In this document: in pieces, positions 1 to 39,675 of the stretch
How the letters are laid out: the number at the start of each line of letters is the position of its first letter
Position numbering within the stretch: the stretch's first letter is position 1
NCBI GenBank assembly: GCA_029004215.1
Contig: JAQULH010000009.1
Coordinates: 1 to 39,675 of the forward strand
From: Patescibacteria group bacterium
GTDB lineage: Bacteria; Patescibacteriota; Patescibacteriia; 2-12-FULL-60-25
DNA length: 39,675 bases
Direction of reading: 5' to 3'
Translations under genes and position numbers: made by a program
The notes under the pieces: model-generated
Databases searched by the model: none
What the model was told of the DNA's origin: nothing
What the model saw: the letters and a program-made list of their open reading frames with translations, nothing else

Positions 1-1
1 G

Positions 2-90
2 TTCGGTCGTCGGAGTCCAGAACACATCAGACCGAATCGCTTTCGGCCTTCGGGCCTCCATCGAAGAGCCTGATGACACTTGACCCTTGC
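2..90 (+). other. Structured 3' part of an unidentified plus-strand transcript
   Basis: No coding frame is convincing here. The sequence can fold: TTCGGTC at 2-8 pairs with GACCGAA at 30-36, and GGCC-TTCG-GGCC around 46-56 makes a UUCG-capped stem. It leads directly into a rho-independent terminator at 91-126, so it is the end of a transcript entering from the left. It could be a small RNA or a structured 3' untranslated region. I did not recognise tmRNA, SRP RNA or RNase P RNA motifs. Confidence 0.35.
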
Positions 91-126
91 CCCGGCAGTC
101 TGCCCAGACCGCCGGGCTCTTTTTAT
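91..126 (+). terminator. Rho-independent terminator of the transcript entering from the left
   Basis: CCCGGC at 91-96 pairs with GCCGGG at 111-116, with an inner GTCT/AGAC stem, followed by CTCTTTTTATAT. Confidence 0.7.
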
Positions 127-130
127 ATAC

Positions 131-162
131 AAAATCCCCTCGACATGCATCGAGGGGATTTC
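131..162 (-). terminator. Terminator of khpA
   Basis: AATCCCCTCG (133-142) pairs with CGAGGGGATT (151-160) around an 8-base loop. On the minus strand it is followed by TTTTGTATAT. A T run also follows on the plus strand (161-169), so it can work in both directions. It lies 20 bases beyond the khpA stop. Confidence 0.8.
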
Positions 163-179
163 TTTTTTGTCTAACTTTG

Positions 180-557
180 TTAGATGCCCAGATCAGCTAA
201 ATCCTGATCCGAAACCAGCTTTTCGCCACGGGGCTCACTACGGACCTCACCATGTTCCTCGACACCGGTTTTGCGGCGGGATTCCTGGTGCGCCATGCGG
301 GCGTTTTCAGGCTCGTAAACCTTGAGGTTCACACGGGCGTTTTCCTTGGCGCCAACGATCTTGAGCAAGATGCGCAAGGCGCGGGCGGTCTGGCCTTGGC
401 GGCCAATGACGTAACCCATATCCTCCTGATTAATGTGGAGGGTGATGAGCACGCCGCGCTCGTCGACCGTGCGTTCAGTCTTCACGTCATCCGGGTGGTT
501 GACGATGGACTTAACCACGTACTCAATGAACTGCTGGTCCTTAAACTGTTCTGCCAT
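180..557 (-). CDS. khpA: KH-domain RNA-binding protein KhpA with extended C terminus
   Basis: A small single-KH RNA-binding protein of the KhpA (YlqC) family, which in other bacteria binds RNA together with KhpB and affects cell envelope growth. The KH signature is clear: GYVIGRQGQTARALRIL contains the GxxG loop (I-G-R-Q-G) near residues 50-60. The family is usually about 75-80 residues; this one has roughly 45 further charged residues after the KH fold, ending in DLADLGI. I start at ATG 557 (MAEQ) rather than the ATG five codons upstream, because homologues start close to this point; neither start has a good Shine-Dalgarno. The gene follows rpsP, the usual order, but rpsP has its own terminator and khpA its own promoter (717-745), so the two are probably transcribed separately. 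Confidence 0.85.
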   Translation of the reverse strand: MAEQFKDQQFIEYVVKSIVNHPDDVKTERTVDERGVLITLHINQEDMGYVIGRQGQTARALRILLKIVGAKENARVNLKVYEPENARMAHQESRRKTGVEEHGEVRSEPRGEKLVSDQDLADLGI

Positions 558-591
558 ATCGGCTCTGAACAATCCGATCTACGATTCCGTG

Positions 592-605
592 CTTGCTTAA
601 GCAAG
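592..605. promoter_or_regulatory. Perfect 14-bp palindrome in the khpA leader
   Basis: CTTGCTTAAGCAAG is a perfect palindrome inside the roughly 150-base leader between the khpA promoter and its start codon. It could be an operator or a small RNA stem; its role is unknown. Confidence 0.4.
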
Positions 606-716
606 ACGCGTACCCTAAAACGGATAAAACATTACCAGTCCAAGATGCGGGCTGTGTCTAAATTATCTGTAAATAACTGAGGAATTGATCGGCATCTTCA
701 ACCAAAAACCGCGAAT

Positions 717-745
717 AATATAACACAAAATAGGTTAATTGTCAA
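717..745 (-). promoter_or_regulatory. Promoter of khpA
   Basis: On the minus strand, -35 TTGACA (740-745), a 17-base spacer and -10 TATATT (717-722). The -35 box begins only 3 bases after the rpsP terminator stem. Predicted leader is about 150 bases. Confidence 0.75.
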
Positions 746-774
746 AGAAAAAATCCCGTTGAAGCGGGATTTTT
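745..774 (-). terminator. Terminator of rpsP
   Basis: AAAAATCCCG (749-758) pairs with CGGGATTTTT (765-774), loop of 6, followed on the minus strand by TTTTTTCTTTG. It begins 9 bases after the rpsP stop. Confidence 0.85.
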
Positions 775-782
775 TACTCAAC

Positions 783-1088
783 TTAGGCTTTTTTCTCTGC
801 TTTGGCCTTGCGACGCTTGGAAATCGATACGACCTTCCTTTTATCGCCTTTGACCAAACCCTGGTCAGCCAGCAAGTTCCAAACCGTGTCAGAACATTGG
901 GCTCCCTTTGAGATCCAGTACTCGACCCGATCTTTCTTGAGCTCGATGGTGGACGGTTTGGTCCTGGGGTTGTAGCGACCCAGTATTTCGAGGGCCTTGC
1001 CCCATGGATCACGCGTCTTTTCGGAAATAATGAAGCGATATTCCGGTTGCTTCTTCTTGCCGATGCGGGTTAAACGAATTACCAACAT
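783..1088 (-). CDS. rpsP: 30S ribosomal protein bS16
   Basis: Component of the small ribosomal subunit, needed for 30S assembly. The protein is 101 residues and shows the family pattern from its first residue: MLVIRLTRIGKKKQPEYRF, then LGRYNPRTKPSTIEL and a basic Lys/Arg-rich C-terminal tail. The start is certain because the conserved N terminus begins at this ATG. A TACAAT -10 box ends 7 bases before the ATG and there is no Shine-Dalgarno, so the mRNA is probably leaderless. It precedes khpA but is separated from it by a strong terminator and a new promoter. Confidence 0.97.
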   Translation of the reverse strand: MLVIRLTRIGKKKQPEYRFIISEKTRDPWGKALEILGRYNPRTKPSTIELKKDRVEYWISKGAQCSDTVWNLLADQGLVKGDKRKVVSISKRRKAKAEKKA

Positions 1089-1095
1089 AAGATTG

Positions 1096-1101
1096 ATTGT
1101 A
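1096..1101 (-). promoter_or_regulatory. -10 box of rpsP, leaderless geometry
   Basis: TACAAT on the minus strand with only 7 bases (1089-1095) between it and the rpsP ATG, which puts the transcription start at the start codon. The -35 match (TCTGCA, 1119-1124) is weak. Confidence 0.5.
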
Positions 1102-1122
1102 ATTTAGTGGAGTTTAAATGCA

Positions 1123-1163
1123 GATGGGTTACCAGATCCAGCTGCTTTGAGCTGCGTCCCATC
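1123..1163. other. Nested hairpin between rpsP and truB
   Basis: GATGGG (1123-1128) pairs with CCCATC (1158-1163), and inside it CAGCT (1139-1143) pairs with AGCTG (1150-1154). It lies upstream of both divergent genes, before the predicted rpsP start of transcription. It may be a regulatory site or belong to a small transcript. Confidence 0.35.
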
Positions 1164-1228
1164 TTTCTGACGGAGGGACGATAGGGCGTAATATAAGGGA
1201 AATTGCTTAATAAGTCAAGGATGATATA

Positions 1229-1945
1229 GTGTCATCAGATATGCCAGAAATAGAGCTTTCTGAGACCCTGCTTATAGATAAACCGGCTGGTATGACCTCG
1301 CATGATGTTGTCGACCAGGTTAGGCGTATTTATAAAACCCGCCGCGTAGGCCATGCCGGCACTTTAGACCCTTTTGCGACCGGGCTTTTAATCGTAGCCA
1401 TCGGCAAAGCGACTAAAGACATCCAACGTTTTGTTGGTTTGGATAAGGAGTACATCGCGACCGCTCGTCTGGGGGCCACGAGTGACACTTACGACCTAAC
1501 CGGTCAAATAACTCAAAACTCGCAACCTGTAACTCGAGACTCCGGAGTTACAAGTAACGAGTTACAAGTTACAGGAGACGACGTTGTTAAGGCGTTAATG
1601 AGTTTTAAAGGTGGGTACGCGCAAAAGGCGCCGGCTTATTCGGCTAAAAAAGTTCATGGACAAAAATTATATGAGATGGCGCGACGTGGTGAAGATGTTG
1701 AACATTTGCGACCAATTAAAAACGTAGACATTAGCGAGATTGAACTCATAGATTATAAATGGCCAGACGTCACTTTCCGCATCATCTGCTCATCCGGCAC
1801 ATACATACGTTCGCTTGCGCATGACCTGGGTGAAAAGCTTGGATGCGGTGCTTATCTCACCGCGTTGCGAAGGACGAGGATTGGGGAATATAAAATTGAA
1901 GATGCAAAGCGACTAAATGAACTTCATGTAACACGCAACATATAA
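1229..1945 (+). CDS. truB: tRNA pseudouridine(55) synthase TruB, without PUA domain
   Basis: Makes pseudouridine 55 in the T loop of tRNAs. The N terminus has LLIDKPAGMTSHDVV and the catalytic motif GHAGTLDPFATGLL, with the nucleophile Asp at residue 47. SGTYIRSLAHDLG and ALRRTRIGEY are the other family blocks. At 238 residues it is much shorter than usual TruB (about 300), because the C-terminal PUA domain is missing. I chose GTG 1229 because AAGG at 1217-1220 sits 8 bases before it; ATG 1241 would have no such site. Residues about 95-115 (ITQNSQPVTRDSGVTSNELQ) are encoded by an in-frame copy of a seven-base periodic repeat, and the last codons (HVTRNI-stop) lie in a second copy. Confidence 0.95.
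   Translation: MSSDMPEIELSETLLIDKPAGMTSHDVVDQVRRIYKTRRVGHAGTLDPFATGLLIVAIGKATKDIQRFVGLDKEYIATARLGATSDTYDLTGQITQNSQPVTRDSGVTSNELQVTGDDVVKALMSFKGGYAQKAPAYSAKKVHGQKLYEMARRGEDVEHLRPIKNVDISEIELIDYKWPDVTFRIICSSGTYIRSLAHDLGEKLGCGAYLTALRRTRIGEYKIEDAKRLNELHVTRNI
1511..1574. repeat. Heptanucleotide-period repeat inserted in frame in truB
   Basis: Five heptads read ACTCAAA, ACTCGCA, ACCTGTA, ACTCGAG, ACTCCGG (1511-1545). After one base come GTTACAA, GTAACGA, GTTACAA, GTTACAG (1547-1574). The two halves are inverted with respect to each other: CCTGTAACTCG pairs with the CGAGTTACA...TTACAGG arm. The same pattern recurs at 1925, 7788, 18552, 33439 and 34020. Confidence 0.75.
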
Positions 1946-1986
1946 CATGTAGCAATCGAGTTTTGTGTTACATACTACATGCTACA
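1925..1986. repeat. Heptanucleotide-period inverted repeat at the truB 3' end
   Basis: Left arm heptads CATGTAA, CACGCAA, CATATAA, CATGTAG, CAATCGA (1925-1959). Right arm TGTTACA, TACTACA, TGCTACA (1966-1986). CATGTAGCA pairs with TGCTACATG. The truB stop codon (1943-1945) lies inside the array. Confidence 0.75.
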
Positions 1987-1995
1987 TGAAAACCA

Positions 1996-2024
1996 TTGAC
2001 ACAACCCTTATTCTACTGTAAACA
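1996..2024 (+). promoter_or_regulatory. Promoter of the first membrane paralogue
   Basis: -35 TTGACA (1996-2001), 17-base spacer, -10 TAAACA (2019-2024). Transcription should start near 2031. Confidence 0.65.
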
Positions 2025-2099
2025 CAAAGCACTCGTTTGAACCTTGGACATCTGGCGCACGCGTCCGCAGATATCGTGCCAGAAAGAAAACGGTGTCAC

Positions 2100-2780
2100 A
2101 TGTCTGACTGGCTTTCTAATCATCTTGAATTGACAGCCATCGCTTTCGTACTCGTCATGCTAGTACTCGGCGCTGCTATTCCCATTGGAGAGAGAATTTC
2201 TCAGCTCAAAAAAAAGGAGCAGCCTAAACCCAAACGCCGTCGCACGTACGGGCGAGAGTTCCTCCTGCTCAGGGACCAGAAAATCAGACACCAAGCCCTG
2301 AATCTCCTTCGAAGCCGAGCCGGGTACGCCAATACGAACGCCTTCATCTTTGGCATGATTGTGACTGCATTAGCGATCCTATTCCTGACTTGCAATCTCT
2401 TCCTGACGAATTCGTTACGCTATCTCTTCGCGGCGGGGGCGATCAGTTGTTCGATCCTCTGGTTTACGAACCTTTGCTTACCTCTGAGATTCTTTTCACA
2501 AGAACTCCTCTTGCCCCTTTACCGCCAACGCCAGCTGGCCAAAGCCAAGACTGAGCGAGATGCCGTCACTCAGAAAATCAAGGCCAAGCTCCCTCAAGCG
2601 AGATATCGCGTGTCTGCGACGACTGTCGAGCAGCTCCGTGAGATGGCAAGAGAACGCCGGTTGCCAAAAGAGCTCGTGACTGATGTCAAGAAACTCGAGC
2701 GCGCCGATCAAGAGCTGATAGAGGCCGAGGCGGACCTAGCGGCTTCTAATCCGCAACCAGCCGAAGCGAAAACTACCTAG
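2100..2780 (+). CDS. Membrane protein of unknown function, paralogue 1
   Basis: Not a family I recognise. From ATG 2100 it is 226 residues with three hydrophobic segments: LTAIAFVLVMLVLGAAIPI near the N terminus, then FIFGMIVTALAILFLTCNLF and YLFAAGAISCSILWF. A charged cytoplasmic-looking C-terminal half, likely helical, follows. It is a diverged copy of the next gene: both have GREFLLL after the first membrane segment, LLP(L/I)Y(R/H)QRQ after the third, and the tail EAEADLAASNPQPAEAKTT, which is nearly identical in DNA too. The start is uncertain: there is no Shine-Dalgarno at 2100, the frame is open back to TTG 2037, and LNLGHLA upstream is conserved in both copies. It has its own promoter and terminator. 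Confidence 0.7.
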   Translation: MSDWLSNHLELTAIAFVLVMLVLGAAIPIGERISQLKKKEQPKPKRRRTYGREFLLLRDQKIRHQALNLLRSRAGYANTNAFIFGMIVTALAILFLTCNLFLTNSLRYLFAAGAISCSILWFTNLCLPLRFFSQELLLPLYRQRQLAKAKTERDAVTQKIKAKLPQARYRVSATTVEQLREMARERRLPKELVTDVKKLERADQELIEAEADLAASNPQPAEAKTT

Positions 2781-2801
2781 CCTTCCAGGGCTTCTTTTTT
2801 T
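2779..2801 (+). terminator. Terminator after membrane paralogue 1
   Basis: AGCC (2779-2782) and GGCT (2789-2792) form a short stem followed by TCTTTTTTT. It overlaps the stop codon. The stem is weak but the T run is clear. Confidence 0.55.
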
Positions 2802-2907
2802 ACTTTGAACGGTTGACATCCTGCCATTTTTAGTGTTCACTCAACTACAAACCCTGAACCTTGGACACCTGGCACGAGTCGTTCGCGCCCTACAAAGGAG
2901 TCTGATC

Positions 2908-3672
2908 ATGACCGTTGACGAACGCGGCCTCATCGGTGACAGGATGGTGTATTCGGTCATCCTCGCCAGCCTGGGAGGAGTCCTCCTCGCCGGGATATGG
3001 ATTCAGTATTACACGCACTTCTGGCTGGCATGTCTTGTGTGCTTCCTGGCGATACTGTTGCTCGAATGGTCTGTTCAGATAGCGCGCCTTGCCATCAAGC
3101 TAGTTAAGTCTTTTGTTTTGCGTGCCAGACGCAAGAGTACGCGCGGGCGAGAGTTCCTCCTGCTCTTGGACAAGGATGTGCGCCATGGGCTCTTCGGCGG
3201 ATATGCCGGGACCAAGACGCTGCTCGCGGCTTTTGCGCTACTCCTGTTCCTCGCCCTATCGCCCGTCTTCTACTTCCTGGTAGGCGGGCCGACCGGGTGG
3301 ACGTTCGCGGGATCTTGCCTTACGGGTAGCACGATGATGTCCGTATTCCTTCTTTATAAGCTTGGGTCTTCGAGGAAAACCCTGCTCCCCATCTACCACC
3401 AACGTCAACAGACAAAGGCTCAAGCTGAGCATGAAGCCGCGATCCAGGCCTTCAACTCGATGTTGCCGGAGGATGATTACCGTTCGTGGATGCCGCCCAG
3501 GGCGAGTCGCGATACAGTAGACGAACTTCGCGTCAGGATCGCGGAACAACGCCTGCCACCGGAATTAATCCCTGTCGCGCAACATGTAGCTCAGACGCAA
3601 ACTGAGCTCATGGAGGCCGAGGCGGACCTAGCGGCTTCTAATCCGCAACCAGCCGAAGCGAAAACTACCTAG
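2908..3672 (+). CDS. Membrane protein of unknown function, paralogue 2
   Basis: Diverged tandem copy of the preceding gene, 254 residues from ATG 2908. I chose this start because AAAGGAG (2894-2900) lies 7 bases before it; the frame is open back to 2833. Three membrane segments are visible: YSVILASLGGVLLAGIWI with the adjacent LACLVCFLAILLLEW, then LLAAFALLLFLALSPVFYFL, and a weaker one near GSCLTGSTMMSVFLLY. A polar C-terminal region with likely coiled coil ends in EAEADLAASNPQPAEAKTT. The middle of the two proteins has diverged far while the last about 60 bases are almost identical, which suggests gene conversion or selection on the tail. Function unknown. Confidence 0.8.
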   Translation: MTVDERGLIGDRMVYSVILASLGGVLLAGIWIQYYTHFWLACLVCFLAILLLEWSVQIARLAIKLVKSFVLRARRKSTRGREFLLLLDKDVRHGLFGGYAGTKTLLAAFALLLFLALSPVFYFLVGGPTGWTFAGSCLTGSTMMSVFLLYKLGSSRKTLLPIYHQRQQTKAQAEHEAAIQAFNSMLPEDDYRSWMPPRASRDTVDELRVRIAEQRLPPELIPVAQHVAQTQTELMEAEADLAASNPQPAEAKTT

Positions 3673-3693
3673 CCCTCCTGGGCCTCTTTTTTT
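3671..3693 (+). terminator. Terminator after membrane paralogue 2
   Basis: GCCC (3672-3675) pairs with GGGC (3680-3683), followed by CTCTTTTTTT. Its position and form match the terminator of paralogue 1, as expected from a duplicated unit. Confidence 0.6.
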
Positions 3694-3710
3694 AACGCTT
3701 GTCATCTTTC

Positions 3711-3720
3711 GTGGTACAAT
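3711..3720 (+). promoter_or_regulatory. Extended -10 promoter of the secreted protein gene
   Basis: TGGTACAAT gives a TG-n extended -10 (TACAAT, 3715-3720). The -35 region is poor. The ATG is 15 bases downstream, so the leader would be about 9 bases. Confidence 0.5.
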
Positions 3721-3735
3721 CCGTCTATATAAAAT

Positions 3736-5955
3736 ATGCGCAAAATAATCTCCTTTTTCAGCACTGCGGCTATGGTCATAGCGCCGTTATGTGCCTCGTT
3801 GGCCGCGCCAGTTGCGGCCCAAGCTACGACCACCGGTTTAATTAAAGGGCCCCTTGATTCTGTCTATTGGCATTCTGCCAATAACAAAAGATATGTCTTT
3901 CCTACGGAAAAGACTTTTCAGAGCTGGTACGGTTACAGCTCACCAGATATCCAGGTCCTGACTTTTGATGAATTAGGCGCGATACCCATTGGCGGCAATG
4001 CGACTTATAAACCGGGCGTCCGCTTGGTCAAAATCACAACTGACCCCAAGGTTTATGCTGTGGCCCGTTATGGCACACTGCGCTGGATAACCAGCGAAGC
4101 TTTGGCCAGAGAACTTTATGGTTCTGATTGGGCCAGAAAAGTCGATGATATCCCTGATGCCTTCTTTACTAACTATAAAATCGGGGCAAATATAAATTCA
4201 ACATCTGATTTTAATCCTGCTTCAGAAGCAGCAGCTGTTACCACACCCGAAGATAACATTGGTACTCCGGCTGCCGTTCCACCGACCAGTCCGACGGGTG
4301 CCAATCCGCCGGCAACTTCGCCGACCAGTCCTCGCTTTTACACTTCTGTCAGCAAGACTACGATTACCCCGGGCGAAACTATCAGGTTGAGCGAGACCTT
4401 AAATTCAAGCATCACCTCACCTGCCATCACCAAGATGGATATCCTGGATCCCAGGACAGCCAGCCCCATACAAACCTGCACTGACACGAGCACCTGCTCG
4501 GTCTCCATTACTCTCGATATCCGTCTGGGCGTGACCAATATTATTTTCCATGCCCGCGGTTATGATTCATTAAACAATTTGGTGGCCGAAGAATGGTTCC
4601 CAACTGTTTCGATTGTCCAACCCCAGGCTGCAGCCCCTTCAGCCCCAACCATCACTTCACCTTACTCAAACCAAATCGTAACCACTTATCCGCGCACTCT
4701 TAAGATTGCCTGGTCACCGGATAACCAAAAACGCCACACGGTTGAGGTTGCTTGCGATACTTGCGGAGTAACAGGGCTTTGGTCATCTGTCACCACGTAT
4801 TCCGCCGATAATTACACCATGGAAATTCCGAGCGTAACTTTGCCCGGAGATAACCAATTCCGGGTACGCGTCAAAGCTATCAATTCGGACGGAATAGAAG
4901 GAACTTGGTCAGGTTGGGTGTATTTCAGCGCTAAGACCACGGCCGCTTCAGCACCAGCAGCGCCTGTTTTAACCGCACCTCTGGCTAATCAGCAGTTTAC
5001 CAATTATCCCCGTACGCTGACAGCCAGCTGGGTCAGAGATAATTACAAAACACATACCATCGAAGTAGCTTGCGATTATTGCGTCTCTGTCTCGCAGCCA
5101 TACAGTAATCCGACAACCTACATCGCTGATAATTACGCGGCTTCATACGCCTTACCGGCTCTCCCGGGCGATAACCAATACCGCATCAGGATAAAAACGA
5201 CCAATGAAAACAATGTTGATAGCCCTTGGTCTGATTACACCTACTTCAGCTTCAAGACACCTGCTGCCGCGGCTACAGACCTGCAGATTATTGACGTCCT
5301 GTTCAGGGATGCAACGGTTAACGATAACCTCGGGACTTTGGTTGGGTTAAAATTCAACCATCAGCCATACAAGGTTTCGTTCAAATTCACCAATCCCACC
5401 GGTTTGACCATGTTGAATGGCTATACGGTCGTCGCCCGTAACTATGCGACACCGTACGAAGACAATTATGTGATGCTCATGAATAACCTGGCTTCGAACG
5501 TTGATTATCAATATACAGTCACTGCCGAGGATTGGGATGGGACAGGGAGCGTCACCAAGACGGGTACCTACCACTCGCCTACTTTGACGCAGACTTTTGT
5601 CTACATGGATTATCAGGTTTCCGGTACTTCGCAACAGGGACAAGTCGTCATAAGCCCAACGCAGTGCGGCCAAGTCAAATGCGGTTATAATTTCATGAAT
5701 AAGACATACACAGCACAGTCGCTGGGTGCCTTTTATAGCCTATCGGAGAACGGGGTGCTCAAATTCTATGCCAACAACGTCGGCCAGGGAGGAATTGCTC
5801 CTTTGGCCAATGGAGACACCTCTCCCCCGCTCGTAAGCAGCGGGCAATACTATAGATTCGGAGTCCCAATATCTGTCGGCTCATGGTACGCGGTCTATGA
5901 TGAGGCCAATCAGATGTTCATTAAGTTGCATGTCTCAAAAATAGTCGCTCCTTAA
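3736..5955 (+). CDS. Large secreted protein with Patescibacteria-type N-terminal domain and two FnIII-like repeats
   Basis: An exported 739-residue protein of unknown function, probably at the cell surface. It starts with a signal peptide (RK, hydrophobic core, then AAPVAAQA). Residues about 33-155 form a domain I know from many Patescibacteria surface proteins, with GPLDSVYWHSANNKRYVFP, the block DPKVYAVARYGTLRWIT and the ending FFTNYKIGANI. A Pro/Thr/Ser linker follows, then a beta-rich domain (about 200-295). Two repeats of about 105 residues (roughly 299-400 and 405-510) each contain TYPRTL or NYPRTL, EVACD.C, a DNY block, PGDNQ(F/Y)R and W(S)xxxYFS; they look like fibronectin type III modules with a CxxC pair. 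The C-terminal 230 residues are unrecognised. An adhesion or binding role is likely but not shown. Confidence 0.85.
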   Translation: MRKIISFFSTAAMVIAPLCASLAAPVAAQATTTGLIKGPLDSVYWHSANNKRYVFPTEKTFQSWYGYSSPDIQVLTFDELGAIPIGGNATYKPGVRLVKITTDPKVYAVARYGTLRWITSEALARELYGSDWARKVDDIPDAFFTNYKIGANINSTSDFNPASEAAAVTTPEDNIGTPAAVPPTSPTGANPPATSPTSPRFYTSVSKTTITPGETIRLSETLNSSITSPAITKMDILDPRTASPIQTCTDTSTCSVSITLDIRLGVTNIIFHARGYDSLNNLVAEEWFPTVSIVQPQAAAPSAPTITSPYSNQIVTTYPRTLKIAWSPDNQKRHTVEVACDTCGVTGLWSSVTTYSADNYTMEIPSVTLPGDNQFRVRVKAINSDGIEGTWSGWVYFSAKTTAASAPAAPVLTAPLANQQFTNYPRTLTASWVRDNYKTHTIEVACDYCVSVSQPYSNPTTYIADNYAASYALPALPGDNQYRIRIKTTNENNVDSPWSDYTYFSFKTPAAAATDLQIIDVLFRDATVNDNLGTLVGLKFNHQPYKVSFKFTNPTGLTMLNGYTVVARNYATPYEDNYVMLMNNLASNVDYQYTVTAEDWDGTGSVTKTGTYHSPTLTQTFVYMDYQVSGTSQQGQVVISPTQCGQVKCGYNFMNKTYTAQSLGAFYSLSENGVLKFYANNVGQGGIAPLANGDTSPPLVSSGQYYRFGVPISVGSWYAVYDEANQMFIKLHVSKIVAP

Positions 5956-5973
5956 ATACAAACGTAAAATCAC

Positions 5974-6002
5974 AAGACGGCCTTCGGGTCGTCTTTGTTT
6001 TA
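5974..6002 (+). terminator. Terminator of the secreted protein gene
   Basis: AAGACGGCC (5974-5982) pairs with GGTCGTCTT (5987-5995) with one mismatch, UUCG loop, then TGTTTT. Confidence 0.8.
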
Positions 6003-6052
6003 TCAGGTCTCCTGCTAGACATTTTGCCTGTCCTTTGATAATCTTAGTGCCA

Positions 6053-6196
6053 TCAGCCCTTAATATTGTTAACCGCATCGGATGGCAAGACTGCACAGCT
6101 GATCACGTTACTGTCTTGGTAGGTGTTCGCCTCTAATTTCATGCTCAACTTAGCCCAAAATCTTCCAGATTTTTCCGGACAAGGCCCAAGCATCAT
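6053..6196 (-). pseudogene. Possible gene remnant, 47-codon frame
   Basis: The 280-base gap before rny contains a minus-strand frame of 47 codons from ATG-ATG at 6196 (MMLGPCPEKSGRFWAKLSMK and on to NNIKG-stop). The frame continues upstream without a stop through GKDLLLYSTNDHGA. The composition looks protein-like but there is no ribosome site or promoter, so it may be the tail of a decayed gene or chance. Nothing else is visible in this gap. Confidence 0.2.
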
Positions 6197-6238
6197 GGCG
6201 CCGTGATCGTTTGTTGAATACAAAAGCAAGTCTTTGCC

Positions 6239-7786
6239 ATGCGATTAAACGCTATGTTTTATGTTATTGCAGTCATCCTGAGCCTAGCCGCCGGAGCGAT
6301 TGTAACCTCGTCTGTTTATGCAGCTAAGGCTAAGAAGGCCAAGCTGACTCTGTCCGAGGCAGAGGCTAAAGCCAAGAAGATTCTGGACGACGTCACAACC
6401 AAGGAACAGGAAGTGATGGTCCGCGCCAAAGACAAGGCTATCAAGATTATCGAAGATGCGCGTCGCGAAGAAAAAGTTACCCAAGAGGAACTCAAAAAAC
6501 AGTCCGCTTTGTTGGTAGAGCGCGAGACCGCTTTTGGCGCAAAACTGATTGAGGTGGACGACATAAAGAAAAATCTGGAAACCAAGTCAGCCGAGATTGC
6601 TGAAAAAGTAAAAGAGATCGACGAACTCAAAGTCGAAGAAAGCAAGAAGCTGGAAGAAGTTGCCAGCCTGACGCAAGAGCAAGCCGTCGAGCGCCTTTTA
6701 GCTTTGGCCGAAGAGCAAAGCCAGGACACGCTCATGAGCCGCGTGCGCAAGCTGGAACAGATGGAATCCGATGAGATTGACCGCAAGGCCAAGAACATCC
6801 TGGGGGTGGCTATACAACGCCTGGCTGCCTCGCATGTGGTTGAGACGACAACGACCAATGTGGAATTGCCCAGCGACGAAATGAAAGGCCGCGTCATCGG
6901 CCGCGAAGGACGCAATATCAAAACTATCGAGCTTTTGACCGGTTGCGAACTGATCATCGATGAAACGCCCAACATGCTGACCATCTCCGGCTTCTCCCCC
7001 ATCCGCCGCCAAGTAGCCAAGCGCGCTTTGGACAAGTTAATTTCCGACGGCCGCATCCACCCGGGACGCATCGAAGAAGCTGTTGAGGAGGCCAAAAAAG
7101 AACTGGCTTTGGATATTAAAAAAGCCGGTGAAGATGCCCTCTTCCAAGTCGGCATTTCAATGGCCGGCATTGATCCCAAACTGGTGCAGATTTTGGGTCG
7201 CCTTAAATACCGCACGTCATACGGCCAAAACATCTTGCAACACTCGATGGAAGTTTCACTGATTGCCACTACTTTGGCCGAAGAATTGGGCGCCAATGTC
7301 TTGGTCTGCAGGAAAGGCGGCTTGTTCCACGATATTGGCAAGGCTGTTGACCATGACTTACAAGGTGGCCATCCGGCCTTGGGCGTCCAAATATTAAAGA
7401 AGTTCGGCATGCCGGAAGAAATCTGGTACCAATGTATCGGTCACCATGAAGACAAGCCCAAAACACTCGAGGGCGTCATCGTCAAAGCGGCTGATGCCAT
7501 CAGCGGAGCCAGGCCGGGCGCACGCAAGGACTCGCTTGAGCAATACGTCAAACGTTTGGAGGAATTGGAAAACGTAGCTTCGGGCTTTGAAGGCATTGAA
7601 AAGGTTTACGCCATCCAGGCCGGGCGCGAAATCCGCGTGTTCGTCAACCCCAAAGCCATGGATGACTTTGCTGCCACTAACTTGGCGCGTGAGATTGCGG
7701 CCAAGATTGAAGCTGAAGTCAAATATCCGGGAGAAATCAGGGTGACACTCATCCGCGAAACAAGAATTGTTGAGTACGCAAGATAA
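6239..7786 (+). CDS. rny: Ribonuclease Y
   Basis: Membrane-anchored endoribonuclease that starts mRNA decay. Domains run in the family order over 515 residues, the usual length. A membrane segment (FYVIAVILSLAAGAIV, residues 7-22) comes first, then a long Lys/Glu-rich coiled coil to about 195. The KH domain has its GxxG at 221-224 (IGREGRNIK). The HD domain has a His at 335 (LQHSMEV) and the metal-binding pair H364-D365 in GLFHDIGKA. GHHEDKP and the C-terminal RY-type block ending VTLIRETRIVEYAR complete it. No clear Shine-Dalgarno precedes ATG 6239. It is followed by the ymdB-type gene, a pairing also seen in Firmicutes, where the two proteins act together. Confidence 0.95.
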   Translation: MRLNAMFYVIAVILSLAAGAIVTSSVYAAKAKKAKLTLSEAEAKAKKILDDVTTKEQEVMVRAKDKAIKIIEDARREEKVTQEELKKQSALLVERETAFGAKLIEVDDIKKNLETKSAEIAEKVKEIDELKVEESKKLEEVASLTQEQAVERLLALAEEQSQDTLMSRVRKLEQMESDEIDRKAKNILGVAIQRLAASHVVETTTTNVELPSDEMKGRVIGREGRNIKTIELLTGCELIIDETPNMLTISGFSPIRRQVAKRALDKLISDGRIHPGRIEEAVEEAKKELALDIKKAGEDALFQVGISMAGIDPKLVQILGRLKYRTSYGQNILQHSMEVSLIATTLAEELGANVLVCRKGGLFHDIGKAVDHDLQGGHPALGVQILKKFGMPEEIWYQCIGHHEDKPKTLEGVIVKAADAISGARPGARKDSLEQYVKRLEELENVASGFEGIEKVYAIQAGREIRVFVNPKAMDDFAATNLAREIAAKIEAEVKYPGEIRVTLIRETRIVEYAR

Positions 7787-7787
7787 A

Positions 7788-7859
7788 CATGTAACACATA
7801 TCATGTAGCATGTAACACAATAATCCGATTGTTACATGTCATATGTTGCAGGTTACATG
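7788..7859. repeat. Heptanucleotide-period inverted repeat between rny and ymdB
   Basis: Left arm heptads CATGTAA, CACATAT, CATGTAG, CATGTAA, CACAATA (7788-7822). Right arm TGTTACA, TGTCATA, TGTTGCA, GGTTACA (7830-7857). The arms are complementary over most of their length and would form a long hairpin in the rny-ymdB transcript. This is the clearest copy of the family. Confidence 0.8.
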
Positions 7860-7866
7860 AATATAT

Positions 7867-8679
7867 ATGTCGCAAATCAACTTACTAATCTTTGGCGATG
7901 TAGTTGGCAAACTGGGCCGCAAGGCTTTGGCCAAAAAGCTTCCCGAACTTAAGGCGCGCTACAGTCCGCATCTGACTATTGCCAATGCGGAAAATTTAGC
8001 GCACGGTCGCGGCCTGACTGAGAGCACGCTGAATGAACTGGTCGAGGCTGGCGTTGATGCCTTTACCTCAGGCCAACATGTCTGGGAAAACCAACAAGGC
8101 GCTCCATTACTGTCAGATGAGCAATGGTCCAAACACCTGATCAGGCCGGGCAATGTAGATCCTCTTCTGCCGGGCAACAGCGCTATGACCTTTGTTGTGC
8201 TGGGTAAGCCGGTTACGATTGCCAACCTGCAAGGACGTTTGTTCATGTCACAAGAATCATCTTCACCCTTCTTATCTTTTGACCGCATTTGGCAAGAATT
8301 GTCGTCCGACCAAGCCAAGCCCATGGTAATTATCGACTTCCATGCCGAAGCTACGAGCGAAAAGCAGGCTTTTGGCCATTATGTGGATGGACGCGCCAGC
8401 CTAGTCTATGGGACACATACTCATGTGCCCACAGCTGACGCTAAAATCCTGCCCCAAGGCACTGCTTATTGCACTGATATTGGCATGGTTGGGCTGACTG
8501 ATTCTGTCATTGGATTTGAAAAAAATAGCTCTATTAAGCGATTTTTAGAGGAAACGACCGCCCCGTACGAGCTCCTAAGCTCAGGCCAAGCAGAGGTAAA
8601 TGGCCTAGCCATATCCCTGGATATTGACTCAAACCGGGTCTTGAGCCTTGAACAAATCCGTGAATTTGTTGATATATAA
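7867..8679 (+). CDS. ymdB: YmdB-type metallophosphoesterase (TIGR00282 family)
   Basis: Calcineurin-like metal-dependent phosphodiesterase of the family that includes Bacillus YmdB, which acts on 2',3'-cyclic nucleotides and influences RNase Y-dependent decay. The metal ligands are visible: D11 in IFGDVVG, the NAEN block at residues 40-43, H71 in SGQHVW, the His of DFHAEATSEK and the HTH pair of YGTHTHVPTAD. At 270 residues it has the usual length. It lies 80 bases after rny with a hairpin-forming repeat between, and probably shares its transcript. There is no evident Shine-Dalgarno. Substrate preference is inferred from the family. Confidence 0.88.
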   Translation: MSQINLLIFGDVVGKLGRKALAKKLPELKARYSPHLTIANAENLAHGRGLTESTLNELVEAGVDAFTSGQHVWENQQGAPLLSDEQWSKHLIRPGNVDPLLPGNSAMTFVVLGKPVTIANLQGRLFMSQESSSPFLSFDRIWQELSSDQAKPMVIIDFHAEATSEKQAFGHYVDGRASLVYGTHTHVPTADAKILPQGTAYCTDIGMVGLTDSVIGFEKNSSIKRFLEETTAPYELLSSGQAEVNGLAISLDIDSNRVLSLEQIREFVDI

Positions 8680-8697
8680 GCACAATATTGCTATACT
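8669..8697 (+). promoter_or_regulatory. Promoter of the HU gene
   Basis: -35 TTGATA (8669-8674), 17-base spacer ending in TGC (extended -10), -10 TATACT (8692-8697). It overlaps the last codons of ymdB. The leader of about 65 bases has a small GACC/GGTC stem. Confidence 0.75.
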
Positions 8698-8768
8698 CCT
8701 TTTAACGCTAACCGTTTATGGCCGACCCAAAAAGGTCATGACGGGCTAATTCATTCATAAACATATCT

Positions 8769-9083
8769 ATGAACAAAGCGGAATTAATCAACGTCATTGC
8801 CGAGAAGATCGGCGTAACTAAGAAACAGGCCGAGGACATGATCGAATTTTTGGTCGTGACCATTACCGAAGAGCTCAAAAAGGGCAATGAGGTTACAATC
8901 GCTGGTTTTGGCCAATTCTTGGCTAAGAGGCGTGCCGGTCGCATGGGCGTTAACCCACAAAACCCAACCGAGAAGATCCAGATCCCGTCAGTCACCGTGC
9001 CTAAATTCAAGGCTGGCAAGGGCCTGAAGGATGCTTTGAAGGCTTCGATGGCTGCCGCAGCCCCGACCGCCCCGACAATGTAA
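8769..9083 (+). CDS. hup: HU-family DNA-binding protein
   Basis: Histone-like nucleoid protein that bends DNA as a dimer. It begins MNKAELINVIAEKIGVTKK, the canonical HU helix, and continues with VTIAGFGQFLAKRRAGRMGV and NPQNPTEKIQIP, which is the beta-arm with the DNA-intercalating Pro, then PKFKAGKGLKDAL. HU is about 90 residues; this one adds an Ala/Pro-rich tail of about 12 (AAAAPTAPTM). It has its own promoter and a strong bidirectional terminator, so it is a single-gene unit. There is no Shine-Dalgarno. Confidence 0.93.
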   Translation: MNKAELINVIAEKIGVTKKQAEDMIEFLVVTITEELKKGNEVTIAGFGQFLAKRRAGRMGVNPQNPTEKIQIPSVTVPKFKAGKGLKDALKASMAAAAPTAPTM

Positions 9084-9101
9084 AAAAAATTAGTTATAAG
9101 T

Positions 9102-9140
9102 AAAAACGCTCCGCAATACTGCGGAGCGTTTTTATTTTTT
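9102..9140. terminator. Bidirectional terminator between hup and the methyltransferase gene
   Basis: A 14-bp stem, AAAAACGCTCCGCA (9102-9115) with TGCGGAGCGTTTTT (9120-9133), loop ATAC, and T runs on both sides. It overlaps the stop codon of the minus-strand gene. Confidence 0.85.
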
Positions 9141-9854
9141 CATAACCAGAGCCACTAAGTTCCTTCCCTTAATCCAAGAACACCAGCTCTCTTTGTCATA
9201 AGCCCCGATTTTTTTAATTGACCAAAGGGCGGGCTTAAAAAGCGACTTGAATTCACTTAAAGTAAAAGCATGGACATAACGCTCTTCCAACTTGCCGCTG
9301 GCTTTCCAAGGATAATATAAATCGCCAGGCTCCCCGCCTTTAACGCCCCTGAGGCGCAACCAGGCATTCTTAAAAGTATTCCATGAAAAAAAGCGTATTG
9401 CCCGCGGATTCCAAACCGTTAAAAGCATCAAGCCACCGGGTTTTAAGATCCTGTGCAATTCAATAATAGACTCAGTGCGCATTTCTTGCGAAGGGATATG
9501 ATGCAGCACGGCAATGCATGCAATTGCGTCTGCATAACTCTCTTGGAGATCAAGCTTGGGCAAAGAACCTGCAACAACCTCGCCGTTATTCCGCAATGAT
9601 AAACGTCCCTGAGCCTCTTTGCGCAACGAATTTGAAGGTTCCACACCCAAATATCTGACACTACTTGGTATCACATCGGCCAACCTGCAATTGCCTGCAC
9701 CAATGTCGACCAATAAATCTCCTGACTTTAAGCGGTCTGTCAATAAACCCATCAGATTCCATGGCTGAGTCCGCTTAGAGCTAAAAGCTGAGCCTTCTTT
9801 CTCATAAAAATCAGCCACTTCCTTGGCCAACTTGCGCCTTACCCCGTTTTCCAT
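9132..9854 (-). CDS. Class I SAM methyltransferase, Trm9/ALKBH8-like (predicted tRNA wobble uridine)
   Basis: A 240-residue Rossmann-fold methyltransferase. The SAM-binding motif is LLVDIGAGNCRLADV, followed by VEPS at the end of the second strand, IACIAVLHHIPS (motif IV/post-motif) and LHRILKPGGLMLLTVW. Features beyond the generic fold resemble the Trm9/ALKBH8 family: ADFYEKEGSAFSSKRTQPW near the N terminus, a YYPW block around residue 180, RYVHAFTLSEF and the final KGRNLVALV. Members of that family methylate cm5U34 of tRNA to mcm5U34. It lies back to back with elp3, whose product makes cm5U34, 42 bases away. The specific role is inference from motifs plus context; general SAM-methyltransferase activity is secure. 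ATG 9854 is preferred to the TTG one codon earlier. Confidence 0.8.
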   Translation of the reverse strand: MENGVRRKLAKEVADFYEKEGSAFSSKRTQPWNLMGLLTDRLKSGDLLVDIGAGNCRLADVIPSSVRYLGVEPSNSLRKEAQGRLSLRNNGEVVAGSLPKLDLQESYADAIACIAVLHHIPSQEMRTESIIELHRILKPGGLMLLTVWNPRAIRFFSWNTFKNAWLRLRGVKGGEPGDLYYPWKASGKLEERYVHAFTLSEFKSLFKPALWSIKKIGAYDKESWCSWIKGRNLVALVMKK

Positions 9855-9896
9855 CAATATAGCTTACACTATAAGCTCCAAGATACAAGAAACAAG
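9855..9896. promoter_or_regulatory. Divergent promoter region of the Trm9-like gene and elp3
   Basis: 42 bases serve both genes. The inverted repeat AGCTTA (9861-9866) / TAAGCT (9872-9877) lies at its centre. TATAGT on the minus strand and TATAAG on the plus strand overlap this repeat, with possible -35 boxes TTGTTT (16-base spacer) and TTTTCC (17-base spacer). A single bound protein could control both genes. Confidence 0.5.
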
Positions 9897-11552
9897 ATGC
9901 AGCCATCTCCACCGCTCCAACTCGCAAAAGACATCCTAAAAGATGCGGCTGTTTCGAATTGCGCGACTAGGGTCAGTTTGGCGCTGGTTGCCCGGCATCA
10001 TCTAAAAGATACACCTTATGCTTTCCCAACATCCATGCAATTCTGGGAAGCTTACCGTGAACTTTTGGCTGAAGGTCTGGAAAGAAACGAACCACTCGAA
10101 AGAGCCATTCGAGTCAAAGACGTCAGGACGGATAGCGGCGTAGCCCCAATCACAGTATTAACCAAACCCTTCCCTTGCCCAGGGCGTTGTGTCTACTGCC
10201 CCACGGAAGCTCGCATGCCCAAAAGCTATATCTCGACAGAACCGGCAGCTGCCCGCGCTTTGAGTTTAGAGTTTGATCCTTATGAGCAAGTACGGCAGAG
10301 AATCATGGCTCTTGAGAAGAATGGACACCAAGCCAATAAAATCGAGTTGATTGTTAAGGGTGGAACCTGGTCGGCTTACACGGCAGATTATCGAGAGTGG
10401 TTTATAACAAGATGTTTTCAGGCAGCGAATGAAATCCCTCATCCTCCAACTCCTTCTCCCACTAGTGCAGGCGAAGGAGAGCTCGAAAAGGCTCAGACGG
10501 TTAACGAGACGGCGGCTTATCGCATTATTGGCTTGACGATTGAGACGCGACCCGATTGGGTCAAGCCCAAAGAAGTCATTCATCTGCGCAAATTGGGTGT
10601 CACGCGCATAGAGCTTGGTTTGCAAATCATTAATGACAGAGTTTTGACGCTGGTCAAACGCGGGACAACGGTGGCTGATGCTGAACGCGCAATAGCCTTG
10701 CTTAAGACCGCTGGTTTTAAAGTTGATGTTCATATTTTGCCCGGCCTGCCCGGGGCATCTATTGAAGATGACTTGGCGTCATTTCATCTTTTATTTGCTG
10801 ACCCACGCTTTCACCCTGACATGGTCAAAATTTATCCATGCGTAGTGCTCCCCAATTCAGAATTGGCAGAGTGGATGACAAAAGGCGAATTCAAGCCGCT
10901 TGAAGGCGAGAATCTACTCGAGTTGCTTATCAAGATGCAGACCATGGTGCCGCGTTATTGCCGTGTACCGCGTGTGATTCGCGATTTTCCCACGACTCAA
11001 ATCGCTTATGGCAACAAAAAATCCAATTTGCGCGAGATTTTGGATGCTGAAATGAAAAAACGCGGCGTCCAGTGCGTTTGTTTGCGTTGCCGCGAAGTCG
11101 GGCATGTGGCGGGTGACCATACCGGTGATAAAACTCAAGTTTTTGAGGAGCGTTATGAAAATGCCGGCGGTACTGAAGTCTTCTTGTCAGTTGAGAACGA
11201 AGATCGAAGCGCTGTTTTTGCATTTTTGAGGATGAGGCTCCCTCTATCCCCGACCCTTTCCCCCACAGATGCAGGGGAAAGGGAGATTATTTACTCTGCT
11301 TTTCCTATTTTGAAAGGTGCAGCCATAATCCGTGAGCTGCACACTTATGGCACGGCTTTAAATATTGACCAACGCGATCCTCTGGCGGCGCAACATAAAG
11401 GATACGGCCGGCTGTTGATGCAAAAAGCCGAAGAGATGGCGGCAGCCGAAGGCTTTAGCCACATGGCGGTGATCAGCGGCCTTGGCGTACGCGAGTATTA
11501 CAAAATGCTGGGTTACCAAAAGCAGGACACTTACATGGTCAAGCCGCTGTAA
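9897..11552 (+). CDS. elp3: Elp3-family tRNA uridine(34) acetyltransferase (radical SAM + GNAT)
   Basis: Catalytic subunit-like enzyme that forms cm5U at position 34 of tRNA from acetyl-CoA and SAM. It has 551 residues. The radical SAM cluster motif is C94-x3-C98-x2-C101 in PFPCPGRCVYCP, preceded by the Elp3 blocks KPTRTISG-like RVKDVRTDSGVAPITVLTKP. GLTIETRPDW, LGVTRIELGLQ and LPGLPG follow. The zinc/linker region has CVCLRCREVGH near 393-403. The GNAT domain occupies about 470-551 with acetyl-CoA loop QHKGYG and YYKMLGY at the end. Two odd stretches, about 181-197 (PHPPTPSPTSAGEGELE) and 447-464 (RLPLSPTLSPTDAGERE), are encoded by related in-frame palindromic insertions. Divergent from the Trm9-like gene. 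Confidence 0.92.
   Translation: MQPSPPLQLAKDILKDAAVSNCATRVSLALVARHHLKDTPYAFPTSMQFWEAYRELLAEGLERNEPLERAIRVKDVRTDSGVAPITVLTKPFPCPGRCVYCPTEARMPKSYISTEPAAARALSLEFDPYEQVRQRIMALEKNGHQANKIELIVKGGTWSAYTADYREWFITRCFQAANEIPHPPTPSPTSAGEGELEKAQTVNETAAYRIIGLTIETRPDWVKPKEVIHLRKLGVTRIELGLQIINDRVLTLVKRGTTVADAERAIALLKTAGFKVDVHILPGLPGASIEDDLASFHLLFADPRFHPDMVKIYPCVVLPNSELAEWMTKGEFKPLEGENLLELLIKMQTMVPRYCRVPRVIRDFPTTQIAYGNKKSNLREILDAEMKKRGVQCVCLRCREVGHVAGDHTGDKTQVFEERYENAGGTEVFLSVENEDRSAVFAFLRMRLPLSPTLSPTDAGEREIIYSAFPILKGAAIIRELHTYGTALNIDQRDPLAAQHKGYGRLLMQKAEEMAAAEGFSHMAVISGLGVREYYKMLGYQKQDTYMVKPL
10440..10484. repeat. Palindromic element inserted in frame in elp3, copy 1
   Basis: A pyrimidine-rich arm containing CTCCTTCTCCC faces a purine-rich arm containing GAAGGAGAG, around ACTAGTGCAGGC. 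It encodes PTPSPTSAGEGE and falls between conserved Elp3 blocks. It aligns base for base over most of its length with the copy at 11240. Confidence 0.7.
11240..11286. repeat. Palindromic element inserted in frame in elp3, copy 2
   Basis: CTCCCT...CCCTTTCCCC faces GGGGAAAGGGAG around CACAGATGCA. It encodes PLSPTLSPTDAGERE, a peptide type often produced by palindromic repeats in bacterial genomes. Confidence 0.75.
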
Positions 11553-11554
11553 AC

Positions 11555-13897
11555 TCAAACTCCACCGATTTGTTGGCGCAACTGGCCAACAGTTTTAACT
11601 TCTTCTTCCAACTCGGAAATCTTTTTCATTAGTTCAGCCTTATCTTGCCCGGCTCTTTCCAAATCAGCCCGCATAGTTTTGATATTACCCTCTAACTCTT
11701 CCATGCGCTGTCTCAAAAATCTTTCGCGAACCGTTGACTCGAGTAAACGATCACTGAACTCGCCTTCCTTGGATTCCTTTTCCATCTTTTCAAGAACATG
11801 TTCCAAAATCCTACGCTGTAAAGCCGCAAAATCAAGGTCCTCACCTTCAGCCCGTTTTATAGAGAATTCTTCTGCCCATCGGCGTATCAATCCAGGACCG
11901 TCATCGCCGATAGCTTTGGTTGAATAGCTCTCCAAAGTTGCGTAGTTCCCCTTGGGTGCTTTGCCTGCCTTATTTTCTAAGTGATATCGCCTGGTCAATA
12001 ACATGAAGCGCTGTATGGTTTTTTCGATCTCTACCTGGCGGTCTGCGATTCTGAACAAATAGTCGGCTGATTCATTAACCTTGGCGTCCGGGCTGTTTTC
12101 ATCAGCCTTGAGATGAAACTGGGCATCGGTTAATTCCTGCCTAAAAGACACCATGTCACGCGCTGAATAAGAACCAAAATTAAAGTTCAGTTCTTCTGAG
12201 CGATATTGCTGTGTCCTGCCTTGGTCTAAAGCCGGGATTGGCATCTTCCTGGCCATTTCACGGATTTGGTTTTGAACTTTCCTGACAATTTCTTGGTCAT
12301 CTGTTTCAAGCGTTAATGCAAACTCGTCACCCCCCGTGCGGTATGCTTCGGCCTTAATCGAAGGGTCCGCTGCACGCACTGCCGAGTCCATCATCCTGGA
12401 TGCTGCCAATATGGCCGCGTTGCCTGTCTTGCGCCCACCTTCCTTGTCGAAGTATTTAAGAAAAGCCATGTCTATAGCTATGACCGTTATTGGTTTGCCC
12501 TCCGCTAATCTTGATTTGATCTCCCCAAATAACATCCCACGTTCATAAAAGCCTGTGGCTGAGTTACGCTTGACTTCAACGTTATATTTTTCCGACCGAG
12601 CAAGGTTCAAACGGGCAAGAACCGACTTATTTTCCGGATCACTTTGGGCCAAGGCCTCCAGTCGCTTAACTTCATTTGTCTTACCTTCGACTTCTCTTTC
12701 GCCGGTCGTAGGTTCCAGCTGCTTTACAAACTCCTTATCATCTCTTACTTCTTCAAACTCTGCCGCTGTTCCGACTTTAGATTCCTTAACACTTAAAACC
12801 TCTTTCTCGCTAAGTTCTTGGCCATGGGACTTCAATAAATCCTCCTTCTTCTTTTCAAAAATGAACTTTGAAAGCGTAGCAGAAAGGTAATGGGCTTCTT
12901 TTTGCCGCGACCTAAAATCACCAATCGCCATGCTGATGGCTTTTTCCAGACCCTCATCTTTTGTGCCCTTGATAGCTTCCTTAAAGGCCTCATAGCCCAT
13001 GGCTTCGGCGGCAGGATCTTCTACGAATAAGCGCCCTAAAGTCTTCTTTAAGTAATTCTCATAGAAAGCTTTAGCCTTTTCCTCATCACCCATCTTAAGA
13101 ATCCGATCAATACGCGTGTTATTTTTCTCAATATCATTCAGCATCTGGCTCTGCTCCTTGGCCACATCTACAAAAGCCCTGCCCGGATTGGAATTAGCGA
13201 TGCTGCCTTGGTTTTCGTTATAATAATCTACGGCATCGGCCATAGGTACGTGTGTAGCTACCAGCGGCGGTCTCTCGTCCGGAGGCAGATCACCGGTTTT
13301 CAGGCTGCCATTCAAGGCTTGTTGAATTTGTTGGGCTGTCTCTCCGTCCACATCGCGTAATAAAACCGTAAAATCATTGCCCGAGCTGCGGTAAATATCA
13401 AAATAATCCTCAACGTCTTCCCAGGCTGGTTCCTTGCCTGTCTTTTTTTTGACTATCTCACCAATCACTCCCTCCAGCTTTTCATATATCAGCTGGCAGG
13501 TGTCCCCCAAGGCCCTATTCCCAGTTTCGTGGCCGTATTCTTTATTCAGACGATCCAACTCGCCCATGTTAACCTGGATTAAATGCAGGCTTTCAGCTTG
13601 TTGCTTATCCAGGTTGCCATCCTTATCCTGCAACTGTTCAAAAACATTATTCAAATCAGAGCCTAAACTCTCACCCTTCCATGCGCCTGTCGTGTCTCTT
13701 TCAAAATCATAGGATTCTACATCCAATCTGGCCGCCTTCAATTCCAATTCCGCTGCTTCCAAATCTTCCTTAGGAGCAGGAGTGCCTACCAACCTCTCAT
13801 ATTTGTTCTTGGCGTTCACAAGCGCTTCATCCAAAGGCCTGCGCCACAGCGCCTTGCGTTCTGCTTCGGTCGTATAACCTCTTTCCCGTTTAGCCAT
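11555..13897 (-). CDS. Cytoplasmic protein with two GGDEF domains, one degenerate
   Basis: About 780 residues from ATG 13897; no membrane segment. The first GGDEF domain (about 105-190) keeps the fold signature LDRLNKEYGHETGNRALGD but has SGNDF instead of GGDEF, so it is probably inactive. The second (about 475-560) has VIAIDMAFLKYFDKEGG and an intact TGGDEF, so it could make cyclic di-GMP. The usual RxxD inhibitory site five residues before GGDEF is not present. Both ends are charged and helical; the last 55 residues form a coiled coil. I prefer ATG 13897 (MAKRERG) to the TTG at 13936, because a TATAAT box lies 10 bases before it and within the longer frame. The stop is 2 bases from the elp3 stop, in convergent orientation. 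Output and signal are unknown. Confidence 0.85.
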   Translation of the reverse strand: MAKRERGYTTEAERKALWRRPLDEALVNAKNKYERLVGTPAPKEDLEAAELELKAARLDVESYDFERDTTGAWKGESLGSDLNNVFEQLQDKDGNLDKQQAESLHLIQVNMGELDRLNKEYGHETGNRALGDTCQLIYEKLEGVIGEIVKKKTGKEPAWEDVEDYFDIYRSSGNDFTVLLRDVDGETAQQIQQALNGSLKTGDLPPDERPPLVATHVPMADAVDYYNENQGSIANSNPGRAFVDVAKEQSQMLNDIEKNNTRIDRILKMGDEEKAKAFYENYLKKTLGRLFVEDPAAEAMGYEAFKEAIKGTKDEGLEKAISMAIGDFRSRQKEAHYLSATLSKFIFEKKKEDLLKSHGQELSEKEVLSVKESKVGTAAEFEEVRDDKEFVKQLEPTTGEREVEGKTNEVKRLEALAQSDPENKSVLARLNLARSEKYNVEVKRNSATGFYERGMLFGEIKSRLAEGKPITVIAIDMAFLKYFDKEGGRKTGNAAILAASRMMDSAVRAADPSIKAEAYRTGGDEFALTLETDDQEIVRKVQNQIREMARKMPIPALDQGRTQQYRSEELNFNFGSYSARDMVSFRQELTDAQFHLKADENSPDAKVNESADYLFRIADRQVEIEKTIQRFMLLTRRYHLENKAGKAPKGNYATLESYSTKAIGDDGPGLIRRWAEEFSIKRAEGEDLDFAALQRRILEHVLEKMEKESKEGEFSDRLLESTVRERFLRQRMEELEGNIKTMRADLERAGQDKAELMKKISELEEEVKTVGQLRQQIGGV

Positions 13898-13907
13898 AAT
13901 ACTGCTG

Positions 13908-13936
13908 ATTATATCAGCAAAAACGCTAAGGAACAA
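13908..13936 (-). promoter_or_regulatory. Promoter of the GGDEF gene, nearly leaderless
   Basis: Minus strand -35 TTGTTC (13931-13936), 17-base spacer, -10 TATAAT (13908-13913). The ATG is 10 bases beyond the -10 box, so the leader is about 4 bases. Confidence 0.65.
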
Positions 13937-13947
13937 ACGTCTGGATA

Positions 13948-13973
13948 TAAAAAAACAAGTCCCAAGTGGGACA
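13948..13973 (-). terminator. Terminator of the small unknown gene
   Basis: GTCCC (13959-13963) pairs with GGGAC (13968-13972), loop AAGT, followed on the minus strand by TTGTTTTTTTAT. It lies 6 bases beyond the stop of the gene at 13979-14212. Confidence 0.7.
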
Positions 13974-13978
13974 GAGAA

Positions 13979-14212
13979 TCATCGTCGCAAGAAGCAAAGG
14001 GCAAGCCCATGGCCCGCGGACGGAATAGTATAGTCTTTCAAGACTTTGAGTGCGGCAATAGCCTGGTCATCATTGAGAGTCTTCAAGTCCTCGGCGCAAT
14101 TGAGTTCGCGCGTCAGACCATACTCTCTTTGGAGCCTAAGACTGAAGTAGTCAAAGGCGACATTGCCGTCGGTCCGCGCGTAGGCTTCAAGGAGCTGCTC
14201 CTGGGGCGACAT
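13979..14212 (-). CDS. Small protein of unknown function (77 residues)
   Basis: I do not recognise it. It is supported by a strong ribosome site: GGAGG (14218-14222) is 5 bases before ATG 14212, and a rho-independent terminator follows the stop. The protein is soluble and mainly helical by appearance (SPQEQLLEAYARTDG, then YFSLRLQREYGL and DDQAIAALKVLKDY), with two cysteines and a basic C terminus (CFLRR). It sits downstream of the proS terminator in the same direction, and no good promoter is visible between the two, so it may depend on read-through. Confidence 0.7.
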   Translation of the reverse strand: MSPQEQLLEAYARTDGNVAFDYFSLRLQREYGLTRELNCAEDLKTLNDDQAIAALKVLKDYTIPSAGHGLALCFLRR

Positions 14213-14251
14213 GACATCCTCCGGTCGTAACAGGGAGATAAATCAGCTTGG

Positions 14252-14280
14252 CACAAAAAAAGGCAGGTGTCAAGCCTGCC
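14252..14280 (-). terminator. Terminator of proS
   Basis: GGCAGG (14262-14267) pairs with CCTGCC (14275-14280), followed on the minus strand by TTTTTTTTGTG. Confidence 0.8.
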
Positions 14281-14304
14281 TACCATACCGCAATTCTGGA
14301 AATT

Positions 14305-15567
14305 TTAGTCCTCTTTTAAGCGCTCAATAACGTCTAATATCGGAATGATTTCGGCCTCGTCAGCATTCCTCTGCTTGATTTCCACCCCTCCCTGCTCAAG
14401 TGACTTCTGGGAAACCAATATCCTGACAGGAAGGCCCAATAAGTCACTGGTTGCTAACTTTTCTCCGGCCGAAGCATCTGTCCGGTCATCCCAAAAAACC
14501 TGGAGGCCCGCCTCAACCATCTCATCATAAAGGCTGCTGACCGTGGACATGATCTGTTCCGTGGCATCAACATCTTTGGACTGGATCGTGACAAGATGAA
14601 TTTGGTAAGGCGCGACCTCCTCTGGCCAGATTATACCTTTGTCATCATGGTTGGATTCAACAATTGCGCCGACCAAACGCGTCGTACCAATGCCAAAGCA
14701 GGCCATCAAAGGAGTTTGCCTTTCACCTTGCTCATCCGTATAACCGACTTTGAAAACTGACGTAAATTTGGTTCCCAGGTCAAAAATATTGCCGATTTCT
14801 ATTCCTTTTACTGCCTGGAGTTGGGCTCCGCACAAAGGGCAAGCTTGGTCTGCCTGGTAGGTGGCGATTTCAGAGTTTTGCGCGAAGGTGCACTTGGAAC
14901 AAGCGATGATGTTGTCCTCGCCGGCCGGGCTGATTACCTGGAATTCATGGGAAAACTTTTTGGTAAAAGACCCACCGGAGGCTTCGACGATTTTGGCATC
15001 TAAACCGCAGCGCTTGAAGATCCTTAAATAAGCCTGTTTCACCAGTTCATAAAAACGCTCCAAATCTTCCTGGCTGGCATGGAAAGAATACAAATCCTTC
15101 ATGCCAAACTCGCGTCCGCGCAAAACACCGGATTTGGCGCGCAGCTCGTCCCGGTACTTGGTTTGAATCTGATAAACAGCTGTTGGCAAATCTTTGTAAG
15201 AATGGACAAACGAGCCCACCAGGGGCGTGACAATTTCCTCGTGCGTGGGGCCGAGCGCATATTCGCGGTCGGTTTGCGACGGAACTTTGAAAAGCACGTC
15301 TACGCTATCCCAACGTCCGGTGGTTTCCCAGTTCTCTTTGGGCTGGAGAGCCGGCATGAGTATTTCCTGTGCGCCAAGTGCGTTCAGCTCTTCGCGGATA
15401 ATCTCTTGAACCTTGTTCAATACCCGCAAACCCAAGGGCAACCAAGAATACACCCCTGCCATTTCTTGGCGGACAAAAGCCCCCTGGACCAAAAACTTGG
15501 CATTGATCGAATCTGCTTCATGGGGAGCTGCTTTGCTTGGCTTACTTAAAAGCTGGGTGTACTTCAT
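14305..15567 (-). CDS. proS: Prolyl-tRNA synthetase, short form without the editing insertion
   Basis: Class II aminoacyl-tRNA synthetase that charges tRNA-Pro. From ATG 15567 (MKYTQLL) it has 420 residues. Motif 1 lies in GVYSWLPLGLRVLNKV, motif 2 in TKYRDELRAKSGVLRGREF with the MKDLYSFH block, and motif 3 in CFGIGTTRLVGAIVE. The C-terminal anticodon-binding domain begins at PYQIHLV and includes WDDRTDASAGEKL. Standard bacterial ProS (about 570 residues) has an editing domain between motifs 2 and 3. Here that position holds only a short segment with CSKC and CPLC pairs, probably a zinc ribbon. Mischarged Ala-tRNA-Pro would then need a separate editing protein, not seen in this window. The upstream TTG at 15576 is rejected in favour of the ATG. 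Confidence 0.96.
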   Translation of the reverse strand: MKYTQLLSKPSKAAPHEADSINAKFLVQGAFVRQEMAGVYSWLPLGLRVLNKVQEIIREELNALGAQEILMPALQPKENWETTGRWDSVDVLFKVPSQTDREYALGPTHEEIVTPLVGSFVHSYKDLPTAVYQIQTKYRDELRAKSGVLRGREFGMKDLYSFHASQEDLERFYELVKQAYLRIFKRCGLDAKIVEASGGSFTKKFSHEFQVISPAGEDNIIACSKCTFAQNSEIATYQADQACPLCGAQLQAVKGIEIGNIFDLGTKFTSVFKVGYTDEQGERQTPLMACFGIGTTRLVGAIVESNHDDKGIIWPEEVAPYQIHLVTIQSKDVDATEQIMSTVSSLYDEMVEAGLQVFWDDRTDASAGEKLATSDLLGLPVRILVSQKSLEQGGVEIKQRNADEAEIIPILDVIERLKED

Positions 15568-15598
15568 AACGCACAATTTGTATCATTTACGCCGCGTC

Positions 15599-15627
15599 TT
15601 GCCAAGTCAGTCGGGATGCCTTAACAT
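15599..15627 (+). promoter_or_regulatory. Promoter of tRNA-Leu
   Basis: -35 TTGCCA (15599-15604), 17-base spacer, -10 TAACAT (15622-15627), about 27 bases before the tRNA. Confidence 0.5.
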
Positions 15628-15654
15628 ATGCCAAGTTGATAAAACATGAATGGG

Positions 15655-15741
15655 GGGCGAGTGGCGGAATTGGTAGACGCACAGGACTCAAAATCCTGCG
15701 GTCGCAAGGCCATGAGGGTTCGACCCCCTCCCCGCCCACCA
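15655..15741 (+). tRNA. tRNA-Leu (anticodon CAA, decodes UUG)
   Basis: 87 bases with encoded CCA (15739-15741). D arm GCGG-AATTGGTAGA, anticodon stem CAGGA/TCCTG around CTCAAAA giving anticodon CAA, a long variable arm as expected for tRNA-Leu, and T arm GAGGG-TTCGACC-CCCTC. The acceptor stem GGGCGAG/CCCGCCC has one A-C mismatch at the sixth pair. Confidence 0.95.
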
Positions 15742-15768
15742 TTTGTGCTTTATCAGAAGTCAAAATAG

Positions 15769-15800
15769 AGCCGCTTAATCAAAGGCGGCTTTTCTTTTTT
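15769..15800 (+). terminator. Terminator of tRNA-Leu
   Basis: AGCCGC (15769-15774) pairs with GCGGCT (15785-15790), followed by TTTCTTTTTT. Confidence 0.8.
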
Positions 15801-15805
15801 ATCTA

Positions 15806-15814
15806 TGCTATCAT
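15806..15814 (+). promoter_or_regulatory. Extended -10 of the nuclease-like gene, nearly leaderless
   Basis: TGCTATCAT: extended TG-n plus TATCAT (15809-15814). The ATG at 15824 is 9 bases further on. No good -35 is present. Confidence 0.45.
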
Positions 15815-15823
15815 TGGCTTAAT

Positions 15824-16849
15824 ATGCGCCAATCATTTGAAACACAGCTGCGACAAATGAATGAAATAGCTAGAGATAAGGCCAAGCCGGACAATACGGA
15901 AGAGCAGAGGAAGAAAATGGATATCGTGCTGGATTATCAAATCGAAAAAGCGGCGGAACGTTTTGGGACGCCGGAGAAGACCCAGGCAACAATCTTCAAA
16001 CTGCAAAAAAGGAAACAAAAAGTCATGGCCAAGCTCAAAGAGCAACTGGCTGAGATTGATAACCCTTTCGAGAAAGAGGCCACCGTCGAGGGAGCGAGCC
16101 GCATAACTTATCAAGACGGCCAACTCTTTTGCGGAGGGCGAGAGATTACGTTAGGTGAACTGTTAACCGATGGCGAATGGGGCTTGGATTATCATTTAGA
16201 TCCAGCCTCTGTCCCCCGCGTAATCCGCAAAAAATATTTTATCGAGCAGGCCCGGCGGGAAATCATGGAATTACTGGACCGCCAAATCGTGACCAACGAA
16301 TCCCAAAGCGAGTCAGTCGATGAATTAAAGAAAGAGGGCTACATAAGGATGATTGCTCAGGAAAATCAAGAACAATCGGGGAAGTATGCTGAAAGGATGG
16401 TCAAAAACCTGCTTAAAAAAATTGCGATTGATCAGGGTTTGGATATAGAAATTTCAGATGCGGATGCCTACCAGGATATGGAGCTTAAAATCGACTTTAT
16501 AATCAAGCGCAAGATGGCTGCCCGCGGCGTGAATGTCGAAACCAATGACGAAGATCGGATCGGTATCCAGTTCACTTCCACTGATTCGCCGGAAATCGTC
16601 CAGAAAAAGGAACGCCAGATCCGACGAGCTAAAATGAGGCTTGCCCCGGAAGAAAGGATCCGAGACATTGCCCTCATCTCAATTCCTCTCCGTGAAGTCC
16701 AGACTTTGATGCGCGAATGGAACCGTCGTAAACAGCCAGGCGGACCGGATAAATTATGGAGACAGTCGACAAGAGCTGATATTTTCAGTAAGGTAATGAG
16801 GGACCTCCTCACAGCGAATGAAATCGAAGTAATTTCAAGTAAAATCTAA
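15824..16849 (+). CDS. Conserved-looking protein of unknown function, possibly PD-(D/E)XK nuclease-like
   Basis: 341 soluble residues, not recognised as a named family. The N-terminal 90 residues are Lys/Glu-rich and helical (AERFGTPEKTQATIF, LKEQLAEIDNPFEKE). The C-terminal half has an arrangement reminiscent of PD-(D/E)XK nucleases: an Glu-bearing helix (SGKYAERMVKNLLKKIA), then LKIDFIIKRK with an Asp before a hydrophobic strand, and IGIQFTSTD where the third strand with its E/Q-x-K would be (here Q-F-T, so Lys is absent). That resemblance is by eye only. It lies 8 bases before the VTT-domain gene, with which it probably forms an operon. Confidence 0.7.
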   Translation: MRQSFETQLRQMNEIARDKAKPDNTEEQRKKMDIVLDYQIEKAAERFGTPEKTQATIFKLQKRKQKVMAKLKEQLAEIDNPFEKEATVEGASRITYQDGQLFCGGREITLGELLTDGEWGLDYHLDPASVPRVIRKKYFIEQARREIMELLDRQIVTNESQSESVDELKKEGYIRMIAQENQEQSGKYAERMVKNLLKKIAIDQGLDIEISDADAYQDMELKIDFIIKRKMAARGVNVETNDEDRIGIQFTSTDSPEIVQKKERQIRRAKMRLAPEERIRDIALISIPLREVQTLMREWNRRKQPGGPDKLWRQSTRADIFSKVMRDLLTANEIEVISSKI

Positions 16850-16857
16850 TAACTGCT

Positions 16858-17577
16858 ATGCCTAATTTGAAAGAATTTTATCAGCGCCACCGAGTCTGGA
16901 TCTTATTATTTGGTCTGACCTTTCTCCTCTTTATCATCACCTTTATTCCCATAGCTATTTTCTTACCTGTTAAAAAAATCTTTGACCAGCCTGAGCTGAT
17001 TCGTTCGACTATCCAATCTTATGGCAGTTGGGCTATAGCGGTTTATGTTGTCCTGAGTATTTTTACAATCATTATTCCAGCCGTACCAAACGAGGTAGTC
17101 ACAGTGGTCGGCGGGATTGCATTTCCTTTTTGGCAAGCTCTGCTCTTCGGATTGATCGCCCGAGTGATCGGTTCCACTGTTAACTATTCGTTAGGGAGGG
17201 GTATTAGAAAAGGCATCTTTAATAGGCTGATCAACGATGAAGAGAGGGAAAAGTTAAAAAAGTACACTGACAAAATCGGCTGGCAAACGGCTTTCATTGC
17301 CCGCTTCCTGCCAAGCACAGACACGGATTTGGTAGCCTATATGGCAGGTATGGCTAAAATGAATTATCCAACCTTCATAATCTCCTCCTTCCTTGGCATG
17401 CTTGTCCCTGTTTCGGCCGCAATCATCATTGGCTCCTCTTTACTAAAAAGCAAAACATTATTTTTTGTCTTGGTCGCTTTTTATGTGGTCGGGATGTTAG
17501 CTGCCCCATTTATATTTAAAAAGTTTCGACGTAAAATCGGACTTCCGCCAGAACAAATTTTAGAAAAAAAGGATTAA
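16858..17577 (+). CDS. VTT-domain (TVP38/TMEM64, DedA-like) membrane protein
   Basis: Integral membrane protein of 239 residues, family with proposed roles in lipid scrambling or envelope maintenance. Membrane segments: ILLFGLTFLLFIITFIPIA, then AIAVYVVLSIFTIIIP, then a re-entrant-like region VVTVVGGIAFPFWQALLFG, FIISSFLGMLVPVSAAIIIG and FFVLVAFYVVGMLAAPFIF. The VTT signature blocks are present: ARVIGSTVNYSLGRG and ARFLPSTDTDLVAYMAGMAK. The C terminus is basic and cytoplasmic. Its stop codon overlaps that of the convergent VanW gene (17574-17577, TTAA). Substrate is unknown. Confidence 0.8.
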   Translation: MPNLKEFYQRHRVWILLFGLTFLLFIITFIPIAIFLPVKKIFDQPELIRSTIQSYGSWAIAVYVVLSIFTIIIPAVPNEVVTVVGGIAFPFWQALLFGLIARVIGSTVNYSLGRGIRKGIFNRLINDEEREKLKKYTDKIGWQTAFIARFLPSTDTDLVAYMAGMAKMNYPTFIISSFLGMLVPVSAAIIIGSSLLKSKTLFFVLVAFYVVGMLAAPFIFKKFRRKIGLPPEQILEKKD

Positions 17578-18440
17578 ACCGTTACGAGCAGCGGCGTGAC
17601 ATCAGGCTTAAGCTCGGCAACAATGAGTCTAATCTCCGCATCGGCTGGAGGTTGGTATTTCATGCGTGAAAAATTGGAGTCAATGAACTCCTCAGAAAGG
17701 CGTTGGCCGGTTTTGCGGTCAGCGATCTCGCGCCAAAGCGAGTTTGTGCGGAAGTGTTGACCCTTGGCAGCATCAAAAAGGTATTGGTGTCCTTTTTCAA
17801 TGACATGGTAAGTAACTTCAAGCTCTTTATCTGACCTGATCTCCCCTTTTAAATGCTCGTCCGTAACCCAGACATTGATCTGAAAAGTCTTGTCAGTCGG
17901 ATTATGGAATTGCAGGTCCAAATAATTATAAAAGATAGTCGCACCTGACCCAAAAGGCAGGACACGGCCTGAATCTGGGAAAACATCAAAGCTGTGGTGG
18001 TGGCGCTCGGTGACCGTCAGTGGGGTATGCAAGACCATCCAATGCAAAAGGTTGGCCATCTGGCACAAGCCGCCGCCAATGTCTGACTTGGCCTCCCCAT
18101 CCATCAGGACCATACCTTCGAGATAGCCTTTCTTGGCAGTCGGGCGGCCAACCAACTTCCAAAGCGAAAAGGTCTCGCCAGGCCGAATGACCACGCCGTT
18201 GATCTTGTCAGCTGCCAGTTTGAGATTGGTGACCTTATTTACCTGTAACCGCATATCAACGTCGCCCAGTTTGCGCAGAAGCAAGGACTGATGGCTGAAA
18301 CATTTGTAAGCCAAGTTAGACTGTACTTTGCGGGTCGCCAGCCTCTGACTAACCGAAGACACACCCCGCTTAAAACGGTGGGTTTCGACACAGGCGTGGT
18401 ACAGCCAGGGGTGGATTTGGGAGACTAACTTGCGGGGCAT
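17574..18440 (-). CDS. VanW-family protein
   Basis: A 288-residue member of the VanW family, which is associated with cell walls and found beside vancomycin-resistance genes, but whose activity is not established. The core block is unmistakable: GVVIRPGETFSLWKLVGRP, SDIGGGLCQMANLLHW, then HHHSFDVFPDSGRVLPFGSG and ATIFYNYLDLQF. Unlike many VanW proteins it has no signal peptide or peptidoglycan-binding repeats visible. The C-terminal 90 residues are unremarkable. The promoter lies so close to the ATG that the mRNA leader should be about 5 bases. Confidence 0.88.
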   Translation of the reverse strand: MPRKLVSQIHPWLYHACVETHRFKRGVSSVSQRLATRKVQSNLAYKCFSHQSLLLRKLGDVDMRLQVNKVTNLKLAADKINGVVIRPGETFSLWKLVGRPTAKKGYLEGMVLMDGEAKSDIGGGLCQMANLLHWMVLHTPLTVTERHHHSFDVFPDSGRVLPFGSGATIFYNYLDLQFHNPTDKTFQINVWVTDEHLKGEIRSDKELEVTYHVIEKGHQYLFDAAKGQHFRTNSLWREIADRKTGQRLSEEFIDSNFSRMKYQPPADAEIRLIVAELKPDVTPLLVTV

Positions 18441-18451
18441 ACGAATGGTTG

Positions 18452-18480
18452 AGGATATAGGTGATTGTTGGTTTTGTCAA
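18452..18480 (-). promoter_or_regulatory. Promoter of the VanW gene, nearly leaderless
   Basis: Minus strand -35 TTGACA (18475-18480), 17-base spacer, -10 TATCCT (18452-18457), 11 bases before the ATG. Confidence 0.7.
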
Positions 18481-18551
18481 CGGGCATACCCAAGGCTTAT
18501 GACAAGGACTTTGGAGCTTGTCCGGCCGCTGATGTATGATATACCTACTAA

Positions 18552-18614
18552 TGTGACACGTGATATGTGATACGTCTGAATCTGACGTGTCACGAGTCAC
18601 GTTTTACGAGTCAC
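18552..18614. repeat. Heptanucleotide-period repeat upstream of polX
   Basis: Nine consecutive heptads: TGTGACA, CGTGATA, TGTGATA, CGTCTGA, ATCTGAC, GTGTCAC, GAGTCAC, GTTTTAC, GAGTCAC. The first half is the approximate inverse of the second half (TATCACA-type against TGTCACG-type). It ends 7 bases before the polX start codon and so occupies its leader. Confidence 0.75.
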
Positions 18615-18621
18615 AAGCCCT

Positions 18622-20409
18622 ATGACCAAAGCCCAAGAACTTGCCAAAATCTTCTTAGAGTTTGCCTATTACCACGAAATGAATGGCGTGGCCTTTAAGC
18701 CGCGGGCTTATGAAATCGCGTCTGAGTCCATGGCCGGCCTGGGTGACGAGGTTGAGGCAGCCTGGCGCAAAGGTGGGGTCAAAGAACTAAAAAAGCTCCC
18801 CAGCCTTGGACAGAGCACTGCCGAAAAAGTCGATGAGTTCTTAAGGACGGGGCACGTTAAAGAATATGAGCAGATGAAGAAAAGGTTTCCGGTTGATATT
18901 TGGGGACTTTCAAGAATCGAAGGCTTGGGGCCAAAACACATCAAGGAGCTTTACCGGCATCTAAAGGTAAAAAACCTGAATGACCTGAAACGCGCTTTGC
19001 AGTCCGGCAAGATAAAAAAGCTGCCGCGCTGGGGCGAGAAAAGCCAGGATAAACTCGAAAGGCAGCTTAAGCTCATGGAAGCTTCAGCCGGCCGCCAGCT
19101 TTTGGGTTATATTTTGCCTGCGGCTGACCAGATCGTGAAAGAGTTAAGCAAGGTGCCGGGTGTTATGCATTGCACCTATGCCGGATCAATCAGGCGACGG
19201 CAAGAAACAATCGGTGACATTGACCTGCTCGCGACGTCCAAGAACCCTGAACGCGTCATGGATGTTTTCGTGAACTTGCCCCAAGTCGAAACAATCCACG
19301 AAAAAGGCAAGACTCGATCATCGGTCAGGCTTAAGATCGGCATTGATGCTGATTTGCGGGTTGTGCCGGATAAAGTCTACGGCGCCACGCTCCAATATTT
19401 TACTGGCGATAAAAAGCATAATGTGATGTTGCGCGAGTATGCCTTGTCCAAAGGTTTTACGTTAAATGAATATGGATTGTTCACTTTAGTCCGCAGGAAA
19501 GGCAAACCGCTCCGCAGGTACTTCACCTACGTTCAGGACGACAAAAAAGGAGCGCTAGTCGTCTGCAAGACAGAAGAAGAAATCTATAAAAAACTTAAGA
19601 TGGACACTCCCCCGCCAGAGCTGCGCGTGGGCGGCGATGAGATTGAGGCAGCCCAAAAACATAAACTGCCTAATTTAATTCCATACGGATCAATCAAAGG
19701 TGATTTGCAGGTGCAAACAACTTGGTCCGACGGAGCTTTGGGCATTAAGGAGATGGCTGAGGAAGCAAAAAAACGCGGACTGACTTACATGGCAGTCACT
19801 GACCACACTAAATCACTGGCTTTCATTAATGGCCTGAACGAAAAACGCCTGGCCCAGCAAGGTAAAGAGATTGATAAGCTGAATAAGGCACTGAAAGGTT
19901 TCACGATTCTCAAAGGCACGGAGTGCGACATACATAAAGATGGCAGTTTGGACTTGTCCGACAAGGCTTTAGCCAAGTTGGACTGGGTTGGCATTTCCAT
20001 CCATTCAAATTTTAAACTTTCAAGGGCTGAGCAGACTAAACGGTTGGTAAAAGCCATGTCTAATCCTTACGTTGATTGTGTTTTCCATCCGACTTGTCGC
20101 CTGATCGGCAAACGCGAACCCATTGATCTTGATATGGACGAGGTTTTGGCCGCAGCAAAAAAATATAAGGTGGCGCTAGAGATCAACTCTTTCCCAGAAC
20201 GTTCTGATCTGCGTGACGTGCATGTGCGCATGGCTATCAAAGCCGGCGTCAAGATCGTCATTAACAGCGACGCACATGCGCCGGAGCATTTCGACTTTTT
20301 GCCGCTTGGCGAAGCTATTGCGCGCCGCGGCTGGGCTACCAAAGCCGACGTCCTAAATACTAAATCAGCCAAAGAAATGATGGCATGTGAAGCTAAAAAA
20401 CATCGTTAA
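18622..20409 (+). CDS. polX: DNA polymerase/3'-5' exonuclease PolX with altered PHP motif
   Basis: Family X repair polymerase, 595 residues. Two helix-hairpin-helix elements (LPSLGQSTAEKV near 60, IEGLGPKHIKEL near 100) precede the nucleotidyltransferase core: AGSIRRRQETIGDIDLL with D199 and D201, and the third Asp at 244 in DADLRVV. The C-terminal PHP domain (about 358-590) should be a metal-dependent exonuclease. It keeps D394-H395, E434, H461, H489 and D550/H552, but the first motif reads Q363-V-Q365 (GDLQVQTTWSDG) where PHP proteins have HxH. Gln in the first position is, as far as I recall, common in PolX; Gln in the second is not. Exonuclease activity may be changed or lost. The leader carries a heptad repeat array. 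Confidence 0.92.
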   Translation: MTKAQELAKIFLEFAYYHEMNGVAFKPRAYEIASESMAGLGDEVEAAWRKGGVKELKKLPSLGQSTAEKVDEFLRTGHVKEYEQMKKRFPVDIWGLSRIEGLGPKHIKELYRHLKVKNLNDLKRALQSGKIKKLPRWGEKSQDKLERQLKLMEASAGRQLLGYILPAADQIVKELSKVPGVMHCTYAGSIRRRQETIGDIDLLATSKNPERVMDVFVNLPQVETIHEKGKTRSSVRLKIGIDADLRVVPDKVYGATLQYFTGDKKHNVMLREYALSKGFTLNEYGLFTLVRRKGKPLRRYFTYVQDDKKGALVVCKTEEEIYKKLKMDTPPPELRVGGDEIEAAQKHKLPNLIPYGSIKGDLQVQTTWSDGALGIKEMAEEAKKRGLTYMAVTDHTKSLAFINGLNEKRLAQQGKEIDKLNKALKGFTILKGTECDIHKDGSLDLSDKALAKLDWVGISIHSNFKLSRAEQTKRLVKAMSNPYVDCVFHPTCRLIGKREPIDLDMDEVLAAAKKYKVALEINSFPERSDLRDVHVRMAIKAGVKIVINSDAHAPEHFDFLPLGEAIARRGWATKADVLNTKSAKEMMACEAKKHR

Positions 20410-20421
20410 TCAGCTTCGCAG

Positions 20422-20443
20422 ATTCCTCGCCTTCGCTCGGAAT
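20422..20443. repeat. Short palindromic intergenic repeat (CTCGCTTCGCTCGG type)
   Basis: ATTCC (20422-20426) and GGAAT (20439-20443) flank TCGCCTTCGCTC. This resembles a widespread bacterial intergenic palindrome of the form ATTCCTCGCTTCGCTCGGAAT. It separates polX from the EamA gene. Confidence 0.5.
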
Positions 20444-20457
20444 GACATCTCGTCGCA

Positions 20458-20466
20458 TGGTATAAT
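20458..20466 (+). promoter_or_regulatory. Extended -10 promoter of the EamA gene, leaderless
   Basis: TGGTATAAT with a perfect -10 (TATAAT, 20461-20466). The ATG is at 20473, exactly where transcription would start. Confidence 0.65.
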
Positions 20467-20472
20467 GAGTTT

Positions 20473-21339
20473 ATGAATATAGGTTTGCTCTTTGCTTTTG
20501 GTGCGTTGTTCGGTTGGGCAGCCGGCGATTTCTTTATCCAAAGAACAGTCCGGGTGGTCGGGATCGTCAAAAGTTTATTTTTTATCGGATTCGTAGGTGC
20601 CTTTGGCCTTTTGCCCTTTGTAATTGACGACATCCAAACCATTCTTCCGAACTATAGGAACTGGCCACTGCTTATTATTCTGGCCGCCGCAGTCATACTG
20701 GCAGCTTTTGCCAACTTTGAAGGCCTTAAACTCGGCAAGCTGTCTATCGTCTTACCCTTAACCGGCGCGGAACTGCCGGTGACCATCCTCTTGAGCGTTT
20801 TCTTGGGCGGAGAAAGGTTACCTTGGTTTTTTTATGCCTTAATGGCCCTGGCTGCCTTTGGCATCTTCTTGACAATGTTAACAGACTTCTCACATCTGAA
20901 GCGCCTGCGGCTTGAGAAGGGCGTTGTCTATGCCTTGCTGGGAGCAGTTGGCTTGGGAGCTACAAACTTTTTGATTGGCATCGGCAGCCGAACCACGTCT
21001 CCGCTCTTCACTATTTGGTTTACGCACACTGCCGCCATGCTTGTCTCGCTTGTCATACTGGCCCGCGAGTCAGAGGCTCGGGGGTTGATCCGAAACATCT
21101 GGCACCATCCCCATATAATCTTTTGGCAAAGCTTCTTGGACAATGCTGCTTGGATTTTTTATGCTTTTTCTTCGGCCATTATCCCAATCAGCATCGCTTC
21201 AACCATCTCTGAAAGCTACATAGCCGTTGGCGTCATGCTCGGCTTGGCGATTAATAAAGAAAAACTTAAAAAACACCAACTGATTGGTATAGCCCTGGCT
21301 TTTCTGGGCGTAGTCATCCTTTCGGCCTTGGTTGGCTAA
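20473..21339 (+). CDS. EamA/DMT-superfamily transporter
   Basis: Polytopic inner membrane protein of the drug/metabolite transporter superfamily, 288 residues. About ten hydrophobic segments can be counted in two halves. The first half holds FALGALFGWAAGDFFIQ-like, the helix around LLIILAAAVILAAFANFEGL, and LPLTGAELPVTILLSVFLGGE, where the conserved turn before helix 4 lies. The second half ends with ISIASTISESYIAVGVMLG and LIGIALAFLGVVILSALVG. The two-fold EamA repeat is recognisable. Substrate cannot be told from sequence. It ends in a strong bidirectional terminator. Confidence 0.82.
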   Translation: MNIGLLFAFGALFGWAAGDFFIQRTVRVVGIVKSLFFIGFVGAFGLLPFVIDDIQTILPNYRNWPLLIILAAAVILAAFANFEGLKLGKLSIVLPLTGAELPVTILLSVFLGGERLPWFFYALMALAAFGIFLTMLTDFSHLKRLRLEKGVVYALLGAVGLGATNFLIGIGSRTTSPLFTIWFTHTAAMLVSLVILARESEARGLIRNIWHHPHIIFWQSFLDNAAWIFYAFSSAIIPISIASTISESYIAVGVMLGLAINKEKLKKHQLIGIALAFLGVVILSALVG

Positions 21340-21360
21340 CACTGTAAGTACCTACTATCA

Positions 21361-21400
21361 AAAAACCGTCCCGCAGTACTGCGGGACGGTTTGATTCTAT
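21361..21400. terminator. Bidirectional terminator between the EamA gene and a convergent gene
   Basis: AAACCGTCCCGCA pairs with TGCGGGACGGTTT around GTAC, with T-rich sequence on both sides. It resembles the terminator after hup in its GCAxTACTGC centre. Confidence 0.8.
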
Positions 21401-21401
21401 T

Positions 21402-21866
21402 TTATTTCTTGGCTACTTGATTGGCGCCGACCGCTTCCAGAAACTCTGTCCGTACATGGCTTATGGTCTTGTCCCAAGAATGTTTGACGGCCGTCATGCC
21501 ATAACTGCCATAACCGCAATATGGTTCGTGCATGGCTGACCATAGGATGTCGATATCTTTTTGGTATGTTTTGATGGCTGAATCACGCCCCTGGTACTTC
21601 GCAATATCCTTGTTCATTTGAGCCACGACTTGGTCATGGCGCTTTTTCATTTCAGCGGTCAGGCAGCGCGTGGTCGGATTTGCATAGTCCTTTTCATCAG
21701 CTCCGGGAGTAATCGAGACTTTTGCCACGCAAAAACCTTTGTTGCAGCGCGGAAGTGCTTTAGCCGCTTTTTTAGTCGCGGCTTCAACGCCTTGCGGCAA
21801 AAATAGTGATCCCGTTAAAAAAACCGCCAGAAAAAAAGAGACCAGGTATTTAGATTCAGTCTTCAT
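21402..21866 (-). CDS. Small secreted protein of unknown function
   Basis: 154 residues with a clear signal peptide: MKTESKYLVSFFLAVFLTGS, a hydrophobic core and the likely cleavage after GVEAA (about residue 30). The mature part has four cysteines (41, 46, 68 and 117), compatible with two disulphides outside the membrane. The middle is helical and charged (EMKKRHDQVVAQMNKDIAKY). It resembles no family I know. There is no convincing Shine-Dalgarno. Confidence 0.75.
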   Translation of the reverse strand: MKTESKYLVSFFLAVFLTGSLFLPQGVEAATKKAAKALPRCNKGFCVAKVSITPGADEKDYANPTTRCLTAEMKKRHDQVVAQMNKDIAKYQGRDSAIKTYQKDIDILWSAMHEPYCGYGSYGMTAVKHSWDKTISHVRTEFLEAVGANQVAKK

Positions 21867-22000
21867 ATTGGATGTACCCTACATGAAATCACAATATCTC
21901 CTGCCGATCAATAGACTTATGCACCAATTGGCTAGGTTGAGCGGAAATTATTTTATCGTAAAGACGCAAAATCTTGCATCTCAACATACATGCGACAGGA

Positions 22001-22029
22001 TTGACAAAACGCCATTTTTTTGCTATATT
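22001..22029 (+). promoter_or_regulatory. Strong promoter of the 515-residue unknown gene
   Basis: -35 TTGACA (22001-22006), 17-base spacer ending TGC, -10 TATATT (22024-22029). The leader of about 85 bases starts with a GTCATCC/GGGATGAC hairpin (22035-22053). Confidence 0.8.
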
Positions 22030-22120
22030 TACCCGTCATCCTATGTTGGGATGACTTGAATAATCAGTTAAATCTTCGCGTCCAGTCTGGCGCGATTCGC
22101 ACATCGACAGGGAGGCTAAC

Positions 22121-23668
22121 ATGAGCTTCAAGATCAAGGTGGCTTGGAGAATCGAGAATGGCGAGGCCAAGGGACGCGTCATCGAAGACGAGAAAGGAAG
22201 ACGGAAGATCGTCTTCGTATCGCGGAACTTCAGGGGCCAATTTCCGAAGGACGGCGAGATAACCGACGCCATCATCGAGAAAGACACCAAGCCGGATGAG
22301 CCTGGCAAGGGTGCGCTCCTGGTGAGCCCCCGCTATGCGCCTAACCCCAATGACCTATCGAAGGAGGATGCTCATGCCAAGCTTGTAGAGTTGGCGCGAG
22401 CCGCACTTCCGGTCTTCGATACTGGCTACGTCGATGTCGACCTTCCAGGCTGGCAAGGGGATCTCATGATCAAGATCCCAAAGTGGCTCAACGAGGGTCC
22501 GCTTTCCGCCACTTGGTCATTCCACGCGAAAAATGGGCAGATCTTGTTCGGCACGTTGGAGATGACAACCGGCGTCCGTTTCGTCAGGCGCCAAGGACTA
22601 GTAGTCACGAACTTGGCACAGGCCATCAAGGACCTGGGAGAACCGACAAGGGCGGATGTCACAAGCCTCCGGTACGGCCACATCACGTGGAAGGATTCAC
22701 ACGGAGGCAGACTCCAGGCCACGTCGGCCTTTGAGAACGCCCTGGCGATGGATCCTGAGATCAGGAACATCCGTCTGGAAAACGGTCTCGTAATGGCCGA
22801 TCTCGCTCTGCTCAAAGGCAAGGCAGTACTCGAGGGAGAGCTCCTCACGGAACGCGAGCAGTTCATTTCCGATACCGGGCATCTGAGGCGAGCATCGATC
22901 CAACCGTGGTTTACTTCGTGCCTCAAGGGCGAGCAACGCCAGCAAGTCATCGACCTGGTGCGTTCAACCCTGCACTCGCCGGCCTGGTACCAGCAGCACA
23001 TAATCGCCCAAGAGCTCGACCCGGAGGCGACTTGGTCCGAATCGGCGGCACTTTCCCTCAAGCAACTACAAGCCACCAATGAGGACATGTACGTTCCCAG
23101 ATGCGAAATTGACGAGGCTACGAAGCGCCTGGCCAAAACCGTCGAGCGGATCCAGAAGTACCAGGCCCTCCAGCCCGCCTACGAAGCAGATGCGTCCGAT
23201 CCGGAGATCTACAGCCAGGAACCGGATGATACCAAGGAAGTCGAGCGGATGCGGGCCGACAATGAAGCCAAGCTGGCTCAACTCCAGGCCGCTATCGAGG
23301 CCGTCAAGCCGACGGTGAAATCCATCCTCGAGCTGCGCCGAGACGCCTCGTTCCCGCAATCGATCAAGTCAGAACTCGACATGATGGACAAGGAGTTTGC
23401 GGCCGCCTTCCAAGAAGCGGAGAAGAGCAGCTCGGACGGCGCCAAGTTCCTGTTGACGCGCCGATCAAGGGTTGCTGACGAGTTCCGGATGATCCGAAAC
23501 GAGATGGGCGAGTTCGATAGGCATCTGTATAGGTATGAAGAAGGACTGGAGTGCATACTCGAGCGCATGTGGTCACTAGGCCACAGAATCTGGCCGAATA
23601 TCCTCAAGGAAATGAAGCAGATCGACGCCCAGCAAGCTGCGCCAGTTCTCGCCGAGCAGACCCTCTGA
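22121..23668 (+). CDS. Soluble protein of unknown function (515 residues)
   Basis: Not recognised. It has a strong promoter, and GGGAGG (22110-22115) before ATG 22121 makes the start secure. No signal peptide or membrane segment. The N-terminal half looks beta-rich (FKIKVAWRIENGEAKGRVIE, KIVFVSRNFRGQFPKDGEI); the C-terminal 200 residues are helical and charged with likely coiled coil (ATKRLAKTVERIQKY, DDTKEVERMRADNEAKLAQL, IRNEMGEFDRHLYRYEEGLE). Codon use is visibly GC-richer (many CTC, GAG, AAG, ATC) than in housekeeping neighbours. The gene stands alone with its own promoter and terminator and ends with TGA. Confidence 0.85.
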   Translation: MSFKIKVAWRIENGEAKGRVIEDEKGRRKIVFVSRNFRGQFPKDGEITDAIIEKDTKPDEPGKGALLVSPRYAPNPNDLSKEDAHAKLVELARAALPVFDTGYVDVDLPGWQGDLMIKIPKWLNEGPLSATWSFHAKNGQILFGTLEMTTGVRFVRRQGLVVTNLAQAIKDLGEPTRADVTSLRYGHITWKDSHGGRLQATSAFENALAMDPEIRNIRLENGLVMADLALLKGKAVLEGELLTEREQFISDTGHLRRASIQPWFTSCLKGEQRQQVIDLVRSTLHSPAWYQQHIIAQELDPEATWSESAALSLKQLQATNEDMYVPRCEIDEATKRLAKTVERIQKYQALQPAYEADASDPEIYSQEPDDTKEVERMRADNEAKLAQLQAAIEAVKPTVKSILELRRDASFPQSIKSELDMMDKEFAAAFQEAEKSSSDGAKFLLTRRSRVADEFRMIRNEMGEFDRHLYRYEEGLECILERMWSLGHRIWPNILKEMKQIDAQQAAPVLAEQTL

Positions 23669-23787
23669 TCCCATCGCCCTTTCCCATCACGTCGCTCGCG
23701 AGCTACGTGACCCACCTCGGGGACGTCAATCGCACGTCCCCTGCATCCCCGAATCCATAAGACATTGTGGCTTCAGTAATGTATAAC

Positions 23788-23814
23788 GCAAAAAACCCCT
23801 TTCAGGGTTTTTTG
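23788..23814. terminator. Bidirectional terminator between the unknown gene and tRNA-Lys
   Basis: AAAAAACCC (23790-23798) pairs with GGGTTTTTT (23805-23813). It lies 3 bases beyond the tRNA-Lys CCA end on the minus strand and 120 bases after the plus-strand stop. Confidence 0.8.
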
Positions 23815-23816
23815 TC

Positions 23817-23892
23817 TGGTGCGACGGCCGGGGTTTGAACCCGGGACCTTGGGCTTAAGAGGCCCCTGCTCTACCAGCTGAGCTACCGTCGC
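23817..23892 (-). tRNA. tRNA-Lys (anticodon CTT)
   Basis: 76 bases with encoded CCA (23817-23819). Acceptor GCGACGG/CCGTCGC pairs perfectly, D arm GCTC-AGCTGGTAGA-GAGC, anticodon loop CTCTTAA with CTT (plus-strand AAG at 23857-23859), T arm CCGGG-TTCAAAC-CCCGG. The outermost anticodon stem pair is a G-A mismatch. Confidence 0.95.
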
Positions 23893-23902
23893 AAGTGAGG
23901 AC

Positions 23903-24034
23903 GGAATGATAAAGCGTAGCTTTAGCATTCAGGACGAACGCAGCGACGGAACGGAGTACCGTCGCAAACGAGTGGAAGTGGAAACGCAGTTTACATTTAT
24001 CGCGAGTGCCGCGACGGAACGGAGTACCGTCGCA
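23903..24034. repeat. Palindrome cluster in the tRNA-Lys leader, copies of the acceptor stem
   Basis: AATGATAAAGC/GCTTTAGCATT forms one hairpin (23905-23931). Then GCGACGG-AACGGAGTA-CCGTCGC occurs twice (23943-23965 and 24011-24033). The arms are identical to the two strands of the tRNA-Lys acceptor stem, and on the minus strand each begins TGCGACGGTA like the tRNA 5' end. The cluster lies between the predicted promoter and the tRNA. Confidence 0.75.
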
Positions 24035-24049
24035 TTTATTTGCGCGCCT

Positions 24050-24078
24050 ATCTTACTTTTTTATAAACAAACCGTCAA
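24050..24078 (-). promoter_or_regulatory. Promoter of tRNA-Lys
   Basis: Minus strand -35 TTGACG (24073-24078), 17-base spacer, -10 TAAGAT (24050-24055). Transcription would start about 150 bases before the tRNA. It directly follows the terminator of the preceding gene. Confidence 0.6.
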
Positions 24079-24081
24079 GAT

Positions 24082-24108
24082 AAAAAAAGTAGCCCCCTCG
24101 TGGGAGCT
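24082..24108 (-). terminator. Terminator of the winged-helix gene
   Basis: AGCCCCC (24091-24097) pairs with GGGAGCT (24102-24108) with one mismatch, followed on the minus strand by ACTTTTTTTATC. Confidence 0.7.
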
Positions 24109-24138
24109 GAGTGAAACTTCGCCCGCGTGGGCTAAGTC

Positions 24139-24477
24139 CTAGTCTTCGATGGGTGGCGAGCTGGCCAAGAGCTCCCTGCCCTTCGGCGTCGCTAAGTAGA
24201 AGGTTCGAGGACGGCCACCGCGCTCAGACTGCTTGTCAGCAACTTCGAATGTGCTGAGCAGACCCTTGCGTTCCATGTCACGTAAAGTGCTGTTGACCAA
24301 GGCCTCCTTGAGTTTGCCCTGCGACCTGCGGGCAATATCCTGACTGCTCATGCCACTTTTCCCGAGAATGTGGAGAACAAGGATCTCCTTGGAGGGACGG
24401 CTTTTCAGCACGTACCTCAGGGCCACCAGAGTCAAGCACAGCACGAAGACGGCTACAGCAAAAATGTTCCAATTCAT
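24139..24477 (-). CDS. Membrane-anchored winged-helix protein, PadR-like
   Basis: 112 residues from ATG 24477 (MNWN); AAGGG about 8 bases upstream supports this start over the TTG 21 bases earlier. Residues 1-22 form one membrane segment (IFAVAVFVLCLTLVALRYVL). The rest is a winged helix: ILVLHILGKSGMSSQDIARR, then LKEALVNSTLRDMERKGLL as recognition region and the wing RGGRPRTFYLATPKGRELL. The wing motif is typical of PadR or related regulators. A membrane anchor on such a domain is unusual, so it may sense something at the membrane or act as a partner-binding protein. It has its own promoter and terminator. Confidence 0.75.
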   Translation of the reverse strand: MNWNIFAVAVFVLCLTLVALRYVLKSRPSKEILVLHILGKSGMSSQDIARRSQGKLKEALVNSTLRDMERKGLLSTFEVADKQSERGGRPRTFYLATPKGRELLASSPPIED

Positions 24478-24514
24478 TTTCAATCCCTTTCTTTCCAACC
24501 GATTTCTACCGGCC

Positions 24515-24543
24515 TTTTATCACGATTATTCGTAAATCGTCAA
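24515..24543 (-). promoter_or_regulatory. Promoter of the winged-helix gene
   Basis: Minus strand -35 TTGACG (24538-24543), 17-base spacer, -10 ATAAAA (24515-24520). It begins within the T run of the upstream terminator. Confidence 0.5.
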
Positions 24544-24544
24544 G

Positions 24545-24571
24545 ATAAAAAAGTAGCCCACTGAGGGGGCT
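24545..24571 (-). terminator. Terminator of the 234-residue unknown gene
   Basis: AGCCC (24555-24559) pairs with GGGCT (24567-24571), followed on the minus strand by ACTTTTTTATC. It overlaps the stop codon. The stem and its flanks closely resemble those at 24082. Confidence 0.7.
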
Positions 24572-25274
24572 AGAGGAGGAAGGCGTCAACTGTGACGAGG
24601 TTGCAGGGAGGAGCGTCAATAGAAAAAGCGTCGAAATAGACAGCTTCTCCTGGCAAGTAGGCCATGCCTATGACCACTCCCTCCATGAGGTGGGTGGAAG
24701 TCCTTATGAAACGCAGTTCGCTCCGAGTGCGCGAGGGAAACGAGTAACCAGAGCTCATATCGTCTGCCCCGTCTTCCTGCAAGGATATGAACCTGGCCAA
24801 CAGGTAAGCCCAGTGGACGGCGCTTGGCAGACGGGCAAACATCCCGCTACCGCCTTGGACAATGTCATAATGCACACTGTCATCCTTGTGGTAGAACCGT
24901 TCTGACCAAAGTATCCAGGCACCTTCCATAGTAGAGCCGAGATCGATCATGCGGTGCCCAAGTGTTTGGGGCAGCATCATGCCGATCCCGCGCCGAGCGA
25001 AAAAGGGAAATATGTTCGAGAACAAGTCAACCTGGGGCGGACACCAAGCCATGCAGCGTGAACCGCTCTGAATTTCTCCGTAAACACCGCCTGAGCAGGC
25101 ATCCACGGAAAGCCGCGGTGTTTTATAGGCAAGTACCCTGAGTCGCTTGGCGAGCATTTTGTACGAAGGCTCGCACGCCTCCCAATGTCGTTTTGTAAAC
25201 TCGAGGATGTTGCATGCTGGTGTAGGGGGTTCATCTGGCCATTCCACCGCAGTTGAGTCTCTATCTTCAGACAT
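24570..25274 (-). CDS. Soluble protein of unknown function (234 residues)
   Basis: Not recognised. GGAGG lies 5 bases before ATG 25274 (MSEDRDS), which decides the start; a GTG four codons earlier overlaps the ribosome site. No signal peptide or membrane segment. It has seven cysteines, including SVDACSGG, SRCMAWCPPQ and APPCNL, and a mix of aromatic-rich strands (HRMIDLGSTMEGAWILWSE, MEGVVIGMAYLPGEAVYFD) and helices (FTKRHWEACEPSYKMLAKRL). Probably a globular enzyme-like fold. It is a single-gene unit in the accessory stretch. Confidence 0.75.
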   Translation of the reverse strand: MSEDRDSTAVEWPDEPPTPACNILEFTKRHWEACEPSYKMLAKRLRVLAYKTPRLSVDACSGGVYGEIQSGSRCMAWCPPQVDLFSNIFPFFARRGIGMMLPQTLGHRMIDLGSTMEGAWILWSERFYHKDDSVHYDIVQGGSGMFARLPSAVHWAYLLARFISLQEDGADDMSSGYSFPSRTRSELRFIRTSTHLMEGVVIGMAYLPGEAVYFDAFSIDAPPCNLVTVDAFLL

Positions 25275-25361
25275 CTTTTCCTCCACGAAAAAGAACTGGC
25301 GTTATTTTTATCACACCTGCACGAGTTCGTCACGCTGAACCGACTTATTAAATTTGATGTT

Positions 25362-26900
25362 TTAGGCAGCCTTAACTGTCGGCCCGCTTTTCTTGCCAAA
25401 AGTATAAACTTCCTGCTCTTGCTCTTCCTCTTCGCCTTCCTCGCCCTCAAAATTTGGCTCTTGATACGTGCCCAACCTGTCCAATAAATTCTGTCCGCTT
25501 TCGCCCATCTCCGCATCTAAAGACCTGGCTTCTTGATGTTTCAAACCTTTGGCCTCTAAACCCAATGATTTTTTAAAATAATTTAAAAAGGGAACATCCT
25601 TATTACCTCGATCAAGATAGACGCAGCGTTCAAAGATTTGTTTGAGTCTTTCCGGATTATGTTTATACGCAGCCAGTCCAGCTTCTTCGTCCAACCAAGT
25701 CTGGACTAAAGGTTCTAACAAGTCACTGAGCTTTTCCAAAGCCAAAGTATTGCCCTTTTGGGCAAGCTTTACTAGAACCTGCGCAATAGTATTGCGCATT
25801 TCTTTGATATCACGCGGCTTAATCTGCGATTCGGCCAACCTTTTCTGGGCAAGGGCATTCCCCTTCTCAGCCATCCTTTTAAGTTGTTTTTGTAACTCAT
25901 GATCAACACCTAGGTTCTCCTCTTCCAGGCTGGCAAAAGAATAAAAGTTCTCCTTGTACGGAGCTATTGCCTCATCCAGTTCTTGTTGGTCAGTATATGT
26001 TTCGGTCGGCAAAAAATCCTCCAATCTCTTAGCTACTACCCATTTCGCTTGCCATTCAGCCGGCAACATCTCTTTGACGCGAGGCCAATCGATGCCCCCT
26101 TCTCCATCAGGAAAAAACTGGCCAAATTGTTTTGCTAAATTTCCTTGATTTCTCCAAACCCATGATGGGCCAATAATATTCGGCCGCTCTCTTTCTAAAA
26201 ATTTCACTAAGTATCTCATGCAACCTTCCAGATCATCTGGCACTCGCTCCTTCCATCTTGCCTGCCACTCAGGAGGCAATGACTCTTTGACGCGAGACCA
26301 TTGGATGCCTCCTCCTTCATTGGGTAATAAATGTCTAAACCTCCTTGCCAACATTTCATGATTTTTCCAAACCCATATTGGACTAATAACTTTCGGTTGC
26401 TCTTCCTCTAAAAATTTTACTAAAAATTTAATACAACCCTCCAGATCATCCGGCGTCCGCTCCATCCGCTTTACTTGCGGTTCAGGAGGCAACATTCTTT
26501 CTATTTTTTCAGGTTGCTTCGGTTCCTCTGCCGCCTTCATCACTTCTTTTAGGTGTGGCGCCAATGACCGTACAGTCCCATGCTTCTTGCTTTTAACTGC
26601 AACTTCTTCCCCTCTTTTCCAAGCCGCTTGCCATTGCGGCGATAAGTGACTTACGATCCGCTGCCAATCAACTTTACCCTCAGGCGTCCGCGCATCCCTT
26701 GATAGTTCCTTATAAAGCACAGTGTCAGTCAACTCAATCCAACGCGGTGAAATTTTTTCCGGTTGCAAATCATCTAATCGTTGTTGCAACAAACGAATAA
26801 AATACGATCCAGCCTCGGCTTTTTGTTTAATGCCAGATTCGCCAGGCTTTGGAACCGGGACCTCCGAACTGGGAACGGCACCTATTTTTTCCATTGTCAT
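25362..26900 (-). CDS. Protein with three repeated W-rich modules, unknown function
   Basis: 512 residues from ATG 26900. Three modules of about 70 residues share the pattern I-x-P-x-W, then L, then G-x-(I/V)-x-W-x-R-(I/V), then LPxEWQAxW: module 1 has EKISPRWIEL and VDWQRIVSHLSPQWQAAW; module 2 PKVISPIWVWKN and IQWSRVKESLPPEWQARW; module 3 PNIIGPSWVWRN and IDWPRVKEMLPAEWQAKW. Modules 2 and 3 are close and both begin DDLEGC. The C-terminal half is helical, ending in an acidic stretch (EGEEGEEEEQEQEV). I recall modules of this kind in other Patescibacteria proteins, without a known role. The start is chosen because a GATAAT box lies 6 bases before ATG 26900, inside the longer TTG-started frame. 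Confidence 0.8.
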   Translation of the reverse strand: MTMEKIGAVPSSEVPVPKPGESGIKQKAEAGSYFIRLLQQRLDDLQPEKISPRWIELTDTVLYKELSRDARTPEGKVDWQRIVSHLSPQWQAAWKRGEEVAVKSKKHGTVRSLAPHLKEVMKAAEEPKQPEKIERMLPPEPQVKRMERTPDDLEGCIKFLVKFLEEEQPKVISPIWVWKNHEMLARRFRHLLPNEGGGIQWSRVKESLPPEWQARWKERVPDDLEGCMRYLVKFLERERPNIIGPSWVWRNQGNLAKQFGQFFPDGEGGIDWPRVKEMLPAEWQAKWVVAKRLEDFLPTETYTDQQELDEAIAPYKENFYSFASLEEENLGVDHELQKQLKRMAEKGNALAQKRLAESQIKPRDIKEMRNTIAQVLVKLAQKGNTLALEKLSDLLEPLVQTWLDEEAGLAAYKHNPERLKQIFERCVYLDRGNKDVPFLNYFKKSLGLEAKGLKHQEARSLDAEMGESGQNLLDRLGTYQEPNFEGEEGEEEEQEQEVYTFGKKSGPTVKAA

Positions 26901-26906
26901 GCTTAA

Positions 26907-26936
26907 ATTATCCCTTGAATCCCCGCCCCTTGTCAA
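26907..26936 (-). promoter_or_regulatory. Leaderless promoter of the W-module gene
   Basis: Minus strand -35 TTGACA (26931-26936), 18-base spacer, -10 GATAAT (26907-26912), then 6 bases to the ATG. Confidence 0.75.
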
Positions 26937-26958
26937 AACGCGATAAAAACAGCATCAT
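26930..26958 (+). promoter_or_regulatory. Promoter of tRNA-Arg, sharing its -35 with the divergent promoter
   Basis: -35 TTGTCA (26930-26935), 17-base spacer, -10 CATCAT (26953-26958). The same TTGTCAA bases read TTGACA on the other strand. Confidence 0.45.
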
Positions 26959-26968
26959 TACTCGGCTG

Positions 26969-27045
26969 GCACCCATAGCTCAGCTGGATAGAGCGCTTCC
27001 CTCCGAAGGAAGAGGTCAGACGTTCAAATCGTCTTGGGTGCACCA
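26969..27045 (+). tRNA. tRNA-Arg (anticodon CCG)
   Basis: 77 bases with encoded CCA (27043-27045). Acceptor GCACCCA/TGGGTGC pairs fully, D arm GCTC-AGCTGGATAGA-GC, anticodon stem CTTCC/GGAAG around CTCCGAA with CCG at 27003-27005, T arm with GTTCAAATC. Confidence 0.96.
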
Positions 27046-27048
27046 CGC

Positions 27049-27076
27049 AAAAACTCCCACACGGGAGTTTTTGATT
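27049..27076 (+). terminator. Terminator of tRNA-Arg
   Basis: AAAAACTCCC (27049-27058) pairs with GGGAGTTTTT (27063-27072), followed by GATTTT. Confidence 0.8.
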
Positions 27077-27089
27077 TTAAAAATTCAGT

Positions 27090-27122
27090 AAAACAAAAAC
27101 GAGCAGTTTAATGACTTGCTCG
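27090..27122 (-). terminator. Terminator of the secreted beta-rich protein gene
   Basis: CGAGCA (27100-27105) pairs with TGCTCG (27117-27122); on the minus strand TTTTGTTTT follows. Confidence 0.65.
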
Positions 27123-27134
27123 GGTCGAGTGCTC

Positions 27135-27635
27135 TCAGAACGGGAGCGTGAAGCTGATGCGCGGCTGGACCGAGACTGACCACAGCCCACCTTCGCGCAG
27201 GCCCTTGCCGCATCCCGCTACCAAGGTCAGGCCGATCTCCTTGGTGATATTGACTCCGACAAACAGACCCGCGCCCGCCATGTGCGACCAGTCCACATGC
27301 CCGTGCTTAGGGCTGTACTGGTACACGCCGGTCACGCCCAGGGAAACGGTGCTCGTGAGCTTGTAGGCCGGGCCCTGGACCGTGCGGGGCGAGGGATAGA
27401 AGCTCGAGTTGGGCGTAGCCAACCCGCCCTCGGCATACCAGAGCCACGACTGGCTCATGGGTACGGTCAGCGCCAAGCCCAGCGTGGTCGCAGCCGCTCC
27501 GGCTTTGGGCTCCCCGTCATGCAGGACCGTGGACCAGACCTGCCCGGTCGCGACCTTCACCTTTATCTGGGCCAGGGCGGCGGTGGACAACAGACAGATG
27601 AACAGGCAGATGATAATCGCTGTAACGTTCTTCAT
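27135..27635 (-). CDS. Small exported beta-rich protein, beta-barrel-like
   Basis: 166 residues, not a family I can name. A signal peptide is clear: MKNVTAIIICLFICLLSTAALAQ with cleavage after ALA. The mature part has alternating hydrophobic/polar strands rich in Gly and aromatic residues (ATTLGLALTVPMSQSWLWYAE, STVSLGVTGVYQYSP, GAGLFVGVNITKEIGLTLVAG) and ends SVQPRISFTLPF, with a terminal Phe. That pattern is typical of small outer-membrane barrels, which would be surprising in Patescibacteria. GAGGAG 8 bases before the ATG supports the start. It follows the gene at 27679-28371 by 43 bases and is probably co-transcribed. Confidence 0.75.
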   Translation of the reverse strand: MKNVTAIIICLFICLLSTAALAQIKVKVATGQVWSTVLHDGEPKAGAAATTLGLALTVPMSQSWLWYAEGGLATPNSSFYPSPRTVQGPAYKLTSTVSLGVTGVYQYSPKHGHVDWSHMAGAGLFVGVNITKEIGLTLVAGCGKGLREGGLWSVSVQPRISFTLPF

Positions 27636-27678
27636 GAATCATTCTCCTCTCTTTCGCTGACATCTTGTGCTCTAATCA

Positions 27679-28371
27679 TCATTTTTTGAGTAAGGGGTAT
27701 GCGTTGCCGCTATATCCATGATCAGCTGCCAAGGCGTAGAGTCCCCCGTCGGACAGATGAAAGTACTCGTCCCAACCCCTTTCTTTTCCTGAGTCGTAGT
27801 CAAGCTCATCGGAGTAGTCGACCGCATATCCAGGAATGGCGATGCCGTGGTAACCATTGCCCCTAAGCACGCTTGGCAGCAGCCAGCCCAGGACTAAGAC
27901 CTCATCCGCAGGATCGACTTTGCCGCGACCGCGCCACCCCCGCATGATCGGCCACCCGTCATATGTGACCAGGCGTATAACGACCCACTCCACGCAGGAC
28001 TTATGGTTCTGATTTCCAGGCCAAAGCCGTACGCGCTTGACGACCTCGTTCATATCCAACACATCGAATGCCGGCCTTTGGCCGTGGCCTAGTCTTGCCT
28101 GTGTGTGGTCGCGGTTTAGGATGCGTTCCAAACGCTTGCAATGCGCCTTGAAGGTCCGGGCCACACCTTCTTTCCCTTCACCGAAGCGGATGCGCAAACT
28201 GCGGTAGGACATTTCGCCTTCAGGCCACCCTGGGGCATCCGCGGACAGACGAGCAAAAACGCTGTCCCCGATCCCCCAACCCTCCTCTTCGTTTGCCCGG
28301 CGCAATGCCGCGAGCTGTTCTTCGACGGTCATCTTGTTCGGACTATTCTCGGATGCATTCCTTGTTGTCAT
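27679..28371 (-). CDS. Soluble protein of unknown function (230 residues)
   Basis: Not recognised. GAGGTG lies about 6 bases before ATG 28371, and a TTGACA promoter lies about 110 bases upstream. The N-terminal part is helical (EEQLAALRRANEEEGWG, VARTFKAHCKRLERILNRD); the C-terminal part is rich in Gly, Tyr and Asp with likely strands (EWVVIRLVTYDGWPIMRGW, EVLVLGWLLPSVLRGNGYHG). No signal peptide. It is the first gene of a probable two-gene unit with the exported protein at 27135-27635 and is transcribed divergently from the TrmB-type regulator. Confidence 0.75.
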   Translation of the reverse strand: MTTRNASENSPNKMTVEEQLAALRRANEEEGWGIGDSVFARLSADAPGWPEGEMSYRSLRIRFGEGKEGVARTFKAHCKRLERILNRDHTQARLGHGQRPAFDVLDMNEVVKRVRLWPGNQNHKSCVEWVVIRLVTYDGWPIMRGWRGRGKVDPADEVLVLGWLLPSVLRGNGYHGIAIPGYAVDYSDELDYDSGKERGWDEYFHLSDGGLYALAADHGYSGNAYPLLKK

Positions 28372-28479
28372 CTTGGCACCTCAACCTTTTATCGCCGTTC
28401 AGCGAGCGGCAAGCCTCCGTGGTTTGGTTGTCGAAGGACTAAACCGATTCGAGTAATCCATTCAGCACTGTGATGGGAT

Positions 28480-28508
28480 AAATTATCATATTTTTATAGA
28501 TTTGTCAA
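28480..28508 (-). promoter_or_regulatory. Promoter of the 28371-27135 gene pair
   Basis: Minus strand -35 TTGACA (28503-28508), 17-base spacer, -10 TAATTT (28480-28485); an alternative GATAAT lies at 15 bases spacing. The leader is about 100 bases. Confidence 0.6.
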
Positions 28509-28571
28509 GAGTTTTAGGCTGGGTTTAGCCAAAAATTGTCTTCTTTTAAGAGATTGCCTAACCGATTTAAC

Positions 28572-28600
28572 TTGACTTTTGGCTTATTTCATGGTATTTT
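28572..28600 (+). promoter_or_regulatory. Promoter of the TrmB-type gene
   Basis: -35 TTGACT (28572-28577), 17-base spacer ending TGG, -10 TATTTT (28595-28600). The leader would be about 9 bases. A second TATAAT (28607-28612) is too close to the ATG to serve it. Confidence 0.6.
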
Positions 28601-28615
28601 ATTGTCTATAATAAT

Positions 28616-30172
28616 ATGACAATCAATCAGATTGCTGAAAAATTAGCTGAAATTGGGCTTACGTCTAATCAAATAACCGTGTATTTGGAGCTGATTAAGG
28701 CCAAAAAATGCCGCGCCAGCCAAATCATCGAACGCAGCAAATTGCACCGCAGCATCGTCTATTTAGCCTTGGATGACCTGGTGACCATGGGCTTAGTCGG
28801 CAAACTCACGCAAGGCGGCGTAGCAATCTTCGAAGTCACGAGCCCGAAGAACCTGGTGGAGATGATCGACATCAAGCGCCGTTCAGCCGAAACCCTGGCT
28901 GAAGACCTTTCCAGGATGATCCAGGAAGCGCCGCGCGACATCCGCGTGTTCGAGGGCATGGAAGGGATCATGGGCGCCAGGGAACGCAGCTTGGTGCTGG
29001 AGAGGAACGACACGATGTATGTGTTCGGCGGTGCCCAACAGACCACGACCCCGGCCTACGAAGCCATGTGGGCCAAATTCCATAAGAAGAGGATCGCCAA
29101 AGGCATCAACATGAAAATCATGTTCGATCGCGGCGCGCCTCCGGAGATCATCGCTAACCGCAATGCCTTGCCTTTATCCCAAGCCAAGTATCTGCCTTTC
29201 AAGCAGGACATGCCGGCCTGGTTCGAGGCGTATGGCCAGACATTTGCGGTGGGCGTACCGACCCATGACCCGGTGGTCTTCAGCATGCGCAGTCCGGAAG
29301 CGGCCGAGGCGCTCAAGAATTTCTTCGAGTATCTTTGGAACCAGAATGTCAGGGTAGAATACGGGATAGGCGCCCTAAGCGAAGCCATGCACAACATGTT
29401 GGACGGTTTGAAGCGAGGAGAGACGTACTGTGTTCTGGGGGCATCAACCGGCCTCGCCAAAAGCGAGGTCAGCGACTTCTATGACGCTTTCCATGCCGAG
29501 CGAATCAAGAAAGGCGTGATAGTGAAGATGTTGGCCTATACCGAGGCGGTCGAAGGCATCAAGAAGCGCTTTCGGCTGGCCGGAGACCCTCAAGGCAAAT
29601 TCAGCCATATCAAACCCTATATCAGCTCATCAAAGAACCCCGTGCAGATCGTCATCCATGGCGGGAATGTCTTCATGTCCATCCTGGGCGAGAAACCGAC
29701 CATCGTGTACATCGACCAGCCTGATATTGCGGTGAGTTTCCAGGCGCACTTCGATTATCTCTGGCAACAGGAATCCTACGTGATACAAGGCCCCAAGGCT
29801 TTGCAGGAAATATTTTTGGAAGCAGTTGAAGCCAAAGAGTTACGATACATCGGAGCACGCGGCTATTTTATGGATCGATACCCTGATTTATTCAAACCCG
29901 TGCTGGATAAAATCAAAATCACTCCCGGTGTTCGCTGGAGAAACATCGTTGATCCTGGCGTACGCGGCCACGGCATCACCCGCTTTCCTTGGACGCAAAC
30001 AAAATACACTTTATCCATGGCTAAAAATCCGAATGTTGTATGGCTTTATGGAAACAAGGCCGTGGTTACGAGTTGGGCCGGTGATGAGCCGGTGATGTTC
30101 GTTTCAACCAATCCCCAACTTGTGCAAAGCTATAACGATTATTTTGAAGAATTGTGGTCACACGCGCAATAA
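28616..30172 (+). CDS. TrmB-type regulator with three tandem effector domains
   Basis: 518 residues. Residues 1-75 form a TrmB-like winged helix (LAEIGLTSNQITVYLELIKA, RASQIIERSKLHRSIVYLAL, LDDLVTMGLVGKLTQGGVAIF). Three repeats of about 135 residues follow, near 109-243, 246-380 and 387-518. Each opens with a G-(M/A/P)-(E/L)-x-(I/L)-x-E/A helix (VFEGMEGIMGARE, YGIGALSEAMHNM, QGPKALQEIFLEA), continues with a strand (MYVFGGA, YCVLGAS, LRYIGAR) and basic helix (FHKKRIAKGINMKI, FHAERIKKGVIVKM), and closes with FxxLW (FFEYLWNQ, FDYLWQQ, FEELWSHAQ). Patescibacteria TrmB-like proteins commonly have one such unit; three is unusual. Ligand and targets are unknown. Confidence 0.85.
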   Translation: MTINQIAEKLAEIGLTSNQITVYLELIKAKKCRASQIIERSKLHRSIVYLALDDLVTMGLVGKLTQGGVAIFEVTSPKNLVEMIDIKRRSAETLAEDLSRMIQEAPRDIRVFEGMEGIMGARERSLVLERNDTMYVFGGAQQTTTPAYEAMWAKFHKKRIAKGINMKIMFDRGAPPEIIANRNALPLSQAKYLPFKQDMPAWFEAYGQTFAVGVPTHDPVVFSMRSPEAAEALKNFFEYLWNQNVRVEYGIGALSEAMHNMLDGLKRGETYCVLGASTGLAKSEVSDFYDAFHAERIKKGVIVKMLAYTEAVEGIKKRFRLAGDPQGKFSHIKPYISSSKNPVQIVIHGGNVFMSILGEKPTIVYIDQPDIAVSFQAHFDYLWQQESYVIQGPKALQEIFLEAVEAKELRYIGARGYFMDRYPDLFKPVLDKIKITPGVRWRNIVDPGVRGHGITRFPWTQTKYTLSMAKNPNVVWLYGNKAVVTSWAGDEPVMFVSTNPQLVQSYNDYFEELWSHAQ

Positions 30173-30191
30173 AAAAGACCGGTGTTACCGG
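30171..30191 (-). terminator. Terminator overlapping the stop of the exported protein gene
   Basis: CCGGT (30179-30183) pairs with ACCGG (30187-30191); on the minus strand CTTTTTTATT follows. The stem includes the stop codon. Confidence 0.7.
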
Positions 30192-31672
30192 CTTAAGGTG
30201 GGAGCGGTCTTATTGACTCTGGTTTGAAGCTTGCCGTTGAGGTAGTTGGTGGTGATATCCAATCCTGCCCACGAGATGCTGGAAACAATTCGCCATTCTG
30301 TGCTCTGCCCATTCGGATCCCAGTTCGAAGGGATGAGCCTGGCCCCGAAAGTCGCACTCAGCTCCTCGGTGATCTCCAGTGATCCGCCAAAGCCAAAGGT
30401 GCCGCGCGGTTTCCTGTCAGTGGCTTTGCCTCCGGCAGGCAGCAGGAACGAACCGTCGAGGTGGCCTGCAAAAGTATGGAACGAAACCGAGGCTTGGGTG
30501 CCCAATTCCCACGGCACATAACCCTGATCCACCAAAACCCAAAGCCCGGAATACATTGCCAATGACGTATGGGCTCCGGGAAAATACTCGAAGACCGCAG
30601 ATGGCCGGGCGTAAACCCCGCTGGCCGTCGCCACGTTGAATCCGAGCGTGACGGTGTGCCTCAGACAAGACTCGAGGGCAACCTTATGAGCCATCTTGTC
30701 GTTGTTAATGGCACTGACAACGCAATCTACCAAGTGACCGTCGAGTACCGGGTCACGCTGGTTGATGATGTCAATACCAATGGCCAAGGCCTCGTTGGTC
30801 TTGCGGCGTTGGTCGCCCCAACGGGGGCCGCTGGAAGCGCCAAAAGAAAAATAAGATGCACGCATGATGTTCCAGCCCGGTTCAAGCTTCGCGATATCAC
30901 CCTTCTCGTTGTTCCAGATGTAATACGGCTTGATGCGCCCGCCGACTGCGGCGTAAGTTTCGCCGCCGCCCATGGATACAGGCATCTGGAGAGAAGCTGT
31001 GCGCGTGTCGCTGGGCAATGAAACATTGCTCGTGGCAGAAAGCAGGACAGGCTGGGTCGGAACATTCACTTCCTTGGCCGGAAGAAGCGTTGGAATATCT
31101 TCCTCCGGCTCGCTGACAGGCTTTATTTTCTTGCCCGGCCCATCCCCCTCATCATCCTTCTTGGCGCACTTGGCAGGATCGCAGCAAACGCATTGCGGCG
31201 GCGGAGTCACATTCACCTGCACAGTGATACTCGAGGGCGCAGACAATGTAATCGGATCCTTCACGCCGCAGGCTTGCAGCCCTTCGCCCAAAACCGAAGC
31301 GTAGATGGCCAAGAGCTTATCCGCCGAGTAGCAGACATCGGCATTGAATTCCGTTTCCCTGACTTTGATCAGCTTGTAAGGATAACAAGAGTTGCCGATG
31401 GTGCTGGGCAATGCAGTTTGGCCGCCGATAACTTTGTCGTGGAACCTTTTGACCCAGGCATTTAACTCACTGGGCTTCATGCTATGGTCTTGTGGGCACT
31501 GCTTTTCCAGCACGGCAGATATTGAGGCGGCATAGGCCACCAAGTTACTGCAGCAGGTACGCTTGGGTGGACTTGCGCTCGGCGGGTTTTGGGCTCTGGC
31601 AGAGCCCATGGAACAAGCCAACATGATGAATATGGCTACCAAGTGGCACGTAAACTTTTTGGCACTTCCCAT
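30185..31672 (-). CDS. Exported protein with Cys-rich N-terminal part and beta-rich C-terminal part
   Basis: 495 residues, not recognised. Signal peptide: GSAKKFTCHLVAIFIMLACS followed by cleavage after ARA. The first 140 mature residues are helical with many cysteines (KRTCCSNL, EKQCPQDH, GNSCYPYKLI, DVCYSADKL, LQACGVKD), then CVCCDPAKCAKK, suggesting disulphides or a metal site. An acidic/Pro linker follows, and the last 250 residues look like strands of a barrel or beta sandwich (TLGFNVATASGVYARPS, TFGFGGSLEITEELSATFG, SSISWAGLDITTNYLNG). AAGGTG before ATG 31672 supports the start. Likely at the cell surface; possibly related in role to the exported beta-rich protein at 27135. Confidence 0.8.
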   Translation of the reverse strand: MGSAKKFTCHLVAIFIMLACSMGSARAQNPPSASPPKRTCCSNLVAYAASISAVLEKQCPQDHSMKPSELNAWVKRFHDKVIGGQTALPSTIGNSCYPYKLIKVRETEFNADVCYSADKLLAIYASVLGEGLQACGVKDPITLSAPSSITVQVNVTPPPQCVCCDPAKCAKKDDEGDGPGKKIKPVSEPEEDIPTLLPAKEVNVPTQPVLLSATSNVSLPSDTRTASLQMPVSMGGGETYAAVGGRIKPYYIWNNEKGDIAKLEPGWNIMRASYFSFGASSGPRWGDQRRKTNEALAIGIDIINQRDPVLDGHLVDCVVSAINNDKMAHKVALESCLRHTVTLGFNVATASGVYARPSAVFEYFPGAHTSLAMYSGLWVLVDQGYVPWELGTQASVSFHTFAGHLDGSFLLPAGGKATDRKPRGTFGFGGSLEITEELSATFGARLIPSNWDPNGQSTEWRIVSSISWAGLDITTNYLNGKLQTRVNKTAPTLSR

Positions 31673-31730
31673 AACACACCTTCTTGCCTTTCATGGGGGT
31701 AGTACAGAGTCATGTCCAAAGGACCGTGTT

Positions 31731-31759
31731 TGTTTACGCTATTAAGATGGCTGCGTCAA
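31731..31759 (-). promoter_or_regulatory. Promoter of the exported Cys-rich protein gene
   Basis: Minus strand -35 TTGACG (31754-31759), 17-base spacer, -10 TAAACA (31731-31736), the same boxes as at 1996. Leader about 50 bases. Confidence 0.65.
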
Positions 31760-31766
31760 GAATCAC

Positions 31767-31794
31767 TTTACATATCCCAATCTTGAGGTAGTAT
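31767..31794 (+). promoter_or_regulatory. Promoter of the 190-residue unknown gene
   Basis: -35 TTTACA (31767-31772), 16-base spacer, -10 TAGTAT (31789-31794). It lies 7 bases from the divergent promoter. Confidence 0.5.
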
Positions 31795-31819
31795 GTAGCT
31801 TCACTAACGGAGGTGACCC

Positions 31820-32392
31820 ATGCTCTTTCCGCACGAAGATATCGTCTTCGCCCTTTCCGGTGACATCAAGAATCGAGACCACTTCGAGGCAGTCTACAAG
31901 AAGCTGGTTTTGGACAGGCCGGATAGCCCTGACAAACAAGTCTTGGGGGACGATTACCCCGACATCCTCAAGCTCTTCCTGACCGAAGACTTGCCTTCTT
32001 CAAAAGACAAAGACATCCCGACACTGGAAGTAGTCCAGAAGATTGTATTCAAGCTGACCACTATTGCCGAACGGCATGGGGCGCAAATCTGCAATTTCTA
32101 CTGGTGGGATATCAGGCCCAAGCTGCGTGCCTTGGTGGCTACCCTCAGCCGCGATGGCCATACCTTCCAAGTCTACTTCTACTGGAAGAAGACCAACAAG
32201 GACGAGGTCCATCCCCTGAACCGTGGATGCAAGACTGCGTGCAGCATTTCCCCGAATACGCCTGGCAACCTACGGCTCGAGTTCGATGCCGAAGCCTACC
32301 AAGAAATGCGGGCAGCCTACGAAGACTGGTTGAAATCGCCCCTTATCTTGCCTCGCGACTTCTCAGAAGCGACTACCTCTGGCGCAAACTAG
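31820..32392 (+). CDS. Soluble protein of unknown function (190 residues)
   Basis: Not recognised. The start is secure: GGAGGTGA (31810-31817) precedes ATG 31820, one of the strongest ribosome sites in the window. The protein is acidic and globular in appearance, with IVFALSGDIKNRDHFEAVYK at the start, a helix TLEVVQKIVFKLTTIAERHG, strands rich in aromatics (ICNFYWWDIRPKLRALVATL, TFQVYFYWKK) and a helical end (EAYQEMRAAYEDWLKSP). It is a single-gene unit with its own promoter and terminator, converging on femAB. Confidence 0.75.
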   Translation: MLFPHEDIVFALSGDIKNRDHFEAVYKKLVLDRPDSPDKQVLGDDYPDILKLFLTEDLPSSKDKDIPTLEVVQKIVFKLTTIAERHGAQICNFYWWDIRPKLRALVATLSRDGHTFQVYFYWKKTNKDEVHPLNRGCKTACSISPNTPGNLRLEFDAEAYQEMRAAYEDWLKSPLILPRDFSEATTSGAN

Positions 32393-32405
32393 CGCCTATT
32401 TTTTT
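32381..32405 (+). terminator. Terminator of the 190-residue unknown gene
   Basis: GGCGC (32381-32385) pairs with GCGCC (32392-32396), followed by TATTTTTTT. The stop codon lies in the loop and stem. Confidence 0.75.
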
Positions 32406-33435
32406 ATGCTTTACCTGACAATAACCGTCTCATGAAAATCAAAGTATACAAACTCATGTTAAGCGGCAAATCCCAAGTGCCAATCATATCAACCTGCTGC
32501 CCTCCCCAACCGTTCTTGAATCGCGTAATGCCTTCCCAGGATTTTTTATAAAGCGGCGAGGACACATTAACCGGGTTCACTCCCCAAAAGTCATAAAACT
32601 TATTGCCTTCCTGCTTGGCAGCCTTGATAGCGTCCCAGTGCAAAGCATAAGGCGCCATGGCCTGGCGCATGAGATGGGATGAAGCGCCATAAAGATAAGT
32701 GACTGTCTGGCCGTAAACGATTTCCAAATCAGCAGCCAGCATGGCGCCGTTCAGTTCTGCGACGCGCAGGCGTGCCATCTTGGCCGCGGCTAACGTCTGT
32801 AAAGTTTTATAAAGATAGTTTGAGGAATGCTGGACAAAGCCGGCGCGTTTTTCAGTCTCTTGCATGAGCTGCAAAAACTTATCAATGTCGGCCGGGTGGG
32901 ATGTTAAGCGCGTCTTAACGCCGTGCCGCGCTGCGATTTTGATGTTATACCGCGTTTTCTCGTGCATGCGGCTGAGCAACTCTTCTTCTGATGGGTTTAA
33001 ATTCAATAAGTTCGTGCTTGAAGGATTAACCGAAAGGGAGCGGATGAACCGCGGTGGCAAATAACGCACTTGCGACTCTGTACGGACAGCCGGTTCAAAG
33101 CGCCAAAACAGACAGCGAGGCAAATGAGCCTTTTCGGCCATTAAGCTGACCAGGTGCGATATGACAGCCCGATAATTTTCTTTATCAACTTTATGCGAGA
33201 TGACTGGGCCTTGAGATGCAAACCAATAACCGAGCCCTAAAAATTTCTTGCGATATTCTCCTTGGACAGCGCAAAGCCATTCTCCCTCTTCCCCGACCAA
33301 AGCAAAACGGCGCACCGGATAACCGAGCGCTTTGCGGAACTCGCCCCAAGCCCAGGATTGCGTAAACTGGGCCCATGGCTGTCTTGTTTGGAATATCTCC
33401 CAATTGGCCGGATCATTGACTTCCAATAAATACAT
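32404..33435 (-). CDS. FemAB/FemX-family aminoacyltransferase, peptidoglycan bridge formation
   Basis: A 343-residue protein with the double GNAT-like FemABX fold. Family enzymes add amino acids from aminoacyl-tRNA to the peptidoglycan stem peptide in the cytoplasm. Family blocks: FTQSWAWGEFRKALGYPVRR, LGLGYWFASQGPVI, SRMHEKTRYNIKIAARHGV (the helix that carries the RYNI signature), LYGASSHLMRQAMAPYALHW, YDFWGVNP and the end ITRFKNGWGG. Length fits FemX-like members. There is no Shine-Dalgarno. It follows ruvA by 29 bases, with a heptad repeat in between, and probably shares its transcript. The amino acid added cannot be deduced. Confidence 0.88.
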   Translation of the reverse strand: MYLLEVNDPANWEIFQTRQPWAQFTQSWAWGEFRKALGYPVRRFALVGEEGEWLCAVQGEYRKKFLGLGYWFASQGPVISHKVDKENYRAVISHLVSLMAEKAHLPRCLFWRFEPAVRTESQVRYLPPRFIRSLSVNPSSTNLLNLNPSEEELLSRMHEKTRYNIKIAARHGVKTRLTSHPADIDKFLQLMQETEKRAGFVQHSSNYLYKTLQTLAAAKMARLRVAELNGAMLAADLEIVYGQTVTYLYGASSHLMRQAMAPYALHWDAIKAAKQEGNKFYDFWGVNPVNVSSPLYKKSWEGITRFKNGWGGQQVDMIGTWDLPLNMSLYTLIFMRRLLSGKA

Positions 33436-33438
33436 AAA

Positions 33439-33466
33439 ACTGACAACTTACAAGTAACAAGAGCTC
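33439..33466. repeat. Short heptanucleotide-period repeat between ruvA and femAB
   Basis: Four heptads: ACTGACA, ACTTACA, AGTAACA, AGAGCTC. It reaches the ruvA stop codon. Confidence 0.6.
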
Positions 33467-34022
33467 ATTTGCTTAAGAGTTTTAAGGCGGCGCGCAGGCG
33501 GTCGCTTGAATCATGGATGTCGGGCGGGACTTTTTTGGCCGCTTCGCGGGCCTGAAAAGCCGTGTAACCCAAGTTGGTCAAGGCTTCGACCACTTCCCGA
33601 TCAGATTCTGCGACTGCTCCGACTTCGACCAGCTTGCCCTTAAGCTCAAGCACGATTTTTTGGGCTGTTTTCTTGCCTAGCCCGGGCAACGAGGCTAACC
33701 AATCCGCATCACCTTGCGCCAACCGTGACCGGAGATTCTCAAGCGGTGCGGCTGAGCAGACGGCCAGCGCAACTTTGGGGCCAACGCCCGAAACGCCTAA
33801 AAGTTTTTCAAAAAAGTCCAACTCATCCATGGTCAAAAAAGCATAGAGGTCATAAGCATCCTCCCGAATGTGTTCGTGCAAATAAACCCGTTTGTCTGCT
33901 CCGACCGAAATGGCGGATAAAGTGCCGGCATGGGCCTTTAAACGGTAACCAAGACCATTAACTTCCAGGATAAAAAAATCCATAAAAACTTCTGATACTT
34001 TGCCGTGCAGTGTGGCCAACAT
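33465..34022 (-). CDS. ruvA: Holliday junction branch migration protein RuvA
   Basis: DNA-binding subunit of the RuvAB branch-migration complex. I start at ATG 34022 (MLATLHGKVSEV), which matches the usual RuvA beginning; the frame is open 13 codons further, but that part lies in a heptad repeat. The 185-residue protein shows the OB-fold domain I (VNGLGYRLKA, HEHIREDAYDLYAF), the two HhH motifs of domain II (LLGVSGVGPKVALAV and LPGLGKKTAQKIVLELKGKL) and the C-terminal domain III that contacts RuvB (VVEALTNLGYTAFQAREAAK, RAALKLL). The length is slightly short of the usual 200 because the linker is brief. No ruvB or ruvC is in the window. Confidence 0.96.
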   Translation of the reverse strand: MLATLHGKVSEVFMDFFILEVNGLGYRLKAHAGTLSAISVGADKRVYLHEHIREDAYDLYAFLTMDELDFFEKLLGVSGVGPKVALAVCSAAPLENLRSRLAQGDADWLASLPGLGKKTAQKIVLELKGKLVEVGAVAESDREVVEALTNLGYTAFQAREAAKKVPPDIHDSSDRLRAALKLLSK

Positions 34023-34061
34023 ACGACATGTATCGTACAACGTACAACGTTCAACGTCCAA
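34020..34061. repeat. Heptanucleotide tandem repeat starting at the ruvA start codon
   Basis: Six heptads: CATACGA, CATGTAT, CGTACAA, CGTACAA, CGTTCAA, CGTCCAA. The first three bases are the complement of the ruvA ATG. The last four units are the most regular run of the family in this window and overlap the likely ruvA promoter (minus strand TACGAT with TTGGAC 18 bases upstream). Confidence 0.75.
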
Positions 34062-34063
34062 CC

Positions 34064-34092
34064 TTGACGTAAAAGTTATAAAACATTAAATT
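34064..34092 (+). promoter_or_regulatory. Promoter of the zinc-knuckle protein gene
   Basis: -35 TTGACG (34064-34069), 17-base spacer, -10 TAAATT (34087-34092). It starts 2 bases after the heptad array. Confidence 0.65.
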
Positions 34093-34124
34093 ACTGGCGC
34101 TGTTCAACCCAAAGGAGGCGAGTC

Positions 34125-34559
34125 ATGCAAAAAAAGAGCCCTCGGCTGAGCAAGACGCAACGCCGGTGCGTGCGTCAGATCCTGAGCAGGGTCAGACAGA
34201 TGATGGGAGCAAGCCCTTCACGGGTACATCGCGAAAAGCTCCGCACCACAATTGTCCAGCAGCTCACGGGCGAGATCAGGCGCGAGACCATCGTGGCCGG
34301 GTACAAGCCCAAGGCAACCCCTCGAGTCAGCAGTCCCCCGACCTTTTGCAAGGTGTGCAACCGCAATACCAGGCATCGCCGCGGCGAGTGCCAGGAACAC
34401 GACGTGAAGTACTGCGACGTCTGCAAGAAGATGACTGCCCGCACGGCCAACGACAAGTGTGCGGAGCACACGGTCTCGGATCATTTTTGCATTTATTGTG
34501 GGATCGGGCGGACATTCATCAACGGTGCTTGTCCCCTGGGGCACATACGTCCTAGGTGA
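34125..34559 (+). CDS. Small basic protein with three tandem zinc-knuckle-like motifs
   Basis: 144 residues, strong ribosome site AAAGGAGG 6 bases before ATG 34125, stop TGA. The N-terminal 65 residues are very basic and helical (SPRLSKTQRRCVRQILSRVR). The rest carries three repeats of C-x2-C-x10/11-C-x2/3-H: CKVC with CQEH, CDVC with CAEH, and CIYC with CPLGH. Each could bind one zinc. Basic tail plus zinc knuckles suggests nucleic-acid binding, perhaps a ribosome- or RNA-associated protein, but no named family comes to mind. It is a single-gene unit beside ruvA, with which it shares only the divergent promoter region. Confidence 0.8.
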   Translation: MQKKSPRLSKTQRRCVRQILSRVRQMMGASPSRVHREKLRTTIVQQLTGEIRRETIVAGYKPKATPRVSSPPTFCKVCNRNTRHRRGECQEHDVKYCDVCKKMTARTANDKCAEHTVSDHFCIYCGIGRTFINGACPLGHIRPR

Positions 34560-34615
34560 CCAACCTCCTCCCGATCCTTGATAGCACTTCCATCCGAGTA
34601 GTATCACTCTCCTCT

Positions 34616-34641
34616 GACGCATCACGCGTCTAATTTTTTTA
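34616..34641 (+). terminator. Terminator of the zinc-knuckle protein gene
   Basis: GACGC (34616-34620) pairs with GCGTC (34626-34630), followed by TAATTTTTTT. Confidence 0.75.
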
Positions 34642-34648
34642 TAAGGTA

Positions 34649-34694
34649 CGAAAAAAGCTCCCGAGTCCGAGGAAAATTTGGACTGGGAGCTTTG
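34649..34694 (-). terminator. Terminator of the Ser/Thr kinase gene
   Basis: AAAGCTCCC pairs with GGGAGCTTT (outer arms 34653-34662 and 34685-34694), with an inner GTCC/GGAC stem; on the minus strand TTTTTTCG follows. Confidence 0.8.
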
Positions 34695-34718
34695 GCCTGT
34701 GCGCAGAACGCGCAAGAC

Positions 34719-36497
34719 TCAAGGGTTGTCGAGTGGAGGTGGGGTGCCCGGAGGCAGACCCTCGACAACGATGCCGTCGCTTGTGCTGCCGGTGCGCGGC
34801 TTGCCTTTGACGGCCGGCGGCCTGGTTGCAGGCCGGGTTGTAGGCGGCCTTGGCACATAGGCAGTGGCTGGCGGAGCAGTTTCCGCAGTTGAAGGAACCG
34901 GCGTTGCCGGAGCAGTCGGCTGAGCCGCTTGCATACCGCTGGGCAAGGGCTTGCCTTGGAGCTGGCTCCAATCAGAGGGCAACCACCACACTGCAACAGC
35001 TACACCCACGAGCAGCATGGCCAGTGTCAAGATCACCCACAACCACTTAGACGAGCTCGGTTTGCTCACCTTGATGGAAGTAGATGTCCTAACCTGACTG
35101 GGCGAAGGCTTGGCCGCGGGCCGTGCGACCACAACCGGTGTTGCCTGAGGCAATGGCGCCGGAGCAACCGCTACCTTTTGGGTGATGGCCACAGGCGCTG
35201 TGTAGGCCTGACTAGCCGCGACGACCACCTTGGGAACCGATTGCCTAGCAGCGGGGATGCGTCCCGACGGAGCACTCTGCTTGATCCGAGGCTTACTCGA
35301 ACCTGCAGCCTGCGCCGGCGGCATGGGCTTTGACTTACGCTGCCCTGCGGGCTTGACCTGCTGCTTGATTGGCTTGGCAGGAACCGGAGCAACCTTGGTG
35401 ACTGGGGTTGGCCAGACTACGGGCTGACTCTTCTCGACCTTGGCTGCTTCCTCAATCTTGGGAGGGAGCATGGGCCCCAAACCGAGGATCGTCCTCTGCT
35501 CCCTAGCGACCAGAATCTTCTGGATCGTTTCAGCTGCAGGATCACAGCCCGGTGGATCAGAGCGAAGCACGATGAGATTGTTGCACGTGTCGGTGCTTTC
35601 TCTTTCACCCAGTTCCTGCCAAAACTTCTTCAGGAAGACGGCGGATTCTGACGCAGTCGGTCTGACGGAAGGCACGCGATCCACACCTCGGGTGACCATG
35701 GCTTCGAGACTGGCCGGAACATTCGGATTGAATGTCGAGACCGGCGCAAGAGTCAGGTCGCCGTTCTTGATTCGATACCACAGCGGGAAAAAATCCTGAG
35801 CCCGCTGAGGATCATCATTGTGCAGATAGGGGTGTCGACCGCCCGTGAGGAACCCGTAGATAATGCTCCAGATGGCGAATACATCCACCGTAGGAGCAAA
35901 ATCTTCGCCCAGGCCCTGCTCAGGCGCCATCCACCACGGTGTGCCGAGGGTGCTGCCAGGAACCGTGTACTTGGTGGCCGTTGAGTTCAGCAGTTTGAGC
36001 GTGCCAAAGTCCCCGACCTTGGCCGATAGCTCGCCCTCCAGGTCAACATCGAGGAATACATTGCACGGTTTGAGGTCCCGATGAACGATTCCTTGGCCAT
36101 GGCCATAGGCAACGGCATCGGCAACTTGGTGCATCAAGCTCAGCATGAGCCGAAGTGGCATGTTGCGGTTGTACTGGTCGTCCAACGACTCCAGCGTACC
36201 TCCGGCAACCCACTCGAGCACGCAGATCGTTGCATCCTCGTTCTGGGCGATGGAATAGGACTCCTTGCGCAGCATGCGCACGATATGCGGATGGTTGAGT
36301 CTGGCGTGCGTATCCACTTCACGCTCAAACCTCTTCGCTTCCTCTTTTTCGCTCGGCCTCTGGAGCCTTTTGAGCGCAACCATCTCGCGCGTCACTTGGT
36401 CCTCAGCCTGATAGACTTCTGCGATGCCGCCAGCGAGCGGCCGATCCAAAATCCTGTACCTGCCACAGATGACCTCACCTACATTGATTTCACGCAT
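34719..36497 (-). CDS. Membrane-anchored Hanks-type Ser/Thr protein kinase
   Basis: 592 residues. The cytoplasmic kinase domain (about 12-295) is complete: glycine-rich loop LAGGIAEVYQAED, catalytic K43 in VALKRL, Glu in REVDTH, H139-R-D141-L-K-P-C-N146 catalytic loop, D163-F-G165 and activation-segment end GTPWWMAPE. A Lys/Pro/Ala-rich linker of about 140 residues (with AAGSSKPRIKQSAPSGR) leads to one membrane segment at about 485-506 (LWVILTLAMLLVGVAVAVWWL). An extracellular Pro/Thr-rich tail of about 85 residues follows. There are no PASTA domains, so the sensed signal is not obvious. AGGAG lies 7 bases before ATG 36497. The promoter and leader contain two inverted repeats. It is a single-gene unit between ileS and the zinc-knuckle gene. 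Confidence 0.92.
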   Translation of the reverse strand: MREINVGEVICGRYRILDRPLAGGIAEVYQAEDQVTREMVALKRLQRPSEKEEAKRFEREVDTHARLNHPHIVRMLRKESYSIAQNEDATICVLEWVAGGTLESLDDQYNRNMPLRLMLSLMHQVADAVAYGHGQGIVHRDLKPCNVFLDVDLEGELSAKVGDFGTLKLLNSTATKYTVPGSTLGTPWWMAPEQGLGEDFAPTVDVFAIWSIIYGFLTGGRHPYLHNDDPQRAQDFFPLWYRIKNGDLTLAPVSTFNPNVPASLEAMVTRGVDRVPSVRPTASESAVFLKKFWQELGERESTDTCNNLIVLRSDPPGCDPAAETIQKILVAREQRTILGLGPMLPPKIEEAAKVEKSQPVVWPTPVTKVAPVPAKPIKQQVKPAGQRKSKPMPPAQAAGSSKPRIKQSAPSGRIPAARQSVPKVVVAASQAYTAPVAITQKVAVAPAPLPQATPVVVARPAAKPSPSQVRTSTSIKVSKPSSSKWLWVILTLAMLLVGVAVAVWWLPSDWSQLQGKPLPSGMQAAQPTAPATPVPSTAETAPPATAYVPRPPTTRPATRPPAVKGKPRTGSTSDGIVVEGLPPGTPPPLDNP

Positions 36498-36533
36498 GGC
36501 GCCGCTCCTAGCTAGCGTTTATGTTTTCAAGGC

Positions 36534-36553
36534 ATTCCCTCGTATTAGGGAAT
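36534..36553. promoter_or_regulatory. Inverted repeat at the transcription start of the kinase gene
   Basis: ATTCCCT (36534-36540) and AGGGAAT (36547-36553) around a 6-base loop, directly at the predicted transcript 5' end. It could be an operator or a 5' stem that protects the mRNA. Confidence 0.5.
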
Positions 36554-36558
36554 CAAGG

Positions 36559-36587
36559 AATATAGCTCATTTTTTGAGCTTTGTCAA
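36559..36587 (-). promoter_or_regulatory. Promoter of the kinase gene with a palindrome in its spacer
   Basis: Minus strand -35 TTGACA (36582-36587), 17-base spacer, -10 TATATT (36559-36564). The spacer holds AGCTCA/TGAGCT (36564-36569 and 36575-36580), so a repressor site between the boxes is plausible. Confidence 0.8.
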
Positions 36588-36590
36588 CCT

Positions 36591-36621
36591 AAAACCCCTC
36601 TCCTGTAAGGTGGGAGAGGGG
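36591..36621 (-). terminator. Terminator of ileS
   Basis: CCCCTCTCC (36595-36603) pairs with GGAGAGGGG (36613-36621); on the minus strand TTTTAGG follows, so the T run is short. The stem has the same CTCCC/GGGAG character as the palindromes in elp3. Confidence 0.6.
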
Positions 36622-36644
36622 CTAGAATTTGAGGATAAATTGGC

Positions 36645-39635
36645 TTATTTCAGCGAAATTATCAATTTTTTGTCATCCCACTTCATCATTGAGCCTTCAG
36701 CCACCTTGTCTGCGACGGAGATGGAGCTGGCCTTGGTTTCTTTGGCTAATTCTTCGTTAATTTCCGATAACCAAGCCGCCAAATCCTTATCATCAACCGA
36801 AATCACGACCTTGGCCTTATCAGTCGGCGTTAGGCCGGATTGCTTGCGCAATTGCATGATATTGCGGACCATTTCACGGTAAAAACCTTTTTTCTTAAGT
36901 TCTGGCGTTAGCACTGTATCTAACTCAATTCTCCAAGCTTCAGCCTGGTTAACATCCTCACTTAGGATAACCTGTTCAACATTTAATTCATCACGGATCA
37001 AACCCAATAAATCAATTTTGGATGATAGGCGTTTCAATTCAGCCGGAGCTTTAATTTTGATTGTCATGGATGCCAAGGCTTGGCGGACAGGCATCTTGGC
37101 CAGGACGCGAGCCTCCAGCCCGGCTGTCACTACATCGCGGACCCAGGTCATGTCTGTTTCCAAACGCTCATCAATGGCGCGGGCGTCAAACTTTGGCCAA
37201 CGGTCCAAGTGGACTGACATCTTCTCCCCTTCCAAATCCTGGTAAAGACGTTCGGCAAAAAACGGGGCAAAGGGTGCCATCAAACGCGAGAGGACTAACA
37301 AGACTTCGCGCAAAGTGCGCAACGCATCAAGCGAATCATCCTTATCAGCTTCTTGCTTCATGCGTTCGCGTGAACGGCGCAACCACCAGGTCGAAAAATC
37401 ATCGACAAAGGGACGCAAAGGCCGCAAGGCATTGGCCAAGTCATAATCATCCAAATTTTCGGTCATGTCCTTGGCCAAAGTCTCGAGTCTCGAAAAAATC
37501 CAGCGGTCCAGAACTTGCATGCTCCTTGGTTTTTGGATCTCGATGCGCTTGCCTTCGGCATATGTCAGGTAGAACTGGCGCACATTCCAAAGGATGCCAA
37601 AAATAGAGCGTTGCATTTGGGCGCAATCCTCGTCTGAAAAATTAATGGCCTCGGCCTGCATGACAGGCGAGGACAAGAGATAGACCCGCAAAGCATCAGC
37701 TCCCAATTTTTCCATGAGCGCATAGGGATCCGTGTAATTCTTCTGCGACTTGGACATTTTTTTGCCATCAGCCGCCAAGATCATGCCAGTGGCTACAATG
37801 TTTTTGGCCGCCGGTTTGCCAAACAAGCCGCTGGCCAAGACGTGCATGTTATAAAACCAACCGCGCGTTTGGTCCTGCGCCTCGCCAATGAAGTCAGCCG
37901 GGAAATGCGATTCGAATTTTTCGCGGTTCTCAAATGGATAGTGGATCGAAGCATAAGGCATACCGCCGGATTCAAGCCAACAGTCAAAAGTGAATATCGT
38001 GCGTTTCATTGTCCCGCCGCAAGCGCACTTAAACTCAACCAAATCAATGCCCGGTCGGTGCATGTCCCAACCTTTTGGCAACTTGTCGCCAGCCGCTTCT
38101 TTAAGCTCGGCGATTGAACCAATCACGCGACGTTCATTGCATTTATCGCATTCCCAGACAGGCATGGGCGCACCCCAATATCTTGTGCGCGAAATGCACC
38201 AATCCGGGGCAGTGGCCAAACCATTGCCAAAACGGCCTTCTTTGAAAGATTCAGGAACCCAATGAACTTTTTTTGCGGCCTCAAGCATCTTGGGGCGGAG
38301 TTTATCAATGTTAACGAACCAAGCTGTCTGCGCCTTGTACACGAGAAGTGTCTTGCAGCGATAACATTCTGGCACGCTGTGCACGATCCGACGGTTAGCA
38401 ACCAGTAAACCGCGTTTTTGCAAATCTTCTATGACCAACGGGTCGGCTTTTTTGATCGGCAGTCCGGCAAAGTCACCCATCTCACGCGACATCCTGCCGT
38501 CTTCGTCAATCGTCAACAGGACGGGCAGTTTGTGGACCTTGGAAGCGTTAAAGTCATCCTCGCCAAAAGCCGGGGCAGTATGCACCAAGCCGGTTCCATC
38601 AGCCGCGCTGACATATGGCATGTCAACAACGCGATAAGCATCCAGGCCTTGGGGTATGGGCAAAAAAGTATAGAGGGGCTCGTAATGCCAACCGACCAAT
38701 TCACTGCCTTCAAACTGCCGTTCAACATGCATAGCCTCTTGCTGGAGGTTTTCGTCGCTCAAATTCTCGCGGATCAACTCTTTCAAAATTTCATCCTTGC
38801 GTGATTCGGCCACAATCCAATTTTCATCAGTCTCCGGTATATGGATCTTGAGATAGGTCAATTCCGGATTGACGGCGATGGCGACATTGGCCGGTAAAGT
38901 CCAAGGCGTGGTTGTCCAAGCCAGCAAATAAGTCTTGTCTTGCCCGACCACTTTGAATTTAACTGTGACCGCCGGATCTTCCTCATCGCGGTATGAGTGG
39001 CCCATGGTCACCTCGGAGTTGGAAAGCGGTGTGGCGCAACGCGGGCAATATAAAGACACGCGGAAATCCTTGTAAACCAAATTTTTCTTGTGGAGTTCTG
39101 AAAAAGACCACCAGACTGACTCGATGTAAGAATCATCCATTGTCTTGTAAGCATGTTCCATGTCAATCCAACGGCCAAAGCGGCGAATGTATTTGCGCCA
39201 TTCTTGGTCATACATCAAAACCGATGCCCGGCAGGCGGCATTGAATTTGTCGACGCCGTATTCCAAAATCTGCTGGCGCGACTTGAGCCCCAACTCTTTT
39301 TCAATCATGTTCTCGATGGGCATGCCATGGCAGTCCCAACCCCAGATGCGCTCCACGCGATAACCGTTCATTGTCCAATAGCGCGGGATAGCGTCTTTAA
39401 GGGCGCTTTGCAGAAGATGCCCATGGTGTGGCAAGCCGGTGGCAAAAGGCGGACCATCATAAAAAACAAAACGCTTGTTTTCCGGGCGCTCCTCAATCGA
39501 GCGCTTGAAGATCTCTTTCTTATCCCAAAATTCCAAGATCTCCTCTTCCATCTTTGGAAAATCCGGCCTGCCCGCAACACCTTCGCTTGCATGGCGGGCG
39601 GGACGGGCTGGCGGCGCTGCTTCGGGCTTGGTCAT
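36645..39635 (-). CDS. ileS: Isoleucyl-tRNA synthetase, eukaryote-like type 2
   Basis: Class I aminoacyl-tRNA synthetase that charges tRNA-Ile. From ATG 39635 (MTKPEAAPP) it has 996 residues, a full length. The HIGH motif reads HHGH in PPFATGLPHHGHLL, as in type 2 enzymes (the mupirocin-tolerant, eukaryote-like group) rather than the HxGH of standard bacterial IleS. WGWDCHGMPIE, the CP1 editing domain with TTTPWTLPAN and GTGLVHTAPAFGEDDF, two CxxC pairs (YCPRC, ECYRC) and the KMSKS loop (DGKKMSKSQKN) follow. The anticodon domain has WWLRRSRERMK. The frame continues to TTG/ATG-like 39674 but ATG 39635 is preferred: a -10 box lies 10 bases before it and the longer form would start inside the promoter. 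Confidence 0.97.
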   Translation of the reverse strand: MTKPEAAPPARPARHASEGVAGRPDFPKMEEEILEFWDKKEIFKRSIEERPENKRFVFYDGPPFATGLPHHGHLLQSALKDAIPRYWTMNGYRVERIWGWDCHGMPIENMIEKELGLKSRQQILEYGVDKFNAACRASVLMYDQEWRKYIRRFGRWIDMEHAYKTMDDSYIESVWWSFSELHKKNLVYKDFRVSLYCPRCATPLSNSEVTMGHSYRDEEDPAVTVKFKVVGQDKTYLLAWTTTPWTLPANVAIAVNPELTYLKIHIPETDENWIVAESRKDEILKELIRENLSDENLQQEAMHVERQFEGSELVGWHYEPLYTFLPIPQGLDAYRVVDMPYVSAADGTGLVHTAPAFGEDDFNASKVHKLPVLLTIDEDGRMSREMGDFAGLPIKKADPLVIEDLQKRGLLVANRRIVHSVPECYRCKTLLVYKAQTAWFVNIDKLRPKMLEAAKKVHWVPESFKEGRFGNGLATAPDWCISRTRYWGAPMPVWECDKCNERRVIGSIAELKEAAGDKLPKGWDMHRPGIDLVEFKCACGGTMKRTIFTFDCWLESGGMPYASIHYPFENREKFESHFPADFIGEAQDQTRGWFYNMHVLASGLFGKPAAKNIVATGMILAADGKKMSKSQKNYTDPYALMEKLGADALRVYLLSSPVMQAEAINFSDEDCAQMQRSIFGILWNVRQFYLTYAEGKRIEIQKPRSMQVLDRWIFSRLETLAKDMTENLDDYDLANALRPLRPFVDDFSTWWLRRSRERMKQEADKDDSLDALRTLREVLLVLSRLMAPFAPFFAERLYQDLEGEKMSVHLDRWPKFDARAIDERLETDMTWVRDVVTAGLEARVLAKMPVRQALASMTIKIKAPAELKRLSSKIDLLGLIRDELNVEQVILSEDVNQAEAWRIELDTVLTPELKKKGFYREMVRNIMQLRKQSGLTPTDKAKVVISVDDKDLAAWLSEINEELAKETKASSISVADKVAEGSMMKWDDKKLIISLK

Positions 39636-39645
39636 AATGACCACT

Positions 39646-39674
39646 ATATTGGCTGAAAAAACGCGGATGGTCAA
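39646..39674 (-). promoter_or_regulatory. Promoter of ileS, nearly leaderless
   Basis: Minus strand -35 TTGACC (39669-39674), 17-base spacer, -10 CAATAT (39646-39651); an overlapping TATAGT (39643-39648) is an alternative. The leader is about 1-4 bases. Confidence 0.55.
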
Positions 39675-39675
39675 C

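Follow-up and report, generated by a model that had tools for sequence, protein, structure and literature searches.

Two neighbouring genes in the analysed window, a stretch of 39,675 nucleotides from a Patescibacteria group bacterium, probably form a bacterial wobble-uridine pathway. We put the probability of this reading at about 0.77. In the proposed route Elp3 would use SAM and acetyl-CoA in radical SAM chemistry to carboxymethylate U34 at C5, giving cm5U34 in tRNAs of split boxes ending in A or G (Lys-UUU, Glu-UUC, Gln-UUG, Arg-UCU and Gly-UCC). A Trm9-like methyltransferase would bind the cm5U34 anticodon via R28, H118, R192 and N232 and esterify the carboxylate with SAM, resulting in mcm5U34. 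In a subset of the tRNAs C2 would then be thiolated by MnmA, whose gene lies in another part of the genome, to give mcm5s2U. In these bacteria the canonical MnmE-MnmG route (cmnm5U) is absent, and the two genes would take its place. Synthesis of cm5U34 from acetyl-CoA by radical SAM chemistry has been described for an archaeal Elp3 working alone (PMC13315578). The original prediction of a eukaryote-type wobble pathway made up of these two enzymes is supported by the homology of the methyltransferase to Trm9 and by the linkage of the pair, with mcm5U34 as the product that we infer.

Elp3 and its Trm9-like neighbour

The gene on the forward strand (9897-11552) encodes a protein of 551 residues with radical SAM and GNAT domains, the proposed cm5U34 synthase. 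TIGR01211 matches it as a full-length member (residues 62-550) with 526 bits against a curated cut-off of 350, and all top matches in the PDB are Elp3 chains from crystal and cryo-EM structures. The three radical SAM cysteines (C94, C98 and C101), which had been recognized from the sequence together with the GNAT domain, are invariant in a 21-member alignment, as are the linker cysteines of bacterial and archaeal Elp3 (C393, C395 and C398) and residues of the GNAT domain. Acetyltransf_1 scores slightly below its Pfam cut-off; the region lies within the TIGR01211 match. The named genomes closest to this one are Patescibacteria, with Uhrbacteria and Magasanikbacteria as the nearest named groups, so the host is probably a Patescibacterium of the ABY1 type, similar to Uhrbacteria.

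The Elp3 gene itself shows some peculiarities. Two related palindrome-like repeats of 33 bp lie in frame within it (10449-10481 and 11253-11285) and encode loops rich in proline, serine and glycine. None arises in shuffles of the window, and one more weak copy is found on another contig of the same genome (C50). In two genomes of the same genus the Elp3 open frames are longer, with 708 and 743 residues (G006:C7 and G008:C5; loci L009 and L011). In both proteins the two matched parts are separated by a gap close to the GNAT domain, which suggests larger in-frame insertions.

The methyltransferase gene lies on the reverse strand (9132-9854) and encodes a class I SAM-dependent enzyme of 240 residues, for which we propose carboxyl methylation of cm5U34. 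Its start codon is ATG at 9854, with TTG at 9857 as a possible alternative. Pfam assigns generic domains alone (Methyltransf_11/12/25/23), and none of the NCBIfam methyltransferase models reaches its curated cut-off. The UbiE/MenG model gives 23.6 bits (cut-off 216) and the DVU1556 model 29.3 bits (cut-off 155); best matches to UbiE or small-molecule enzymes, which would have spoken against the original prediction, were thus not found. Comparison with structures led to Trm9 by sequence, profile and fold. A phmmer search of the PDB with the single protein placed Trm9 from Yarrowia (5cm2) first (E 1.8e-7, residues 26-225), at an overall identity of about 24-26%. The profile of a 36-member family did the same with E 6.4e-29, followed by phosphoethanolamine methyltransferases and others. 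Foldseek with an AlphaFold2 model (pLDDT 95) also ranked Trm9 first (E 2.6e-15, TM 0.81 by target length; next match 3.7e-13).

The generic Pfam domains and the many unrelated enzymes that the family profile matches via the SAM core would suit a methyltransferase of small molecules or proteins in general, for which Elp3 is no more than a conserved neighbour. Since the core gives all class I enzymes a similar look, a second profile was built from the part beyond the last core motif, without the SAM-binding core. Against 177,635 PDB sequences this C-terminal profile found Trm9 as its sole significant match (E 4.8e-6; next 1.6), which argues against the general enzyme. Hence, the closest solved relative of the methyltransferase is Trm9, outside the SAM core as well. 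The extra-core blocks noted at the outset for their resemblance to Trm9/ALKBH8 are present; FSSKRTQPW, PWK, RYVHAF and GRNLV lie where the family is most strongly conserved.

A further point against a general methyltransferase is the conservation of residues that bind tRNA and cm5U. In yeast Trm9 the mutations R29A, H115A, R241A, Y243A and N271A cause loss of tRNA affinity and kcat (PMC5372719). The positions were mapped through the Yarrowia enzyme, in which the distance from the TR arginine to the first histidine of HHF is 86 and that from the RYYH arginine to the DNWW asparagine is 30, identical to the yeast spacings. The bacterial counterparts are R28, H118, R192, V194 and N232. Over 114 distinct bacterial sequences R28 is conserved in 99%, H118 in 84%, R192 in 94% and N232 in 92%. 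Position 194, the counterpart of Y243, is Val in the window and is Tyr in 48% and Val in 29% of the same sequences. Thus, for three of the five residues both the mapping and the conservation are firm, whereas the fourth, N271, is assigned more tentatively: its match to N232 comes from a single gapped alignment of the C-terminal profile, and a global alignment, which placed N271 elsewhere, is ambiguous because the available Yarrowia chain sequence stops there. The full set of R28, H118, R192 and N232 is unique to this protein among the methyltransferases scored in its genome.

We use the label Trm9-like bacterial branch rather than calling the protein a member of Trm9, because no Trm112 was detected and one active-site position is variable. 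As judged from its sequence, this branch is predicted to work like Trm9.

Linkage of the two genes

The genes are divergent and 42 bases apart, as had been noted, with a common intergenic region at 9855-9896. Among 96 relatives 52 carry both genes, one the methyltransferase alone, five Elp3 alone and 38 neither (Fisher p 4e-20). When 145 genomes sampled evenly over the phylum were surveyed, counting methyltransferase matches above 100 bits, the numbers were 39, 1, 18 and 87 in the same order (p 3e-20); both tests assume independent genomes, an assumption that does not hold. Co-occurrence is therefore near-obligate from the side of the methyltransferase, with Elp3 present in 52/53 and 39/40 of the methyltransferase-positive genomes. 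The single methyltransferase without Elp3 in the phylum sample belongs to a genome estimated to be 78% complete.

The methyltransferase needs Elp3 and not vice versa, which is the pattern predicted for a downstream step. Elp3 occurs without the methyltransferase in 18 of the 57 Elp3-positive genomes of the phylum sample, about a third; the pathway can therefore finish at cm5U or at a different derivative. Distance matrices computed for the two proteins are correlated (r 0.61, 0/2000 permutations). Both this correlated divergence and the co-occurrence speak against a general methyltransferase beside Elp3, and together with the C-terminal match and the conserved residues they leave that explanation improbable.

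The arrangement is conserved too. In 45 of the 52 relatives with both genes they are divergent with less than 1 kb between them, and a methyltransferase is nearby in 64 of 80 named Elp3 loci and divergent in 62; these loci come in part from the same contigs as the survey of relatives, so that the two sets are not independent. The expected conservation of the pair is thereby found, the two genes being linked in many families within the phylum. Regulatory DNA is common to both members of a divergent pair and may keep them together on its own, so the two genes could be conserved neighbours without a functional link, held for instance by a shared promoter architecture. Against this, the genes are missing together in 38/96 relatives and 87/145 phylum genomes, and a few genomes retain both although they lie 3-5 kb apart or on different contigs. 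The intergenic repeat described below, moreover, is not conserved. We regard conserved proximity without a functional link as very improbable, and a functional pair remains our preferred reading.

Two observations are recorded here separately. One genome, estimated to be 99% complete, has a methyltransferase match (G076:C54:24114-24707, E 1.8e-20) but no detected Elp3, and may be an exception to the rule that the methyltransferase needs Elp3. Divergent pairs also occur in metagenome-assembled genomes labelled Subteraquimicrobium (Actinomycetota, L142) and Lysobacteraceae (L123), by lateral transfer or mis-binning.

The 42-bp gap had been described as a shared promoter region with a central inverted repeat. 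Such a repeat is present (AGCTTA-5-TAAGCT, 9861-9877), but its arm length of 6 bp is reached in about 2% of shuffles, uncorrected, and the close relatives examined lack it, including one with a 90% identical methyltransferase. A role as a regulator site was therefore rejected; the repeat is a matter of chance or of overlapping promoter boxes. No promoter of the sigma-70 type was scored within the gap. Downstream of the methyltransferase a second inverted repeat, bordered by A/T runs (AAAACGCTCCGCA-ATAC-TGCGGAGCGTTTT), was seen by eye at 9103-9132. It lies between the convergent HU-like and methyltransferase genes and is read as a putative terminator; it was not among the hits of the pattern scan.

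Wobble modification in the genomes

The canonical enzymes are missing where the pair is found. MnmG is above its cut-off in none of the 96 relatives and in 5 of the 145 phylum genomes (G098, G110, G114, G133 and G151), none of which has Elp3. Consequently, the absence of MnmG is nearly phylum-wide, and many genomes are without either C5 pathway. MnmE likewise is above its cut-off in 0/96 relatives, with partial matches to the GTPase domain only, as expected from other GTPases. The 2-thiolase MnmA is present in 92/96 relatives and in this genome. The U34 tRNAs of this genome include Lys-UUU, Glu-UUC, Gln-UUG, Arg-UCU and Gly-UCC, and the same five bear mcm5U or mcm5s2U in yeast (PMC5372719).

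Trm112 activates eukaryotic Trm9. Its domain (PF03966) was undetected in this genome; any match was found in 5/96 relatives and one above the cut-off in 2/96. Trm112 as a hidden partner was rejected on these grounds. The bacterial methyltransferase would accordingly act without it, and Trm11 of Thermococcales archaea belongs to a Trm112-dependent family able to work without Trm112 (PMC5372719).

The methyltransferase might also act on the U34 side chain and give another product, either before or with amidation or on a different acid. The last case has a bacterial precedent in CmoM, a wobble carboxyl methyltransferase that acts on cmo5U. Archaeal products differ as well, ncm5U34 having been reported on archaeal tRNA-Leu (PMC5372719). 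No model or structure of the CmoM type, however, ranks near Trm9, and the dependence of the methyltransferase on Elp3 fits a cm5U substrate, as judged from a survey that covered Elp3, MnmE, MnmG, MnmA and Trm112. We consider a different U34 product unlikely, if less so than a general methyltransferase, and mcm5U34 is still the product that we favour.

For the phylum as a whole we lean towards a wider conclusion with some reserve: much of Patescibacteria may have swapped MnmE-MnmG for a Trm112-independent route of Elp3 and a Trm9-like enzyme with bacterial MnmA, decoding by mcm5(s2)U34. Many tiny-genome Patescibacteria carry these back-to-back genes, which are apparently able to build a wobble mark described as typical of eukaryotes (mcm5U; PMC2584109), while the usual bacterial enzymes are missing. 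If this is true, bacterial Elp3 gains a defined downstream step, and the pair suggests how reduced genomes without MnmE and MnmG modify U34. It would also offer a minimal, Trm112-free model with two proteins for a pathway tied to human disease.

Relation to known systems

Compared with the methyltransferase domain of eukaryotic Trm9/ALKBH8 (5cm2), the bacterial protein shares the class I fold, the N-terminal TR..PW, the D..vPW block, the RYxH lid motif, the mapped tRNA-binding residues and the place downstream of Elp3. It differs in its identity of only about 25%, in the undetected Trm112, in the lack of an RRM/AlkB fusion, in the variable Y243 position and in forming a separate branch. According to a review from 2017, counterparts of the Trm112-dependent eukaryotic methyltransferases, Trm9 included, could not be detected among bacterial genes (PMC5372719). 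In the literature searched, which was confined to papers free of subscription, nothing directly relevant was found on the pair, on Elp3 or on U34 pathways in Patescibacteria.

Archaeal Trm9-like proteins clustered with Elp3 (Sulfolobus solfataricus; HVO_1032 type) resemble the present system in combining a lone catalytic Elp3 with a Trm9-like enzyme. The clustering in Sulfolobus was noted in 2008, when an archaeal product similar to mcm5s2U was proposed (PMC2584109), and archaeal versions were reported in Sulfolobales and Halobacteriales only (PMC5372719). Here, in contrast, dozens of Patescibacteria families are involved, with a conserved divergent layout. Elp3 from Dehalococcoides mccartyi (DmcElp3), termed a rare example of a bacterial Elp3 in 2019 (PMC6367351), also occurs without other Elongator subunits, but we found no description of a Trm9-like partner for it. 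The bacterial MnmE-MnmG/MnmA pathway (cmnm5s2U34) acts on the same nucleoside position and tRNAs and has MnmA in common; MnmE and MnmG, however, are missing here, and the C5 group would come from Elp3 and then be methylated.

In a phylogenetic tree yeast and haloarchaeal Trm9 group together (100/95). Most deep forks are unsettled and long branches meet, so the tree leaves the bacterial branch unplaced relative to archaeal and eukaryotic Trm9. If the proposed activity is correct, the question of the origin of eukaryotic Trm9 is raised. A phage or plasmid origin of the methyltransferase was rejected, since there were no phage matches and two plasmid matches, one of them a haloarchaeal Trm9-like gene. 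This gene lies on a megaplasmid of Natronorubrum bangense (L247:2956-3666) and is annotated only as a class I methyltransferase. Its top PDB match is 5cm2 (E 1.3e-16), and its alignment with the bacterial profile spans 196 columns (E 3.6e-30). About 1.8 kb from it lies a gene whose annotation is radical SAM protein.
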